Part shown: positions 1 through 64,000 of the stretch, piece after piece | Position numbering within the stretch: position 1 is the first letter of the stretch | Layout: each line of letters starts with the position of its first letter | Program-made: the position numbers and the translations under genes | Assembly: GCF_001465345.1 (NCBI RefSeq) | Contig: NZ_CP013655.1 | Coordinates: forward strand, 124,001 to 188,000 | Direction of reading: 5' to 3' | DNA: 64,000 nucleotides | Source: Enterococcus rotai | GTDB taxonomy: Bacteria > Bacillota > Bacilli > Lactobacillales > Enterococcaceae | The notes under the pieces: model-generated | What the model saw: only the letters and a program-made list of their open reading frames with translations | Databases searched by the model: none | Told to the model about the DNA's origin: nothing

Positions 1-1366
1 CGTCATCTTCTAATTCTTTACGGAAGAAACGACGATTCTCTTCTGGTTCTTCATCAACAACATCTTCATCATGGAAGACAACTTTTAACGCTAAAACTCT
101 TGTTCCTTCCATTTCTTCAGATGTTAAAGTAAGATTGCCTACATCAAATGAAAGCTTTTCTCCTTCATCTGGAATCGTCCCTAAAGCTGTGATCAGGTAA
201 CCAGCCATTGTATCCACATCACTCATATGCAAGTCAGTTCCAAAGGCTTCATTGAACTCATCAATTAGCATTCTACCTTGAACTAAATACTCATGTTCAT
301 TGATTTTTGCATATAAGTTTTCGACTTCATCTGTCTCATCATCGATTTCTCCAACAATTTCTTCTAATAAATCTTCTAATGTTGCCAAACCAACAACGCC
401 GCCATATTCATCTAATAAAATAGCCATTTGGTTTTGGGTTCTTTTTAGTTCATATAATAGATCATCAATAAAAATCGTTTCTGGGACAAAGAGCGGTTCT
501 TGTATAATATTTTTTAATTGAATATTGTCAAAACCAAATTTATGGGCTGACTTTAATAAGTTTTTAGTGTGAAGGACACCCACAATTTTATCTTTATCTT
601 CGTTATAAACAGGAATTCTTGAATAGTTCTCTGATAATACTGCATCAATATTTTTTTGAATATCATCTTCAATATCAATCATAAATGCATCTGTTCGTGG
701 TACCATGACTTCACGGGCAACTTTAGTATCTAAAGAGAATACTCCTTGAAGCATTTCCAACTCATCATTATCTAAAACACCTTCTGATTCCAGCATATAG
801 CGCATTTCATCACGGGTCATTTTTGAATCAGCATCGTCAAATTTCATTGGTGTAAGTTTTGAAAGTAAATCTGTTGAAGCTGACAATAACCATACGAATG
901 GTTTAGCAACAACACCGATTACACGTACGAACCCTGATGTAGCTTGCGCTACTTCTTCTGATTTATTCATCGCAATTCGTTTTGGATACAACTCACCAAA
1001 AACGATCGATACATAGGTCAATAAAGCTAAAATAATAATATTGGCAATATTTTTTGCAGCAGCACCGCCACCAAGTACTGGTGCTAATTTTGCTGATAAT
1101 GAGTCAGCTAACGAGGCCCCAGATAAAATATTGACTAATGTAATACCAACTTGGATCGTTGATAAAAAGCTTGTCGGATCTTGTAAGACTTTCAGTAATT
1201 TCTTAGCCTTTGCATCGCCTTCTTCAGCTTTTTGTTCGACACGATTCTTATTTACAGAAACTACCGCGATTTCTGATGCTGCAAGAAAAGCGTTGATCAA
1301 CGTTAAAACGACCAACAATAAAATTTGCGCGATAAGCGACTGACTCTCGGGGTCAGCATTATTCAT
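1..1366 (-). CDS. CNNM/CBS-pair/CorC-HlyC family membrane protein (partial)
   Basis: Integral membrane protein of the CNNM (DUF21) family often labelled hemolysin C/TlyC-like; relatives are implicated in magnesium or other cation efflux. The protein starts MNNADPESQSL with an AAGGAGAG ribosome binding site a few bases upstream. About 200 N-terminal residues hold hydrophobic segments (QILLLVVLTLINAFLAAS; NIANIIILALLTYVSIVFGELYPKR), where the GELYPKR motif is typical of CNNM. A CBS pair follows (VMVPRTDAF, SRIPVY, MAILLDEYGG) and then a CorC_HlyC domain (GYLITALGTIP). The C-terminus lies beyond the left window edge. The DNA gives the domain order clearly; transported ion and physiological role are inferred from the family only. 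Confidence 0.9.
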   Translation of the reverse strand, partial: MNNADPESQSLIAQILLLVVLTLINAFLAASEIAVVSVNKNRVEQKAEEGDAKAKKLLKVLQDPTSFLSTIQVGITLVNILSGASLADSLSAKLAPVLGGGAAAKNIANIIILALLTYVSIVFGELYPKRIAMNKSEEVAQATSGFVRVIGVVAKPFVWLLSASTDLLSKLTPMKFDDADSKMTRDEMRYMLESEGVLDNDELEMLQGVFSLDTKVAREVMVPRTDAFMIDIEDDIQKNIDAVLSENYSRIPVYNEDKDKIVGVLHTKNLLKSAHKFGFDNIQLKNIIQEPLFVPETIFIDDLLYELKRTQNQMAILLDEYGGVVGLATLEDLLEEIVGEIDDETDEVENLYAKINEHEYLVQGRMLIDEFNEAFGTDLHMSDVDTMAGYLITALGTIPDEGEKLSFDVGNLTLTSEEMEGTRVLALKVVFHDEDVVDEEPEENRRFFRKELEDD

Positions 1367-1533
1367 AATGTTTTCTCTCCTTAAATGGTTGCGGGAATGA
1401 CTATACGAGCTTGTTTCATAAAAATAGGATCAATGAATAGATTTTTGTTATCTTATTCGTACTATTTTTCTTAAACTATTAGTTCGTGTAATTGGTAATT
1501 CCCAATTCTAGAAAGGATCACTTTCTTTGTTTT

Positions 1534-1563
1534 AAAAAAACGTGACTACATGAGGTAGTCACG
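1534..1563 (-). terminator. Rho-independent terminator of the AI-2E permease gene
   Basis: Nine-base-pair stem CGTGACTAC/GTAGTCACG with a short loop, followed on the minus strand by a run of seven T. It lies about 45 bases after the stop codon of the minus-strand permease gene. Confidence 0.85.
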
Positions 1564-1607
1564 TTAAAATCGTATCACAAACACGAGCTGATTTCAATAT
1601 TCAGCAA

Positions 1608-2753
1608 CTATTTTTCCTTACTTTCTGGCGAATTTATTTCGTCAGGTAACTCAAGGATCGGTTGTTCATCTAGTTTATTTTGACGAATCATTTGAAAAAT
1701 ATGGACAACGATTGTTTTACACACTGCGTAAAACGGTACCGCTAAGAAAATCCCTAAAAGTCCAGCGATATTCCCAGCAACTAGTAAAATAAGAATAATT
1801 GTCAACGGATGGATTTGCAACGATTTACCGATTACGTTTGGATAAATAATATTCCCGTCGATTTGTTGGACGATCAATACAACTAAACAACATAGTAAGG
1901 CTTTAAAAGGTTCATCAAAAACGGTCACAAAAACCGCTGGAGCCAGTCCGATATACGGTCCTAAATAAGGAATCAAATTGGTTATACCAGCAATCACACC
2001 AAATAAAAATGCGTATCGAACACCGATTAATGAGTAACCGATAACAGTAAAGGTGGCTACGAATAAACATTCAATTGCCTGACCACTAATATAACTTGAT
2101 AATGTTTTATTTAATTTTCCTAACAACTCAACAATGTCATTTTGACGCTTTTTAGGTAAAAAACGTTTGATTCCTGGGACCATCCGATCCCCGTCTTTTA
2201 ACATATAAAACAGAATAAATGGCGCAGTAACAATAATGATCGTGGTCGATGCAACGGTTGATACAATCGAGCCCAAACTGCTAGACAATCCGCTAATGAA
2301 CTGCTGAATAATGTTACCATATGAAATATCTAACTGCTCAATATATTTCGTTAAGTCAAAATCTTTAAAAATCGGTAACTCCGCCATTTGATACACCCAT
2401 GCCTCCACGCTTTTAAACACATCTGGCATATTAGAAGCTAAACTAGATAATTGGGAAATCAGACTAGGAATCACACTAACTAAAAGCAATACAAGTGCTA
2501 TGATTAATAGTAAAAATACGATCAAAATCGCAAAGATTCGTTTCATTTTGGTTTTCATCAATAGGTTGACGATTGGATTTAAAATATAATACAAAAATCC
2601 AGCTACCAAAACTGGTGCGAATAAGGTTGAAAAAAACGTCCCTATTGGCGTAAAAATAAAATTGATCTTTGATGAGACAAAAATCAATGTGGCGATGACT
2701 AATAACTCCGCCGACCAAAAAAATAACTTTGATTGTCTTAATTTTTCAAACAA
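1608..2753 (-). CDS. AI-2E family transporter
   Basis: Polytopic membrane protein of the AI-2E/PerM family (PF01594). The family name comes from the autoinducer-2 exporter, but other members carry other substrates, including Na+/H+ antiport, so the substrate is unknown here. Hydrophobic segments are spread over the whole length, and the C-terminal half has the family features YLGPYIGLAPA, QQIDGNIIYPNVIGKSLQIHPLTII and AGLLGIFLAVPFYA. The open frame extends to an ATG at 2831, but I chose the TTG at 2753 because AAAGGAGG lies seven bases before it, while the upstream ATG codons have no ribosome binding site. This gives 381 residues. The final residues are charged and cytoplasmic. Confidence 0.85.
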   Translation of the reverse strand: MFEKLRQSKLFFWSAELLVIATLIFVSSKINFIFTPIGTFFSTLFAPVLVAGFLYYILNPIVNLLMKTKMKRIFAILIVFLLLIIALVLLLVSVIPSLISQLSSLASNMPDVFKSVEAWVYQMAELPIFKDFDLTKYIEQLDISYGNIIQQFISGLSSSLGSIVSTVASTTIIIVTAPFILFYMLKDGDRMVPGIKRFLPKKRQNDIVELLGKLNKTLSSYISGQAIECLFVATFTVIGYSLIGVRYAFLFGVIAGITNLIPYLGPYIGLAPAVFVTVFDEPFKALLCCLVVLIVQQIDGNIIYPNVIGKSLQIHPLTIILILLVAGNIAGLLGIFLAVPFYAVCKTIVVHIFQMIRQNKLDEQPILELPDEINSPESKEK

Positions 2754-2935
2754 AGAGGGTCCTCCTTTATCAATAAAAAATGATTGCTTGTTAATAGATT
2801 TTAGCATAATTGTTACTAAATAGGATAGCAATATTTTTTTGTACTAGTTTGCTTCCTAAAATATCGATTAAACTGATATAAAAAAAAATCCGTCAAATTA
2901 GCTGTCCAGATGTTTTTAGTGATTGTTTGATTTGG

Positions 2936-3124
2936 TTATTTTTTAAAGAAGCCTTTGACATTATCGGCTAGTCCACCTGCATCAACATCAGGGATCATTC
3001 CTTTAATTTTTTCATATTGTTCACCAATGTCATCTTTGTGTTCTTCAAGGAATTGCTTTGCCTTTTCAAAATTTCCTTCACCAATCAACTCTTTGACTTT
3101 TTGCACAATTTCATCTGGATTCAT
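2936..3124 (-). CDS. small conserved acidic/basic helical protein, function unknown
   Basis: A 62-residue protein starting MNPDEIVQKVKELIGEG and ending GLADNVKGFFKK. The frame continues upstream to 3166, but the ATG at 3124 has AAGAAAGG before it and is the more likely start. It is charged and predicted helical, with no signal peptide or membrane segment. The codon pattern and a ribosome binding site support a real gene. I do not recognise a functional family; small proteins of this look occur in lactic acid bacteria as stress-related or DNA-associated factors, but nothing here proves either. Confidence 0.65.
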   Translation of the reverse strand: MNPDEIVQKVKELIGEGNFEKAKQFLEEHKDDIGEQYEKIKGMIPDVDAGGLADNVKGFFKK

Positions 3125-3344
3125 GACACCCACAACCTTTCTTTTTTTGTTATTTCTACTGTACACTGCTGTTATTATTTTTACAAAAGTTATACATCAA
3201 TTTCTATTAAAATCCTACTATCTTTTTTTAGATATAATCAATATAACAGAGTTGTCAGTTCCTTTTTAAAAAGAGAACAACACATACTGATATGATCGTA
3301 TGGTATAATAATATTAATTCCACAAACGAAAAAGGAGTTTTTTT

Positions 3345-5126
3345 ATGTTTATAAAAAATAATATGTATCTTATGTTGGCGGTCACTTTTATCTCATTATC
3401 AACCAGCACAGCCATTTTCACAGAAAATGTTTCAGCTGAGCAAACATCAACCGAAATTTCTGAAATTACTACCATACCGAAAGATTCAACTACACAAAAT
3501 ACCATGGAAACAGCTAGTAGTTCTTCTAATACAAAAGAAACAGTGATTAGTAGCGATGATGAAGCTAATCAGGTTAATAGTGTTGAGCAAACCAGTCCTG
3601 TTCCTACTACTGACAATGAAGAGGAATTAAGAAAACAATTTGAAGCGGATTCCAGAAGTAGTGTTATGTCATTTGAAGAATATAAATCATTCATTGAAAC
3701 GTTGAAAAAGTTGACTCCTACTCAATCTGATCTGCCCGCTGCTCGCGCTTTTAGTGCAGGAACCCAAAGAGATCAAATTGTAGCAGAGGCAAAAAAACAT
3801 TTAGGAAAACCATATACACAAAAGCATCCTGATCGATTAGGACCGAACAAGTTTGATTGTTCTGGACTGACTCGCTATGTATTTTTACAAGTAACGGGAA
3901 AAAACATTGGTGATTGGACTGTACCACAAGAAAAATCAGGAACAAAAGTAGCTATTTCTAAAGCAACGATTTCGCAATTACAACCAGGGGATCTTCTTTT
4001 TTGGGGGAATGCTGGCGCTACTTATCATGTAGCAATTTACATTGGTAATGGACAATATATTCACGCACCAAACTATGATACTACTGTTGAAGTATCTCAG
4101 ATTTGGTGGTCAGAATTTCCACCGAGCTTTGCCTTAAAAATGAATCTTACAGGTACAAAGCCTCAAGGAGAGGCAATTAATGACGGATCATATGTCACGA
4201 TCACAAAAAAAGGATATAACACCTTTAGTTCGTTTAACTGGGTTAAAAAAAATACTTCTGACAATCTATTAAATAAAACTTATCAAGCAAAAATAAGATA
4301 TAATCACGTAAATGGTGATACCTACTATTCTTTATATGACAATACTAGTGCTTGGCAAGGTTATATAAACTCTAAAGCTGTGCAAAAAGCAGATGGTAAA
4401 CGAGGCATTTGGATGAAAAACAATGAGTTTGTCACTGTTACAAATAAATCCTCGACCATTTGGGGCAATATCAATGACTTTTCTGCTAAGAAAGGCTCGA
4501 CTGCTAGTCTCTATCAAAAAACCTATCATGCGCAGGGACGCTACAATCATTTTTCTGGTGATGTCTACTACTCTTTATACGACAATAAAAACACTTGGTT
4601 AGGCTATGTGAATCTAAAAGATTTACAAAAAGCAGATGGTAAACGAGGCATTTGGATGAAAAACAATGAGTTTGTCACTGTTACAAATAAATCCTCGACC
4701 ATTTGGGGCAATATCAATGACTTTTCTGCTAAGAAAGGCTCGACTGCTAGTCTCTATCAAAAAACCTATCATGCACAGGGACGCTACAATCATTTCTCTG
4801 GCGATGTCTACTACTCTTTATACGACAATAAAAATACTTGGTTAGGCTATGTGAATCTAAAGGATTTACAAAAAGCAGATGGTAAACGAGGCATTTGGAT
4901 GAAGAATAATGAGCAGGTAACAATCGCTAAGAAAGGATACACTATTTGGGGAGATATCAATAATTTTTCTTCCAAAAAAGGATCTACTAATACTGTTTAC
5001 AAGAAAACCTTTCATGCGCAAGGACGTTACAATCATTTTTCCGGTGAAGTTTATTATTCTTTATACGATAACAACAATAAATGGATAGGTTATATTAATA
5101 AAACAGGCGTAACAGTTAAACACTAG
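3345..5126 (+). CDS. secreted NlpC/P60 peptidoglycan endopeptidase with four GW-like repeats
   Basis: Predicted secreted cell-wall hydrolase that cleaves peptide stems of peptidoglycan. A signal peptide ends about residue 31 (NVSA|EQ). A Ser/Thr-rich linker runs to about residue 140 and the NlpC/P60 domain spans about 145-265. The catalytic set is visible: Cys172 in FDCSGL, His228 in YHVAIYIG and His240 in IHAPNY. The rest is four SH3/GW-like modules of about 81 residues (WMKNNE..V, GRYNHFSG, YYSLYDN, GYVN), which in related proteins bind teichoic acid or other wall polymers. The central modules are almost identical at DNA level (period 243 bp), suggesting recent duplication. There is no LPXTG motif or transmembrane tail, so wall retention probably depends on the repeats. 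The start has AAAGGAG upstream. Confidence 0.9.
   Translation: MFIKNNMYLMLAVTFISLSTSTAIFTENVSAEQTSTEISEITTIPKDSTTQNTMETASSSSNTKETVISSDDEANQVNSVEQTSPVPTTDNEEELRKQFEADSRSSVMSFEEYKSFIETLKKLTPTQSDLPAARAFSAGTQRDQIVAEAKKHLGKPYTQKHPDRLGPNKFDCSGLTRYVFLQVTGKNIGDWTVPQEKSGTKVAISKATISQLQPGDLLFWGNAGATYHVAIYIGNGQYIHAPNYDTTVEVSQIWWSEFPPSFALKMNLTGTKPQGEAINDGSYVTITKKGYNTFSSFNWVKKNTSDNLLNKTYQAKIRYNHVNGDTYYSLYDNTSAWQGYINSKAVQKADGKRGIWMKNNEFVTVTNKSSTIWGNINDFSAKKGSTASLYQKTYHAQGRYNHFSGDVYYSLYDNKNTWLGYVNLKDLQKADGKRGIWMKNNEFVTVTNKSSTIWGNINDFSAKKGSTASLYQKTYHAQGRYNHFSGDVYYSLYDNKNTWLGYVNLKDLQKADGKRGIWMKNNEQVTIAKKGYTIWGDINNFSSKKGSTNTVYKKTFHAQGRYNHFSGEVYYSLYDNNNKWIGYINKTGVTVKH
4391..5119 (+). repeat. tandem 243-bp coding repeats in the NlpC/P60 gene
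   Basis: The segment beginning AGATGGTAAACGAGGC recurs at 4391, 4634 and 4877, exactly 243 bp (81 codons) apart. The first two units differ at only a few positions; the third diverges after about 35 bp. Such repeats can expand or contract by slippage or recombination and so vary the number of wall-binding modules. Confidence 0.9.
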
Positions 5127-5157
5127 TTCCAGTTTACTATCGATTCACAATTTCATC

Positions 5158-5210
5158 AAAATGGATAAAGAGTTTCATCATTTTTTGTGACTCTTTATCC
5201 ATTTTGATTT
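5158..5210 (+). terminator. terminator after the NlpC/P60 gene
   Basis: Long inverted repeat AAAATGGATAAAGAGT/ACTCTTTATCCATTTT about 30 bases after the stop codon. The arms themselves supply A and T runs, so it may work in both directions. Confidence 0.8.
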
Positions 5211-5322
5211 CAGTAATAGTAATAATTACGCAATTCAATCATCCAGATGCTCAAAAAACTAGTATTTTTTTCCACTCTAGTTTAAGGTATAATAAACAAA
5301 ATACTCATGACAGAGGTGCCAA

Positions 5323-5757
5323 ATGAAAATTGTTCACACTAAAGATACTATGAGTGATATCTACATAGATGCAGTTAAAATTCGTCGTCAGGTGTTTATG
5401 TTAGAACAAGGAGTTCCTGGTGAAATTGAAATCGATAAATATGAAGCAGCTTGTATTCATTTTGTTTTGTATGGCGATAACAACGAGGCTATTGCTACTT
5501 GTCGTTTATTGCCGCTTACCGAGGGAATGATAAAATTACAGCGAATGGCTGTTCAAAAAGAGTTTAGAGGTCATGATTATGGTCGTGTGATCGTAGAAAG
5601 TGCTGAGCAATTTGCAAAAGAGCAAGGTTACAACACGATTACTTTGGGTGCTCAAATTACTGCACTTGGCTTCTATGAAAAAATGCGATATATCAAAGAA
5701 GGTGAAATGTTTCTTGATGCCGCTATTGAACATTATCAGATGAATAAACAGTTTTAG
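5323..5757 (+). CDS. GNAT family N-acetyltransferase (YjcF/ElaA-like)
   Basis: A 144-residue acetyltransferase of the GNAT superfamily, expected to use acetyl-CoA; the acceptor is unknown. The sequence shows IRRQVFMLEQGVP near the N-terminus, which is typical of the YjcF/ElaA group, then CRLLP, the core motif LQRMAVQKEFRGHDYGRVIVESAE (the acetyl-CoA binding loop is the RGHDYG part) and ALGFYEKMRY near the end. The ribosome binding site GACAGAGG is weak. It stands alone between two terminators, so it is probably transcribed by itself. Confidence 0.85.
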   Translation: MKIVHTKDTMSDIYIDAVKIRRQVFMLEQGVPGEIEIDKYEAACIHFVLYGDNNEAIATCRLLPLTEGMIKLQRMAVQKEFRGHDYGRVIVESAEQFAKEQGYNTITLGAQITALGFYEKMRYIKEGEMFLDAAIEHYQMNKQF

Positions 5758-5773
5758 TTTATCTAGCCAAATA

Positions 5774-5824
5774 AAAAGTAACCCAAGTAAAACTTAATCA
5801 AGTTCTACTTGGGTTACTTTTTTT
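5774..5824. terminator. bidirectional terminator between the GNAT and Ntdp genes
   Basis: Stem AGTAACCCAAGTA pairing with TACTTGGGTTACT, plus an inner AACTT/AAGTT pair, flanked by A-rich and T-rich runs. It lies between two convergent genes and suits both. Confidence 0.85.
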
Positions 5825-5844
5825 CATTTAGCATCTTACATTGG

Positions 5845-6378
5845 CTATTTCTTTGATAGCTCTTGGTATCTCTTATACCAAATATCGACATAGGCTTCAG
5901 AAAACGGGCCTTTTTCATTATTAATCCAATCCACTAACGTCTTAACATTTTCTTTTAGAATAAAATCAATATCTTCAGGATACTCCATTATTTTGCTATG
6001 AAATTCATATTCATCGACATCTAATAAGCGTTTTTCCCCATCAGGAAAAACTTTGATATCCAAATCGTAATCAATATATTTCAACGCTTCATCATCTAAA
6101 AGATAAGGTGACGCCAGATTGCAGTAATAAGAAACCCCCTTTTCTCTAATCATCGCTATTATGTTGAACCAGTATTTTTTATGAAAATAAACAATAGCTG
6201 GTTCACGAGTAACCCAACGCCTACCATCAGACTCTGTCACCAAAGTATGATCGTTGACACCAATCAAAGAATACTCGCTTGTTTTTAATACCATAGTATC
6301 TCGCCATGTTCGATGCAAATGTCCATCGTGTTTGTAACTTTGAATCGTTACAAATTCACCTTCTTTTGGAATTGCCAT
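5845..6378 (-). CDS. nucleoside tri-/diphosphate phosphatase, DUF402 family (Ntdp)
   Basis: A 177-residue DUF402 protein like Bacillus YgaC and staphylococcal Ntdp, which hydrolyse nucleoside tri- and diphosphates with a divalent metal. Family features are [19 protein letters not shown] at the N-terminus, [32 protein letters not shown] and the acidic cluster [15 protein letters not shown] that supplies metal ligands. The full-length match to the family and the start ATG at 6378, with GGGGGA upstream, support the call. The gene stands alone after the convergent terminator. The cytoplasmic substrate in this organism is not known. Confidence 0.88.
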
Positions 6379-6580
6379 AGTCCCCCAACTTTCCCTAGTA
6401 CGAAAAATCGCTTCTCAAAGCTGATTACTCTTCGTTTGGGTGTTCATTACACCGATATCATTATAATTATATCATAATTTTCAGCTTTGCATACTAAGTA
6501 GTTTGTTTTCTCACAGCAATCAAGAATATCTTTTGAAATATAGAGAATTATTTTAGTTTTTTGAAGTTGAAATTGAGGTA
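6379..6580. other. AT-rich intergenic stretch before the CRISPR array
   Basis: This holds the promoter region of the minus-strand Ntdp gene and the trailer side of the CRISPR array. I see no open frame, tRNA or convincing hairpin in it. Confidence 0.5.
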
Positions 6581-6884
6581 ATTAAAAAAGTCTAGTTCTA
6601 AATAGAGCTAGACACATTTGAACCAAGTGTTCATGTTTACCGTGCAATATTTCAATCCACTAGCTCTAAACAGAGCTAGACGAACACGGTTCGGACATCA
6701 GCTGGTCAAGTGATGTATTTCAATCCACTAGCTCTAAACAGAGCTAGACTTATAAGCTGTTTTATCAAAGTTGCTATAATGAGATTTCAATCCACTAGCT
6801 CTAAACAGAGCTAGACGGCAAAACACGGCGAACCTTTCCAACTGGTCAAGGATTTCAATCCACTAGCTCTAAACAGAGCTAGAC
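6581..6884 (-). CRISPR. short orphan CRISPR array, type I-C-like repeat (4 repeats plus 1 degenerate, 4 spacers)
   Basis: Four identical 33-bp repeats lie at 6649-6681, 6717-6749, 6784-6816 and 6852-6884, with a degenerate copy at 6581-6613. Spacers are 34-35 bp (6614-6648, 6682-6716, 6750-6783, 6817-6851). Read on the minus strand, each repeat starts GTCTAG, contains a perfect 8-bp stem CTAGCTCT-GTTT-AGAGCTAG and ends GTGGATTGAAAT. Length, stem and that 3' end are those of type I-C repeats. The degenerate copy keeps its stem half and loses the GGATTGAAAT half, as terminal (trailer) repeats do, so the leader is at the higher-coordinate side. No cas gene occurs anywhere in the window; processing would need Cas5c and Cas proteins encoded elsewhere, or the array is a relic. 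Confidence 0.95.
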
Positions 6885-7049
6885 CGTGAAATTGACAAAA
6901 ATACATAACATATCTTCACCATTCCACCACTAAAACTAGTATAACATTAAATTTAAATGAGAAAAAGCTTCTTTTCCTACTAAAATCAGCAAAATTCTAG
7001 TACGAATCTCCTAGGCTTTTTATGCGCACTTGGGGTTAGCACCAAGAAA
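6885..7049 (-). promoter_or_regulatory. putative CRISPR leader
   Basis: The 165 bases between the mutY stop codon and the first intact repeat. On the minus strand they contain GGTGCTAACCCCAAGTGCGC, then AGGAGATTCGTACTAG, an AT-rich tract and a possible -10 element TATACT, before the array. The paired elements resemble, from memory, type I-C leaders. The orientation agrees with the degenerate repeat at the far end. A small CTTGG/CCAAG hairpin just after mutY could also end mutY transcripts. Confidence 0.6.
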
Positions 7050-8225
7050 TTATTCTTTTTTTCTAAATTCTTTTTTGTACAGATCTAACATCTTTTGCTG
7101 GGGTTTTGGAAAAACATAGTTTGAGAATGTTTCTTTTGTTGCCCAAGCTTGGTTTTCATTCTTAACTGTTAATCCTGTTTGACGCCCATAAAAAACCAGG
7201 ATATGCCATTTTAAATGACTGAAAATATGTGTTACTTCTCCTAAGGTTCGCTTTTGCCAAACAACTTGTGAATAATCTTCGAAAATTTCTGAATTTTCTT
7301 CAGCAACTAACAGTGGTTCTTCAAAATTAAGTGATAACTGCTGATCTTCTTTCACCCACATTTTCTGTAGAAACTCGAAGTGCTCTTTACTGACCTCTTC
7401 GATCGGGAACAACCACATATTTGCTAGTAAGCCTTTGGGATCACGCTGTTCTAGTAAAAATTCTTGTTGATTATTTTCAATGATTCCACCAATGTAATAA
7501 ACATCTTTTGGTTTCATTTTTTTTGATTTAACTGGAAAATTTGTCATCGTGTTATTTTTGTAACTCAAGCAATAAGATTGGATTGGGCACTCTTCACACT
7601 TTGGTGATGTCGGAGTACAAATACCTGAACCTAGATCCATCATTGCTTGATTAAAATCACCTGGCCGCTTCTGATCAATGATTCTATACATTGCTTCTTC
7701 AAACACTTTGCGACTACTTGGTTTGGCAATATCATCACTGATCTCAAATAAACGGCTGACCACTCGCATAACATTGCCATCGATCGCAGGCTCTGGAATT
7801 TGAAAGGCAATACTGCCGATTGCACCTGCTGTGTATGGTCCGATTCCTTTTAGTTGGCGAATTTCTTCAATGGTTTGAGGCATCTGACCATCAAACTCAG
7901 TCATGATCTGCTGCGCTGCAACTTTTAAATTTCTGGCTCTAGAATAGTAGCCTAAACCCTCCCACGCTTTCAATAAACGATCATCCGGCGCCTCAGCTAA
8001 GTCTTTGATCGTTGGAAACCACTCCATAAAACGATAATAATAATCAATTACCGTATCCACACGAGTCTGTTGTAACATGATTTCTGAAATCCAAATACGA
8101 TATGGATCTAAATTAACACGCCAAGGTAAATTTCGCTTTTCTTTTTCATACCAATTAATAAACTCTTCCTGAAAAGCCTGCAGTTCAGTAGCACTCCAAG
8201 TTTCCCAATACTTCTCATTCTTCAT
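7050..8225 (-). CDS. mutY: A/G-specific adenine DNA glycosylase MutY
   Basis: Base-excision repair enzyme removing adenine opposite 8-oxoguanine. The 391-residue protein has the catalytic Glu in EIMLQQTRVDTV, a helix-hairpin-helix LKGIGPYTAGAIGSIAF, the catalytic Asp in AIDGNVMRV and a [4Fe-4S] motif CTPTSPKCEECPIQSYC with the standard C-x6-C-x2-C-x5-C spacing. A NUDIX-like 8-oxoG recognition domain occupies the C-terminal third (YYIGGIIENNQQEFLLEQR, GLLANMWLFP, THIFSHLKWH). The ATG at 8225 overlaps the end of recX by 11 bases, so the two genes are translationally coupled in one operon. The CRISPR leader begins directly after its stop. Confidence 0.97.
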   Translation of the reverse strand: MKNEKYWETWSATELQAFQEEFINWYEKEKRNLPWRVNLDPYRIWISEIMLQQTRVDTVIDYYYRFMEWFPTIKDLAEAPDDRLLKAWEGLGYYSRARNLKVAAQQIMTEFDGQMPQTIEEIRQLKGIGPYTAGAIGSIAFQIPEPAIDGNVMRVVSRLFEISDDIAKPSSRKVFEEAMYRIIDQKRPGDFNQAMMDLGSGICTPTSPKCEECPIQSYCLSYKNNTMTNFPVKSKKMKPKDVYYIGGIIENNQQEFLLEQRDPKGLLANMWLFPIEEVSKEHFEFLQKMWVKEDQQLSLNFEEPLLVAEENSEIFEDYSQVVWQKRTLGEVTHIFSHLKWHILVFYGRQTGLTVKNENQAWATKETFSNYVFPKPQQKMLDLYKKEFRKKE

Positions 8226-9015
8226 TCTCTAATTCCTTTTCATCAAAATATTGCTGAATCAAATCTGAGTCAAAACGTTTTTGAAATAGTCCTTGTTTAA
8301 CTTTCATCACACGTTTATAAGGATCCAATTTACGGTGTTTTTCCCATAATTTATCGCCTTCTTTTCTGATCACATCTAATTCTTGTTCTTCATCTTTTTC
8401 AAAGGATAGCTCTTCAAGCGCTAAATCGATCACTTCCCGATTGAACCCTTTTTGCATCAGGTGCATTTGAACTTTTTGTACAGCATCTTTAAAACTCTTT
8501 GTTCGATAACGTCTCATCGCTTTTTCCGCTGTTGCTTTTGCTACTTCTACTTGATCATCCATAGTATAAAAAGTTAACCCATGTTGAATGTCTTCTTCAT
8601 TCAAGCCTTTTCGTTTTAGTTGTTGTTCGATCATTTTGGGTCCTTTATCGCTTGTTCGCATTAAGGTACGGACATAACTTTCACTAAAAATTTTATCGTC
8701 TAAGAGGTTCATTTCTTCCAGGCGAATCACAATTGTTTTGCGATCTTCTGGCAAGATTTCTTTTTCCTTTAAATAATCTAAAATTTCTTTTTTTGAGCGT
8801 AATTGATAACTCAAGTAATTTAATGACATTTGTAAACCAACATCATAAGAACCTGATTTTTTTATTTGTTCGATCTCGGATTCTGTCAATTCTTGGCCTT
8901 TTAATAGGCGCTGGCGAACTAAGGTATCCTCTGAGACCCGTAATTTTTCTCCTGAAGACAGCCAGATAAGATAAAACTGACCTTTGTCTTTGGTGATTTT
9001 TGTAATTGTTTCCAT
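8215..9015 (-). CDS. recX: regulatory protein RecX
   Basis: RecX modulates RecA by binding its filament. The protein of 266 residues is built of repeated three-helix units (YLSYQLRSKKEILDYLKEKE; YVRTLMRTSDKGPKMIEQQL; KSFKDAVQKVQMHLMQKGF), the usual RecX pattern. The frame is open up to 9063, but METITKITKDKGQ at 9015 has AAGGCGGAG upstream and matches the normal RecX N-terminus and length. It is the first gene of a recX-mutY pair and is divergent from rlmD. Confidence 0.95.
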   Translation of the reverse strand: METITKITKDKGQFYLIWLSSGEKLRVSEDTLVRQRLLKGQELTESEIEQIKKSGSYDVGLQMSLNYLSYQLRSKKEILDYLKEKEILPEDRKTIVIRLEEMNLLDDKIFSESYVRTLMRTSDKGPKMIEQQLKRKGLNEEDIQHGLTFYTMDDQVEVAKATAEKAMRRYRTKSFKDAVQKVQMHLMQKGFNREVIDLALEELSFEKDEEQELDVIRKEGDKLWEKHRKLDPYKRVMKVKQGLFQKRFDSDLIQQYFDEKELENEE

Positions 9016-9152
9016 CTTTCTCCGCCTTTCTAGTGAGAACATATATTCTACTATAACATACATTTGCTAGAAGCTAAACTAGGCAAATTGTGCTAAAATA
9101 AGAAATATCGTTATATTTGATTAACAGATCTTCGGATCAAAAGGATGGAATT

Positions 9153-10523
9153 ATGACCACACAACTTTTAAAAGAGGGACAAACGATCCCTTTAAAAATA
9201 AAACGTTTAGGGATCAACGGAGAAGGTATTGGCTATTATAAAAAGACGATTGTTTTTGTTCCAGGCGCTTTACCAAAAGAAGATGTCTCAGTAGAAATCA
9301 CTAAAATAGCTCCGCGTTTTGTGGAAGGGCAATTAAAAAAAATAGTAAAGGCAGCACCTGAACGGGTCGTACCACCCTGTCCTGTTTATGAAACATGCGG
9401 TGGCTGTCAGCTGCAGCATTTAGCTTATCCAGCCCAGCTACTTTTCAAACAAGATTTATTGAAGCAATCATTAAATAAATTCAGACCAAGAAATTTTGAA
9501 AACTATTCAACACCTAAAACGCTGGGAATGAAAAATCCTTGGAATTATCGTAATAAAGCGCAATTTCAACTACGGAAAATCGATGGTGAAGTGGAAGCTG
9601 GTCTTTACCAAGCTGATTCTCATCGCCTAGTTCCTATCGATGATTGTCTAGTTCAACAACCTGCGACAACTAAAGTTATGAACGCCTTGGTAGAATTGCT
9701 GAACAAATACCAGTTACCGATCTATAACGAACGGAAAAACAGTGGTATTTTCCGAACACTCATGGTGCGTGTCGGTATTAAAACGAATGAAGTTCAGGTC
9801 GTTTTTATCACACAATCCGTAAAATTCCCACAAAAAAAAGCCTTGATCGATGAAATTACACAGCACTTGCCAGAAGTGGTATCGATCATGCAAAACGTTC
9901 AAAACAAAAGAACTTCAATCGTCATGGGTGATGAGACAATCCATGTTTGGGGCAAAGAAAGTATTGAAGAGAAGATCAATGAAGTAACCTTCGATTTATC
10001 TCCTAGAGCATTTTTCCAGTTAAATCCTGAACAAACTGAAGTGTTATACAGCGAAGCTGTGAAAGCGTTGGATTTACAGCCCAACGAAACAGTTGTAGAT
10101 GCTTACTGTGGTGTTGGAACAATTGGTTTAAGTATTGCCAAACAAGCGAAAGAAGTTCGTGGAATGGATATTATTCCAGCTGCGATCGAAGATGCTAAAA
10201 TGAATGCTGAACGCTTAGGTGTCACAAATACCCATTATGAAGTAGGAACAGCCGAAGAGTTGCTACCAAAATGGCTTCAGAATGGTTTTAAACCTGATGC
10301 GATCATTGTTGATCCACCAAGAACTGGATTGGATCAAAAGCTACTAAAAGCAATCTTAAAGCAACCTCCGAAGAAGATGGTTTATATCTCTTGTAATGTG
10401 TCCACACTTGCAAAAGACTTAGTTGATTTAGCTAAAGTCTTTGATGTGCACTATTTACAATCTGTAGATATGTTTCCACAAACAGCTCGTTGTGAAGTTG
10501 TTGTGAAATTGACTAAAAAATAG
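9153..10523 (+). CDS. rlmD: 23S rRNA (uracil-C5)-methyltransferase, RlmD/RlmCD family
   Basis: SAM-dependent methyltransferase making 5-methyluridine in 23S rRNA; in Firmicutes a single RlmCD-type enzyme may modify two sites, so specificity is left open. A TRAM domain occupies about residues 1-70 (GQTIPLKIKRLGINGEGIGYY), followed by the iron-sulfur motif CPVYETCGGCQ with a later cysteine in IDDC. The SAM-binding site is VVDAYCGVGTIGLSIA, with DPPRTGLD and the catalytic cysteine in YISCNVSTLAKDL. The ATG at 9153 has AAAGGATGG before it; the frame is open further upstream to 9117 without a good start. A strong terminator follows. Confidence 0.93.
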   Translation: MTTQLLKEGQTIPLKIKRLGINGEGIGYYKKTIVFVPGALPKEDVSVEITKIAPRFVEGQLKKIVKAAPERVVPPCPVYETCGGCQLQHLAYPAQLLFKQDLLKQSLNKFRPRNFENYSTPKTLGMKNPWNYRNKAQFQLRKIDGEVEAGLYQADSHRLVPIDDCLVQQPATTKVMNALVELLNKYQLPIYNERKNSGIFRTLMVRVGIKTNEVQVVFITQSVKFPQKKALIDEITQHLPEVVSIMQNVQNKRTSIVMGDETIHVWGKESIEEKINEVTFDLSPRAFFQLNPEQTEVLYSEAVKALDLQPNETVVDAYCGVGTIGLSIAKQAKEVRGMDIIPAAIEDAKMNAERLGVTNTHYEVGTAEELLPKWLQNGFKPDAIIVDPPRTGLDQKLLKAILKQPPKKMVYISCNVSTLAKDLVDLAKVFDVHYLQSVDMFPQTARCEVVVKLTKK

Positions 10524-10529
10524 ATAAAT

Positions 10530-10575
10530 AAGGGTAGGGATATGACTCACGGAGTGTATCCCTACCCTTTTATTT
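10530..10575 (+). terminator. terminator of rlmD
   Basis: Stem AAGGGTAGGGATA/TATCCCTACCCTT, followed on the plus strand by TTTATTTTTTT. Confidence 0.9.
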
Positions 10576-10736
10576 TTTTGTTCAATATCTTTATAGAAAA
10601 ACTTGTACTTTTGAAATAGTTACATTCAAATAAATAATGATGAAATCAGCTAAAGTATAATGTTCATTTAAAAAAACAATAGAAACATTAAAACACTCTA
10701 TATGTTATAATAAAATTAATAAAAGGAGGATTTTAG

Positions 10737-12533
10737 ATGAAAAAAATAATTACAGGTTGTTTGTTGTCAGTTTTATTGCTTTCTACAGTTCCATTTCAGG
10801 TTTACGCTGTTGAAAAAAGTACAGATCAATTAGTTCCCCAGATATTAAGAACACAGAAAGCTTCACCAGTTACTCCCGACTCATTTAAATTAGGGGTTGA
10901 TGATTATGTAACTGGACTGTTAGACAAAACTGTACGAAAAATCATTCTCTATGTTAATGGTTCACAGATTCGAACGGGTAAAATCTTTAAAGATCAAACC
11001 TTTGAAGTCAAGGCTAATGACGTGATTCACAGCCTTTTCGATCATGTAGAAATTGTTGCCTTGAATAAGAGCGGTCACGAGATTGATCGACAAAGAGTCT
11101 CACTCGAAAGTGAATATATTAATCTCTCTGCAGAAGATTTTTCTCTTTATGATGAAGAGATCAAAGGCCTTGCTGGTAATAAAATGGATTTAGTCAGTTT
11201 AATAATCAACAATGAATGGATTCGTTCGGTGGAAGTTGCTCATGATGATTCGTTTGCACTCCCGGTTGAAGAGGACGATATTTTTGATGAAGAAGACATT
11301 GTCGAAATCGTTGGTTCTCTCTCTGGTAAAGAACTAGCCAGAATTACTGTTCCCGTAAATCCAATTGACCTCCAAGCTGAGCTACAGGAGTTTGATTTTG
11401 GAACAGATCAAGTAGTCCGCGGAAAAATCACAGGAAAAGCGGCGAAAAATGCTAGAAAAGCCCAGCTTTATGTCAATCGTAAGCGCTATGCTATTGTTGA
11501 TATCCAAGCAGATGGTAGTTTTGAAATCAAGGTATCTCGTTATATAACAAATGAAAAAGATGACGTGAAGGTGGCTATTTTGAATCAAAAAGATATCGAA
11601 ATCGGCCGCTATCAAGTAACTTTTAAACTTGATGAAGAGGGCAACGATACTGGAAGTGGTAGTGAAAATGGCGAAGATGGTGGGAACGAAACAGGTAATG
11701 AAGAAACCTCAAGCACTGAAAAAAGACCTTTACAGGATTGGTTTGAAGATTATGAATTGTCTCGATTAGTTGCTGAACAATTATCTTGTGAAATTAACTA
11801 TCCTGTGAGTCAAGAAGATTTATTAAGGGTGGAAACTATTGATGAAAACGCTTGGTATGGAGTCCCTTCTTCTAAAGGATTAAGCTATTTGCGAAATCTA
11901 AAGACTTTGCGTATGAATTTTTTAAATTTGGAGTCAGATTTGAACAGAGCTTTGATTATTCTGAGTGATTTCAAAGAATTAGAAAGCCTTTTTATAGGCG
12001 AATCAAATCTTAATGAGACTTCTTTAGAAAATCTTGGAAAATTAACGAATTTAAAAAATTTAAGTCTCGAGGAATGCAACCTTACTAATTTACAATTTGC
12101 CAGTAACCTACTTAGTTTAGAGAAAATTAGTATTCTTGATAACAGTATCTCTGATGTCAGCCCTTTAGCTAGTCTAAAAAAATTAACGTACATTGAGGCT
12201 CGACGTAATAATATTAAAGACATTTCCTCTTTGAATCCAAGTCAAATAAGTAGTTCTGTATTCTGGAGTTTTAGCAATCAAGAAATCACATTAGAAAAAC
12301 AATCCCTTTCTAACAAAGGCACTTTGACTTTACCTATACCAATCAAAGGAATTTCTGGAAAAGTAATTGAACCTGATTCAATTAGTGATGAGGGTGTTTA
12401 TGAAAACCAACAAATTACTTGGCAACTACCAGGTTCACTAGGTAAAACAACATTTACCTTTTCTGAAAACTCACTTGCTGAATACGGATATATATATTTC
12501 AATGGTACTGTTTCAGTGCCGTATACAAAATAA
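10737..12533 (+). CDS. secreted leucine-rich-repeat protein, internalin-like
   Basis: A 598-residue exported protein. The signal peptide ends near VYA|VEKS (about residue 25). Residues 30-300 form two to three beta-sandwich-like modules (VTGLLDKTVRKIILYVNGSQI; VRGKITGKAAKNARKAQLYVN; repeated ..IGRYQVTF), followed by a Gly/Asn/Glu-rich linker. About residues 370-510 hold leucine-rich repeats (LTNLKNLSLEECNLTNL; LLSLEKISILDNSISDVSPL; LKKLTYIEARRNNIKDISSL). The last 90 residues match the Ig-like cap that follows the repeats in Listeria internalins (NQEITLEKQSLSN...ISDEGVYENQQITWQLP...FNGTVSVP). There is no LPXTG motif, GW module or membrane tail, so it is probably released or loosely held. An AAAGGAGG site precedes the start. 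The ligand is unknown. Confidence 0.85.
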   Translation: MKKIITGCLLSVLLLSTVPFQVYAVEKSTDQLVPQILRTQKASPVTPDSFKLGVDDYVTGLLDKTVRKIILYVNGSQIRTGKIFKDQTFEVKANDVIHSLFDHVEIVALNKSGHEIDRQRVSLESEYINLSAEDFSLYDEEIKGLAGNKMDLVSLIINNEWIRSVEVAHDDSFALPVEEDDIFDEEDIVEIVGSLSGKELARITVPVNPIDLQAELQEFDFGTDQVVRGKITGKAAKNARKAQLYVNRKRYAIVDIQADGSFEIKVSRYITNEKDDVKVAILNQKDIEIGRYQVTFKLDEEGNDTGSGSENGEDGGNETGNEETSSTEKRPLQDWFEDYELSRLVAEQLSCEINYPVSQEDLLRVETIDENAWYGVPSSKGLSYLRNLKTLRMNFLNLESDLNRALIILSDFKELESLFIGESNLNETSLENLGKLTNLKNLSLEECNLTNLQFASNLLSLEKISILDNSISDVSPLASLKKLTYIEARRNNIKDISSLNPSQISSSVFWSFSNQEITLEKQSLSNKGTLTLPIPIKGISGKVIEPDSISDEGVYENQQITWQLPGSLGKTTFTFSENSLAEYGYIYFNGTVSVPYTK

Positions 12534-12583
12534 CATCAAACAAAGTAATAAGCATTTGAGTTACTAAACTTTACTATTTAATT

Positions 12584-12632
12584 AGGCTGCTATCCTTCTA
12601 CATCAAAAAAGGATAAGCAGCCTGATTTTTTT
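12584..12632 (+). terminator. terminator after the LRR gene
   Basis: Inverted repeat AGGCTGCTATCC/GGATAAGCAGCCT with a loop of about 14 bases, then GATTTTTTTC on the plus strand. Confidence 0.88.
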
Positions 12633-12736
12633 CTCATTCTATTAAATACAGCCATCCATCAGCATTTTAAAAATAGGAATTAGTTTTTGCTTGATTTCAA
12701 ATTTTACAAGCTTAGAGTTAACTTTCCAAAAGACTA

Positions 12737-14179
<1,443 letters not shown>

Positions 14180-14524
14180 TTATTTTTTTTCAAGTGATGA
14201 TAAGCGTTCATCGATTTGTTTCGCTATTTTAATCAAGTGATTAGCCATGTTGATTTCACTATAAATCGTCATTAAAGTATCCTGAGCATGTGTAAACAAT
14301 AGTGAATGCTCATGTACGTTGATTTCTTCACTCATTTCACTTTGAATTGCTTGTGTCTGAACTTTATGTGCCGCTGTTATATTGGTTTTAGCGACTTTCA
14401 TTTCTTCAGCTGCTGTTTCAAAATCGTTTTTCTCAGTTGCCATAAGGGCATTTTTACAATTAACTCTGGCATCTCCAGCAAATAAAATAATTTTCATGGC
14501 TTGTTGTGACAATAAATCGTCCAT
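14180..14524 (-). CDS. PTS lactose/cellobiose-family IIA component
   Basis: A 114-residue soluble phosphocarrier of the Lac (cellobiose/chitobiose/lactose) PTS family. It passes phosphate from HPr to the IIB protein. The three-helix fold is visible (ILFAGDARVNCKNALMATEKNDFETAAEEM; AAHKVQTQAIQSEM), and the phosphorylated His lies in SLLFTHAQDTLMT. It sits four bases after the IIC gene and nineteen before the GH1 gene. The context points to beta-glucosides such as cellobiose; the exact sugar is not evident. Confidence 0.92.
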   Translation of the reverse strand: MDDLLSQQAMKIILFAGDARVNCKNALMATEKNDFETAAEEMKVAKTNITAAHKVQTQAIQSEMSEEINVHEHSLLFTHAQDTLMTIYSEINMANHLIKIAKQIDERLSSLEKK

Positions 14525-14527
14525 CTA

Positions 14528-15781
14528 TTAAGTCTCCTTCAACGTTTGATTTTCTGCTTTGGTTTCTTGATCATCGTATGCTTTAAAAAATGGATACCAA
14601 ATGGCCGTGGATATCGCAAAAATGACCAGCATTAAAATAATTCCAGTGATTGTCCCGGTCGTAAACCACGTAGCAAATGGAAATGGACAATACCATAATT
14701 CAAATTGAACTTTAGGAATTGGCGCAAAGGGAATGACTTTTGTAAAAATATAAATCACAATTGGCAAAACAATTCCCTGTAGCCACATCGGAATCATCAA
14801 TAACGGATTCCAAGCGACTGCTCCAAAAATCACGGGTTCATTGATATTAAAAATCGACGGTACGATACAAGCTTTGCCTAATGCACTGATTTTCTTAGAG
14901 CGAGCCCGCATCATCATTAATACCAGCGGCATCGTACAACCAATTCCTCCAATCCATAGATAAGCTGAGTATAAAGTACTGCTTGTCACCAAATTTAAGG
15001 TTTCAACAGAAGCCGTACCATTTTGAACAAGGGCAATATTTTCTGCGATTGCTTTCAATAAAACGGGCTGTACCACTGGCGTTAGCACCCAAGTAGAAAT
15101 CCCCATTGAATAAAGGAAGCAAATCAAAAACATCATTCCCACAAAACCTCCAGGTGATTCCATAAAACTAGATAGCGGCATGAAAATACTTAAAACAATA
15201 TTATATAAATCCACTTTCATGATCAAAACAACGACCCAGCCAAAAAGAATAATAATCCCGATCGGTAACATTGAATCAAACCATGCTCTAACAAAATCTG
15301 GAATCACGGATTCTTCTTTAAAGAACGTAAATTTTCCTAGCGTAACTAAAACAAATCCAGCAATCAAGCCCGCAACAATTGCCACAAACATCCCGCCAGC
15401 ACCTAGTGCATCATGTCCAAAACCGACCACACCATCTTTTTCGATTTGTGGTGAAATAATCATCAAGAACAGCACTAAACCGCTCATCCCAGCTACAATT
15501 CTTTGTTTGCGCAATCTTTTTTTCTCCATTAAGTTAAATGGAATCAAGAAGGCCACAAACAATGAAATTTTGCCCATCGTCCAGCCAAACGGCACCCAAA
15601 AACTTGGTAGAGCTGGAAAATAGTCATTCAAAATAGCCAACATTGAAAAAATCGACCCTAAGAAAATAAAAGGCAACGTCTGCATGATTGAATCTTTAAT
15701 ACTGACAATCCAAGGATTATTGTTTACTTTGTTCATTTTAGGTGAGAAACTATTTTCCAACCAAAAGATCAACTTATTCAT
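14528..15781 (-). CDS. PTS lactose/cellobiose-family IIC permease
   Basis: A 417-residue membrane component of the same PTS, carrying sugar across the membrane during phosphorylation. About ten hydrophobic segments are present. Family features include the N-terminal NPWIVSIKDSIMQTLPFIFLGSIF, then GGIGCTMPLVLMM and the substrate-binding region IFNINEPVIFGAVAWNPLLMIPM, where NEPVIFG is the conserved IIC signature. It lies between the IIB and IIA genes. The length is slightly below the usual 430-450 residues, but no domain appears to be missing. Confidence 0.93.
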   Translation of the reverse strand: MNKLIFWLENSFSPKMNKVNNNPWIVSIKDSIMQTLPFIFLGSIFSMLAILNDYFPALPSFWVPFGWTMGKISLFVAFLIPFNLMEKKRLRKQRIVAGMSGLVLFLMIISPQIEKDGVVGFGHDALGAGGMFVAIVAGLIAGFVLVTLGKFTFFKEESVIPDFVRAWFDSMLPIGIIILFGWVVVLIMKVDLYNIVLSIFMPLSSFMESPGGFVGMMFLICFLYSMGISTWVLTPVVQPVLLKAIAENIALVQNGTASVETLNLVTSSTLYSAYLWIGGIGCTMPLVLMMMRARSKKISALGKACIVPSIFNINEPVIFGAVAWNPLLMIPMWLQGIVLPIVIYIFTKVIPFAPIPKVQFELWYCPFPFATWFTTGTITGIILMLVIFAISTAIWYPFFKAYDDQETKAENQTLKET

Positions 15782-15800
15782 ATTTACGTCTCCTTTTTCT

Positions 15801-16124
15801 TCACTGTTCGTCTTCTTTTAACGAACGTAGCAAGTGTTCAACTGCAGCATCCCCATCTAGCGTTGCATAGTACTCTTTTTTCATCAAAATCACTTTAACT
15901 GGAAATCCGTGAATAATCTCATCGATTTCATCAATGATATATTCAAGATGCGGTCCGACCATTAAAGCATCGATCTCCTCAATATAATTCTCGATCTCCG
16001 ATTCACTTCTTGCAACAATACTCATATCTAAATTTTTCACCTTGGCCGCCTTGCGCATATTCGCTGCCATAAACCCACTACTGGCACCTGACCCACAGAC
16101 TAATAATACGTTTAAATCACTCAT
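15801..16124 (-). CDS. PTS lactose/cellobiose-family IIB component
   Basis: A 107-residue phosphocarrier with the active-site cysteine in LLVCGSGASSGFMA, the P-loop-like motif of the Lac-family IIB. The ATG at 16124 is preceded by AGGAGGAG, so I trim the frame, which is open to 16211, at that point. It is the first gene of the IIB-IIC-IIA-GH1 operon. Its 5' untranslated region contains a long palindromic repeat element (16143-16308) ending just before the ribosome binding site. Confidence 0.93.
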   Translation of the reverse strand: MSDLNVLLVCGSGASSGFMAANMRKAAKVKNLDMSIVARSESEIENYIEEIDALMVGPHLEYIIDEIDEIIHGFPVKVILMKKEYYATLDGDAAVEHLLRSLKEDEQ

Positions 16125-16142
16125 GTTTTCTCCTCCTAATTT

Positions 16143-16308
16143 AAAAGCGTAGCGGGCTCGTCCAGTCTCGACTGAAAAATAGGAAAATCTGTTTGTGTCG
16201 CTTTCTGTCACAGGCAGATTTTATCTTTTTTCCGAGAGACTAGCCCGCATAGCTAGATAACATATGATAACAATGTTCCACTTCACTTCAACTTGTACTT
16301 TTCAACAT
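16143..16308 (-). repeat. palindromic intergenic repeat, copy A
   Basis: The element begins AAAAGCGTAGCGGGCTCG and ends CTTGTACTTTTCAACAT. The outer arms GCGGGCT-(5-base bulge)-AGTCTC and GAGACTAGCCCGC pair over 13 bp; an inner stem AAAATCTG/CAGATTTT pairs again. The same layout with different but complementary bases occurs at 50768-50933. It directly abuts the ribosome binding site of the PTS IIB gene. Confidence 0.8.
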
Positions 16309-16403
16309 TTTAATAACAGAAGGACGCAACGTTTCTTATAGTCACCTTATACCATTCAACATCATCTCAGTTCTTCGTTGTGTCTCTTGGCACGTTTCAA
16401 AGT

Positions 16404-16440
16404 AAAAGTGTAGCAGGCTCGTTCAACTCCGACTGGAAAA
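16404..16440 (-). repeat. truncated copy B of the intergenic repeat
   Basis: AAAAGTGTAGCAGGCTCG and the following bases match the start of copies A, C and D, preceded by the shared TTTCAAAG, but the second arm is missing. Copies A and B are in the same tandem arrangement as copies C and D. Confidence 0.55.
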
Positions 16441-16629
16441 AAGAAGCTACCGCTTTTTTCGAATAAAGCAAACTCAGCTCGTTACTATATTCTTATCATC
16501 TATGATTTACACTTCTCTATCAAATATGATTTTTTCCTCATCTTCTCAGTTTAGCGGAAACAACTGTACTTGATTTGTTATTTAAAAGCACGAATAATAG
16601 AGGTTATAAAAAAGAGAGGAGCAGACATT

Positions 16630-18528
16630 GTGTCCTTAAACAAGAAAGAAGCAGCCCTAGTAAAGCTATTAATCCAACATCACAATTGGTTATCTGCAAC
16701 ATATCTAGCAGAAGCGCTATCTACATCGACACGAACGATTCGCAATTATGTATCGCGAATCAATCAAAGTGCGAAGCTTGAAATGATCCAGTCTTCTAGG
16801 CAAGGTTATAAAATCGACAATACACTTAGAATCGAAGATTTTATTTCTCGAACTGAGCAAGATCTAAATACGCCTATTGAGCGTATAAATTACTTGATGA
16901 ACCTATTGATCAAGCATAAAAATGTCGATTACTTTGATGTAGCAGAAACCTTATTTGTCAGCATTCCAACTATTGAAAAAGATACCCTCCGCTTACGTAA
17001 AAAAATGTCTAAATATCATTTGAAAATCATCAAACATGGGCATTTTCTAAGTATGGAAGGTGATGAATCAAACTTTAGAAAGCTTGCTGGCGATATGTTA
17101 CAAGATGAAGCTTTACAAAACTTTCAATCTTTGGACCATATTCAGACGATCTTTCCAGAGATTTCTATTGAGACGATCCAAAAAATCGTGATCGACCGCT
17201 TAAGTAGCCAGCACCTTTATATTAATGGTTATGCAATCAACAGTTTATTACTACACATTGCGATCGCTATCAATCGTCAGCTCAATCATCAACGCTTTGA
17301 GACAGATCTTATTCCTGAACTATTCACGAAGGATCAACTTGAATATTTACTTGCTACTCAGATTGGACAAGATCTCGATCAAGCTTTTGCTGTCGAAATG
17401 GACCTTTATGAAATCAACAATCTAACTCTCTTATTAATGACTAAAATCTCTCCAGCTAATGATGCCTTTTTGAAAAATTACATGGAAACTTCAGTTTATA
17501 CATTTATTTCAACTATGATGGAAACCGTTGCAGAAAAATATTTTATTACACATATCTCAGATGAATTAGTTTTGAACTTAGCAATCCACGTTTCCAACTT
17601 GATCTCACGAGCAAAAAACGGAAAACAAGTTCGGAATCCATTATCTGAAGAAATCAAACAATCTTATGCTTTCATTTATGAGGTGGCTGTTTTTATAGCC
17701 AAACAAATTCAAAAGCATATCAATATTCCAATTTCAGATGATGAAATCACGTTTATTGCGCTCCATATTGGTTCTTATTTTGAGGAAAAATTCGAGACTG
17801 AGAATAAATTAACTTGTGTGATTTATACACCGGAATACTATGATATGCACCAACGTTTGATTTATAAGATCAGTGATACATTCAAATCTAGTTTAAATAT
17901 TTTAGGAACTTTTTATCGATTGGACACTGAAAGTTTAGCAAAAATAAAGCAAGCAGATTTAACTCTAGCAACTATTGAATTGAAGGAGCTGAAGCATGTC
18001 GTCCAAATTTCACCATTTTTCTCAGGAAAAGATACTGAAAAAATCCAGCAATCCATACAAATAGTGAAACAGGAGAAATTACTGAACTCATTAAAAGAAA
18101 GCATTCAAACTTACTTAACACCTGAACGATTTCAACGAAATATTTATTTAAAAAATCCTACTGAATATATTGATCATTTGGGTACTCAATTGGTTGAACA
18201 TAACTATATAGATACTCACTTTATTGAATTAATCAACGAGCGCGAAAAAATGTCAGCCACCTCATTCAATAATTCAGTAGCTTTACCTCATGCCATTGAA
18301 ATGAGTGCAAATAAAACGGGGATCTCGATTATTTTAAACGATCGACCTGTCAAATGGGGAACCCACTACGTGCAAGTCATCATCATGATCGTTATGAATC
18401 AGAATGATATGAAAAAATTTAGGCAATTATTTGATTTTATGATTGATACATTTTCAAATCAGAAAAAATTGGAAACCCTTTTAAAGGTTGAAGATTATGA
18501 AGAATTTATTGATGAATTGTTCAATTAA
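16630..18528 (+). CDS. PRD- and PTS-domain transcriptional regulator (BglG/LicR/MtlR type)
   Basis: A 632-residue regulator divergent from the PTS operon, most likely its activator. The N-terminus has helix-turn-helix units (HHNWLSATYLAEALSTSTRTIRNYVSRIN; FDVAETLFVSIPTIEKDTLRLRKKM). Two PTS regulation domains follow, with histidines in INSLLLHIAIAINR, LNLAIHVSNLISRA and FIALHIGSYFEEKF, then a degenerate IIB-like part (LTCVIYTPEYYDMHQRL) and a C-terminal IIA-like domain (NNSVALPHAIEMSA, with the conserved His). The GTG at 16630 has AGAGAGGAG at good distance; upstream in-frame codons lack one. Activity is expected to depend on phosphorylation by HPr and the operon's own IIB. Confidence 0.9.
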   Translation: MSLNKKEAALVKLLIQHHNWLSATYLAEALSTSTRTIRNYVSRINQSAKLEMIQSSRQGYKIDNTLRIEDFISRTEQDLNTPIERINYLMNLLIKHKNVDYFDVAETLFVSIPTIEKDTLRLRKKMSKYHLKIIKHGHFLSMEGDESNFRKLAGDMLQDEALQNFQSLDHIQTIFPEISIETIQKIVIDRLSSQHLYINGYAINSLLLHIAIAINRQLNHQRFETDLIPELFTKDQLEYLLATQIGQDLDQAFAVEMDLYEINNLTLLLMTKISPANDAFLKNYMETSVYTFISTMMETVAEKYFITHISDELVLNLAIHVSNLISRAKNGKQVRNPLSEEIKQSYAFIYEVAVFIAKQIQKHINIPISDDEITFIALHIGSYFEEKFETENKLTCVIYTPEYYDMHQRLIYKISDTFKSSLNILGTFYRLDTESLAKIKQADLTLATIELKELKHVVQISPFFSGKDTEKIQQSIQIVKQEKLLNSLKESIQTYLTPERFQRNIYLKNPTEYIDHLGTQLVEHNYIDTHFIELINEREKMSATSFNNSVALPHAIEMSANKTGISIILNDRPVKWGTHYVQVIIMIVMNQNDMKKFRQLFDFMIDTFSNQKKLETLLKVEDYEEFIDELFN

Positions 18529-18568
18529 TTATTATTTAAATAGGCCCCTTTAAGAATTTAGCAAATAA

Positions 18569-18606
18569 GAAAACCGCCAGGAGAATTTGATCTCCTAGCG
18601 GTTTTC
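18569..18606. terminator. bidirectional terminator
   Basis: GAAAACCGCCAGGAGA pairs with TCTCCTAGCGGTTTTC between two convergent genes. The arms end in A and T runs suitable for both directions. Confidence 0.88.
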
Positions 18607-18618
18607 TACTTGTGCAGC

Positions 18619-18861
18619 TTACTTTTTACCTACAAAAAAGGAAACGACTGCAACTAAAATTACAGCACCGATAATTGATGGAAATAATGCCATACCGGCA
18701 ACTTGTGGTCCCCAACTTCCTAGAAGTGATTGACCGATTGATGAACCGACAAGACCCGCAATAATATTGAAAATCCAGCCCATCGATTTACCTTTACTCG
18801 TGATTGCCCCGGCAATTGCACCGATAACACCACCTACGATTAAAACCCATAACCAATGCAT
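18619..18861 (-). CDS. GlsB/YeaQ/YmgE family stress-response membrane protein
   Basis: An 80-residue protein with three hydrophobic segments (LWVLIVGGVIGAIAGAI; IFNIIAGLVGSSIGQSLLG; LFPSIIGAVILVAVVSFFVG) and the glycine patterns of the transglycosylase-associated/GlsB family. Family members are linked to general stress, and GlsB in enterococci is found near Gls24 proteins, though none is present here. AGGAGG precedes the ATG. A degenerate piece of the intergenic repeat lies just upstream. Confidence 0.88.
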   Translation of the reverse strand: MHWLWVLIVGGVIGAIAGAITSKGKSMGWIFNIIAGLVGSSIGQSLLGSWGPQVAGMALFPSIIGAVILVAVVSFFVGKK

Positions 18862-18880
18862 AATGTGACCTCCTTATTTT

Positions 18881-18942
18881 TAAAAGTGCAGCGACCTTGC
18901 GAAACTAGATAACCTCTAGGGCAACGAACACGTACTTTTAAA
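18881..18942 (-). repeat. degenerate remnant of the intergenic repeat
   Basis: TAAAAGTGCAGCG, then ACTAGATAAC and ACGTACTTTTAAA match the ends of the full copies with the middle deleted. It abuts the ribosome binding site of the minus-strand GlsB-type gene, as the full copies do for their genes. Confidence 0.45.
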
Positions 18943-19106
18943 TAGAATAACTACAAAAATGATTACTTTATTATGCTAACAGATTATCGACTTTCTTGCG
19001 AAAGAAATGCATTTTACATTTGCTTTATATCATTTTTTTATCACTTTATCTTCATTCCATCTATTCCTGTCTTCACTACTATACTTTTTTGTATTATTTT
19101 ATAAAA

Positions 19107-19140
19107 CAAAAAAAGCTAGAATCCAAATGGATTCTAGCTT
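19107..19140 (-). terminator. terminator of the rplJ-rplL operon
   Basis: AAGCTAGAATCCA/TGGATTCTAGCTT with a 3-base loop. On the minus strand it is followed by a run of seven or more T. Confidence 0.92.
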
Positions 19141-19160
19141 GAAATTTAATCTTAAAAAGA

Positions 19161-19526
19161 TTATTTTACTGTTACTGAAGCGCCAACTTCTTCTAAAGCA
19201 GCTTTTAAAGCTTCTGCTTCATCTTTAGAAACGCCTTCTTTAACTGGTGCAGGAGCGCCATCAACTACAGCTTTAGCTTCTTTCAAGCCAAGACCAGTTG
19301 CTTCACGAACTGCTTTGATAACTTTAACTTTTTGATCTCCAGCTGCAGTTAATTCTACAGTGAATTCAGTTTGTTCTTCGCCAGCTGCTGCTGCAGGGCC
19401 TGCTGCTGCTACAGGAGCTGCTGCAGATACGTCAAATTTTTCTTCAATAGCTTTTACTAAGTCGTTTAATTCTAAAATAGTTGCGCCTTCTAATTCTGCA
19501 ACAATGTTTTCAATGTTCAATGCCAT
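19161..19526 (-). CDS. rplL: 50S ribosomal protein L7/L12
   Basis: The 121-residue stalk protein that recruits translation factors. The N-terminal dimerisation part starts [31 protein letters not shown], an Ala/Gly-rich hinge follows ([17 protein letters not shown]), and the C-terminal domain carries [26 protein letters not shown]. It follows rplJ by 60 bases and ends the operon. CGGAGG precedes the ATG. Confidence 0.98.
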
Positions 19527-19586
19527 TATGGTTTCCTCCGTTTTAATAATTCATTATTTTTAGTTTAGTTTATTGCTAAGCTGCAA

Positions 19587-20087
19587 TTATGCAACTTCTT
19601 CTTCTTTTTCTGCCACTGCTTTGACAGCGTAAGCCACTTGTCTGACTGGCGCTTGTAATACAGATAATAGCATAGAAAGTAGTCCATCGCGACTTGGAAG
19701 TTTTGCTAAAGATGTCATTTCTTCTACTGAAGATACTTTACCTTCAATAACGCCACCTTTGATTTCCAATGCTTTGGCAGTACTTGCAAATTCGTCGATG
19801 ATTTTAGCAGGTGCTACTACATCGTCGTTACTGAAAGCGACTGCTGTAGGGCCTGTAAATACTTCGTCCATCCCTTCTAATCCAGCTTTTTTAGCTGCAC
19901 GTGAAAGAATAGAGTTTTTGATAACTTTCATTTCAACATTTGCATCACGCAATTGTTTACGTAAGTTAGTCACTTCTTCTACAGTTAAACCACGGTAGTC
20001 AACGATGACTACAGAAGCTGCTGCTTGGAACTTAGCTGTTGCTTCTTCGACTAGGGTTTCTTTTTTAGCGATTGCTGCTTCACTCAT
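19587..20087 (-). CDS. rplJ: 50S ribosomal protein L10
   Basis: A 166-residue protein forming the base of the ribosomal stalk and the repressor of its own operon. Typical sequence includes [34 protein letters not shown] and [11 protein letters not shown], and the C-terminal helix that binds L7/L12. AGGAGGTG precedes the ATG, and a recognisable L10 leader lies 150-250 bases upstream. Confidence 0.98.
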
Positions 20088-20235
20088 TTATTTTCACCTC
20101 CTGATGATTGATGGGTAGAGCTTATTGTTGTGATTAAAGATAAGTACAGGCTCGCTCTGCTCGTAATGATTCTACAGTCGCTTTGCTCCTCTAGTACTGT
20201 TCAACATCAATTTTTTATAAAAATTGTGTTTCACA

Positions 20236-20345
20236 GCAAAAACTCCATGCCACCGTTGACATAGAGGGACTTAATTGTATGTATCAACAATTGTCCTCGG
20301 TAGGAAATTAAGACTTGCGTCACCTACTGTCTTCGGTACAGTTAA
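20236..20345 (-). promoter_or_regulatory. ribosomal protein L10 leader
   Basis: On the minus strand this stretch contains CTTAATTTCCTACCGAGG, CCTCTATGTC and AACGGTGGCATGGAG, with CAGTAGGTGACGC pairing back to CCTACC. These are the conserved blocks of the Firmicute L10 leader, where L10 binds to repress rplJ-rplL. Recognition is by recalled family pattern and position upstream of rplJ. Confidence 0.8.
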
Positions 20346-20353
20346 TTATTAAC

Positions 20354-20386
20354 CTCAACTACCTTACCATGAGAAAGGTAGTTGAG
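20354..20386. other. strong hairpin upstream of the L10 leader
   Basis: CTCAACTACCTT/AAGGTAGTTGAG, 12 bp, with T-rich sequence on the plus-strand side. It resembles a plus-strand terminator, yet no plus-strand gene lies near. It may block antisense transcription or belong to the leader. Confidence 0.5.
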
Positions 20387-20454
20387 TCAATAATTTTTTT
20401 ACTTATTTCCATTACTTTAAGCAACTTGAGCTACTTTTCTTTTGATCTAGTTCC

Positions 20455-20514
20455 ATAGACCTGACTGCTCGGCAAATAGATAAACTTAATTTGCTCACAA
20501 TCTAACCGGTCTAT
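20455..20514 (-). other. imperfect hairpin downstream of rplA
   Basis: ATAGACC/GGTCTAT outer arms and GCAAAT/ATTTGC inner arms. No T run follows, so it is not a clear terminator; it may be a processing or stability element at the end of the rplK-rplA transcript. Confidence 0.4.
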
Positions 20515-20527
20515 TACACTTTTATAA

Positions 20528-21217
20528 TTAGAAAGAAGCTTGGTCAACGTGGATTCCAGGTCCAAATGTTGTTGTTACTGAAATATTTTTAATATATTGA
20601 CCTTTTGCTGCTGATGGTTTAGCTTTCAACAATACATCGTTGATTGTATTGAAGTTTTCTAGTAATTTTTCATTATCAAATGAAACTTTACCGATTGGTA
20701 CGTGGATGTTTCCAGCTTTGTCAACACGGTACGTTACTTTACCAGCTTTTACTTCGTTAACAGCTTTTGTTACGTCCATTGTTACAGTACCAGTTTTAGG
20801 GTTAGGCATAAGACCTTTAGGACCTAAGACACGACCTAATTTACCAACTTCAGCCATCATGTCTGGAGTTGCTACAACTACGTCAAAGCCAAACCAGCCG
20901 CCTTGGATTTTTTGAACCATGTCTGCATCGCCTACGTAATCAGCGCCAGCAGCTTCTGCTTCTTTCGCTTTTTCGCCTTTAGCGAAAACTAAAACGCTTT
21001 GTGTTTTACCAGTTCCGTTAGGTAATACTACTGCACCACGGATTTGTTGGTCTGCTTTTTTAGGGTCTACATTTAAACGGTAAGCAACTTCAACAGTTGC
21101 GTCGAATTTTGCAATATTTGTCTCTTTAGCCAAAGCGATTGCTTCTGCTACAGGGTAAACTTTTGTTGCTTCAACTTTTTTTAATGCATCTTGCATTTTT
21201 TTGCTTTTTTTAGCCAT
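20528..21217 (-). CDS. rplA: 50S ribosomal protein L1
   Basis: A 229-residue protein of the L1 stalk, involved in release of tRNA from the E site and in autoregulation. Diagnostic are [26 protein letters not shown] at the N-terminus and [19 protein letters not shown] with the later [21 protein letters not shown]. It follows rplK by 111 bases. AAGGAGG precedes the ATG. Confidence 0.98.
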
Positions 21218-21222
21218 TTTGT

Positions 21223-21263
21223 TTCCTCCTTGATTGTGGTTATAACGGTCGAACCTCCCACGT
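21223..21263 (-). promoter_or_regulatory. candidate L1-binding leader motif before rplA
   Basis: On the minus strand ACGTGGGAGG, AACCACA and TCAAGGAGG occur in this order, as they do before rplK at 21757-21813. Shared motifs in front of both genes suggest a site for L1 autoregulation. Confidence 0.45.
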
Positions 21264-21328
21264 AATTCATATCTTTGAATATGAAATAAACTGAGAAGCT
21301 ACTTCTTTGGGTTCTATTAGAATAAAAA

Positions 21329-21751
21329 TTATCCTACAGTGATTCCCATGCTTCTTGCAGTTCCTTCAACCATGCGCATAGCCGCTTCAACGTCTGCTGC
21401 GTTTAGGTCTGCCATTTTAAGTTCAGCGATTTCTTTTACTTGATCTTTCGTAACATTCGCTACTTTAGTTTTGTTTGGCTCACCAGAACCTTTTTCGATT
21501 TTTGCAGCTTTTTTCAATAATACTGCGGCTGGTGGTGTTTTAGTAATGAATGTAAATGAACGATCTTCATATACAGAGATTACTACTGGAATGATCAAAC
21601 CAGCTTGATCAGCTGTACGAGCGTTGAATTCTTTAGTGAATCCCATAATGTTGATACCCGCTTGACCTAATGCTGGACCTACTGGTGGAGCTGGTGTTGC
21701 TTTACCTGCAGGAATTTGCAATTTAACTAATTTTTCTACTTTTTTTGCCAC
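21329..21751 (-). CDS. rplK: 50S ribosomal protein L11
   Basis: A 140-residue protein of the GTPase-associated centre, needed for RelA activation by stalled ribosomes. It contains [30 protein letters not shown] and ends with [15 protein letters not shown], both diagnostic. The start is GTG with AGGAGG upstream. It is the first gene of rplK-rplA; nusG, usually adjacent, lies about 9.4 kb away. Confidence 0.98.
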
Positions 21752-21756
21752 GAGAC

Positions 21757-21813
21757 ATACCTCCTTGAGTCCGTGATGTGGTTAATTGGAGATGAAGATT
21801 TCTCCTCCCACGT
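21757..21813 (-). promoter_or_regulatory. candidate L1-binding leader motif before rplK
   Basis: Contains ACGTGGGAGG, a GGAGA..TCTCC hairpin, AACCACA and CTCAAGGAGG on the minus strand, shared in order with the rplA leader. The rest of the 300-base gap up to 22053 holds the divergent promoters and no visible gene. Confidence 0.45.
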
Positions 21814-22053
21814 CATTCTTTGACGAATCAAAGAAAACCTGTGCACAAAAATGCACACTTGAATAGTATACTCTGCTTCTGATTAAATTTCAATACCCTT
21901 TCACTCTTTTTATCCTTTGTTTTTGCAATTGAAATGAGAAAAAGATAAGTTTTTCTCGCATTTTTATTACGCTTCTAGTTTCTTCTCCATAATTATGATA
22001 GACTTTCGTTAGAAAAATCCTGATTTTAAATCAAAGGACAGGTGAAATAACCA

Positions 22054-22722
22054 ATGGAAAATTTACGTTATAGAAGTGTTTTTGACATTATCGGTCCCGT
22101 TATGATTGGACCAAGTAGTTCTCATACTGCTGGTGCTGCCCGAATTGGTAAGATTGTCCGTAGTATTTTTGGCGAACAACCAGAAACAGTAGATATTTAT
22201 TTATATGAATCTTTTGCAAAAACCTATCGAGGTCACGGTACAGACATCGCCTTAGTTGGTGGTCTTCTCGATATGGAGCCTGATGATGAGCGCCTTGCTG
22301 ATTCTTTAAAAATCGCCCATGAACGGGATATGGAAGTCCTATTTGTGCCTCTTAAAGAAAAGGCTGAGCATCCAAATTCAGTCAAATTGCTGGTTTCTAA
22401 AGGAGATCGAAAACTTTCTGTCACTGGTATTTCGATTGGCGGCGGAAATATTCAAATTTCGGAGTTAAACGGTTTTAAGATTTCACTGACGATGGGAACC
22501 CCAACCTTTATTATCGTACACCAAGATGTCCCAGGAATGATCGCCAAAGTCACTAATCTGCTCTCTGATACAGATATCAATATTGGTACTATGACTGTGA
22601 CCCGTGAATCAAAAGGGGAAAAAGCTATCATGATCATCGAGATCGACCATGCGGATATTGGTGATATCACGATGAAGTTAGTACAGATTCCTCATATTTA
22701 TAGTGTAAATTATTTTGATTAA
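22054..22722 (+). CDS. sdaAB: L-serine dehydratase, beta subunit
   Basis: One of two subunits of the iron-sulfur L-serine dehydratase, which turns serine into pyruvate and ammonia. The 222-residue protein begins with the family signature VFDIIGPVMIGPSSSHTAGAARIG and ends with an ACT domain (TFIIVHQDVPGMIAKVTNLLSDTDINIGTMTV) that may sense serine. The ATG has AAAGGACAGG upstream. The alpha subunit follows 25 bases after its stop. Confidence 0.96.
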   Translation: MENLRYRSVFDIIGPVMIGPSSSHTAGAARIGKIVRSIFGEQPETVDIYLYESFAKTYRGHGTDIALVGGLLDMEPDDERLADSLKIAHERDMEVLFVPLKEKAEHPNSVKLLVSKGDRKLSVTGISIGGGNIQISELNGFKISLTMGTPTFIIVHQDVPGMIAKVTNLLSDTDINIGTMTVTRESKGEKAIMIIEIDHADIGDITMKLVQIPHIYSVNYFD

Positions 22723-22747
22723 TTTAAATTAAAGGAGCAAACTAGTT

Positions 22748-23635
22748 ATGTTTCTATCTATAGAAGAATTAGTGCAACAAGCGGCAAATTTTCCATCAGT
22801 TGCTGAATTGATGATCGCAACTGAGATTGAAAACCATGGCCATAGTAGAGAACGAATCATTGAAACCATGGAACGAAATCTGGCTGTTATGAAGCAATCG
22901 ATCGAAGAAGGTGTGGATGGCGTAACTTCAGTCACGGGTATTACTGGTGGCGATGCAGTGCGCATGAATGACTATATTCAAGCAGGAAATTTTTTAAGCG
23001 GTGAAACAATTTTAATCGCGGTCAGAAATGCGGTTGCAGTCAATGAAGTCAATGCAAACATGGGCTTGATCTGTGCAACGCCCACTGCTGGAAGTGCTGG
23101 AGTCGTCCCTGGTGTGTTGATGGCAGCAATTGAAAAGTTACAGCTGACTCATGAACAGCAATTAGATTTCTTGTTTACAGCGGGCGCTTTTGGTCTGGTC
23201 ATTGCAAATAATTCCTCAATCAGTGGAGCTGAAGGCGGCTGCCAAGCCGAAGTAGGTTCAGCTAGTGCAATGGCAAGTGCTGCTTTAGTTTGTGCAGCTG
23301 GTGGTACTGCTGATCAAGCGGCTCAAGCAATTGCGATTACTTTAAAAAATATGATGGGGTTGATTTGTGATCCTGTGGCAGGACTTGTTGAAGTTCCCTG
23401 TGTAAAACGAAATGCATTAGGATCATCGCAAGCTTTTATTTCAGCAGACATGGCCTTGGCTGGCATCCGTAGTGTGATACCACCAGATGAAGTTGTCGCT
23501 GCAATGTATCAAGTTGGTCGTCAAATGCCGCAGATTTTTAAAGAAACAGCTGAAGGTGGCTTAGCCGTAACACCAACTGCTCAACGATTAGCAAAAGAAA
23601 TCTTGAATAATCAAACTGAGAATTCAACGAAATAA
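22748..23635 (+). CDS. sdaAA: L-serine dehydratase, alpha subunit
   Basis: The 295-residue catalytic subunit. Motifs include AVNEVNANMGLICATPTAGSAGVVPGVLMA, GAEGGCQAEVGSASAMAS and MMGLICDPVAGLVEVPCVKRN, where the cysteines ligate the [4Fe-4S] cluster. AAAGGAGC precedes the ATG. A terminator follows, so sdaAB-sdaAA form a two-gene operon between the ribosomal and sigma-factor regions. Confidence 0.96.
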   Translation: MFLSIEELVQQAANFPSVAELMIATEIENHGHSRERIIETMERNLAVMKQSIEEGVDGVTSVTGITGGDAVRMNDYIQAGNFLSGETILIAVRNAVAVNEVNANMGLICATPTAGSAGVVPGVLMAAIEKLQLTHEQQLDFLFTAGAFGLVIANNSSISGAEGGCQAEVGSASAMASAALVCAAGGTADQAAQAIAITLKNMMGLICDPVAGLVEVPCVKRNALGSSQAFISADMALAGIRSVIPPDEVVAAMYQVGRQMPQIFKETAEGGLAVTPTAQRLAKEILNNQTENSTK

Positions 23636-23638
23636 GAA

Positions 23639-23686
23639 AAAGAACAGCCACTAAAATTCTGATATTTTAGCGGCCGTTCTTTTTTA
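23639..23686. terminator. bidirectional terminator after sdaAA
   Basis: AAGAACAGCCACTAAAAT pairs with ATTTTAGCGGCCGTTCTT (two mismatches), then TTTTTT on the plus side. It also serves the convergent minus-strand gene. Confidence 0.85.
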
Positions 23687-24130
23687 ATCTATTTTTGGTT
23701 GCAATAATGTGGTGATGCCAATTCGATTATATAGATTGATCGTCCCAATCAATACCAACAATTCACCAATTTCTTTTTCATTGTAATATTGCTGTAGTTC
23801 TTGATAGGTCTTATCACTTACACCACCATGATGGATCAGCGTGATTTCCTTCGTAAAAGCTAGAACTACACGTTCTTCTGCTGTATAAAAAACGGCTTCT
23901 TCCCAGGCCACTAATCCAATGACTCTTTGTAATGTCTCTCCTTTTGACAAGGCATCTTTTGAATGCATATCAATACAAAAGACACAGCCGTTTAATTGAG
24001 AAGCATAGATTTTGATCAGTTCCTGTAGGCTTTCACTGATACTGCCAGTTTTTCCAATTTGATCTAGTTCAGCAATTTTTTGATAAGCTGTACTATTTTC
24101 TTTTGGTAATAAAAATCTTGTTTTGCTCAT
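23684..24130 (-). CDS. carboxymuconolactone decarboxylase (AhpD-like) family protein
   Basis: A 148-residue protein with the AhpD core: ELIKIYASQLNGCVFCIDMHSKDALSKG, where the CVFC and the downstream His form the peroxidase-like redox site. Relatives act as alkylhydroperoxidases. It lies directly downstream of an ECF41 sigma factor gene, the classic arrangement in which the sigma factor drives transcription of this gene. A matching ECF41-type promoter is present 43-69 bases upstream. AAAGGGG precedes the ATG. Confidence 0.92.
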   Translation of the reverse strand: MSKTRFLLPKENSTAYQKIAELDQIGKTGSISESLQELIKIYASQLNGCVFCIDMHSKDALSKGETLQRVIGLVAWEEAVFYTAEERVVLAFTKEITLIHHGGVSDKTYQELQQYYNEKEIGELLVLIGTINLYNRIGITTLLQPKID

Positions 24131-24172
24131 TTTATGATCCCCTTTGATCTATATTTGTTGTTACACTTATAA

Positions 24173-24199
24173 GACCAATCAGTAGTATAAAACGTGACA
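24173..24199 (-). promoter_or_regulatory. predicted ECF41 promoter for the CMD gene
   Basis: On the minus strand TGTCACG, 16 bases, then GGTC. The recalled ECF41 promoter is TGTCACA-16-CGTC; each element deviates at one base. It lies in the short gap between the sigma factor gene and its expected target, in the right orientation. Confidence 0.7.
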
Positions 24200-24203
24200 G
24201 CAT

Positions 24204-25064
24204 TTATAAAATATTTTTCAACTTATCAGGATTGTTAATAATAAAAATATGTTGGATTTTCGTTTTCTCTTGGTTTAGTCCTAAAAATAAGATACTTTTC
24301 AATTGGTTTTGCTCTTTAATAAAGAGACAAGGTTGTTGATAAATCTCACCGATAACACGTTCATCGCCAAAAAAATCGTGTGGCATAACACCATTTAAAA
24401 AAGTAAGGATCCGAGTTGCTTTGATCAAAGTTCTTAGCGGTGCACGACGTTTTTGACCACCATCAATCGACATTTTCGCTTCAGTGGTTAAATAACCCAA
24501 CAACGGTGCTAAATCCCCACTTTCGATACTGAAGTTGAACAGATCAATAAATTTTTGGTTTTCAGCTTGGCTAGTATTGTCCACAGAAATATCGTTATCC
24601 TTAACAGCATTCTTAGCTCGACTTAATAGCTTGCGACTATTTTCAGCTGTAATATCCAACAATTCTCCAATTTCCTTATGAGAATAGGCAAACACTTCTT
24701 TCATCAGAAAAACCACACGTTCTTGCGGAGTCAATTGTTCTAAAACAACTAATAAAGCATAAGTGATTTTTTCTTTGCCAATCAAAGGATCTTCTGAATG
24801 TTCTATTTCTGGTTCCGGAATCCATGGTCCGTAATAATCCACACGCTGAACTTGGGCAGAGTTCAGGTAATTGATTGAGCGATTAACAACTAGCTTGGAT
24901 AAAAAAGCTTGGGGATTTTTTATCAACGTAAGATCCTGTTCCAACCACTTCAACTGAACTTCTTGTAAAATATCTTCTGCTTCTTCTTTAGAGTGGCAGA
25001 TTTGATAAGCAATTGAATAGAGTAAAATATTGAATTTTTCAAAAATCAAAATAGCTTCATCCAT
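24204..25064 (-). CDS. ECF41-family RNA polymerase sigma factor (SigJ-like)
   Basis: A 286-residue extracytoplasmic-function sigma factor. Region 2 is at the N-terminus (LLYSIAYQICHSKEEAEDILQEVQLKWL) and region 4 at about residues 105-165 (LTPQERVVFLMKEVFAYSHKEIGELLDI). ECF41 hallmarks are the linker YYGPWIPEP, a C-terminal SnoaL-like extension with DGGQKRRA (family DGGGK) and NPDKL close to the C-terminus. In characterised members this extension replaces an anti-sigma factor and both inhibits and aids activity. There is no anti-sigma gene nearby. The inducing signal is unknown. GAGGAAG precedes the ATG. Confidence 0.93.
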   Translation of the reverse strand: MDEAILIFEKFNILLYSIAYQICHSKEEAEDILQEVQLKWLEQDLTLIKNPQAFLSKLVVNRSINYLNSAQVQRVDYYGPWIPEPEIEHSEDPLIGKEKITYALLVVLEQLTPQERVVFLMKEVFAYSHKEIGELLDITAENSRKLLSRAKNAVKDNDISVDNTSQAENQKFIDLFNFSIESGDLAPLLGYLTTEAKMSIDGGQKRRAPLRTLIKATRILTFLNGVMPHDFFGDERVIGEIYQQPCLFIKEQNQLKSILFLGLNQEKTKIQHIFIINNPDKLKNIL

Positions 25065-25163
25065 TATTGGACTTCCTCATTTCAAGTAATCATTGTTTTG
25101 TACATACAACTTGTACCTTATTATAGTTGGGATTGTGATTCAATACAATGTTGAAAGAAATAC

Positions 25164-25209
25164 TAAAAAAATACCATCTCCTTCAGTAGTGAAAGAAATG
25201 GTATTTTTA
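25164..25209 (-). terminator. terminator of the nucleoside/ribose operon
   Basis: AAAAATACCAT/ATGGTATTTTT with an inner CTTCA..TGAAAG pairing, directly after the ribokinase gene. Confidence 0.85.
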
Positions 25210-25216
25210 GTTGATC

Positions 25217-26116
25217 TTAAAATGCTTCAATTTCAGCTAATGTTGGCATTCCAGTTTGGGCGCCCAACTTAGTGATTGAGAGAGTAGCACCTTTGCCAGA
25301 GAGTTTGATTGCCTCTGAAATTTCCATTCCCTTGGCTAGACAGGCAGCTAAAATCCCATTAAAAGTATCCCCAGCCCCCGTTGTATCCACAATCGCAACT
25401 TTTTCTGCTGGAATAGTCACAACGTTACTCTCAGTTGTATAGGAAATTCCATCACCGCCGCGAGTGACAATCAGCTGTGTGTGATTCGCTTGTGACCAGT
25501 TCAACATTTCCTGTTCAAATTGATCAGCATGCGCGATCGAATGCCCTAATAGCCCTTCAAATTCTGTTTCATTTGGCGTAATAATATCCACAAACGGTAG
25601 CATCTCAACAACTTTTTCATTATACGGAGCAGGATTTAAAATCGTGATTGCTCCTTTGTTTTTGGCATACTTCAAACCATTTTTCACAGTCGTTACTGGA
25701 ATTTCCAACTGTGTTAAAAGAACATCTTGCGCATTTACTTTTTTGTTTAATTCATTCGTGACATCAGTCAAAAGCATATTAGCACCTGGTAAAACAACAA
25801 TTGCATTGTCTTCTTTTAACTTGAAAATCGATGCTACACCTGTAAATATGTTTTTTTCAAACGTTACTGCATTCACATCAATGTGCTCTTTTTCTAAGTG
25901 CTTGTACACCTTTGAGCCAAATGTATCATCACCGATTTTCCCAATCAAGGAAACCTCAGCTCCTACTCTGGAAGCTGCAACTGCTTGATTAGCGCCTTTG
26001 CCACCAACATAATAATCGATGGTCTCTCCTAGCAGTGTTTCTCCAACCTTTGGTAACCGATCTGTTTCCATGACCATATCCATATTGATACTGCCTAAAA
26101 CTATTACTTTTTTCAT
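25217..26116 (-). CDS. rbsK: ribokinase
   Basis: A 299-residue PfkB-family kinase that makes ribose 5-phosphate. Features are VIVLGSINMDMVMETDRLPKVGET at the N-terminus, YVGGKGANQAVAASRVGAEV and the catalytic GAGDTFNGILAACLAKG with Asp. It ends the LacI-controlled operon, where upstream nucleoside hydrolase should release its substrate. AAGGAGAG precedes the ATG. Confidence 0.95.
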   Translation of the reverse strand: MKKVIVLGSINMDMVMETDRLPKVGETLLGETIDYYVGGKGANQAVAASRVGAEVSLIGKIGDDTFGSKVYKHLEKEHIDVNAVTFEKNIFTGVASIFKLKEDNAIVVLPGANMLLTDVTNELNKKVNAQDVLLTQLEIPVTTVKNGLKYAKNKGAITILNPAPYNEKVVEMLPFVDIITPNETEFEGLLGHSIAHADQFEQEMLNWSQANHTQLIVTRGGDGISYTTESNVVTIPAEKVAIVDTTGAGDTFNGILAACLAKGMEISEAIKLSGKGATLSITKLGAQTGMPTLAEIEAF

Positions 26117-26132
26117 CGCGGACTCTCCTTAC

Positions 26133-26600
26133 TTATATTTTCTTCAAATACTTATAGAAAGAACCCAGATGCTCTCTTTCAACTTCAGTGTATGCTGAAA
26201 TTTTTTCAAAACCATGCTTTTTAAAAAAATGTTGCATGTTGAGATTGGAGTGATTTGTACTTGAATAAATATGTTTCCCATTTTTTTCTTTTATACTATT
26301 TATTATATCATTCAGTAAGTTTGATGCATAACCATTAGATAAATAGTTAGGATCGGTGGCGATACGTCTTAAAATATAGGTATCTTGATCCAAAATATCT
26401 ACGGTAGCCACCGCCACTATCTGACCATCATCAACTAGTTTGTACAAACATTGCACAGCGATATCCTGTTGAACAATTTGTTCATTAGGATAATCGTTCG
26501 TCCACTGGTAAACCTCTGTTTGATGCATATATTGTTTTGCTGCTTCATACAAATCATTGATTTCTAGACAGTCGATTGCTTCAGCTAACATTATTTTCAT
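26133..26600 (-). CDS. GNAT family N-acetyltransferase
   Basis: A 155-residue GNAT protein with RRIATDPNYLSNGYASNLLNDII as the acetyl-CoA binding core and MQHFFKKHGFEKISAY near the C-terminus. It lies between the transporter and ribokinase genes and is probably co-transcribed with them. What it acetylates, and why it sits in a nucleoside operon, is unclear. Confidence 0.88.
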   Translation of the reverse strand: MKIMLAEAIDCLEINDLYEAAKQYMHQTEVYQWTNDYPNEQIVQQDIAVQCLYKLVDDGQIVAVATVDILDQDTYILRRIATDPNYLSNGYASNLLNDIINSIKEKNGKHIYSSTNHSNLNMQHFFKKHGFEKISAYTEVEREHLGSFYKYLKKI

Positions 26601-26646
26601 TTAGACTCATCTCCGAAAAAGTGCAGTTCAGCTCCTACAATTCACA

Positions 26647-28020
26647 TTAATACGGTAGTAACAGAATCGATAATACAATCACAGAAATGATCCCGATAAT
26701 GGTAGGCACACTAGTCCTTTTTAAAATACGAACTGGACTTACTCCAACAGTTGATGCAACTATCATCACAACTGCTGCTACCGGTGAGATTGTTCTTGCT
26801 AAATTTGCAATCATTTGCATTGGTAAAGAAATCAAAATCCCGTCAATTCCCGCTTTGGCTGCAATATCAGGAATCAATTCGATTACTGCATAAAACATCG
26901 CTAAACCGCCGCCGCTTAAAATTCCGAACAGCGTAGTAGCACCGCTAAAGATCAATGTTGTGACTAATCCAGCGGAAGCTGATGATTCCACAGATGCCAT
27001 CAAATTGTCAATGATTCCTAGGGACTGCACAGCAGTTGTAAATAATGAACCACCAACCACTAACATAACAACTTGACTAAACCCTTGTCCCATTCCTTTA
27101 AACATTTCCGCAGCAGAATCTTGAATTTTTTTATAAGAACGATGTCTAATTGTTTCAAACGCAACAGCAATGAAAAACGAAATAAATGTTAAAACAAAGA
27201 TATCCATTTGGATTCCTTTAACAAACATACTTGTGATTCCAACTACTAGAATCAAGATCAGCGGCAACAATGGCAATAGAGCATAAATTTTTGGTGTATC
27301 TGATTCTTCTTGTTTTACTAAGCCATCATCTTCGATTGCAACAAAAGCTGAAGCGCCTTCTTTTTTATCACAATATTTTTGCCAGAAGTAATGAGTTAAC
27401 GCCATAATCAATAATGTTGGGATCGAGATTCGTGCATTCCACGCAACATAAGTCAATAGATCGTACCCTAACGTTTCAGCAGCAATCACGTTATCTGCTC
27501 CAAGTGGTGTCGGCATAATTGTTGCTGTCATTGCGATCACACCTGCAGCTGTCAATGAGGAAATCCCCATACTAGCTAACATTGGATACAATATCGCCAT
27601 CAAAATAATCGCTAAACTAGATGCGCTTGGCACTACTAAGGACATTAAATTGCCAACTAAAAATACAAGAGGAACAAACAACGCTTTTGATTTGATTTTT
27701 TGTAGCGGCTTCACTAAAATATTGACCGCTACCTGATTGGCTCCGATCACGTTCATATAACCAGAGTAACCAAATAAAATCATGATCACAATTCCGGCTG
27801 AGCTAACTTGAGCAATGATCGTATCTTTAAATTTTAAAAAGATATCAAAAAAAGCTAAGCCAGTTCCTTCTCCCGCTGGATACAACGGATGACCTAATAA
27901 AACAGCAAACAATAACAAAATCAATGCTCCGCTGATCAAACTTAGAGCAGGATGATAATTTTTGATAATCAAATAGGCAACAAGAGCTAAAACAACTAAT
28001 ACTAATAATGACTCAATCAT
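26647..28020 (-). CDS. DcuC-family transporter, possibly for nucleosides or ribose
   Basis: A 457-residue membrane protein with about twelve hydrophobic segments and features of the DcuC/ion-transporter superfamily (FGYSGYMNVIGANQVAV; VPSASSLAIILMAILYPML; PTPLGADNVIAAE; near the end ANLARTISPVAAVVMIVAS). Annotated relatives take up C4-dicarboxylates. The context here is different: nucleoside hydrolase upstream, ribokinase downstream, LacI regulator. I infer that this one imports nucleosides or a released sugar, though the sequence does not show it. AAAAGGGAG precedes the ATG. Confidence 0.83.
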   Translation of the reverse strand: MIESLLVLVVLALVAYLIIKNYHPALSLISGALILLLFAVLLGHPLYPAGEGTGLAFFDIFLKFKDTIIAQVSSAGIVIMILFGYSGYMNVIGANQVAVNILVKPLQKIKSKALFVPLVFLVGNLMSLVVPSASSLAIILMAILYPMLASMGISSLTAAGVIAMTATIMPTPLGADNVIAAETLGYDLLTYVAWNARISIPTLLIMALTHYFWQKYCDKKEGASAFVAIEDDGLVKQEESDTPKIYALLPLLPLILILVVGITSMFVKGIQMDIFVLTFISFFIAVAFETIRHRSYKKIQDSAAEMFKGMGQGFSQVVMLVVGGSLFTTAVQSLGIIDNLMASVESSASAGLVTTLIFSGATTLFGILSGGGLAMFYAVIELIPDIAAKAGIDGILISLPMQMIANLARTISPVAAVVMIVASTVGVSPVRILKRTSVPTIIGIISVIVLSILLLPY

Positions 28021-28035
28021 AGTATGTCTCCCTTT

Positions 28036-28956
28036 TTAATTTATTTTTTCTAAATTTGAAACAACCCACTTTTGAAATGCTGGAATGTCAATATCTAAAC
28101 AGACTGTTGCATTTGTTGTATTGTGATATTTCATTTTCAAGTCGGCAACCGTAGCACCAGCTGCTGGACCTTCTAAAGCGATTTCAACAAAGGTTTCTTG
28201 AACAGTAAATAAAGTAGGATCAGTTAAATAGGCAATGGCGCAAACGTCGTGCATTTTTAATCCTGTCTGTAAACTCCCTCCACGATAATGCTGGAACAGT
28301 GAGTAAAACATATTGCCGACTTTGCCAAATTCTTTGATTTTTTCAGTTTCATTTTTTGTTAGCACCGCTGTACTTGTAACGTCTAGACCAACCATCACGA
28401 TCGGGATATCTGATTGAAAAACGATTTGAGCAGCATGGGGATCTACGTATGTGTTAAATTCTGCACTTGTATTGGTATTTCCTCTAGATAATGAACCGCC
28501 CATCATAACGATTTCTTTGATATTTTGTTTCGTTTCTGGATACATACTTAGCAGTAATGCGATATTGGTTAATGCTGCGATAGGAACCAACGTGATCGGC
28601 TCTGCACTAGAAAGTATGCATTCTTTCATTGCCTCTACTGCATGGATATCAAGCGCATTTACTGTAGCTTGTGGGAAATCATAGCCATCCATCCCACTTT
28701 CACCATGAATTTCAGCAGAATCTTCAAGTTGAATCAACAAGGGTTTATCACACCCTTTAGCAACAGGCACTTGTTTTCCAAAAAATGTTACTAATTTCAA
28801 TGTGTTCTCAGTTGTTTTGTGTACGTTTACATTTCCAGCAACGGTTGTAAGCAACTTAACGTCTAATTCTGGGTGATTAAGAGCGATTGATAACGCTACT
28901 GCGTCGTCTATTCCTGGGTCTGTGTCAATAATGATCGGTCGTTTTTCTTTCACCAT
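28036..28956 (-). CDS. inosine/uridine-preferring nucleoside hydrolase family protein
   Basis: A 306-residue N-ribosyl hydrolase that splits nucleosides into base and ribose. The calcium-binding signature DTDPGIDDAVALSIAL is near the N-terminus; later motifs are MMGGSLSRGNTNTSAEFNTYVDPHAA and the active-site region MHDVCAIAYL with His and Asp. It is the first gene of the operon, directly behind two LacI-type operators. Purine or pyrimidine preference cannot be told from sequence. Confidence 0.95.
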   Translation of the reverse strand: MVKEKRPIIIDTDPGIDDAVALSIALNHPELDVKLLTTVAGNVNVHKTTENTLKLVTFFGKQVPVAKGCDKPLLIQLEDSAEIHGESGMDGYDFPQATVNALDIHAVEAMKECILSSAEPITLVPIAALTNIALLLSMYPETKQNIKEIVMMGGSLSRGNTNTSAEFNTYVDPHAAQIVFQSDIPIVMVGLDVTSTAVLTKNETEKIKEFGKVGNMFYSLFQHYRGGSLQTGLKMHDVCAIAYLTDPTLFTVQETFVEIALEGPAAGATVADLKMKYHNTTNATVCLDIDIPAFQKWVVSNLEKIN

Positions 28957-28975
28957 AAAGCCTTCCTCCTTCTTA

Positions 28976-28991
28976 GGTTAAGCGCATTACC
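28976..28991. promoter_or_regulatory. LacI-type operator, proximal
   Basis: GGTTAAGCGCATTACC is a near-perfect palindrome centred on GCGC, between the promoter and the nucleoside hydrolase start. It shares GGTTAAGCG with the distal operator. Confidence 0.65.
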
Positions 28992-29039
28992 AAAATAATA
29001 TAAAAAAATACCTTTTCAATAATCAAAAAAGCATTTTTT
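28992..29039 (-). promoter_or_regulatory. promoter of the nucleoside operon
   Basis: On the minus strand TTGATT, 17 bases, TTATAT lie between the two LacI-type operators. The arrangement fits repression by looping or by steric block. Confidence 0.5.
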
Positions 29040-29057
29040 AGATTAATCGCTTAACCT
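29040..29057. promoter_or_regulatory. LacI-type operator, distal
   Basis: AGATTAATCGCTTAACCT is an 18-bp imperfect palindrome centred on CG, typical for LacI/GalR proteins, 43 bases after the regulator's stop codon. Confidence 0.7.
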
Positions 29058-29100
29058 ATCTGTCTATTATGATAGCGTTTTATTTTTAGTTAGTCAACTA

Positions 29101-30117
29101 CTATTTTATTTTTTTAACACTTTCACCTTTAAATAGGCTTGGCTTCAAAATAATCGTCTCAGTTCTTTTCTTGTGTTTTGTCAGCCTCTCTTTCAATAGA
29201 GTAACTGCTTGTTCTGTTAACGCAAAGATATTTTGCTCCACTGTTGCTAAGGAAAGGCCTAAAATATCTGCCATTTCTAAGCGGTCATAGCCAATGATCG
29301 AAAGATCTGCTGGAATTGCTTTACCACTGACCAAGGCCTGCTTTAATACACCAAAGGCAACCATATCATTCGCTGTAAGTACAGCCGTCACATCTGACAA
29401 TAAAAACAGTTCTTGGGCTTTTTCCATACCATATTTAAAGCGATAGCCTGTTTCAATAATATACTCTTCTCTCACTTCTAAACCATAACTTTGGAGTGCT
29501 TCTCGATAGCCTTCAATACGATCAAGTGTACTGGGAACTTTAAAATCTCCTGTCATAAAGGCAATATTTTGATGACCACTTTCAAGAAGATATTCCGTTG
29601 CAAGCTTACCGCCTGCTAGGCTGTCAAAATAAACTTGATTGATCCCAGTGAAAGAGACATGCCTATCTACTAAAATAAATGGCGCATCGATCTCTTTCAA
29701 GAATCGTTCTTGTTCCTCTTTGGATGAAAAAGACTCATTTGATAAAGCAATGATCAATCCGTCAACACCGCGATTTAACAACATTTGTATCAAATTTTTT
29801 TCTACGGCAAAATCATCATTTGAATTGACAATAATCGTTAAATAACCCAATGCTCTAAATTGTTCTTCTAATTGTTTACATAGTTTAGAAAAGAACGGAT
29901 TTTCAATATCTGGAATAACAACGCCTATGGTTTGAGAAGCATTTTTTGCTAGACTTTGCGCAGCTATATTCGGAACATAGTTCAATTCCTTAGCGATTGT
30001 TTTGATTTCTTGTTTCTTTTTTTCAGAAATTCTAGAAGGCTTATCATTTAAAACTAAAGAAACCGCAGCTTCAGATACATTAGCCATTTTTGCAATATCT
30101 TTCATTCTAACTTTCAT
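29101..30117 (-). CDS. LacI/GalR family transcriptional regulator
   Basis: A 338-residue repressor immediately upstream of, and in line with, the nucleoside hydrolase operon. The N-terminal helix-turn-helix reads MKDIAKMANVSEAAVSLVLND and is followed by the hinge (YVPNIAAQSLAKNAS) and a periplasmic-binding-protein-like effector domain (GVVIPDIENPFFSKLCKQLEEQ; VLTANDMVAFGVLKQALVSGK). The ATG at 30117 with AAGGAGAG is a better start than in-frame codons up to 30171. Two palindromes between it and the operon are likely its operators. A ribose- or nucleoside-related effector is inferred from context. Confidence 0.92.
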   Translation of the reverse strand: MKVRMKDIAKMANVSEAAVSLVLNDKPSRISEKKKQEIKTIAKELNYVPNIAAQSLAKNASQTIGVVIPDIENPFFSKLCKQLEEQFRALGYLTIIVNSNDDFAVEKNLIQMLLNRGVDGLIIALSNESFSSKEEQERFLKEIDAPFILVDRHVSFTGINQVYFDSLAGGKLATEYLLESGHQNIAFMTGDFKVPSTLDRIEGYREALQSYGLEVREEYIIETGYRFKYGMEKAQELFLLSDVTAVLTANDMVAFGVLKQALVSGKAIPADLSIIGYDRLEMADILGLSLATVEQNIFALTEQAVTLLKERLTKHKKRTETIILKPSLFKGESVKKIK

Positions 30118-30193
30118 GACTCTCTCCTTTTCAATCCGGCCAAGGTAAAAGCAGATTCCGTTAAGAGCCACTTTTATCTGACCGTTCTATTTC

Positions 30194-31060
30194 TTAGTTC
30201 CACAAAAAATCTGTAACAAGCTGATCAACTTCGGTATTTTCATGTAATGCGCTGTGCTGCGCTGATTTTCCGTAAAAAATCTTCTCTTCTACTTGATTGC
30301 CATGAGCCTTAAACAATGAAACAACACTTAACGCATCTGCTACTGGAACAGCTTCATCACTTAAACTACCATCTTGCACGTCTCCTGCGATAAGCAATAC
30401 GTCCATTGTAACTGGTACTTTGTCGATGCCGCTGACATAATCAGCGTATCTTTCACTTTGAATTGCTGGTCCATTCGTGATGACCGCTTCAAGTGTCTCT
30501 CCATTTGATAATTCCACAAAGTTATTGAATGGCGCTGCTATCCCAACAAATTTATTGATTTTAGGTAGGCTCGGGTCATCACCATAAGTTGATAAAAATC
30601 GTAACGAACTGGCTCCTCCCATGGAATGTCCCACAAGATTGACTTGCGTTACCTTATAAGTCTCACGAAGATAGATTAAACAATTTTTGATCCACTCAGC
30701 CTGATTCCATTCATTATTTTTATTGTCTTCAAACAGAACTTGAATGCTGGGATTATCTTTTTTACCCGTTAGTTTCCCTTTTGCTTGAATGGAGCCTTCA
30801 GCGCTAACAGTCAAGACTAATTCTTTTTTCGTACGATCATTCTTTTCTATCCGTTTGATCATACGGCCAAAGGAATTATTACCACCGCTATATCCATGAA
30901 TAAATAATGTTGGTACAGCTGTTTTTTGAATGGTTTCACTTGTTGTTGACTTTTTATGATCTTGTTGCTTTTCATTTTGAGCTCCTTTTTTACCAGTGCA
31001 ACCAACAAACACTAGCAAGAGACAGATAATTACGAATAAATAATGCTGCTTTTTCTTCAT
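30194..31060 (-). CDS. DUF915-family alpha/beta hydrolase lipoprotein
   Basis: A 288-residue predicted lipoprotein hydrolase. The lipobox LVFVGC puts the lipidated cysteine near residue 21. The mature part has the alpha/beta hydrolase oxyanion region TLFIHGYSGGNNSFGRMIKR, the nucleophile elbow GHSMGGASSLRFL and a C-terminal His in AQHSALHENTEV. DUF915 members are extracellular esterase-like enzymes of unknown substrate. AAAGGTGG precedes the ATG. It is a paralogue of the gene at 41936-42781. It lies between the LacI gene and nusG and is not clearly part of either unit. Confidence 0.88.
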   Translation of the reverse strand: MKKKQHYLFVIICLLLVFVGCTGKKGAQNEKQQDHKKSTTSETIQKTAVPTLFIHGYSGGNNSFGRMIKRIEKNDRTKKELVLTVSAEGSIQAKGKLTGKKDNPSIQVLFEDNKNNEWNQAEWIKNCLIYLRETYKVTQVNLVGHSMGGASSLRFLSTYGDDPSLPKINKFVGIAAPFNNFVELSNGETLEAVITNGPAIQSERYADYVSGIDKVPVTMDVLLIAGDVQDGSLSDEAVPVADALSVVSLFKAHGNQVEEKIFYGKSAQHSALHENTEVDQLVTDFLWN

Positions 31061-31091
31061 TTTACCACCTTTTCAAGCTTCGCTATAGTAT

Positions 31092-31136
31092 AAGAGAGCA
31101 GGTCAAAACTAGTGTTTAGTTTTGCTCCACTCTCTA
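31092..31136 (-). terminator. possible terminator of nusG
   Basis: Imperfect inverted repeat AGAGAGCAGG..AAAACT/AGTTTTGCTCC..CTCTCT after the nusG stop. No long T run follows, so the assignment is tentative. Confidence 0.4.
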
Positions 31137-31172
31137 TATGCCAAAACAGACATGTCTTAGCGTTCTATTTTT

Positions 31173-31715
31173 TTAGATTGAATCTACTTGTTCAAAGTCT
31201 AATTCTGTACTTGTTTCACGACCGAACATGTCGATATTCACTTTTAATTTTTGGCGTTCTTCGTCTACCTCAGTTACTTCACCTTCAAGACCAGAAAAGG
31301 CCCCTTCGATGATGCGGACTGTGTCGCCTAGTGCAACATCCAAATCAGATTGACGCGTGCTCATACCGATTGAACGCAAGATATGATTGATTTCTTCTTG
31401 TAATAAAGGAGCTGGTTTACTTCCGGCTCCATGTGAGCCGACAAACCCAGTAACACCTGGTGTATTACGGACTACATACCAAGAATCATCTGTCATCGTC
31501 ATTTCCACCAAAACATAACCTGGGAAAGTTTTATGAACGATCTCTTTTGATTTACCATTTTTTACTTCTGTTTCAGTTTCTTCTGGAACAACGACGCGGA
31601 AAATAAAATCTCCCATGCCCATGCTTTGTGCACGTGATTCAATGTTTGCTTTTACTTTGTTTTCATAGCCAGAGTATGTATGTAATACATACCAATTCTT
31701 TTCAAATGATTCCAT
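31173..31715 (-). CDS. nusG: transcription termination/antitermination protein NusG
   Basis: A 180-residue NusG. The N-terminal domain shows NWYVLHTYSGYENKVKANIE, GYVLVEMTMTDDSWYVVRNTPGVTGFVG, and the KOW domain GDTVRIIEGAFSGLEGEVTEVD lies at the C-terminus. It follows rpmG-secE on the same strand, the usual order, with a hairpin in the 175-base gap before it. The rplK-rplA genes that normally follow are about 9.4 kb downstream. Confidence 0.97.
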   Translation of the reverse strand: MESFEKNWYVLHTYSGYENKVKANIESRAQSMGMGDFIFRVVVPEETETEVKNGKSKEIVHKTFPGYVLVEMTMTDDSWYVVRNTPGVTGFVGSHGAGSKPAPLLQEEINHILRSIGMSTRQSDLDVALGDTVRIIEGAFSGLEGEVTEVDEERQKLKVNIDMFGRETSTELDFEQVDSI

Positions 31716-31813
31716 TTTTGATTCGGCTCCTTTGGTTTATTAGTTGGTTGAAATAATACTTCAAGAGTAACAAGTTAAGCCTTGCCACTCATTTGCTTTT
31801 TTTTCATGTGAAA

Positions 31814-31843
31814 ATAAAAAAACCTCAGTTCCCCGAAGTTTTT
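31814..31843 (-). terminator. terminator-like hairpin between secE and nusG
   Basis: On the minus strand AACTTCGG pairs with CTGAGGTT (two wobble pairs) around GGAA, followed by seven T. It could attenuate readthrough from secE into nusG. Confidence 0.6.
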
Positions 31844-31890
31844 TCTCACTTGTAATTATAGCACTATCCGTGCTGAAATACTAGTTTGAA

Positions 31891-32061
31891 TTACTTAAGA
31901 ATCCAACCAAATGCTGTTTGGATCACTGTGTCCATTACAAAGAATAATGCAGCAAAAATGATTGATGTTTCGATAACAACCAACGTATCCTTGCGTAATT
32001 GTTTTTTAGATGGCCAAGTCACTTGCTTCATCTCATCTTTAACACTACGTAAAAATTTCAT
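31891..32061 (-). CDS. secE: preprotein translocase subunit SecE
   Basis: A 56-residue single-span subunit of the SecYEG channel. The cytoplasmic start MKFLRSVKDEMKQVTWPSKKQL carries the conserved KQVTWPSKK motif, followed by the membrane span VVIETSIIFAALFFVMDTVIQ. It is 17 bases downstream of rpmG, with AGGAGT before the ATG. Confidence 0.95.
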   Translation of the reverse strand: MKFLRSVKDEMKQVTWPSKKQLRKDTLVVIETSIIFAALFFVMDTVIQTAFGWILK

Positions 32062-32078
32062 TTGAACTCCTCCTATAT

Positions 32079-32231
32079 CTATTTCGTCTCTTTATGTAAC
32101 GTGTATTTTTGACAGTATTTACAGAATTTTTTGATTTCTAACCGTTCTCCACGTTTTCCTTCACTGACGGCTTTAGAATAGTTTCTGGAGCCACAATCTG
32201 AACAAGCAAGTGCTGATTTTTTTGTTGCCAT
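32079..32231 (-). CDS. rpmG: 50S ribosomal protein L33 (zinc-ribbon form)
   Basis: A 50-residue L33 reading [19 protein letters not shown], with a C-terminal [14 protein letters not shown]. The two CxxC pairs show it is the zinc-binding (C+) form. It heads the rpmG-secE-nusG cluster. GAGGAGG-type sequence GAGGTTG precedes the ATG. Confidence 0.95.
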
Positions 32232-32379
32232 TGTTCAACCTCCTCTATTCACAAATTTACTCAATAACATTATCACTCTTTCAGTAAAATGTCAATGGAT
32301 ACTCAATAAACTATGGTTTTCTAACAAATTATGTTATCATTACTTTGTTAGATGAATTTAACCTACGGGAGGTCAAACT

Positions 32380-33024
32380 ATGTTATTAAAATCCGTTGTT
32401 ATCAAAAAGAAAAATCTTACAACAGTCAATGAATCTTGTACTTTGGAAGAAGCATTAACCATCCTTGAAGATTCAGGTTATCGTTGTGTGCCGATCTTAG
32501 ATGAATCGGAAAAGATTTTTAGAGGAAATATCTATAAAATGCACATCTACCGCCATAAAGCAAACGGTGGAGATATGACTTTACCAGTGACTTATTTATT
32601 AAAAAATGCAACTAAATTTATTTTTGTCAACACATCCTTTTTCAAAGTTTTCTTTACAATCAAAGAATTACCTTACATCGCAGTGTTAGATGAAAACAAC
32701 TATTTTTATGGCATTTTAACGCACAGTACGTTATTGAATATTCTCGCTCAATCTTGGAATATTGAACGTGGTAGTTATGTTTTAACAATTGCTACAACAG
32801 GTAAACAAGGCGATCTTGCAGCTATGACAAAAATCATTGCGAAACATAGTAGTATCGCCAGCTGTATCACACTTGATATCGGTGAAGATGAATTTATCCG
32901 CCGTACCTTGATTACTTTACCTGCTGAGACATCTGAAGAAACCTGTGCAGTGATTGTTGAGAATTTAGAGCGTAAAAATCTTAAAGTTGTTGAAATCGAA
33001 GATTTACAAGCGAACGCTGAATAA
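32380..33024 (+). CDS. CBS-domain protein with ACT-like tail (CbpA-like, candidate c-di-AMP binder)
   Basis: A 214-residue cytoplasmic protein with two CBS motifs (TTVNESCTLEEALTILEDSGYRCVPILDES; ELPYIAVLDENNYFYGILTHSTLL) followed by an ACT-like region (IERGSYVLTIATTGKQGDLAAMTKIIAKHSS). This architecture matches the c-di-AMP-binding CbpA of Listeria and relatives as I recall it; ligand binding is inference. ACGGGAGG precedes the ATG. It is divergent from rpmG and followed by a terminator. Confidence 0.75.
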   Translation: MLLKSVVIKKKNLTTVNESCTLEEALTILEDSGYRCVPILDESEKIFRGNIYKMHIYRHKANGGDMTLPVTYLLKNATKFIFVNTSFFKVFFTIKELPYIAVLDENNYFYGILTHSTLLNILAQSWNIERGSYVLTIATTGKQGDLAAMTKIIAKHSSIASCITLDIGEDEFIRRTLITLPAETSEETCAVIVENLERKNLKVVEIEDLQANAE

Positions 33025-33026
33025 TA

Positions 33027-33066
33027 AAAAAAAAAGAAGTCTTTCGAGTGAAAGGCTTCTTTTTTC
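33027..33066. terminator. bidirectional terminator between the CBS gene and murB
   Basis: AAAGAAGTCTTTC/GAAAGGCTTCTTT flanked by A and T runs, between convergent genes. Confidence 0.88.
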
Positions 33067-33068
33067 TA

Positions 33069-33971
33069 TTACCGTTCTTCTCCAATGATCCGAACTTCCG
33101 TTTCCAAGACAACATCAAATTTTTCTTTGATCACTTGTTGAATATGGGCAATCAATTCCACATAATCAGTCGCCGTAGCATGATCGATATTCACGATAAA
33201 ACCGGCATGTTTTTCTGAAATTTGAGCACCGCCCCATTTCAATCCTTGTAACCCAGCATCCTGAATTAATTTCCCAGTAAAATGTCCTTCTGGACGTTTA
33301 AAGACGCTACCACAAGACGGGTATTCTAATGGTTGTTTCGATTCTCTAAGTTCAGTCAATTCGTCCATTTGGCTCTTGATTACACTGGACTCGCCTTTTT
33401 CTAAAGAAAAAGTTGCTTCTAAAACAATACAGTGCATTTTTTGAATTGTACTGTGACGATATGAAAAGTACATCTCTTCATTCTTCAATGTTTTGATGGT
33501 TCCATCTTCTAACAAAACATCTACACTTGTGAAGACATCTTTGATTTCTCCGCCATAAGCTCCAGCGTTCATATAGACTGCTCCACCGATACTGCCTGGG
33601 ATACCACAAGCAAATTCAAAACCAGTCAAATCATGATCTAGTGCAACATACGTTGTATCAATCAATTTTGCTCCAGCTTCAACAATGATTTGATTTTCTT
33701 GAACGGTAATTTGTTTCATGTTCTCTAACATAATCACCATACCGCGAATACCGCCATCACGTACGATTAAATTACTCGCATTCCCCAAAACAAGCCAAGG
33801 AATATCGTGTCCACGGCAATATTCAACTAAGGCCGTTACTTCAGCTTTTGATTTTGGAAAAGCCAAGACATCAACAGGCCCGCCAGTTTTAGTAAACGTA
33901 AAATTCATCAAAGGTTCATCAAATAGTAAAGTTATCTCGGTTAAGTCATTCATCATTTCAATTTTATTCAT
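33069..33971 (-). CDS. murB: UDP-N-acetylenolpyruvoylglucosamine reductase
   Basis: Flavoenzyme making UDP-MurNAc for peptidoglycan. The 300-residue protein has the FAD site [49 protein letters not shown] and [27 protein letters not shown]-like sequence with the active-site Ser in SCGSVF, then the C-terminal Glu in LETEVRIIG. The ATG at 33971 with AAAGGAACG fits the usual length; the frame is open to 33998. Confidence 0.96.
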
Positions 33972-34042
33972 CGAAAGTCGTTCCTTTCTTTCAAACATCC
34001 TATTTATTCTAGCATGTCAAAGAGAAACTTTCTAGTCTGAGT

Positions 34043-34957
34043 CTATAAAATATGTTCTTGATGCTTGCGCAACATTTGCGCGCAAAGCTCATGACTAGTA
34101 AAGATTTTTTCTTGTTTTAACTGTGTCCCATCATTTGTTTGAACTGCTGTGATAAATTCCACCACCATTTGTTCAAAGCCTCGTTTCTCTAAAGTCGTTG
34201 CCCAATCACCGAAGTTTTTTAGTTGGGTTCCAAATTGATTTTGGAGCGCGAAATCAGTCAGATTCTCTAAAACAAAGGTTCCATCTGGACTTGTTAACTG
34301 ATATGTCTCAGTGTTTGCGCCAGCGTAAAGGTTCATAGAAGCAATCGCTGTTGTTGTTGCTGTTTCAACTTGGAGAAACGCTCTTTTTAACAGATTATTT
34401 TCCTCGATGATTTTTGTTTGGACATGTCGAATATCATCATCGAGTAGATAAACAAGTGTATCAGCAACATGTAAAAATAAATCATAGATCACAAAATTAG
34501 CTGAAGACTCTGAAGCTACTCGATTTTTTTGGATCAATAGCATATTTTTATTTTCAACAGCTTTTAATTCTGCCACAAATGGTGCAAAGCGACGATTAAA
34601 ACCGACCATTAAAAGTAGTTTTTTTTCTGCTGCTAGTGTTTGAATTTCTTTGACTTCAGCTAAGTTTTCACTTAGAGGTTTATCGACAAAAACATGGATA
34701 CCAGCTTCAAGTAATTGTTTGACAAGTTGCCCGTGAACGTTAGTTGCAGCATGAACAAAGCAAGCAGATATTCCAGCTTGAATCAATTCTTCTGTAGAAG
34801 ACACCATTTCATTGAATCCGTATTTTTCACTGATTTCTTTGCGGGTTTGTTCATTTCTGGTAGATAAAATAAAGGTTGCTTGATCTCTTAGTTGAGAATA
34901 TACAGGTAAATAGGCTTTTTGTGCGATATTTCCAAGGCCGATAACACCGATTTTCAT
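34043..34957 (-). CDS. Gfo/Idh/MocA family oxidoreductase
   Basis: A 304-residue NAD(P)-dependent dehydrogenase. The Rossmann motif is MKIGVIGLGNIAQKAYLPVY, and the family motif HVFVDKPLSENLAE contains the catalytic Lys of DKP; GFNRRFAP follows. The substrate is probably a sugar or inositol derivative but cannot be told. It is on the same strand upstream of murB, with a 70-base gap. Confidence 0.9.
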   Translation of the reverse strand: MKIGVIGLGNIAQKAYLPVYSQLRDQATFILSTRNEQTRKEISEKYGFNEMVSSTEELIQAGISACFVHAATNVHGQLVKQLLEAGIHVFVDKPLSENLAEVKEIQTLAAEKKLLLMVGFNRRFAPFVAELKAVENKNMLLIQKNRVASESSANFVIYDLFLHVADTLVYLLDDDIRHVQTKIIEENNLLKRAFLQVETATTTAIASMNLYAGANTETYQLTSPDGTFVLENLTDFALQNQFGTQLKNFGDWATTLEKRGFEQMVVEFITAVQTNDGTQLKQEKIFTSHELCAQMLRKHQEHIL

Positions 34958-35003
34958 AAGAATTCTCCTCGTTCAATACATTATTTTTTATTACAATCTT
35001 TAA

Positions 35004-36239
35004 TTAACTTTTTTCCATTAAACCACTAGATACCTTTTTTACTCCTAATAAAATTGCGGCCGTCACTAGAATAATCGGACTGAGGTTTAGTGGGAAAAAC
35101 AGCATCATAAATATGCCAACTGGCAATGGTGACTTTATAATTGCGATAGCAATACTAGTACTCACGATAGCAACAATCAATAAGCGGTCTGTTTGAGGGA
35201 ATAACTGCGATACAGCAAACCCTTGAATGATCGCTGAAAAGACAATTGGAAAGATATCGCCTCCGATCCAGCCTGTATTGAGACATATTTGCAAGAACAA
35301 TAATTTAAGCAACGCAATCAGTGTCAGTACCAGAAATGAAGCTTGGCTCCCTACAAATGGTGCAAGTGACAGTGATAGTTGCCCTGAAAAAAGTAAATTG
35401 GGGACAAAAACACCAATTAAAAAGATTGAGAGCGAGCCTATTAATGCTTTACGAACCGGAAACTCATGCCAAAAATCTAAGTGTTTTTTTAAGAATTCAG
35501 TAAAAAGACTATAGCCTTTCCCAAATAACAACCCAAATACAACTAATGGTAAGCCTATCCACAACTCTGACCAAGTCCAATGAGACTCCCCCATTTTAGA
35601 AATAAAAGAGGGTTGCCCTGTCATTTTCATTAATAGAAAAAAAGAGACTAAACCATTCACGATAAACAATAAATAAAAAATCTTTTTTTTCAACTTCTGA
35701 CGTTCACTTATAACTCTTTTTTCATCATAGGTCAGTAAATGTTTATGAGGACTCAACAAGCGTGCTGCACGATTTCGCACAGATAATCCTTTCAACTCGT
35801 CATAGTGAAAGTAATAATAACGCAGTTTATCTGCTTGCCAGACCGAAAAGTAAATCACTGCACTTAATAAGCCCGCTTCTGGTCCTACACCTGCACCAAA
35901 AACTAATACAATCAATGCAATCCCTAAACTTTGAAAGACAGTACTATAATCCAGTGTTTTATTTTGCTTTAACTCTGTCATTGAATCATGAACAGTATGA
36001 GGTAAATTTCCCCATTTTTTTCGGGAAATTCCTAGCAGACAGCCGCCAACGAAAGTAATTCCTAAAATATAAAAAACGCGGAAATGGTTATCTGGTGCAA
36101 CCAAGTCCCAAAGCAATTCAGAGCCTATTCCTTCCAATCTTAAAAAAATAAAGGAGATCAGCCCAATAATGCTACTCAATACAATACCATAAATCAACAA
36201 GCTTAATTCTTTTACATTTAGCTTCATAAATTCGTTCAT
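35004..36239 (-). CDS. ClC-family voltage-gated chloride channel/transporter
   Basis: A 411-residue membrane protein of the ClC superfamily with about ten hydrophobic segments. It carries GAGVGPEAGLLSA (family GxGPEGP-like anion-selectivity loop), GGCLLGISRKKWG and GWIGGDIFPIVFSA in the C-terminal half. Many prokaryotic relatives are H+/Cl- exchangers or fluoride exporters. No CBS tail is present. The transported ion is not evident. Confidence 0.85.
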   Translation of the reverse strand: MNEFMKLNVKELSLLIYGIVLSSIIGLISFIFLRLEGIGSELLWDLVAPDNHFRVFYILGITFVGGCLLGISRKKWGNLPHTVHDSMTELKQNKTLDYSTVFQSLGIALIVLVFGAGVGPEAGLLSAVIYFSVWQADKLRYYYFHYDELKGLSVRNRAARLLSPHKHLLTYDEKRVISERQKLKKKIFYLLFIVNGLVSFFLLMKMTGQPSFISKMGESHWTWSELWIGLPLVVFGLLFGKGYSLFTEFLKKHLDFWHEFPVRKALIGSLSIFLIGVFVPNLLFSGQLSLSLAPFVGSQASFLVLTLIALLKLLFLQICLNTGWIGGDIFPIVFSAIIQGFAVSQLFPQTDRLLIVAIVSTSIAIAIIKSPLPVGIFMMLFFPLNLSPIILVTAAILLGVKKVSSGLMEKS

Positions 36240-36491
36240 TCCATTCTAGAAAATCATTGATATTTTCGGTTCTTCCCTATAACTTTATCATAAATCTAAA
36301 TACCTGAACACATTTATGATGATCCGTGATTAGAAACAGAAACTTGTCAATCTACACAATAAAAAAGACTGATCCACTCCCACAGAAAATAAGAGAAGAA
36401 TCCTAAAAATTGAAACTATTTATGTTAAACTATTCTAAAGACTGTTTGACAAAACCAGTAATCGTATAAAAGTTGAAAGAGGGTTATCATT

Positions 36492-37250
36492 ATGAAATGT
36501 ATCTCGTGGAATGTTAACGGCTTACGTGCTGTTGTTAAGAAAAATTTTATGGAAGTATTTAATGAATTAGATGCAGATTTTTTCTGCTTACAAGAAACCA
36601 AATTACAAGAAGGACAAATTGATTTAGATTTACCTGGCTACTATCAATATTGGAACTATGCTGAGAAAAAGGGCTACTCGGGTACTGCAATTTTTGCTAA
36701 AGAAGAAGCGATTAGTGTTCGATATGGTATGGATCTTGAGGAACATGATCAAGAAGGCCGTCTGATCACATTAGAATATCCTAACTTCTTTATGATCACC
36801 TGTTATACGCCTAATTCACAAAATGAACTAAAACGTTTGGATTACCGCATGACTTGGGAAGACGCTTTTCGTGCGTATTTAAACGAATTAAGTAAAGAAA
36901 AACCAGTGATTCTATGTGGTGACCTAAATGTTGCCCATCAAAATATTGATTTAAAAAATTGGAAAACGAATCAAAAAAATGCCGGATTCACACCAGAAGA
37001 ACGGGCGAAGTTCACAGAATTATTGGATAGTGGTTTTATTGATACCTATCGCCATTTTTATCCTGATCAAGAAGGCGTTTATTCTTGGTGGAGCTATCGT
37101 TTTAATGCTCGGAAGAATAATGCTGGATGGAGAATCGATTATTTTGTCGTTTCTGATGTTTTGAAAGAGGCTTTAACCAGTGCGAAGATCCATACTGAGA
37201 TTACTGGTAGTGATCATTGTCCGGTTGAGGTTGATTTAACGATTGCTTAA
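36492..37250 (+). CDS. xth: exodeoxyribonuclease III
   Basis: A 252-residue AP endonuclease/3'-5' exonuclease for base-excision repair. Motifs are MKCISWNVNGLRAVVKK, FCLQETKLQ with the metal-binding Glu, YTPNSQNELKRLDYR, CGDLNVAHQNIDLKN and GWRIDYFVVSD followed by GSDHCPVEVDL, the catalytic Asp-His pair. AAAGAGGG precedes the ATG. Confidence 0.96.
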   Translation: MKCISWNVNGLRAVVKKNFMEVFNELDADFFCLQETKLQEGQIDLDLPGYYQYWNYAEKKGYSGTAIFAKEEAISVRYGMDLEEHDQEGRLITLEYPNFFMITCYTPNSQNELKRLDYRMTWEDAFRAYLNELSKEKPVILCGDLNVAHQNIDLKNWKTNQKNAGFTPEERAKFTELLDSGFIDTYRHFYPDQEGVYSWWSYRFNARKNNAGWRIDYFVVSDVLKEALTSAKIHTEITGSDHCPVEVDLTIA

Positions 37251-37276
37251 CGAGAGAGGATGTTTCTCTCGTTTTT
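37250..37276 (+). terminator. terminator of xth
   Basis: ACGAGAGA/TCTCTCGT with a short loop and TTTTTC, directly after the stop codon. Confidence 0.85.
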
Positions 37277-37378
37277 CATTTAATTTCTGTTAACATTTTA
37301 GAATTAGGCTTACTATCTGCCATTTATTTTGATATACTGCATGTATGAATTAATTTAGAACTGAAAGGGATAATGAAC

Positions 37379-37912
37379 ATGAATTTTTATTCCATAGACT
37401 TTGAAACAGCTAGTTATGCCAAGCATAGCGCTTGTTCTGTCGCATTAGTAAAGGTAGAAAATAATAAAATCGTTGATGAATATTATTCTCTAATTAAACC
37501 AGAAACAGATTTTTTCTGGAAAAATATTCAAATCCATGGTATCAAGCCAGAAGATGTCGTTGATGCGCCAAAGTTTCCTGATGTTTGGCGTCAAATCCAA
37601 TCTTGTTTCAAACCAAATAGTTTAGTGGTTGCTCATAACGCCCCCTTTGACTGTGGTGTTTTAGCAGGTTGTTTGGATTATTATGGTATCGCTCAGCCGA
37701 ATTACCTTTCGTTATGTACAGTGAAAACTAGCCGTAAATTATTTCCAGAACTCCCTAACCACAAGTTAAATACTATTTGTGAAAATCTAAATATCCAATT
37801 AGACAATCACCATGATGCTTTGGAAGATAGTCGGGCATGTGCTGAAATTTTATTGTATCAAGAAAAACATTTTGGAGTAGAACCACTGAAGAAACTTGTC
37901 ACGATAAAATAG
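37379..37912 (+). CDS. DnaQ-like 3'-5' exonuclease (DEDDh)
   Basis: A 177-residue stand-alone exonuclease like DNA polymerase III epsilon. Exo I is YSIDFETAS, Exo II VVAHNAPFDCGVLAG, and Exo III DNHHDALEDSRACAEILL with the catalytic His and Asp. Two ATG codons (37373 and 37379) are possible; the second has the better spacing to GAAAGGG. No polymerase or BRCT domain is attached. It is likely a proofreading or nucleic-acid-processing enzyme, partner unknown. Confidence 0.9.
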   Translation: MNFYSIDFETASYAKHSACSVALVKVENNKIVDEYYSLIKPETDFFWKNIQIHGIKPEDVVDAPKFPDVWRQIQSCFKPNSLVVAHNAPFDCGVLAGCLDYYGIAQPNYLSLCTVKTSRKLFPELPNHKLNTICENLNIQLDNHHDALEDSRACAEILLYQEKHFGVEPLKKLVTIK

Positions 37913-37931
37913 TTAGGATTTAATTATTACA

Positions 37932-37975
37932 GACGCTATCTGCAGCTTTGCATCATTTCAGATAGCGTTTTTTGT
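37932..37975 (+). terminator. terminator of the DnaQ-like gene
   Basis: ACGCTATCTG/CAGATAGCGT with a loop of about 17 bases, then TTTTTTG. Confidence 0.85.
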
Positions 37976-38051
37976 AAATATATTAATAAGAAAAAGCGCG
38001 GCGGATCTATTGTTCGAAAAAGCAAAAAATTTAACCCTACTATTAACAAAA

Positions 38052-38098
38052 TGAGACCGCGAAAAACCTGATCAACAGTTTTCTCACGGTCTTTTAAA
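38052..38098. terminator. probable bidirectional terminator before the acyltransferase gene
   Basis: GAGACCG..AAAAC/GTTTT..CGGTCTTTT between convergent genes; its stem has one internal mismatch. Confidence 0.6.
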
Positions 38099-38154
38099 TT
38101 TGGATAGATACCTTCGTATTTTTTCTATTCATCTATACATACTGATGTGTTCTC

Positions 38155-39180
38155 TTATTCTACAATGTGTAGCAAAATAAATAACTTTTGTCTCAAAATA
38201 TCAATTACCGAGCAGACAACATATACTGAAATAATAATTAGCGCAGAAGTCCAAACTAAATTTATCCCATAGTATGGAGCTTTGAATACTGTTAACTCTT
38301 TCCATAGAAAATGGCGAACATAACTATTATCATGTATCAGGTAAACTCCTAATGTTGCAGAACCCAATAAGTTCACCACAGGTATAGAACCAATATCCCA
38401 ATTCTTGACTCCACAAAAAAGCAAGATTGCCAAAAGAAGATAAAGAGGACTTTGCATGTCCATTATTAGACCTTTAGAAAGTGCATTTTCACTTTGATGA
38501 TTGTAAACAGCAAGTAATATAATCAGAAAAACTATAATCAGAAAAACAACAGCACCTTTTATAAAATAACTTTTAGCACTCTTAGTAAATGATTCAGGAT
38601 ATATCTTTATATAGGCAGCAATAAAATAAATAAACAAAAACCACATACCACTTTCAACAGCACCGTAATTAGCTACTAACAATGATATAACTGGCTTAAT
38701 TGATAGAAATACAAAAAAAACTATTAAAAGAGACAAATGTTGCTTCTTGTTCATATTCTCCACTAAGATATTTAAGAATGGTGACAAGCAGTATAATAGC
38801 ACATAAGAACTAATGAACCAATATTGTTGAAACACAATGGGAAAACTTGCTAAAATAGTATTTTTAACGTTCAAGATAGAATGATCTTTTCCAAAAAAAG
38901 CAAAAATCAAAAAAATACTTATTGAGTAAAAAAACACTTGTAACCATAAATGTAGTAATTTTTTTGGTTTAAATACTTTATTCACTAAAAAGTATCCACT
39001 AATCAATAAAAAACAATTTACTCCAAATTTCCCTGCCGATTCAATAATATCAAGAAAAATTGGCTTCATACCTAATTTTTCTCCAAAATTCCAGTCTGAA
39101 TGAAGAACATAATGATGCATTATAATCACAAATGCACTTAATATCCGAAAAAATTCAAAATTTGATTTTCTAACTTTCAT
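38155..39180 (-). CDS. acyltransferase 3 family membrane protein
   Basis: A 341-residue polytopic membrane O-acyltransferase. The N-terminus SNFEFFRILSAFVIIMHHYVLH carries the catalytic-type His of the family, followed by about ten membrane segments (NCFLLISGYFLVNKVF; YWFISSYVLLYCLSPFLNIL; LGVYLIHDN). Such proteins acetylate surface glycans or exopolysaccharide. Its DNA is visibly more AT-rich than its neighbours (hand count of two 60-base lines: 25 and 32 percent GC, against 40 percent in a line of the ahpF gene), hinting at acquisition by transfer. Confidence 0.88.
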   Translation of the reverse strand: MKVRKSNFEFFRILSAFVIIMHHYVLHSDWNFGEKLGMKPIFLDIIESAGKFGVNCFLLISGYFLVNKVFKPKKLLHLWLQVFFYSISIFLIFAFFGKDHSILNVKNTILASFPIVFQQYWFISSYVLLYCLSPFLNILVENMNKKQHLSLLIVFFVFLSIKPVISLLVANYGAVESGMWFLFIYFIAAYIKIYPESFTKSAKSYFIKGAVVFLIIVFLIILLAVYNHQSENALSKGLIMDMQSPLYLLLAILLFCGVKNWDIGSIPVVNLLGSATLGVYLIHDNSYVRHFLWKELTVFKAPYYGINLVWTSALIIISVYVVCSVIDILRQKLFILLHIVE

Positions 39181-39279
39181 ATATCCTATACCTAACTCCC
39201 CTATTTTTTAAAAAATATATACTTTAATGTATTATACTAGACTTGTTAAGTAATTAAACTACTTTATCAAATAATCACT

Positions 39280-39320
39280 AAAAAGTCTTTCGTATTAACT
39301 TTCAATACGGAAGACTTTTC
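39280..39320 (-). terminator. terminator of the ahpC-ahpF region
   Basis: AAAAGTCTTTCGTATT/AATACGGAAGACTTTT, just after the ahpF stop codon. Confidence 0.88.
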
Positions 39321-39321
39321 T

Positions 39322-41004
39322 TTATTTCTCTAAAATTTCAACAATTTCATCCATATTTTTAGAACCAAAGACAATTTCCTGATCATCAATGATCATCGCA
39401 GGAACGCTCATGATTTTCTTCTCTGTTTTCAGTTCTGGGAAAACACCGATATCGATCATTTCAGCTTCAACATTATGATTGATTGAAGCAATCCGTTGAC
39501 AGGCCGCTACCACATCTGGGCAATAGTGACAGGTCAATGACACGAAAATCTGTACTTTCTTTTTAGGTAATGCTTTGATTTTATTTACGACAGGCTCTTC
39601 TATTGGCTGTCCAGCGCCTCCCACATTGTAGACCGCTAAAACAATTGAGTTGACTTCATGACCACTCGGAATTCCGCTAAACTTGATTCCAGTGTATTCA
39701 CCTTGATCATTTAAGACAACTACACTTGGTAATTTATCAATACCATATTTTGCTTCTACGTCTGTACCTTTTTGAACGGTTTCCAATAAAATCTTCTCAC
39801 TCAATGACGCAAACTCTGTTAGAAAAGAATTCAATTCTAGCGATTTTTCTTCGCTGCTATCCATAACTTGTAATAAGGTAACATTCTTCGTTAATTTACC
39901 AAAAATACCACCTAATTGTTCTCTCATTGCGTCAGGGAACCAAGTGTTATTGCCGCTTGTCGCTTTAGCAGGTTTCTTCTCTGCTTTTGGTTGAGCTTCT
40001 TTATTTTCAGCATGTTGCTTCGCTAAACGTTTTTCCATACGCTCATTGACGATTGGCAAACCAGCTTTTGTTTTTTCTTCTGTGATATATTTTTGTGCAT
40101 TCGTCGCAGCAATTGCGCCATCTGCTACAGCTGTAACGATTTGACGGAGTTCTTTGATTCGTAAGTCCCCAGCTGCATATACTCCAGGTACATTGGTTTC
40201 CATATTTTCATTCGTAGGGACATAGCCACGATCTAATTCGACTTTGCCTTCAAAAATCTCAGTACTTGGTTTATTTCCTGCAAAAACAAACATCCCAAAA
40301 GTACTGTCAGCTGGTGCTTCGTAAGTCGTTTCTTCGCCTGTTTCATTGTTGACAAAGACCGCTTTACGAACAAAGTCATCACCTGTAATTTCTTTGACTT
40401 CTGTATTGTAGATGATCTTGATATCTGGATGCTGTTTGGCTGCTTCTGCTGTTAATTTGGCACAAGTAAAATCTGGTTCACGAATGATCATTGTGACTGA
40501 TTTACCATAACGAGTTAAATAAACTGCTTCTTCAGCTGCTGCATAACCACCGCCAAGTACGAAAATATCTAATCCTTGGAAGAATTCACCATCACAGGTT
40601 GAACAATAGGCAATGCCGCGGCCTGTAAATTCAACTTCACCAGGGAAACCAATTTTGCGTGCAGAAGCTCCTGTTGCAATGATCACAGCATAAGCTTGAT
40701 AGGTTTTAGTCGCAGACTTGACCGTTTTAACTGTTTGGCTTAAATCAACATCGATGATTTCATCTGTTGTAAATTCAACACCAAAATCCAGGGCTTGTAA
40801 ACGCATGTCTTCCATCAATTCAGGACCAGTTGTTGCTCGAATCGCTGGATAGTTCACGATTTCAGAAGTCGTCGTTACTTGTCCGCCGATCTTGTCTTTT
40901 TCGATGATCAATGTATCTAACATTGCACGACCTGCATAAATTCCCGCTGATAAAGCAGCTGACCCGCCGCCAATTACGATCAAATCATAAATTTCTTGAC
41001 TCAT
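39322..41004 (-). CDS. ahpF: AhpF-type peroxiredoxin reductase with swapped domain order
   Basis: A 560-residue FAD/NAD(P)H-dependent reductase that should reduce AhpC. The N-terminal 310 residues are thioredoxin-reductase-like: FAD motif LIVIGGGSAALSAGIYAGRA, redox pair CSTC in AYCSTCDGEFF, NAD motif VLGGGYAAAEEA and GVYAAGDLR. A Lys/Ala/Glu-rich linker follows, then two thioredoxin folds with the pair CHYC in SLTCHYCPDVV. Canonical AhpF has the thioredoxin folds first, so the order is reversed here. The ATG at 41004 has AAAGGAG; the frame is open to 41025. It lies 95 bases downstream of ahpC. Confidence 0.92.
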   Translation of the reverse strand: MSQEIYDLIVIGGGSAALSAGIYAGRAMLDTLIIEKDKIGGQVTTTSEIVNYPAIRATTGPELMEDMRLQALDFGVEFTTDEIIDVDLSQTVKTVKSATKTYQAYAVIIATGASARKIGFPGEVEFTGRGIAYCSTCDGEFFQGLDIFVLGGGYAAAEEAVYLTRYGKSVTMIIREPDFTCAKLTAEAAKQHPDIKIIYNTEVKEITGDDFVRKAVFVNNETGEETTYEAPADSTFGMFVFAGNKPSTEIFEGKVELDRGYVPTNENMETNVPGVYAAGDLRIKELRQIVTAVADGAIAATNAQKYITEEKTKAGLPIVNERMEKRLAKQHAENKEAQPKAEKKPAKATSGNNTWFPDAMREQLGGIFGKLTKNVTLLQVMDSSEEKSLELNSFLTEFASLSEKILLETVQKGTDVEAKYGIDKLPSVVVLNDQGEYTGIKFSGIPSGHEVNSIVLAVYNVGGAGQPIEEPVVNKIKALPKKKVQIFVSLTCHYCPDVVAACQRIASINHNVEAEMIDIGVFPELKTEKKIMSVPAMIIDDQEIVFGSKNMDEIVEILEK

Positions 41005-41099
41005 GTATGTTCTCCTTTTGTACATCTATTATTTTGATCTATAAATTTTAAGAAAGACTCCCCTAAAAAAGGAAGTCTTACAGTAGTCTATTTAATGGT

Positions 41100-41663
41100 T
41101 TAGATTTTACCAACTAAGTCTAAACTTGGTGCGATTGTTTCTTCGCCTGGTTTCCAGTTTGCTGGACAAACTTTATCGCCGTGTTCTGCTACAAATTGAG
41201 AGGCTTCTAATTTACGAACTAACTCATCAGCGTTACGGCCGATTCCCATGTCATTGATTTCGTAAGATTTAATTTCGCCTTCTGGGCTAACGATAAATGT
41301 TCCACGGTATGCTTGACCTAAATCTTCATTTAAAACGCCAAAGAAACGAGCAATTTTACCATTTGGATCAGCTAACATTGGGTACTTGATTTTACCAATC
41401 GTATCTGTCGCATCCGCCCAAGCTTTATGAACAAAATGGCTATCTTCTGATACTGAGTATACTTCACAGTTCAACTCTTTTAGGTGGTCATAATGATCTT
41501 GCATGTCGCCAAGTTCTGTTGGACAAACAAATGAAAAGTCAGCTGGATAGAAGAAGAAAATACTCCATTTACCTAATACGTCTGCTGTTGATACTTTGAT
41601 GAAGTCTCCATCTTGATAGGCGTCACATTCGAAATCTAATAGTTTTGTGTTAATTAAGTTCAT
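41100..41663 (-). CDS. ahpC: alkyl hydroperoxide reductase C (2-Cys peroxiredoxin)
   Basis: The 187-residue peroxidase reducing H2O2 and organic peroxides. The peroxidatic Cys is in PADFSFVCPTELGDMQ and the resolving Cys in DKVCPANWKPG. AGGAGG precedes the ATG. It forms a pair with ahpF downstream. Two AT-rich sequences resembling PerR boxes lie upstream. Confidence 0.97.
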   Translation of the reverse strand: MNLINTKLLDFECDAYQDGDFIKVSTADVLGKWSIFFFYPADFSFVCPTELGDMQDHYDHLKELNCEVYSVSEDSHFVHKAWADATDTIGKIKYPMLADPNGKIARFFGVLNEDLGQAYRGTFIVSPEGEIKSYEINDMGIGRNADELVRKLEASQFVAEHGDKVCPANWKPGEETIAPSLDLVGKI

Positions 41664-41685
41664 CTACATATTCCTCCTAATTTTT

Positions 41686-41709
41686 AAAAGCTAGCCTGTG
41701 TAGCTAGAC
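41686..41709 (-). repeat. short remnant of the intergenic repeat
   Basis: TAAAAG joined to CTAGCCTGTGTAGCTAGA matches the two outer ends of the full element with the middle missing. It sits next to the ahpC ribosome binding site. Confidence 0.4.
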
Positions 41710-41736
41710 ATTTTTCTACACTCTTAGCGTATCAAT

Positions 41737-41768
41737 TTAAAATTATTATGTCAATAGAATTATTATAG
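41737..41768. promoter_or_regulatory. candidate PerR boxes before ahpC
   Basis: TTAAAATTATTATGT and ATAGAATTATTATAG each match about 12 of 15 positions of the recalled PerR consensus TTATAATNATTATAA. Location upstream of ahpC fits peroxide regulation, but the region is AT-rich and chance similarity is possible. Confidence 0.4.
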
Positions 41769-41879
41769 TTTAGTTATTTTATTTTTGCTATTTTCGGCTT
41801 TTCTTTGAGAAAATAGCTCTTTCATTCTCATTAAGCAAAAAAACAATCGTTTTTACTTGTCTGATTATACTTACATCAT

Positions 41880-41932
41880 AAAATGAAAACAGAACAAAGA
41901 CAAGAGTCTTTATCCTATTTCATTTTCATTCT
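41880..41932 (-). terminator. possible terminator of the second DUF915 gene
   Basis: Nested inverted repeat with outer AAAATGAAA/TTTCATTTT and inner AAAGAC/GTCTTT. T-rich sequence follows on the minus strand, but the stem is interrupted. Confidence 0.4.
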
Positions 41933-41935
41933 ATT

Positions 41936-42781
41936 CTACCAAAAAAAATCTTTCAATAATTGAACGACTTTCTGATTTTCAACTAACTCGCTGTGACTTG
42001 TATTTTCTCCTTCGATCAACACTTCCTGATATTCCGCTACTTGATCCTGATAAATGTACCTTCCAGAAAAGACGCTTTGCACAGGAACGGTATTATCAGA
42101 TGCCGTATCATCAACCTCTCCAGCAATATTCAACATCTCAATTGTATCAGGGATATTTTCTAGATTCGTTAAATAGCCTTCAAGTAGGTCGCTAGTTTCT
42201 TTTAGTTGGGTAAATGAAGTCACCGCTTCATTATATTTTTTTGACGTATCATTATAAGGCGTTCCTAGTGTGATTAGTTTGGCTAATTCAGGGTCACCAG
42301 TTTGTTGAAATTCTTCCAGATAAGAGGTAATGACTAATCCGCCATTGGAGTGCCCTAAGTAATTGTATGTTTCAAATGAGTATTTTTCTTGGATATAATG
42401 TAATGCTAATTGATACCATTTTCCTTGAACGGGTAGTGTCTCATCACTACTGTCTTCAAACGCGATCACGATGATAGGATGTTCTGCGGTACTTGTTAAT
42501 TTTCCTTTAGAGGAAACCGTTCCGTCTGTTGCTACGGTCACTTTTAACACGTCAGCTTTTGAATCTAAGGCTTTGATCAAGCCATTGAATCGATTCACTG
42601 TCCCATTTGTGCCTGGAACAAAAATCGTTGGCGTTTGAATTGCCACGGGGTCGCTTGTTGATGTAAATTTTTCGGCGAATGCCGTTAGGCTTTTTTGAAA
42701 TAGAAGAAAGAGCATTAGAATAACACCTACAATCAAAAGTATTTTAGGAATCTTTCTTTTTATGTTTTTAGTAGTATTCAT
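41936..42781 (-). CDS. DUF915-family alpha/beta hydrolase, membrane-anchored or exported
   Basis: A 281-residue relative of the lipoprotein at 30194-31060. The N-terminus (KILLIVGVILMLFLLFQKSLTAFAEK) is a signal or anchor helix with no lipobox Cys. The catalytic elements are TIFVPGTNGTVNRFNGLI, nucleophile elbow YLGHSNGGLVI and a C-terminal His in NTSHSELVEN. The substrate is unknown; activity outside the cell is likely. It is preceded by a GGAGGG site. Confidence 0.85.
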   Translation of the reverse strand: MNTTKNIKRKIPKILLIVGVILMLFLLFQKSLTAFAEKFTSTSDPVAIQTPTIFVPGTNGTVNRFNGLIKALDSKADVLKVTVATDGTVSSKGKLTSTAEHPIIVIAFEDSSDETLPVQGKWYQLALHYIQEKYSFETYNYLGHSNGGLVITSYLEEFQQTGDPELAKLITLGTPYNDTSKKYNEAVTSFTQLKETSDLLEGYLTNLENIPDTIEMLNIAGEVDDTASDNTVPVQSVFSGRYIYQDQVAEYQEVLIEGENTSHSELVENQKVVQLLKDFFW

Positions 42782-42864
42782 GACGTTTCCCTCCTCTGAT
42801 AGAGAAAGTGTACGCCTTGAAACTTAAACGAACATTAAACACAATCGAAAGAAGGATACTAAGC

Positions 42865-43491
42865 TTAAGAGATTAAAAATGATTCATCCATATTCTTGTC
42901 TTTGCCAAAATGCTTACCATGAACATCAATTGCTGCATGCCATTCTTTACATAAATCATGAGGAATTCCATCCGTCAAATGATTGAAGTCTTTCCGCATT
43001 TCTTCGTACGTCTTATAGGGACCAAACCCCAATCGATTAAACAAACGAATGGCATATTGATCCGCGATAAAAACATTTCGTTCAAAGATATAAAGGAGCA
43101 TCGCATCTGCTGTTTCTGAGCCAACACCTTTGATCATTAACAGCTCTTTTCTTAACGCTTCAGTAGAGTAAGCACGAAATTTATCAAAATCACTATCATG
43201 GGAAATAAACCAACTGATCAATGCTTTGATATAGTTACTTTTTTGAGTGAAAAATCCTGCTGGACGGATCAGTTCTTGAAGTGTTTCTAATTCCATTTCA
43301 TGAAGACTTTCTACTGTTAGATAAGGTTCCAAATTAGCCAATGCTTTATGCGCATTTTTTTCAGTCGTCTGCTGGATCAAGATCATCGAAACCCAATCAG
43401 AAATCCGATTCTCATCTTCCCACCAATATTGAAAACCGTAATGTAAGACCAAATTATTTAACACTTGAAGCTTTTCTTTATCTGATTTCAA
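42865..43491 (-). CDS. HhH-GPD DNA glycosylase lacking the iron-sulfur cluster
   Basis: A 208-residue endonuclease III-superfamily protein. DWVSMILIQQTTEKNA corresponds to the first conserved block, ELLMIKGVGSETADAMLLYIFE to the helix-hairpin-helix and NVFIADQYAIRLFNRLGF to the block with the catalytic Asp. The Lys of true endonuclease III (GVGRKTA) is Glu here (GVGSETA), so it should be a monofunctional glycosylase, as in 3-methyladenine DNA glycosylase II types. The C-terminus has no C-x6-C-x2-C-x5-C motif. The damaged base it recognises is unknown. Confidence 0.87.
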   Translation of the reverse strand: MKSDKEKLQVLNNLVLHYGFQYWWEDENRISDWVSMILIQQTTEKNAHKALANLEPYLTVESLHEMELETLQELIRPAGFFTQKSNYIKALISWFISHDSDFDKFRAYSTEALRKELLMIKGVGSETADAMLLYIFERNVFIADQYAIRLFNRLGFGPYKTYEEMRKDFNHLTDGIPHDLCKEWHAAIDVHGKHFGKDKNMDESFLIS

Positions 43492-43567
43492 CTTTATCTA
43501 CTCCTTTATCGTCACATAAAAAAACTCAGATCAAAATAATTAAATCCTGACCCAAGTTGTCTATTCG

Positions 43568-44248
43568 TTATTCAGTTAGTTCTCTTTCTTTTGTGATCAT
43601 GATCACGCCATCACCTAACGGCAATAATGTTGAAGTCAAATCTGGATGGGTCATAACTGTCTCTAAAAATTGATTCAATTTTCTATGAATCGTTCTTTGG
43701 CTACGAGGAATTTCTTCGATTGGGTCTAAAATCGTGCCTGCTTGAAAGACATCATCCACCATCAGCACACCACCAACACGTAATAAGCGTAAGCATTCTG
43801 GTAAAAATTCGATATATTTAGATTTTGCACTGTCCATAAAAATAAAGTCATAAGGACCACTTAGTGTCGGCAAAATTTCCGCCGCTTGTCCTTCTAATAA
43901 AGTTACTTTGTCCGTTAGACCTAAACGTTCATAGGTTACTTTCGCTTTTCTGATCATTACATCAAATCGATCGATCGTCGTAACATGTCCGTCTTCCCCG
44001 ACACATTGCGCCATAAGGCTAGAAGAAAAGCCGATTGCTGTCCCTATTTCTAAAATGTTCTTGGGTTTGATTTGATCTAAGAAAAATTGTAAGAACACTA
44101 CTGTTTCATGGGGAATGATTGGTACTCCCGCTTCGTGAGCTTCTTCTTCGATTACGCCAAGTTCACCTTGGATTTTTTTTTGTTTATTTCGCATAAATTC
44201 AACAAGTTCTGGTTTCACAACTGGTCGATGCATCATTTCGTTGCGCAC
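43568..44248 (-). CDS. SAM-dependent O-methyltransferase
   Basis: A 226-residue class I methyltransferase of the catechol/caffeoyl-CoA O-methyltransferase family (methyltransf_3). Motifs are NILEIGTAIGFSSSLMAQ, VTTIDRFDVMIRKAKVT, FIFMDSAKSKYIEFLPE and GGVLMVDDVFQAG. The ATG at 44260 touches the ribosome binding site GGAAGG, so I prefer the GTG at 44248, nine bases from it. The substrate is unknown. Confidence 0.88.
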   Translation of the reverse strand: MRNEMMHRPVVKPELVEFMRNKQKKIQGELGVIEEEAHEAGVPIIPHETVVFLQFFLDQIKPKNILEIGTAIGFSSSLMAQCVGEDGHVTTIDRFDVMIRKAKVTYERLGLTDKVTLLEGQAAEILPTLSGPYDFIFMDSAKSKYIEFLPECLRLLRVGGVLMVDDVFQAGTILDPIEEIPRSQRTIHRKLNQFLETVMTHPDLTSTLLPLGDGVIMITKERELTE

Positions 44249-44458
44249 GTTATTCATCCTTCCAAAAGTCAATCATTTCTAGTTTTCACTACTAGTAATA
44301 TAGCAGAAATCATTTTCGGTTAATAGCCTTTTTTAGCTGTTTTGAGAAAATAGTTTCGTTCATGTCTTTTAACAACGATGCATTCTTTTTAATCTACTAC
44401 GATTTTACTAGACTTAAACTAAAAACAATCATGAAACATTTAAAGAGTATCCATTATC

Positions 44459-45337
44459 CTATAATGTTTTCAAATAGTTTTTTGCTTTTTGGTACAATTC
44501 AAGTTGCTGACTTTTCTTCACGAAGTTTCTCTTATTAAAACATTGATAGTTGCTTTGCCTAACTGAATTTAAAATTCCTTTGTAAAAATAGATAGATAGT
44601 AACAGCGCTTCTTGACAATCTTTGTGGATAGAAGCTAGCATTGTTTGGGCTTTTGAGTATAGTTGCTCAGCTCTTGTTGCCTCGTATTCCCATAATTCTA
44701 TAAAAGAATCATTGATGGTACCTTTTTCCAACGAATCAAGTGAAACATCAAATCTTTCCATGATTTCCTTTGGAAGATAGATTCGCTGATTATTGTAGTC
44801 TTCTCCGATATCTCTTAAAATATTCGTGATCTGCATGGCTTCACCTAATTGGATTGCTTGGCTTCTTATTTCATCAGGACGATCAGAAAGAATTGGCAAC
44901 AACATCAATCCGACTGATCCTGCGACATAGTAAGAATATTCTTCTAATTCAGTCTGTGTTTCAGGTTGTTGAAACGCCCAATCCATCTCTTGCCCCAATA
45001 ACATATCATAAAAAGACTGTTGATTCATTTCATAGGTTTCGAATACTGGCACTAAGGCTCTCCAAAAATAACGATCTGGAATTTTCCCTGCTAAAAAGTC
45101 ATCTAATTCACGTTTTAATTTGTTTAAACGATCCACATCACGGTATACATCAATGCTATCATCTGCTTCACGACAAAAAGAATAAATAGCAAAAATACTT
45201 AGTGCTTTTTGCTTTGGAAGTTTAGAAAAGGCTTTATAAAAACTTTTTGAATGATTGCGAATCGTTTCCTCACACAAAGCGAAATCTGATTCATACATTG
45301 AAAATAGTTTTGTTACGTCATCTTTTCTTTTTATCAT
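44459..45337 (-). CDS. crtM: dehydrosqualene synthase (diapophytoene synthase)
   Basis: Joins two farnesyl diphosphates into C30 dehydrosqualene, the first step to 4,4'-diaponeurosporene. The 292-residue protein shows both Asp-rich motifs of the squalene/phytoene synthases, CREADDSIDVYRD and NILRDIGEDYNNQRIYLP. GGAGGAG precedes the ATG, which overlaps the end of crtN by 20 bases, so the genes are translationally coupled. Confidence 0.94.
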   Translation of the reverse strand: MIKRKDDVTKLFSMYESDFALCEETIRNHSKSFYKAFSKLPKQKALSIFAIYSFCREADDSIDVYRDVDRLNKLKRELDDFLAGKIPDRYFWRALVPVFETYEMNQQSFYDMLLGQEMDWAFQQPETQTELEEYSYYVAGSVGLMLLPILSDRPDEIRSQAIQLGEAMQITNILRDIGEDYNNQRIYLPKEIMERFDVSLDSLEKGTINDSFIELWEYEATRAEQLYSKAQTMLASIHKDCQEALLLSIYFYKGILNSVRQSNYQCFNKRNFVKKSQQLELYQKAKNYLKTL

Positions 45338-46814
45338 CTTTCAACAACTCCTCCGCAGCTAACTTAGCGCTTGTTAAAACAATCGGAACTCCCGCCCCTG
45401 GATGTGTACTACTACCGCAAAAATAAAGGTTATCTGCATAATCGAATTTATTATGAGGACGATAATAGTTACTTTGTTTTAAGGTAGGTTTCAGTCCGAA
45501 TGTTGCACCATTATAAGCATTAAAATTTTGCTTGAACTCTTTAGGTGTATAGAGAGATTCATAAACGATATGTTCTTCTATATCAGAGAAAATAGTTTCT
45601 TTTTTGACTAAATCGAGAACGTTTTGTCGAAATGCCTGCGTTGTTGATTCGTTCCAATCCACTCCTTGTGAGAGTTCAGGAACAGGCACCAAAATATAAA
45701 CTCCTTCATGCCCTTCTGGCGCTAAACTTTCATCGATTGAAGACGGAACATAAATATAAAATGAAGGGTCATCTGGTAATTTTCCATCTTCAAAAATATC
45801 ATTAATATTTTTTTCAAAATCTTCAGCAAATCGAATCGTATGAAGTGAATCCACTGGATATTTTTTATCCAGACCAAGATAAAGAATGAAACATGAACAG
45901 GAATAATCCAACTTATCAATTTTTTTATCGGTATATTTTCCTCTAGTCTTTTCATCTGGTAACAATGACTTCATTGCATAAGGAAAATCAGCATTACACA
46001 CGACGTAATCACTCGGGATAATGCCCTCTTCTGTCCTGATTCCTGTTGCTTGTTTATTTTCTATGATGATTTCTTTCACAGGTGTATTAAGGTGAATCGT
46101 ACCACCAAGCTCTTCAAAAGCTTTGGCCATTCCTGTAGCCAAGGTATACATCCCACCTTCAATAAACCAGATGCCATAAATTAGTTCAATCATAGGAATA
46201 ATTGTATAAAGAGAAGGACCATTATAAGGAGAAACCCCTATGTAAAGAGTTTGGAAGGCTAATGCTTTCCGTAATCTTTCGTCTTTTACAAATTTTGAAA
46301 TAGAACTATAGGCATCATTAAATGTGTGTAATCTAAACCCATCAATCAATGATCTCGGATTATAAAAATCCCAAAAAGAACGAAATGATTTCATGATGAA
46401 AGCCTTTTTCGCTATTTGATACCGTTTATAAATACTTGCTAAATATTCTAGATATCCTTGCATATCCTCTTCTGAAATACCTTCTAAAAGTGACGTTAAA
46501 GACACTAGATCCGAAGACATGTTTAACGTTTCTTCATTTGGAAAGTTCAAGGATAACATGGGATCAACTTTTTTCATCGGTATATATTGATCTGGGTCTT
46601 TCCCACATTGTTCAAAAACTTCACGATAAATTTCAGGCATCATCACGATGGTCGGACCTACGTCAAAGGTAAATCCTTGTTCTTTTATTTGGTACATTTT
46701 ACCACCGACTTGTTCATTTTTCTCGTACAAATGAACATTATACCCTTCGTGTTGCAGACGAATAGCTGCTGCTAATCCTGCAGCTCCTGCACCAATTACT
46801 ATGACTTTTTTCAC
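45318..46814 (-). CDS. crtN: dehydrosqualene desaturase (diapophytoene desaturase)
   Basis: Flavoprotein introducing double bases into dehydrosqualene to yield yellow 4,4'-diaponeurosporene. The 498-residue protein starts with the FAD motif VIVIGAGAAGLAAAIRLQHEG, has YEKNEQVGGKMYQIKEQGFTFDVGPTIVMMP, and near the end FCGSSTHPGAGVPIVLTSAKLAAEEL, typical for CrtI/CrtN enzymes. It starts at GTG, with only GGTGGTG as a weak ribosome binding site. No crtP or crtQ (staphyloxanthin tailoring) follows, so the pathway stops at the simple C30 carotenoid in this locus. Confidence 0.95.
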   Translation of the reverse strand: MKKVIVIGAGAAGLAAAIRLQHEGYNVHLYEKNEQVGGKMYQIKEQGFTFDVGPTIVMMPEIYREVFEQCGKDPDQYIPMKKVDPMLSLNFPNEETLNMSSDLVSLTSLLEGISEEDMQGYLEYLASIYKRYQIAKKAFIMKSFRSFWDFYNPRSLIDGFRLHTFNDAYSSISKFVKDERLRKALAFQTLYIGVSPYNGPSLYTIIPMIELIYGIWFIEGGMYTLATGMAKAFEELGGTIHLNTPVKEIIIENKQATGIRTEEGIIPSDYVVCNADFPYAMKSLLPDEKTRGKYTDKKIDKLDYSCSCFILYLGLDKKYPVDSLHTIRFAEDFEKNINDIFEDGKLPDDPSFYIYVPSSIDESLAPEGHEGVYILVPVPELSQGVDWNESTTQAFRQNVLDLVKKETIFSDIEEHIVYESLYTPKEFKQNFNAYNGATFGLKPTLKQSNYYRPHNKFDYADNLYFCGSSTHPGAGVPIVLTSAKLAAEELLKDDKKKR

Positions 46815-46896
46815 TATTATACACCACCAACTCGTTTTTTTAAGTATATCCTTATCAATTGATAATGTAAATTATTTAGATTTTTTAGAAAAAAAT

Positions 46897-46947
46897 AAAA
46901 ATACACAATGATTTTTTTAGATAAAAAACAATCATTGTGTATTTTTT
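46897..46947 (-). terminator. terminator of the lipoate ligase gene
   Basis: AAAATACACAATGAT/ATCATTGTGTATTTT with T-rich flanks on both strands, just after the lplA stop and before crtN. Confidence 0.9.
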
Positions 46948-46960
46948 TCTATTGCTTAGC

Positions 46961-47965
46961 TTAGTATAATAAGCCGACCAAATCTTCTTTTTCAATGTTC
47001 CCAAAATATTTTTTGATATCAATCTGATCAACTGCTGCTTCGATTGCTGATTTCTCGTATTTTGTACCAGTCAAAATTTCTTCTACATCTTTGATTTCAC
47101 CTAATCCAAAGAAGTCACCAAAAATTTTGATTTCTTTGATTTCACCGTCTTCCACATTCATTTGTGCATCGATTGAACCGATTGGGAAGCGTTGATGGCG
47201 TTCTAAGTTGAAAGCTGGCGATTTCCCATAATTCCAATCCCAGTTACGATAATATTCATCAGAAATTTTGTTGATTTTTTGCCAATCTTCATCTGTTAGC
47301 TCATACGTCTTTACTTGATCAACAGAGTCTACACCAAAAATTTTCAATAAGATATCTTCACGAAATTCTTCTGTCGTCATTCCTTGTTTATCTGCTGGTA
47401 AGAACGGTTTGATATTCGTTACTCGTGAACGAACGGATTTGATTCCTTTAGATTCGATTTTGTCTTTACGCACTTTTAATGTATTCACAACTTCATCAAT
47501 ATCGCTATCAAACATCAATGTGCCATGCGCAAACATTCTTCCTGCCGTCGCATACATCGCATTTCCTGAAAACTTCATGTCATCGATCACTAAATCGTTA
47601 CGACCTTTTAACTCCGCGCCGGACACGCCCAATTCATGCAAAGCTTGAATGATTGGCTGTGTTACCTTAGCAAAGTCGCGAAAAGAATTGCCATCATCTG
47701 GCATAATAAAGCTAAAATTCAAATTCCCGTGATCATGATAGACAGCACCACCACCACTTAAACGGCGAACCACATGAATCCCATGTTCATCTACATATTC
47801 TTTATTGATTTCTTCAATCGTATTTTGATTGCGCCCAATAATAATTGATGGATCGTTGATATAAAATAATAGAATTGGCTCATCTAATGGTTTTTCTTTC
47901 AATAAATAGGTTTCAATTGCTAAATTTACTCTTGGGTCATTGTTTTCATTTGGAACAAAAATCAC
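46961..47965 (-). CDS. lplA: lipoate-protein ligase
   Basis: A 334-residue ligase that activates lipoate and attaches it to dehydrogenase E2 or GcvH proteins. The motif RRLSGGGAVYHDHGNLNFSFI is the lipoate/ATP-binding signature, and KFSGNAMYATAGRMFAHGTLMFDSD follows. The C-terminal accessory domain is present (FNLERHQRFPIGSIDAQMNVEDG). It starts at GTG with AAGGAGTGG. It lies next to an MBL-fold gene, an arrangement also seen in Bacillus. Confidence 0.94.
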   Translation of the reverse strand: MIFVPNENNDPRVNLAIETYLLKEKPLDEPILLFYINDPSIIIGRNQNTIEEINKEYVDEHGIHVVRRLSGGGAVYHDHGNLNFSFIMPDDGNSFRDFAKVTQPIIQALHELGVSGAELKGRNDLVIDDMKFSGNAMYATAGRMFAHGTLMFDSDIDEVVNTLKVRKDKIESKGIKSVRSRVTNIKPFLPADKQGMTTEEFREDILLKIFGVDSVDQVKTYELTDEDWQKINKISDEYYRNWDWNYGKSPAFNLERHQRFPIGSIDAQMNVEDGEIKEIKIFGDFFGLGEIKDVEEILTGTKYEKSAIEAAVDQIDIKKYFGNIEKEDLVGLLY

Positions 47966-47978
47966 AGTTCACCACTCC

Positions 47979-48719
47979 TTAAATTTCAATAACTAAATTT
48001 TTCTCTGCTAAACAAACAGACACTTGACTTCCTGCTGCTTTTTGGGCTTGTTTCTTTAGCTCATCTAATGAGCCATGTTGAGGTAAATGAGTCAAAATCA
48101 ACTTTTTGACATTTGCTGCCCTGGCAATTTCTCCTGATTCTTTTGAGGTAAAATGAGCATGATGTTTTTCATTTCCTTCAAACAAATAAGTATCTGCTAA
48201 AAAAACATCCGCATCTTGAGCAAAATCGACAAAGCTTTCCAAGTAACCAGAATCACCAGTAAAAACAAAAACTTTTCCCGTTTTTTCTTCAACAAAACGC
48301 ATAGCATAGCAAGGAACAGGATGGATCGTTTTCATAAACGTCACCAGAAAAGGTCCTAATTTTAACTCTTCCGCTTCAAAATAAGGAATCGCTTTTGACA
48401 CACCAGACATATTCAACGCTTCAAAATGGACACGGTCATCTGTATGTCCATAAATTGGCAAAACAGGGGTTGGCTCCATGACTGGGTACAATTGACGATA
48501 ATACTGTAAAACACCTAGGTCAGCAATATGATCATAATGATAATGGGATAAAATCACTGCATCTAAATTTAACGGATCCAGATGTTCTTCCAAATTAACT
48601 AACGTTGTACTTCCAGCATCTAATAACAGCTGAAATCCATCTGATTCCAACAAATAAGAACTAGTCCCTTCGCCTTTATAAGGATAAGCACCTAAACAGC
48701 CTAAAACGGTTATTTTCAC
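47979..48719 (-). CDS. MBL-fold metallo-hydrolase (YhfI-like)
   Basis: A 246-residue metallo-beta-lactamase-fold protein with metal motif LSHYHYDHIADLG, then FVFTGDSGYLESF and HHAHFTSKESGEIA, all expected metal ligands. It resembles Bacillus YhfI and RNase Z-like hydrolases; its substrate is not known. It starts at GTG with AAGGAGGTCG. It is co-directional with lplA 13 bases downstream, so the two probably form an operon. Confidence 0.9.
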   Translation of the reverse strand: MKITVLGCLGAYPYKGEGTSSYLLESDGFQLLLDAGSTTLVNLEEHLDPLNLDAVILSHYHYDHIADLGVLQYYRQLYPVMEPTPVLPIYGHTDDRVHFEALNMSGVSKAIPYFEAEELKLGPFLVTFMKTIHPVPCYAMRFVEEKTGKVFVFTGDSGYLESFVDFAQDADVFLADTYLFEGNEKHHAHFTSKESGEIARAANVKKLILTHLPQHGSLDELKKQAQKAAGSQVSVCLAEKNLVIEI

Positions 48720-48801
48720 CTACTTCGACCTCCTTGATCATTCTTCACTTAATGGTAACATAAAAAAGGAGAATCCAGACAATTATTTGTACTTGTACAA
48801 T

Positions 48802-48838
48802 AAAAAAAACAGAACAATCTACTGAAAGATCACTCTGC
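48802..48838 (-). terminator. terminator of the DUF975/M42 unit
   Basis: On the minus strand AGCAGAGTGATCT and AGATTGTTCTG form an interrupted stem, followed by a run of eight T, just after the DUF975 gene. Confidence 0.6.
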
Positions 48839-48848
48839 TTTTTTAATT

Positions 48849-49646
48849 TTATTCTATTACTACTGGTGCACCTTTTTCTTCACGAGCTGTATCATAAAAA
48901 CTGGCAACGGCCACATCATGATAAGGAATCACCCATAATAAACCAATTCCGAAAACTAATGCCCCTACAATAAACCAGCCAATAAATGAAATTTGCAGAA
49001 GCAAATATTGTCCAAAGCGTCCTTTCATCAAGAAAAGTGCGTATTTCAGTGCATCTCCTACTGATAATTCAGGATCATCAAGTTTTACCCATACTGCAAA
49101 TTGGAACACGCCACTGACAAAAACGCCGACCAAAATCATTAAAAATGCAAATATCAGTAATAATAATGCTAACAGGGTATCTCCACCCATTTGCGTTTGA
49201 AATTGATCCACAGATACAGTATTAAACATCAATCCAAAATATAAAGCAGTTCCATAAGATAAAAGTACTGGTAACAATACCACTAAATTTAAAACTAATT
49301 CAACAAGATATTGAATCAGGTTGATCAATAACATTGGCAGATAAAGCTTACCTTGAAAAATAGTTGTTAACATGCCTGCTTGAACTCTTTTGCCCCGCAG
49401 CACTTGTAAAGCACAATAGTAAGTGCCATAAGTAATTGCAAAAAACAGAAAGTTATATAGTAAAAAAGACATTATATTTGTACTTGCGCTGTCCTTTGGT
49501 AGATTCGCTACACTGCCTACCACAGAGCTAATCATAAAGCGGATAAATACAGCTAAAAATGTAATCCACGCCATGGTTCCCCATTGATTTATTAGAGCTG
49601 TTCGAGCTTGTTCTCGATGCATTGCATTTGTTATTTGACTTTTCAT
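48849..49646 (-). CDS. DUF975 family integral membrane protein
   Basis: A 265-residue membrane protein of unknown function with about six long hydrophobic segments (TMAWITFLAVFIRFMISSVVG; MSFLLYNFLFFAITYGTYYCALQVL; LLALLLLIFAFLMILVGVFVSGVFQFAVW; LLLQISFIGWFIVGALVFGIGLLWVIPY). The ending ..VIPYHDVAVASFYD is the family's conserved C-terminus. It follows the M42 peptidase gene by 19 bases and is probably co-transcribed. Confidence 0.87.
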   Translation of the reverse strand: MKSQITNAMHREQARTALINQWGTMAWITFLAVFIRFMISSVVGSVANLPKDSASTNIMSFLLYNFLFFAITYGTYYCALQVLRGKRVQAGMLTTIFQGKLYLPMLLINLIQYLVELVLNLVVLLPVLLSYGTALYFGLMFNTVSVDQFQTQMGGDTLLALLLLIFAFLMILVGVFVSGVFQFAVWVKLDDPELSVGDALKYALFLMKGRFGQYLLLQISFIGWFIVGALVFGIGLLWVIPYHDVAVASFYDTAREEKGAPVVIE

Positions 49647-49665
49647 TTAAACTATCACCTCTTTT

Positions 49666-50748
49666 TTAATAACTGCGAAGCTTTCCTACCGTTTCTTTAT
49701 CTAATCGCTTCACAACTTCTGTCACTAATTTTACTGTATTTAAATAATCATCCTCGTGAATCATTGATGTATGAGAATGTAGATAACGAACTGGGACTGT
49801 GATTGCTAATGATGGTATACCATTTCGAGTCAAATGCATTCTACCCGCATCCGTTCCCCCACCCGTAATCACGGTATATTGAAACGGAATATTATTCTCT
49901 TCAGCAACTTGGATGACGAAATCACGTAATTTTTTATGCGGGATCATTGAAGCATCAAAAATCAGGATTTGTGGTCCTTTCCCTAATTCAGAATCTGCTT
50001 CTTTAGGTGTCATGCCAGGAGTATCTCCAGCAGTTCCCGTATCTAGGGCAAATGCAATATCTGGATCAACAAGATGTGTACTTGTTTGAGCACCACGCAA
50101 CCCAACTTCTTCTTGTACGTCACTTCCCGCAAATAAAATATTAGGATGCCCTTCAGTTGCCAAATTTTCTAAAACTCTTAGCGAAACAGCTGTACCAATA
50201 CGGTTATCCCATGCTTTAGCTAGAATAAATTTCGTATCATTCATTCGGCGATATTCAATATAAGGCGTGATCATATCACCAGGTTTGATGCCCCATTCAG
50301 CCACTTGTTTATCACTAGATGCACCAATATCGATAAACATATCCGCTACATCATATGGTTGCTTTCTGGCTTCTGCAGTCAAGACGTGAGGAGGTTTTGA
50401 TCCAATCACACCATGATACAAATCACCTTTACCTGTTTTAATTTGTACTTGTTGAGCTAGCATAACTTGCCCCCACCAGCCACCAAGTGTTTGGAATTTA
50501 ATAAACCCTTTTTCAGTAATCTGAGTAACCATAAACCCAACTTCATCCAGATGTCCTGAAAAATAGATTTTTGGACCTTCTTTATCGCCAACACGCTTCG
50601 CAATAATACTGCCCAAACCATCATACATAATTTTATCCGCAAAAGGTTCCGCATACTTCTTAAAGACTTCCCGAACTTCCCCTTCATTACCAGGAACGCC
50701 CTTTGCATTCGTTAAGTCTATCAATAACTGTTCTTCATTTTTTTCCAA
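49666..50748 (-). CDS. M42 family metallopeptidase (glutamyl aminopeptidase/PepA-like)
   Basis: A 360-residue cytoplasmic dizinc aminopeptidase. Metal and catalytic motifs are [34 protein letters not shown] (general-base Glu), [14 protein letters not shown] and [10 protein letters not shown]. The start is TTG at 50748 with TAGGAGGG seven bases upstream. The 5' region contains two tandem copies of the palindromic repeat element. The preferred N-terminal residue cannot be told. Confidence 0.93.
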
Positions 50749-50767
50749 AATATTCCCTCCTAAATAT

Positions 50768-50933
50768 AAAAGCGTAACGGACTCGTTCAGCTCTGACAGG
50801 AAAATAGGAAAAATCGATTGTGGTGCTTTTTACCACAAACTATTTTTATCTTTTTCCCGAAGAGCTAGTCCGTGTAGCTAGATAACATATGGTAACAACG
50901 TTCCGCTTCGCTTCACCTTGTACTTTTCAACAT
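50768..50933 (-). repeat. palindromic intergenic repeat, copy C
   Basis: Begins AAAAGCGTAACGGACTCG and ends CTTGTACTTTTCAACAT. Outer arms ACGGACT-(bulge)-AGCTCT and AGAGCTAGTCCGT pair over 13 bp; inner TTGTGGT/ACCACAA forms another stem. It abuts the TTG-start region of the M42 gene. Confidence 0.85.
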
Positions 50934-50963
50934 CAGTTCATTTCTTTCACTGTGTTTCAAAGC

Positions 50964-51140
50964 AAAAGCGTAACGGACTCGTTCAGCTCTGACAGGAAAA
51001 TAGGAAAAATCGATTATGGTGCTTTTTACCACAAACTATTTTTATCTTTTTCCCGAAGACCTTCAATCCTTGGAGCTTTAGCTCATAGGAATTGATGAGA
51101 TCGGAGCAGAGCGTAGTGCTAGCCCATGTATCTAAATAAA
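50964..51140 (-). repeat. palindromic intergenic repeat, copy D (rearranged end)
   Basis: The first 96 bases (50964-51059) match copy C (50768-50863) at 95 positions. After CCCGAAGA a different segment of about 60 bases follows, with its own nested hairpin (TCAATCCT/AGGAATTGA, GGAGCT/AGCTC), before a tail GCTAGCCCATGTATCTA like the normal end. It appears to be a recombinant or inserted copy. Confidence 0.75.
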
Positions 51141-51241
51141 ACACAATAACAACGCTCCAGCTCTGCATTTATCATTATTGGTATTATATCATTTCTTTTC
51201 ATCAATGGAAAAACTAATGACATCTCATCCATTTTTAAACT

Positions 51242-51287
51242 GAAAGCGATAGAAACATCCTCTAAGAGGACAATTTCTATCGCTTTC
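51242..51287 (-). terminator. terminator of the Cna-type adhesin gene
   Basis: GAAAGCGATAGAAA/TTTCTATCGCTTTC with an inner CCTCT/AGAGG pair; it lies shortly after the adhesin stop codon. Confidence 0.8.
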
Positions 51288-51310
51288 TCCTGTCTTAAAA
51301 AACGTTTGCT

Positions 51311-54300
51311 TTAATCTAGTTGTTTTTTTCTATAGTAATAAATAACGCAGTAACCAAGCAAACTAACAAGTACGCTATTCCCTAAGACGCTGTACCAATA
51401 TTCTGTTTGTTCATTTGTTCTTGGTAATTTTTTCTTAGCAAGTGAAGTTGTTTTTGTTGTCTTACTTTTAATTTTTGTTACATCTGTTTCTTTTGGTATC
51501 GTTGGGTCAACAATCGGCGGCACTGATACTTGTTCATAGACATAAACGATTGTTTGGGGTGCCTCAGTGAACATAACGTCATCTGTACTTAAAAATTGAT
51601 CCAGATTAACTCTTAGTCGAGATGCTGATTGTTGTTTTTCTTTGAAACGATAGCCTTTGATTTCTTTTGGCTGAACCTTTTGTGTCGTTCCAACTTTTCC
51701 TTTTATTATATCATCATCCGCAATTTCTTTGCCGTTAGTATCTATATGGTGGAATTTAATTTCTCCAGCTATAGGCGCATTTTCTATCGTTGTTTCACGA
51801 TTCAAATGTTCTGGATTAATTTCAATAATTTCTCCAATTTCTTTCAATAGATAGCCAACAGGTGCTTTGGTTTCAATAAGTGTATATGTTGCTTGTGGTA
51901 AGTCTTTGAACTCTGCAATTCCAGCTTTATTGGTGGTCTTAGTGATTTTTTTATCTGGATCAGCTTGGGAAACTAGTGTAAATTCTGCACCGCTAAGTGC
52001 TTGCTTTGTTTCCAAATCGATTTTGTTTACGCGGAGCGATCCTAGTAGTAATTGATTCTCTTTGCGCTCTGTTACCTTTGTTTTAGATTCAATTTTTTCT
52101 TTTGTTAATTCCAACGAAACTGGTGTTGAATCTAATTGATAACCTGCTGGAGCTTTTGTCTCTATAAATGAATAGGTTCCCGCACTCATTCCAGAAACTA
52201 AGATTAAGCCTTCATCATTCGAGGTAAATACTTTCGCTTCGTTTTGATTGGCTGTCCAATTAGGTTGGCCTTGTTCATTTTCTTGGTAAAATGTTGTCTG
52301 ACCTTGCTCACTATGAGATAAGATGAATTCTGCTCCTGATAGAGCTTGTCCATCAGTATCGACTTTCTTCAATTCTATGTCTCCAGTTGTAATGATCCGT
52401 TCATTTTCAATGGTTGTGACATAATTTGGATCATTTATGTCATCATCTGATTTAGTGGATAATAGTACACCTTTTTCATAGTCTTCAGATAGCTTATACC
52501 CATCCGGTGCTGTAATCTCTTTGACTAAATATTCACCTTCAGCAACTGACTGAAAAGCAGCATTTCCGTCTTGATCTGACGTAATCTTCAATCCTAGTGA
52601 TTGTTGACTCTCTTTATCAAACAGTTCAAAAACTGCACCTGATAACGGTTGTTGCGTTTGTGCATCAACTTTCTTCAGTGGAATCTGCCCTACACCTTTC
52701 CCAGAGCCAGAGCCACTGGTTACAGTATGATTGACAGTTGCCCAATCCGCTTTGATTGCCTTGTCATTTGTAAAAACTGCTGTATTGCGGATATTTGCAG
52801 ATTTGGTCGTAACAGTTTGATATTCGACAGTGACCCCTCTTGTTTCTTTTTTAAACGTGATCTTAAAGTAATTTGTATCGTAACTTTTTATAGCAGAGCC
52901 TGCTGGGCTTTGATCTTGGTCATAAGTAAAGGTAATATCATAGTCCTCACCTAATCGTAAAATATTATTCGTCAACTGGTCTCTTACGACAAAAGCATCT
53001 GTTCCGATTACAAAATTGGTATTTTCTGCTTTAGATAGGTCACTTAGTGTGAAAGTATCTTCCAGAACTAATTGTTTATAGGGACGGTTAGCTGGCATAA
53101 TATTCGTTCTAATAGTCCAATTAGCCAGCTTATTATCTACTGTTGATACTCGTCCTATTTTATACGTATTGATTCCTAATGGAACTGTTAATTCAGCTTT
53201 CAACTCATGTGTGTAACTTCCTTCGTCACTAACCTTAGCTATATTCGAAAATTTAGTATAGTAGTCAGAAACAGGTGCAGTGCTTGGTGCGGTCTTATAT
53301 CTTACCGCTACTTTTTTATTGCCGATTGTAGAAAATTCTAAATGGATTTGATTGTCTTTAATCTCCATAACAGTTGGATAACGATCATCACCTGGCTGAA
53401 TTTTTGCACCAGTCATTACAGTGACATTGCCATTATCGTTGACAATCTTATCTAGTTCTACGATTTCGATAGAGTTTTTATCTAATTTTTGAATCGACTC
53501 AATATCATCATTTAAAATTAAGTTTTTATACTTATGTCGTTCTTCGTTGATTCCGATCGTCCAGGTCAAAACACCTTCATTGCTATTGTAGCTAACATTT
53601 TTCTTGCCGCCTTCGACTAAAAAGCTAGGAATGTTAAATGTTGCAGAAGCTTCCATCGGAATATTTCCATTACCAGTAAGGGACACTTTATTGCTTAACT
53701 CATCGCCTACCTTAATGTCTGTATTATCAAATTTACTTGTATAGGTCAGAACATATTTATTTGTTGTGATTCCTTGGTGAATGCCTAACATATTTACGGT
53801 AAAACCAGAGCTCGTTTTACTAATAGTATAATCTTGGCCAGCAACTAAAGGATGTTTAGTTTTGTCATCACCTTTAGCGTAATAATAAAAGTCCTCAGAT
53901 CCGTCAACCAGCTCGTTCACTCGTTCACCAAATTGATCGATCATTTGACTGAACTGCATACCCCAGTGTTTATTATTGACAATGATCGACCAATCCACTG
54001 TTCCTGATGTCATATCTAAGGAATCTTCTTCTAAAATCTTAGAAATATTTGATGGTGCTAAATTGACCTTTGCATCATCACTTCCTAATGAATCAGATAC
54101 CTTATTTTCTATTTCACGTGGGCTAGGATTTTGAATGGCTGTTTCATAGACAAAACGATAAGCTGCTGTCGAAGTAGGGCTTTGATTATTCGTATAAATA
54201 TAATCGGTCGTATACTGTCCAAATCCACTCGTATCCCAATGATTACTTGGTGCTAGACCGCCTAAACTAATCGATCCAGTACCATAAACATAGAGATTAT

Positions 54301-55648
54301 AAATTTTTAAATTTGAAAAAGTTAGGTCATTTGGAACTTCATCCGTTAAAATATCTGTAAGTTTAGTCCCTAAAGCTAGTTCCGTGCTGTCCAAATTATA
54401 ATCAATCGTCCAAACGATCGTATTTGTTTTTACATTGTATTCGCCTTTTTTAGTCATATGAGGATTATGATTGTATTGGAAATAAACATAGTTTGAAAGT
54501 GACGTACCATAGATCGTCGCTTCTGTGCTTAAATTGTATAATTCCTCATTGACAATTGATTCTTCTTTGATAACAGAATCATACGTCATGATGATGGCTT
54601 TATTCGTTTCTTTTTTTAAAGTCACTGTTAAATCTGTATTATTTTGTTGAAGCGTGTACTCTTCGCTTCCTAATAAAGTGGGTTCACCGATTAGGCTGCC
54701 CCCCATAGAAACATCTTGCGCAAAAACTTTCACATTTTTTACAGTCACATAGGCTGATGCATTCTCAGTACCTGTTGCTCCATTTTTATTAATTTTTGAT
54801 TTTACGACGATTGTTTCGTTTGGCTGAATCGTTTGTCGGTTGATATTCGTTTTGATCTCAGTTGAAACGATATCGGTATTAAAATTTTTATTTTTTTTCA
54901 GGTTGATACTTCCTTCACCTGAGAGCTTAAATAATAGCTCATATTTTTTTTCTTGGTTATTAGCTAACGAGAAGGTAATCGTTTTAAGTAAATCACTATC
55001 ATCGCTATATGGAATAAAACTAGTTTCAATGTCGATTTGATATTTTCCATTGACTACTGTTTCATTAAATATAATAGTAAGCTTTCCAGTCGTATCTAGA
55101 GTCCAACTTCCAACGGTCTCTAATCTTCCTGATATGTTGTTTGAGATTGCAATATCTGCTGGTAGTTGATATTCATAAGTTCCAGCCTGAATTGTTTGAT
55201 TTTCTGTTCCAACCTGAAGAGACAACTTTAATGGTGCTTGTCTTTGTGGACGATTGGTTGTTGTATCGTATTCTACGCCTTTAGGATCAGTTAAAGTAAC
55301 ATTCGTTATTAAATTCTCAGTTTGTTGTGCTTTTGCTTGCCTCGACTCCAATTTCACTTCACTAGTTGAAGTTTCGGCTGATTTTTCTGGTACTTCCGTT
55401 GAAGCAACAACTGATTCTTCGATCTGCTTAGCCACTGTATCCTCTGTCGAAGTCTCATTTATAACAGCGCTTTCTGAACTTTCTGAAGAAATTACTGTGT
55501 TCAATGCTTCACTTGTTGATGTACTTGTCGAAATCTCCGAAGTGTTTTCAGATAAAAATGTTTCAGCAAAACTAACAACAGGAATCAAAGAATTAGCAAT
55601 CATTAATAGTAACACCATTACTATCCAAAATTTCTGTCTTTTCATCAT
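51311..55648 (-). CDS. LPXTG-type surface adhesin with collagen-binding-like and Cna-B domains
   Basis: A 1445-residue exported surface protein. The signal peptide ends near VVSFAETF (about residue 30), followed by a Ser/Thr/Glu-rich stretch. About residues 110-1000 hold Ig-like modules marked by recurring TIVWTIDYN, TVDWSIIVN, VLTWTIGIN and ANWTIRTN, as in collagen-binding MSCRAMMs. Three Cna-B (SpaA-type) repeats follow, with VPLKKVD-like starts and ETKAP or EITAPDGY ends (isopeptide-forming Lys, Asn, Glu), then a MucBP-like unit (GEIKFHHIDTNGKEI). The sorting signal is LPRTN with a hydrophobic span and KKQLD tail. The fifth residue is Asn instead of Gly. The ligand is unknown. An AGAGGG site precedes the ATG at 55648. 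Confidence 0.9.
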   Translation of the reverse strand: MMKRQKFWIVMVLLLMIANSLIPVVSFAETFLSENTSEISTSTSTSEALNTVISSESSESAVINETSTEDTVAKQIEESVVASTEVPEKSAETSTSEVKLESRQAKAQQTENLITNVTLTDPKGVEYDTTTNRPQRQAPLKLSLQVGTENQTIQAGTYEYQLPADIAISNNISGRLETVGSWTLDTTGKLTIIFNETVVNGKYQIDIETSFIPYSDDSDLLKTITFSLANNQEKKYELLFKLSGEGSINLKKNKNFNTDIVSTEIKTNINRQTIQPNETIVVKSKINKNGATGTENASAYVTVKNVKVFAQDVSMGGSLIGEPTLLGSEEYTLQQNNTDLTVTLKKETNKAIIMTYDSVIKEESIVNEELYNLSTEATIYGTSLSNYVYFQYNHNPHMTKKGEYNVKTNTIVWTIDYNLDSTELALGTKLTDILTDEVPNDLTFSNLKIYNLYVYGTGSISLGGLAPSNHWDTSGFGQYTTDYIYTNNQSPTSTAAYRFVYETAIQNPSPREIENKVSDSLGSDDAKVNLAPSNISKILEEDSLDMTSGTVDWSIIVNNKHWGMQFSQMIDQFGERVNELVDGSEDFYYYAKGDDKTKHPLVAGQDYTISKTSSGFTVNMLGIHQGITTNKYVLTYTSKFDNTDIKVGDELSNKVSLTGNGNIPMEASATFNIPSFLVEGGKKNVSYNSNEGVLTWTIGINEERHKYKNLILNDDIESIQKLDKNSIEIVELDKIVNDNGNVTVMTGAKIQPGDDRYPTVMEIKDNQIHLEFSTIGNKKVAVRYKTAPSTAPVSDYYTKFSNIAKVSDEGSYTHELKAELTVPLGINTYKIGRVSTVDNKLANWTIRTNIMPANRPYKQLVLEDTFTLSDLSKAENTNFVIGTDAFVVRDQLTNNILRLGEDYDITFTYDQDQSPAGSAIKSYDTNYFKITFKKETRGVTVEYQTVTTKSANIRNTAVFTNDKAIKADWATVNHTVTSGSGSGKGVGQIPLKKVDAQTQQPLSGAVFELFDKESQQSLGLKITSDQDGNAAFQSVAEGEYLVKEITAPDGYKLSEDYEKGVLLSTKSDDDINDPNYVTTIENERIITTGDIELKKVDTDGQALSGAEFILSHSEQGQTTFYQENEQGQPNWTANQNEAKVFTSNDEGLILVSGMSAGTYSFIETKAPAGYQLDSTPVSLELTKEKIESKTKVTERKENQLLLGSLRVNKIDLETKQALSGAEFTLVSQADPDKKITKTTNKAGIAEFKDLPQATYTLIETKAPVGYLLKEIGEIIEINPEHLNRETTIENAPIAGEIKFHHIDTNGKEIADDDIIKGKVGTTQKVQPKEIKGYRFKEKQQSASRLRVNLDQFLSTDDVMFTEAPQTIVYVYEQVSVPPIVDPTIPKETDVTKIKSKTTKTTSLAKKKLPRTNEQTEYWYSVLGNSVLVSLLGYCVIYYYRKKQLD

Positions 55649-55762
55649 TTCCCTCTTTTCATTTTATTAAAAAAAACATATAACTATTAGTATTTTACCA
55701 TATATTTTTCATTTTAATAGATAAAATCATGATATTTTATAATATAATTGTAAAATAAAAAG

Positions 55763-55800
55763 CATAATTGTTTTAAAAAAACAATCATGTTTTTTATTTT
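55763..55800 (-). terminator. terminator of the dlt operon
   Basis: CATAATTGTTTT/AAACAATCATG with T-rich runs on both sides, directly after dltD. Confidence 0.82.
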
Positions 55801-55806
55801 TATTTC

Positions 55807-57075
55807 TTATTTCAAGTCAGCTGGTGCTTTTTGTTGCCACTCTTTTGAATAAAAGGATCCATCAAGATGATAACTTGGCACCTTAGTTGAACTTGTTTCC
55901 AAAAATGGTTGAATTCGCTGATCAGCTGCTAGCCAACCACGCCAACCTAAATGGATTGTATCAGCCATAAAGTACTGGGTATCACAATCTTTGGTAAAAT
56001 CTGCAATATTATTAAATCCTTGCGTTGTTAATTGGTATTTCACCTTTTTAGCAAAACCTTGTAGCATCTCTTGAGAGAGTCCTGTAAAATCGGTCCAATG
56101 TTTATTCACTGGTGGAATAATAAACAAGACCTCAGCATTGTCTTGTGCCAACTGACTAAGGACCAATTGTAAGTCAGAAAACTCAGGAGAAAAACGATAA
56201 TCCCAATTCGTTTGTGAATTTTCCAAGGATTTCAATTTCTTTTTCACTCGTTTGTCATAAAATGGATTAGATATTTCAAACGGATTGTTATTAGTCGATT
56301 TTTGACCAATTTCAGTCGCTAATTGATCTAAGGCACTTACATTATACGTAGCTGGCAAACGCTTCTCAGCTTTTCTAATCGCCTTATCTTTATTAACCAT
56401 CCCGATTTTCCCAAACAATTCATCTTCACGGGAAAACATGTTAAGCATTAGATTGATATACTGCTTATCTGAACTACTTGGCAGTTCTCCAGAGATAATC
56501 GCTTTTAAAGCACGATCTAACCGTTTATCTTCTTTTACCTTTGGGAAATCCATTAAACGTTCGGCAAGATACCGATCGTCATCTGTTACTTTTTCTAAGT
56601 CACTAACCCATTGATAGGTTTGCAATTCAGAGTAATAGGCATTGAAATAGTCATTGGTCACGCCATCTTTAACAAACCACTGTGGGGAAATGATAAAAAC
56701 AACTTTTTTATGCGCAAGATTTTTCCCCATCGACTGCATCATTAATGCTTGTGTTAACGATTGAGTACCTGGTGCTCCCAATAAAAACGGGCGGTAATTT
56801 CGATCGTATTTCTCGGCTAAAACTGTTGGATGAAATGGACTGATTCGACTCAGTTCAGATGACCCAAAAAATGGAACATATTCCTTTGAACCGATTGCTT
56901 TATTTTTGATCGCATTTCCTCTTAATACATTTGTTGCCATAGACGTAGAAGCATCTGCTAAAACACGTTTGCTATCTAAATCTATTTTAAATGGTGCAAA
57001 GAAGAAAGCGATAAGTAGAACCGCAGAAATCAAGATCGGTCCAAAGATGGCAAAGATTTTTTTCTTCATACTCAT
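55807..57075 (-). CDS. dltD: D-alanine transfer protein DltD
   Basis: Extracytoplasmic protein of 422 residues with one N-terminal membrane anchor (IFAIFGPILISAVLLIAFFFAPF). It has the SGNH-like active site FFGSSELSRISPFHPTV with the Ser, and DTIHLGWRGWLAAD with the Asp-His pair near the end. It completes D-alanyl transfer to teichoic acid. Its ATG overlaps the dltC stop (TAATG), so the genes are coupled. Confidence 0.96.
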   Translation of the reverse strand: MSMKKKIFAIFGPILISAVLLIAFFFAPFKIDLDSKRVLADASTSMATNVLRGNAIKNKAIGSKEYVPFFGSSELSRISPFHPTVLAEKYDRNYRPFLLGAPGTQSLTQALMMQSMGKNLAHKKVVFIISPQWFVKDGVTNDYFNAYYSELQTYQWVSDLEKVTDDDRYLAERLMDFPKVKEDKRLDRALKAIISGELPSSSDKQYINLMLNMFSREDELFGKIGMVNKDKAIRKAEKRLPATYNVSALDQLATEIGQKSTNNNPFEISNPFYDKRVKKKLKSLENSQTNWDYRFSPEFSDLQLVLSQLAQDNAEVLFIIPPVNKHWTDFTGLSQEMLQGFAKKVKYQLTTQGFNNIADFTKDCDTQYFMADTIHLGWRGWLAADQRIQPFLETSSTKVPSYHLDGSFYSKEWQQKAPADLK

Positions 57076-57311
57076 TATTGTAGTGCTTTCACTTGTTCAA
57101 TAACTTTATTTGGTGTGTTCCATAAATCGCGGTCAAATTCTGAAACAGGTACCTGTACATTAAGTTGGCCCTCAAGTTCAACTAATAATTGAACTGTTGC
57201 TAATGAATCCATCAATCCTTCTTCAAATAAATCTACATCTCTATTTTCTTTGACTTCATCTGTCCCTGCAATTTCTTCTAAAATATCTAAAACTGTTTCT
57301 TCTAAGTTCAT
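57075..57311 (-). CDS. dltC: D-alanyl carrier protein DltC
   Basis: A 78-residue carrier protein. The phosphopantetheine-bearing Ser is in DLFEEGLMDSLATVQLL. It carries D-Ala from DltA to the membrane. It lies 69 bases after dltB, with AGGAGAATG before its ATG. Confidence 0.96.
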   Translation of the reverse strand: MNLEETVLDILEEIAGTDEVKENRDVDLFEEGLMDSLATVQLLVELEGQLNVQVPVSEFDRDLWNTPNKVIEQVKALQ

Positions 57312-57380
57312 ATGTCATTCTCCTCTATCTTGTACAGTTTTCAGCTGTAGGTTATTTTATTTTTAAGCAATAACTATTTT

Positions 57381-58586
57381 TTATTTAAAGAACAATGTAT
57401 CTAAAAATCCTGAAAAAATCAAGAAACTAAAACAAACGGCATTAAATGTTAAGAAAACCGCAAAAGCATGCGTCAATTTATTAGATGGAATTTTTTCTTT
57501 ATTTTTTTTCTTAAAACGTAGCCAAGCATCGGTCAAACAAATCAAGGCAGCATGATAGAATCCATACACTAGGTAATACCATGTTAAGCCATGCCACACA
57601 CCCATCAGTAAGAATAACGCAAAGTAACCAACATTGGAAGCGACGATCCGGCTCTTAAACACTTTTTTCTTGATCAAGGTAAACATTAATCGCATATAAA
57701 TATAATCACGGAACCAAAAAGACAATGTCATATGCCAACGATTCCAAAATTCCTTGATGTTCCAACTTAAGAAAGGCTTATTAAAGTTGACTGGCGTATC
57801 ATAGCCCATCAAATAGCTTGTTCCAACTGCAAACAAACTATAACCGGCAAAGTCAAAGAATAGATACATACTATATATATACATGTACGCTACAAGCTCC
57901 CAAGAAAAGCCACCCGTTTTCACAGCCATCTTAGCCACAACAGGCATCAACACTTGACCAAAATAATAGCCAATAATAAATTTATATAAAAAACCCAAAA
58001 AGAAATTATGGATCCCTTTTCCTAGAAAGTCGACATATTTTTCTGGTGCTGGCGGATTCTCTACATCTTTTTCAAAACGACGATAACGATCAATTGGTCC
58101 AGACGAAATCGTTGGAAAAAATAACAGAAATTCGATATATCGAAAAATATTATATTCTTTGATCGAACCATCGCGTATTTCCATGATGATTTGTACTGAC
58201 TTAAAGGTCAAGTAGGAAATTCCTAAAAAGCCCAATAAGGAAGCATGTCCTGAAACAAAAGGAACAACTTTAACTAAAACCAATGGCAAAATAGCTAAAA
58301 ATACAGCAAGGTAAAAAACTTGACTAGCATTTTTCTTTTGACGGTAATGAAAATAAAACCAGACTAAGATTGTCTGCCAGATAACATAACCAATCAAAGC
58401 TACACCTTGTTTCCAATCCTCCCCACCAAAGCTCATGTATAAGAACAATAATGTAACTAAAACTTGATACCAAGCCCAACGCTTCCCTTTGATCAATAAG
58501 GTAAGGATCATTGGTAGCAGAGCAATCAATAGGTAAATAAAATAAATCGGATTCGCATAAGGAATCATGTGAGGAAAGTCGATCAT
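57381..58586 (-). CDS. dltB: D-alanyl transfer membrane protein DltB (MBOAT)
   Basis: A 401-residue polytopic membrane-bound O-acyltransferase moving D-alanine across the membrane. It contains FPTISSGPIDRYRRFE and SFWFRDYIYMRL, and the MBOAT His in LLMGVWHGLTWYYLVYGFYHA. Its ATG overlaps the dltA stop by four bases (ATGA). The upstream GAGGTG lies inside dltA. Confidence 0.96.
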   Translation of the reverse strand: MIDFPHMIPYANPIYFIYLLIALLPMILTLLIKGKRWAWYQVLVTLLFLYMSFGGEDWKQGVALIGYVIWQTILVWFYFHYRQKKNASQVFYLAVFLAILPLVLVKVVPFVSGHASLLGFLGISYLTFKSVQIIMEIRDGSIKEYNIFRYIEFLLFFPTISSGPIDRYRRFEKDVENPPAPEKYVDFLGKGIHNFFLGFLYKFIIGYYFGQVLMPVVAKMAVKTGGFSWELVAYMYIYSMYLFFDFAGYSLFAVGTSYLMGYDTPVNFNKPFLSWNIKEFWNRWHMTLSFWFRDYIYMRLMFTLIKKKVFKSRIVASNVGYFALFLLMGVWHGLTWYYLVYGFYHAALICLTDAWLRFKKKNKEKIPSNKLTHAFAVFLTFNAVCFSFLIFSGFLDTLFFK

Positions 58587-60097
58587 GTTGCATTCACCTC
58601 ATTCATCAACCCTTTACGGTCGATCTTTCCATTCGCTGTCAACGGCAATTGTTCAACATAGATAAATTTTTGAGGAATCATATAATCCATCACCGATAAA
58701 CTGAGTTCTTCTTTAATTGCTTTCGTTAATTTAAATTCTTTTTCAAAATCATGAGGATTCGCTACCACAAAGGCTACTAGCTGTTGAACCTTATGATTTT
58801 GGTATTTCGGTACGACAGCAGCCTGTTTAACATAAGAAACACCCGCCAAATGATGATCAATATCTTCAAGCTCGATTCGATAGCCATGAAGTTTTACTTG
58901 AAAATCAATTCGCCCATCATAAAGCAACATACCATCGACGAGCTTACCAGCATCTCCTGTGCGATACGCTGGTTGACCATTGTACTCAAAGAAGGCGGCA
59001 GCTGTTTTTTCTGGATTATGCAGATAGCCTTTAGAAACACTTGGCCCTGCAATTACGATTTCTCCCACTTCTCCAGTTGAAACTTCCTGATCATTCGTCA
59101 TGATGTAAACTGTTGTATCCTTTTTTACACGACCGATCGGTACACGACTGTATTCATCCAAGAGCGCTTGGGTGACTTCCACACCAGATATCGCTACAGT
59201 TGCTTCTGTCGGCCCATATGTATTAAAAATACGTGCTTGAGGGAAACGGTCTACTAATTTTTGTGCCGTTGCTTTAGGCAGTTCTTCACCACAAAATAGA
59301 AAAACCTTTAAGCTATCAACATGCTCTCCGTCAAAGGTCGGTTCCATCAAACAAATATCCATAAAGGATGGTGTTGAAACCCAAACTTCAATGGCTAATG
59401 TCGGCAATAACGTAAATAGTTGTTTAAAATCATTAATAACCTCTTTGGCCATCGGTGTTAATGAACCCCCTGAGGTCAAAGCTGGATATAAATCCATCAC
59501 TGACAAGTCAAATGAATATGGGGCTTGAGATAAAAAGCGCATGCCTTCAGTGATCCCAAAGTCTGTCAATTCCCAATTCACAAAACTTAAAAGATTATTA
59601 TGACTGATTTGAACCCCTTTTGGTACACCTGTTGTTCCAGAGGTAAAAATAATATAGTAGGTTTCTGGCCCAACTACTGGTTCCAAACTACCTACAGTCT
59701 CTAATTCTGCGCATATATTGTTAAGTTTATCTATTGAAATAATTTCAGCATCCGTTTCAATTTCTGGCCAATCCTTAACTGCAAAAATCATTGCCGGCTC
59801 AGCAACTTCTAAAATCATCTCAACTCGTTCTTTTGGTGTATGAGCCTCGATTGGTATATAAGCGTGACCAGCTTTGGAGGCACCTAAAAAACAAGCTAAC
59901 ATTTCAAATTCTAATTCGCCATAAACCACGACTGGACGACCTCGTCCTATGTTCTTTTGCAAATATCCGGCAATTGCATCTGAGTCTTGCTTCAACTCAC
60001 CATAAGTATACGTTCGATTGGTTTCAATATAAACGGGACGGTTTGGCTCCTTCATCCCCCAACGATCGATTGCTTCAATAATATTTAAAATCGTCAT
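58583..60097 (-). CDS. dltA: D-alanine--D-alanyl carrier protein ligase DltA
   Basis: A 504-residue adenylating enzyme that activates D-alanine and loads DltC. The motifs are YIIFTSGTTGVPKGVQ (A3), NTYGPTEATVA (A5), GYRIELEDI (A8/A9) and the C-terminal TANGKIDRKGL with the catalytic Lys. AGGGAGGA lies before the ATG. It starts 15 bases after the dltX stop. Confidence 0.97.
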   Translation of the reverse strand: MTILNIIEAIDRWGMKEPNRPVYIETNRTYTYGELKQDSDAIAGYLQKNIGRGRPVVVYGELEFEMLACFLGASKAGHAYIPIEAHTPKERVEMILEVAEPAMIFAVKDWPEIETDAEIISIDKLNNICAELETVGSLEPVVGPETYYIIFTSGTTGVPKGVQISHNNLLSFVNWELTDFGITEGMRFLSQAPYSFDLSVMDLYPALTSGGSLTPMAKEVINDFKQLFTLLPTLAIEVWVSTPSFMDICLMEPTFDGEHVDSLKVFLFCGEELPKATAQKLVDRFPQARIFNTYGPTEATVAISGVEVTQALLDEYSRVPIGRVKKDTTVYIMTNDQEVSTGEVGEIVIAGPSVSKGYLHNPEKTAAAFFEYNGQPAYRTGDAGKLVDGMLLYDGRIDFQVKLHGYRIELEDIDHHLAGVSYVKQAAVVPKYQNHKVQQLVAFVVANPHDFEKEFKLTKAIKEELSLSVMDYMIPQKFIYVEQLPLTANGKIDRKGLMNEVNAT

Positions 60098-60111
60098 GAA
60101 GTATTTCCTCC

Positions 60112-60261
60112 CTAAAACTCGTTATAAATAAATGTACCGCCGTCAATATTTTTATAATGATATAAATAAATCAACATTAAGAGAATCCCAAAATAAAACA
60201 CGGTCTTTCCAATAAATTTCCCCCAATATTGTACATTAGGTTGATTAAAAAATGCTTTCAT
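60112..60261 (-). CDS. dltX: teichoic acid D-Ala incorporation-associated protein DltX
   Basis: A 49-residue membrane peptide heading the operon. It begins MKAFFNQPNVQYWGKFIGKT, has one membrane span (VFYFGILLMLIYLYHY) and ends with the conserved FIYNEF. DltX assists D-alanyl transfer with DltD. GGAGG lies 12 bases before the ATG, a rather long spacing. The gene is short and easily overlooked. Confidence 0.94.
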   Translation of the reverse strand: MKAFFNQPNVQYWGKFIGKTVFYFGILLMLIYLYHYKNIDGGTFIYNEF

Positions 60262-60392
60262 TCTATTTTAAGCCTCCAAATTTTTTCCAAATTCATCATT
60301 TTTGTACTGTTATTGTAATCAAAACCACTAATAAAAGAAACTAAATTCGCAAATAAAGTACACTTTGCCACTAACAGTTTTGTCACTTCCAA

Positions 60393-60434
60393 CAAAAAAA
60401 GGGCAGAACAAAAGGGTAAAGGTTTTGTTCTCCC
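60393..60434 (-). terminator. terminator of the BceAB-type transporter operon
   Basis: GGGCAGAACAAAA/TTTTGTTCTCCCC stem with a 9-base loop and a minus-strand run of seven T. The dlt promoter must lie between here and 60262. Confidence 0.9.
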
Positions 60435-60524
60435 CACTTTCATGCATAAGAACTAACTGTTTTCAACGCTTTTTTAGTTTACTCATTTTTAGAGTAATCA
60501 CTAGTTACTTTAAAAAAAATTAAG

Positions 60525-62612
60525 TTATTGGCGATATTTCCCATGGATAATACGAGAATAGATCGCTGATGTTAAAAAATAATACGCTAGATAAATCAAG
60601 ATCAATAGTCCACATGACAGATAAGCCAACCAATAGCCTGAACTGGAAATAAATTTACTAAATACATAAATCGCAAATGTTGCATGCAATACTCCAATAA
60701 TCATTGGTGGAAAGAAGATAATGCTGTTTTGCTGGTAAACAAGTTTTGTGATTTCTTTTTTAGGAATCCCAATATTCTTTAATAAATCATAATTTTCTTT
60801 CTCTTTTTCGGCTTCAGAAAATTGCTGTAGCATCAAAATACTCCCTGTAATGATCAATGCCAACACACCTAAAAACATCGCCACGTAGATGAATAACCCC
60901 ATCGCTCTTCTGTTATACCTCAATTCTGAAAAGCGATTTGTGTAATTTAACTGCCAATATTCCTGTTCATCATCCTCAGAATACTCTTTAGATTGCTCAT
61001 TTTCTGCCTTCTGACTTGTTTTAGCAGTATAACCTAGCAGCTGATTATCGACCCACTGATATTTATAGTATACAGGGGCAATCCACTTAGGTTTTACCTC
61101 CTCAGATATCTTATTGACCAACTCTTCTTCATCATTCGTATGAACATTAAACGCATTTAATGTATAGGAGATTCCTGAATTTATCTCCTTGAACTGCTCA
61201 TCCGATACAACCACTGTGGGAAAAGTATACCTCAATAAATCTTGTCCCAAAAAATCCGCGCGTACATCTGAAACATGAAGCTTGATTCCATCTGACAATG
61301 TAAAATCAGACCCATAGCGAATAAATCCGCCTAAAATATTTTGAATACTATCCAAAATAACAATGTCCTGTTTATTATGTAGCTCAATTTTTTTTAAATA
61401 TGGATTTATTTTTTGAAATTCTCGATAGTTTGAAAGAGCTAAAATGTTTATTGGGCTTAGGTTATTTTCTTCAGCGTCCTGTCCAATTTTAAGATGAAAT
61501 CGGCTACCCGTCAACTTATAATTCAATTTGACTAAAGAATCTATTTTTGTATCCGTTTTATTTTCGATTACTTGCGCTACTTTCTCAAAATCATCTTGTG
61601 CAACAATAAAATCTGTTGGTGCTGTAATATTTACAGAATTCATCCCAATTGTATAAAAAGAAGCCGCACCACCAATCATCCCTAAGGCAATTGCAATAAA
61701 AATCGTCACAAACGATAACGTATTGCCACTTCTTCTAACATGTTTTTTGGTGTTACCTAAGGCTAACATGTTTAAGTTTCGATAATAGTTGAACTTATCT
61801 TTTCCAAATAGATAGACAACTAGGTTCATTGTATAGTTAAAAAATAAATACGTTCCTACCATACAAATCAACATAATCGCTACTGGTGCAATCAAGAAAC
61901 CTGCAAAACCAAACGCTGCTTTCATCAAAAAGGTTGCAAAACGAATCACATTATACGATAAAATATAGCCCGTCAGGATAAACACGATCCCTAAAACACT
62001 TAAGACAATCTCAAGAACAGACAATTTAGTTGAATTGGCCGCTCTTTTCTTCCTTTTACTAAGTAAATCTGAGACTTGATAGCGATAAATCAACCAGCTA
62101 CTTCGAAAGGACACCGCCAACAGCATAAAAACAAAAACAATCCCTGTTTGTACCATGGATGGGATCGAAGCATAGAACAGACTTTCTACTTGCAAAAACA
62201 TGGCTTTGGCCAAAATCATCGAAAATAGTTTAGAAAAAATAACGCCAAGAATCAGACCAGAAACTAGTGAAATCGCGCCCAAAATCAATGTTTCAATAAA
62301 AAATAGAAAAGATATTTGTTCTTTGCGCATACCGATTAAGTGATACAAACCAATTTCTTTTCCTCTTTTTAAAAGAAAAAAATGGTTCGCAGCAAACATG
62401 AATCCTAAAATCATGACCACGACTAGAATACCACCTAAATTCATCGCACTATCGATATGAATCTCTTGCCCAACTCTATTCGTTAGATTTCTATTATAGG
62501 TAATCGCATTAAAGCAATAATAGACAACAACAGCAAATGTCATACTAACAAAATAAACAAGGTAATTAAGAAATTGTCCTTTAAAATTTTTCCAAGACAA
62601 ATTAAAAATCAT
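60525..62612 (-). CDS. BceB-type ABC transporter permease (peptide antibiotic resistance; RapB-like)
   Basis: A 695-residue FtsX-family permease with ten predicted spans. The large extracytoplasmic loop (about residues 325-560) between span 6-7 and the last three spans is the Bce hallmark for sensing or removing cell-wall-active peptides. MIFNLSWKNFKGQFLNYLVYF is the typical start, with GGAGGTGG eight bases before the ATG at 62612; the frame is open to 62651. It overlaps the ATPase gene by 11 bases. In E. faecalis the transporter next to dlt is RapAB, which confers bacitracin resistance; this is likely the orthologue, by recall and synteny only. No two-component system lies beside it. Confidence 0.9.
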   Translation of the reverse strand: MIFNLSWKNFKGQFLNYLVYFVSMTFAVVVYYCFNAITYNRNLTNRVGQEIHIDSAMNLGGILVVVMILGFMFAANHFFLLKRGKEIGLYHLIGMRKEQISFLFFIETLILGAISLVSGLILGVIFSKLFSMILAKAMFLQVESLFYASIPSMVQTGIVFVFMLLAVSFRSSWLIYRYQVSDLLSKRKKRAANSTKLSVLEIVLSVLGIVFILTGYILSYNVIRFATFLMKAAFGFAGFLIAPVAIMLICMVGTYLFFNYTMNLVVYLFGKDKFNYYRNLNMLALGNTKKHVRRSGNTLSFVTIFIAIALGMIGGAASFYTIGMNSVNITAPTDFIVAQDDFEKVAQVIENKTDTKIDSLVKLNYKLTGSRFHLKIGQDAEENNLSPINILALSNYREFQKINPYLKKIELHNKQDIVILDSIQNILGGFIRYGSDFTLSDGIKLHVSDVRADFLGQDLLRYTFPTVVVSDEQFKEINSGISYTLNAFNVHTNDEEELVNKISEEVKPKWIAPVYYKYQWVDNQLLGYTAKTSQKAENEQSKEYSEDDEQEYWQLNYTNRFSELRYNRRAMGLFIYVAMFLGVLALIITGSILMLQQFSEAEKEKENYDLLKNIGIPKKEITKLVYQQNSIIFFPPMIIGVLHATFAIYVFSKFISSSGYWLAYLSCGLLILIYLAYYFLTSAIYSRIIHGKYRQ

Positions 62613-63369
62613 TCGCTCGGCCACCTCCGCCAATGGTTGCCTGCATATCAATCACCCGATTGAAAAACTCTTTTCTAGAGCCTTGACGAACTACCTCTGA
62701 AAAAAAGACACCATCTTTAATAAACAAAATCCGATTACAGTAACTTGCAGTATAAGGATCATGGGTAACCATCATGATCGTAGCATCGTCTTGTATATTC
62801 ATATTCGTCATATATTGAAGTAATTCTGCAGCTGATTTAGAATCCAAAGAGCCCGTTGGTTCATCTGCAAAAATAATTTTAGGTTTAGTGATCAGTGCAC
62901 GTGCTGCTGCTACTCGCTGTTTTTGTCCAACTGAGATTGCATTAGGGAAACTACTTAACAATTGGTCAATCCCTAAAATATCAGCAACATGCGCCAACCG
63001 TTGCTCCATTTCAGATAGAGGCATACGATCAACAGCCAATGGCAATAAAATATTATCTTTTACATTTAATGTATCCATTAAATTGAAATTTTGGAAAATA
63101 AACCCTAGTTTCTTACGTCGAAAATCGCTGATTTGACCATCGCGCATCTTCAATATATCTTGACCATCTATTCGAACCGTTCCAGTCGTAGGCAACGCAA
63201 TCGTGGAAATCGTATTGAGTAATGTCGACTTACCAGCACCACTAGGTCCCATGATCCCGACAAACTCTCCTTGTTCTACAGAAAAAGATATATTATTCAA
63301 AACTTGGACCTTATTGCTTCGGTACCCATATGATTTACTTAAATGATTTACTTCTAAAATTTTTGTCAT
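62602..63369 (-). CDS. BceA-type ABC transporter ATP-binding protein (RapA-like)
   Basis: A 255-residue ATPase. Walker A is GIMGPSGAGKSTLLN, the signature motif reads ISVGQKQRVAAARAL (Q for the usual G in the LSGGQ form), and Walker B is KIIFADEPTGSLDSKS with the D-loop, typical of MacB/BceA proteins. The His switch is MMVTHDP. GGAG precedes the ATG. It pairs with the permease downstream. The neighbouring dlt operon acts against cationic peptides too. Confidence 0.93.
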   Translation of the reverse strand: MTKILEVNHLSKSYGYRSNKVQVLNNISFSVEQGEFVGIMGPSGAGKSTLLNTISTIALPTTGTVRIDGQDILKMRDGQISDFRRKKLGFIFQNFNLMDTLNVKDNILLPLAVDRMPLSEMEQRLAHVADILGIDQLLSSFPNAISVGQKQRVAAARALITKPKIIFADEPTGSLDSKSAAELLQYMTNMNIQDDATIMMVTHDPYTASYCNRILFIKDGVFFSEVVRQGSRKEFFNRVIDMQATIGGGGRANDF

Positions 63370-63560
63370 AGATTTCGCTCCAGTTTATTCATTATCCTTA
63401 TTCTACCAATATTTTGCGTAACTGAACATCGTTTCCTCTTACAATTAAGTAATAATAAAAAAAGATTCATCAATCATTTATTTTTCCAAGTCAAAACGTT
63501 GTGACAATTTCCACAAACCTTTTAGGGAGTTGTTTTCACAGTTTTTTTCATTTCTCATAA

Positions 63561-63618
63561 ACACTATATGTAGTTATACAAAGGCATTAAAAATTAAATT
63601 TCACACTATATATAGTTG
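63561..63618 (+). promoter_or_regulatory. two NrdR boxes upstream of nrdD
   Basis: ACACTATATGTAGTTA (63561-63576) and ACACTATATATAGTTG (63603-63618) match the recalled NrdR consensus ACACWATATATWGTGT closely. Their start-to-start distance is 42 bases, four helical turns, placing both on one DNA face. The remainder of the gap 63370-63560 holds divergent promoters and nothing else visible. Confidence 0.85.
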
Positions 63619-63679
63619 AAAGATTCTATGAATTGTTTTATTATAAGGAAGAAATAAATCTATGAGGAGATGTGCAGTA

Positions 63680-64000
63680 ATGATGGATATTAAGCAAGCT
63701 AATAATGAAGTGAGTTCTACTGGTTCAGCCTTACATACGATTAAAATCGTTAAAAGAGATGGTCGGCTAGTAGATTTTGATGATCGAAAAATTTATGACG
63801 CTTTGATCAAAGCTGAACAAAAAATTCGTGGTTCTTTAGACCCGCTTGCCCATGAACGTATTCAAGAAATCGTTGAAAGAATCGATCAAGAAATTTCAGA
63901 TCGTTTTGCAGAAGATGTCAAAATTTATGAAATCCAAAATATCGTTGAACATATTTTACTGGCAAAAAATGAATATGAATTGGCAGAAGAATATATCAAC
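63680..64000 (+). CDS. nrdD: anaerobic ribonucleoside-triphosphate reductase (partial, N-terminal)
   Basis: First 107 residues of the class III reductase that makes deoxynucleotides without oxygen. The ATP-cone IKIVKRDGRLVDFDDRKIYDALIKAE is complete enough to recognise, and HILLAKNEYELAEEYIN continues past the window edge. GAGGAG precedes the double ATG. Two NrdR boxes upstream support control by deoxynucleotide supply. Confidence 0.9.
   Translation, partial: MMDIKQANNEVSSTGSALHTIKIVKRDGRLVDFDDRKIYDALIKAEQKIRGSLDPLAHERIQEIVERIDQEISDRFAEDVKIYEIQNIVEHILLAKNEYELAEEYIN

Follow-up and report, generated by a model that had tools for sequence, protein, structure and literature searches.

The array downstream of mutY

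The window analysed here is a stretch of 64,000 nucleotides (C1:124001-188000) of a genome assembled as a single contig (C1, 3,746,111 bases, 99.89% complete); downstream of its mutY gene (7050..8225, minus strand), which encodes an A/G-specific adenine glycosylase, lies a CRISPR array that is carried on the same strand and has mutY as its syntenic neighbour. Four identical 33-bp repeats on the minus strand span positions 6649-6884; a sequence scan places the leader-proximal repeat, GTCTAGCTCTGTTTAGAGCTAGTGGATTGAAAT, at 6852..6884 and the second, third and fourth copies, each identical to the first, at 6784..6816, 6717..6749 and 6649..6681. The minus-strand spacers are all different and measure 34-35 bp: spacer 1 (35 bp, 6817..6851), spacer 2 (34 bp, 6750..6783) and spacer 3 (35 bp, 6682..6716) are followed by spacer 4 (35 bp, 6614..6648), which precedes a degenerate terminal fifth repeat (6590..6613, minus strand) with the stem retained and the 3' tail gone. 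At the other end, a leader of 165 bp (6885..7049, minus strand), delineated by alignment with 39 other leaders, runs from the mutY stop codon to the first repeat and carries TTTCACG at the repeat boundary; a scan of 6885-7049 for sigma-70-like promoters gave none on the minus strand. The locus therefore combines the characters of a CRISPR array, namely direct repeats within the 23-50 bp range, unique spacers of even length, a leader at one end and a degenerate repeat at the other.

The repeat is predicted to fold into an 8-bp stem closed by a 4-nt loop (-10.9 kcal/mol, z -3.23, equalled by 0 of 200 shuffles), which would leave a single-stranded 3' tail of 11 nt fitting the 11-nt handle of type I-C; its 3' end is GTGGATTGAAAT. 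A preliminary description of this DNA had reported an array of four identical repeats, with a perfect 8-bp stem, the GTGGATTGAAAT end and a degenerate trailer repeat, and all of these are borne out by the coordinates. The whole chromosome was scanned for full repeats, leaving degenerate end repeats out of the count, with a pattern in which stem and loop were left open, up to 3 mismatches were allowed and the reversed pattern served as control; since the control gave no match in 3,746,111 bases, the array is far beyond chance.

Other elements were noted in the surroundings. Genomes of the genus each carry many dispersed copies of an intergenic element of about 110-140 bp, some of them arranged in tandem with a spacing of about 120 bp; copies lie at window positions 16131-16260, 50756-50885 and 50972-51060 and at L131:9515-9654 in a relative, and one copy sits between cas5 and cas3. 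A long inverted repeat at 5764-5834 of the window, probably a terminator, separates an acetyltransferase gene from a DUF402 gene; its matches to microRNA families lie below threshold and are due to chance.

Repeat type, sister arrays and spacers

The repeat is of type I-C. An array of the same repeat family accompanies all 12 Cas8c loci of the genus; eight of them have the window repeat itself as their predominant repeat, and the remaining 4/12 have a loop or tail variant. At one of these loci (L131, genome G009), PADLOC models recognise Cas2, Cas1, Cas4, Cas7c, Cas8c, Cas5c and Cas3 in a single operon, and six further loci (L132-L137) align with it by DNA along the operon. G009 also has, between cas1 and cas2, a gene for a protein of 297 aa (L131:3360-4253) that seems to contain a membrane segment and has no PADLOC or Pfam match; the region is present in the aligned L132 of genome G001, and alignment gaps mark it as absent in L133-L137. 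In Table 2 of PMC10165109, the exact window repeat is listed as DR11, type I-C, N = 2. The I-C typing of the preliminary description is thereby upheld, by the shared leader and the adjacent cas loci as well as by the published assignment. Its hint, given with the remark that enterococci are mostly known for type II-A arrays, that I-C would be unusual among them is only partly right: Cas8c is found in 12 of 22 genus genomes, and type I-C has been reported for Enterococcus cecorum, as the title of PMC4393107 has it, and in Enterococcus by PMC10165109. A literature search found no paper joining I-C CRISPR and E. moraviensis.

The array has no cas genes, as the preliminary description had stated when calling it an orphan, but it is not solitary. 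The chromosome scan found three more arrays, so that 14 repeats, all with 0 mismatches, are distributed over four cas-less arrays: the window array (C1:130649-130884) and its sisters at C1:44729-44899, whose repeat is DR10 in Table 2 of PMC10165109, C1:2248153-2248389 and C1:3574414-3574579. The four repeat types of the genome give the same predicted hairpin, and in the loci examined two variable stem positions are paired with their partners in 487 of 492 repeat copies (AG/CT in 380, CA/TG in 107); on this comparison of sequences, the arrays vary in sequence yet hold the repeat structure.

The position behind mutY is shared widely. All 22 genus genomes have mutY; in the mutY downstream regions of 20 relatives (a set that excludes G016), an array of at least 6 repeats is found in 11, a single repeat in three (G007, G017, G021) and none in six. 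Two of the sister arrays, those at 2248 kb and 44 kb, likewise have syntenic counterparts in relatives (two and four genomes compared, respectively). Because it is syntenic in relatives, the mutY-site array occupies an old, vertically inherited site, and a unique, newly formed array is rejected on the same ground. As a separate observation, the L132 array of G001 contains two hybrid repeats (G001:C5:80277 and 80344), in which the left stem half comes from one array type and the right half from a different one, a pattern such as recombination between arrays would produce.

One of the four window spacers matches phage DNA. Spacer 3 agrees at 31 of its 35 bases, including the first eight, with the terminal part of the portal protein gene in Enterococcus phage EFC-1 (E 2e-4) and nearly as well with the portal gene of vB_EfaS_IME197; in both phages 5'-TTC stands directly 5' of the protospacer, the motif given as the I-C PAM in PMC8406640. 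No convincing phage match was obtained for spacers 1, 2 and 4. Among one spacer from each of the other three arrays, two had no match in phages and one gave E 0.09 on 23 bases, so that one of the seven spacers searched (of 13 in the genome, six staying outside the search) has a convincing phage match. When viral contigs were scanned for exact copies of parts of four spacers, none of the four gave a match, and the best plasmid match of spacer 3 reached only E 0.3. Spacers shared with relatives were also looked for: none of the 11 spacers lying between intact repeats matches a spacer in the other genomes' loci compared, full-length matches in that comparison being confined to second copies of the same locus.

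The leader was aligned with 39 others, those of intact I-C loci among them, and matches the I-C leaders, so that what had been described as a plausible leader is a real one by comparison. Near its far end (6999..7043, minus strand), the leader alignment reveals an element made of two inverted 8-bp half-sites 29 bp apart, GGTGCTAA and TTCGTACT in the window and GGTGCGAA and TTCGCACC in intact arrays; the spacing is always 29 bp in the 39 arrays in which both half-sites were found. An RNA hairpin was considered and rejected: a pair of DNA half-sites fits better because one arm position shows an A-C mismatch in 15 of the 39 arrays. Searches against Rfam families gave sub-threshold chance matches only, and identity with an Rfam family is likewise rejected. 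The window half-sites pair at 5 of 8 positions, the lowest value of the 39 (the next lowest being 6), which makes this leader element, as read from the alignment, the most degraded of 39. Over the conserved leader columns, the four arrays of this genome have 4, 8, 2 and 6 mismatches vs 0 to 5 in 27 cas-positive arrays, on which the columns were chosen, a bias in their favour; the cas-less genomes G003 and G007 are mixed, with 1 to 7 mismatches and one leader largely deleted. The earlier view that decay is not advanced accordingly holds for the repeats, which are intact, but not for the leader element or for the arrays, which are short.

Inspection by eye also reveals the half-site pair in Isobaculum, Vagococcus and Kurthia leaders and next to cas2 in an I-C system on a Paenibacillus plasmid; in addition to the leaders of the 39 arrays, the loci recorded for it are L049, L054, L068, L070, L076 and L198:13781-13823. 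A non-exhaustive literature search found no paper on such a pair in I-C leaders. A fixed inverted half-site pair in the I-C leader, visible as far as Paenibacillus, is a candidate adaptation element.

The empty cas site and the pattern across the genus

The absence of the cas genes tested extends to the whole genome. Protein searches for Cas1, Cas8c, Cas7c and Cas5c, and thus for a cas5c-cas7c-cas8c set, returned no match genome-wide, and the six matches to the Cas3 core reach 19-35 bits vs a cut-off of 102; such matches are expected for other helicases because 14 of 14 control genomes have them too. These searches cover Cas1, Cas8c, Cas7c, Cas5c and the Cas3 core, and address class 2 effectors through the absence of Cas1. 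A hidden or divergent Cas set in the genome is rejected by the same searches. A plasmid-borne set may exist, the assembly being one contig; in a plasmid collection, no I-C set was found in any enterococcus, the nine records belonging to Lysinibacillus, Paenibacillus, Lacticaseibacillus and Monoglobus.

The chromosomal site at which relatives keep the operon is empty. G009, an example from the Enterococcus moraviensis group, shares with this genome the post-mutY array, the repeat, the leader and the conserved flanks of the cas site, but has a complete operon and 49 repeats where this genome has no operon genes and 14 repeats. The sequences that flank the cas locus in G009 are separated by 2.15 kb in this genome (C1:561907-564061), and the interval contains genes for a lipoprotein-like and a DUF308 protein together with a small toxin-antitoxin-like pair. 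The corresponding distance in G003 is about 170 bp. No cas remnant was detected at the empty site, where tblastn gave nothing better than E 0.5, and none elsewhere among the matches listed. A tract of 1629 bases that starts about 165 bp 5' of the cas3 position and runs outwards is 97.4% identical to another species (G020), and since the mutY genes of the two genomes are only 82.9% identical, this edge of the cas site is a young recombination tract. Beside the empty site, a stretch at L173:5226-7250 (C1:563225-565249) is 95-99% identical to G020; the region around it is a mosaic that includes toxin-antitoxin-like genes, and the second of the small genes there has an in-frame stop.

Across the 22 genomes, this one being among the ten that lack Cas8c, repeat number follows the operon. 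The 12 genomes with Cas8c have 13 to 82 repeats each, six without it have 3, 4, 4, 8, 14 and 38, and four have neither Cas8c nor repeats; even with these four left out, the difference is clear (Mann-Whitney p 0.0025). G003, with no Cas8c and yet 38 repeats, is an exception that counts against a relict reading, although it fits a fresh cas loss. On the mutY tree, a weak single-gene tree in which 7 of 19 inner branches are starred, the presence of Cas8c changes six times, at least three of these changes being forced by well-supported branches. The I-C operon was apparently lost recently in G003 and in this genome, and longer ago in G007, G017 and G021, which keep single repeats.

Probable loss of the operon and fate of the arrays

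Capture of spacers by Cas1-Cas2-Cas4, cleavage by Cas5c, targeting by Cascade-Cas3 and a TTC PAM are established I-C biology. The window array is a real array of type I-C and very probably one of four that a lost operon left behind, now most likely an inert relict. The comparisons show the array itself, its I-C identity, its synteny, the absence of the tested cas genes, the empty site and one phage match with PAM; what we infer beyond these is that the array once functioned, that it is inert today and when the operon was lost, and the pieces would fit together as follows. An ancestral operon, cas3-cas5c-cas8c-cas7c-cas4-cas1-cas2, located about 430 kb from the window array, would have served several dispersed arrays with a shared leader and structurally equivalent repeats, the post-mutY array among them. 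Cas1-Cas2-Cas4 would have captured spacers at the leader end; Cas5c would have cut the array transcript at the repeat hairpin, and the resulting guides would have directed Cascade-Cas3 to phage targets flanked by a TTC PAM. This lineage appears to have lost the operon along with the operon's own array, apparently recently and beside the recombination tract shared with another species, a removal that would have left four short arrays with intact repeats. With Cas5c missing, the window array is expected to be inert today, a record of earlier encounters with phages in which decay starts from the leader.

A tandem repeat or attenuator-like structure behind mutY, to which the shortness of the array, its strong hairpin and its place directly downstream of a gene might point, has a negligible probability next to this: unique spacers of constant length, a leader, long syntenic arrays in relatives, an I-C operon with the same repeat and a phage match with its PAM all speak for CRISPR, and the comparisons with the arrays, operon and leaders of relatives and with the phage target refute it. 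The date of the loss is less settled. This genome differs from G007, its nearest relative, at 52 of 404 fourfold sites, a count that takes in recX and three cas-site genes and leaves mutY out, and the leaders changed on this genome's branch since that split at 8, 9 or 16 of 159 sites, depending on the outgroup. At neutral rates 23 to 47 substitutions would be expected over the same time in the 14 full repeats (462 bases, degenerate end repeats left out), and there are none; with a single repeat counted per array the expectation is 6.6-8.5 (P about 1e-3 to 1e-4). The unchanged repeats and the young edge of the cas site both suggest a recent loss. Beside the cas site, two blocks of genes stand in swapped order both in this genome and in G007, neither of which has Cas8c; this suggests instead an older loss, with the site already broken in the common ancestor. 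Drift would then account for the repeats that this genome has kept, either spared or homogenised, and G007 would have decayed to its four single repeats, one at each of the four array types, with 0, 1, 1 and 2 mismatches to the pattern. These remnants and the derived block order agree with such a history, which is nonetheless improbable, though it deserves some weight: drift alone is very unlikely to leave 462 bases with 0 changes (P about 1e-10 or less for independent copies, about 1e-3 to 1e-4 otherwise), and the identity of 97-99% between the junction tract and G020 makes for a young edge.

The same absence of substitutions could mean that the arrays are still useful. Selection would keep the repeats, and Cas proteins would be supplied at times in trans, from a mobile element, from cas-positive conspecifics or through recombination restoring the operon; the arrays would be a standing memory, reactivated whenever an I-C operon returns. 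The gene order shared with the cas-less G007, which would make the loss old, and the recombining state of the region lend this some appeal, and it must still be judged a shade less probable than an ancestral loss. A recent, separate loss explains intact repeats more simply; the degenerate end repeats stand outside the substitution count; recombination can homogenise repeat copies, and with one repeat per array the expectation is lower. The window leader element, moreover, has degraded further than any other of the 39, and the plasmid collection holds no enterococcal I-C set. If selection did maintain the repeats, cas would be a gained-and-lost module moving over permanent, vertically inherited array sites. 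On balance the sequences suggest, without certainty, that a recent loss of the operon is to be favoured.

Arrays without cas genes are known from enterococci. The orphan CRISPR2 of E. faecalis, which PMC10165109 mentions, differs in having a type II-A, Cas9-based repeat at a different position, non-homologous to the window repeat. It is likewise a cas-less array that has outlived, or become separated from, its operon. Another close likeness is DR11 of PMC10165109, the same exact 33-bp repeat; the I-C repeats of that survey, taken as a group, come from strains with I-C cas genes, whereas all cas genes tested are missing here. The array is thus an ordinary relict of a known kind, and its value is comparative. 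The genus forms a natural series, in which the same array sites and locus-specific repeats recur in genomes where the operon is kept, recently lost or long lost; because it offers such a series, the rates at which leaders, repeats and spacers erode after Cas loss, and the return of cas, become measurable.
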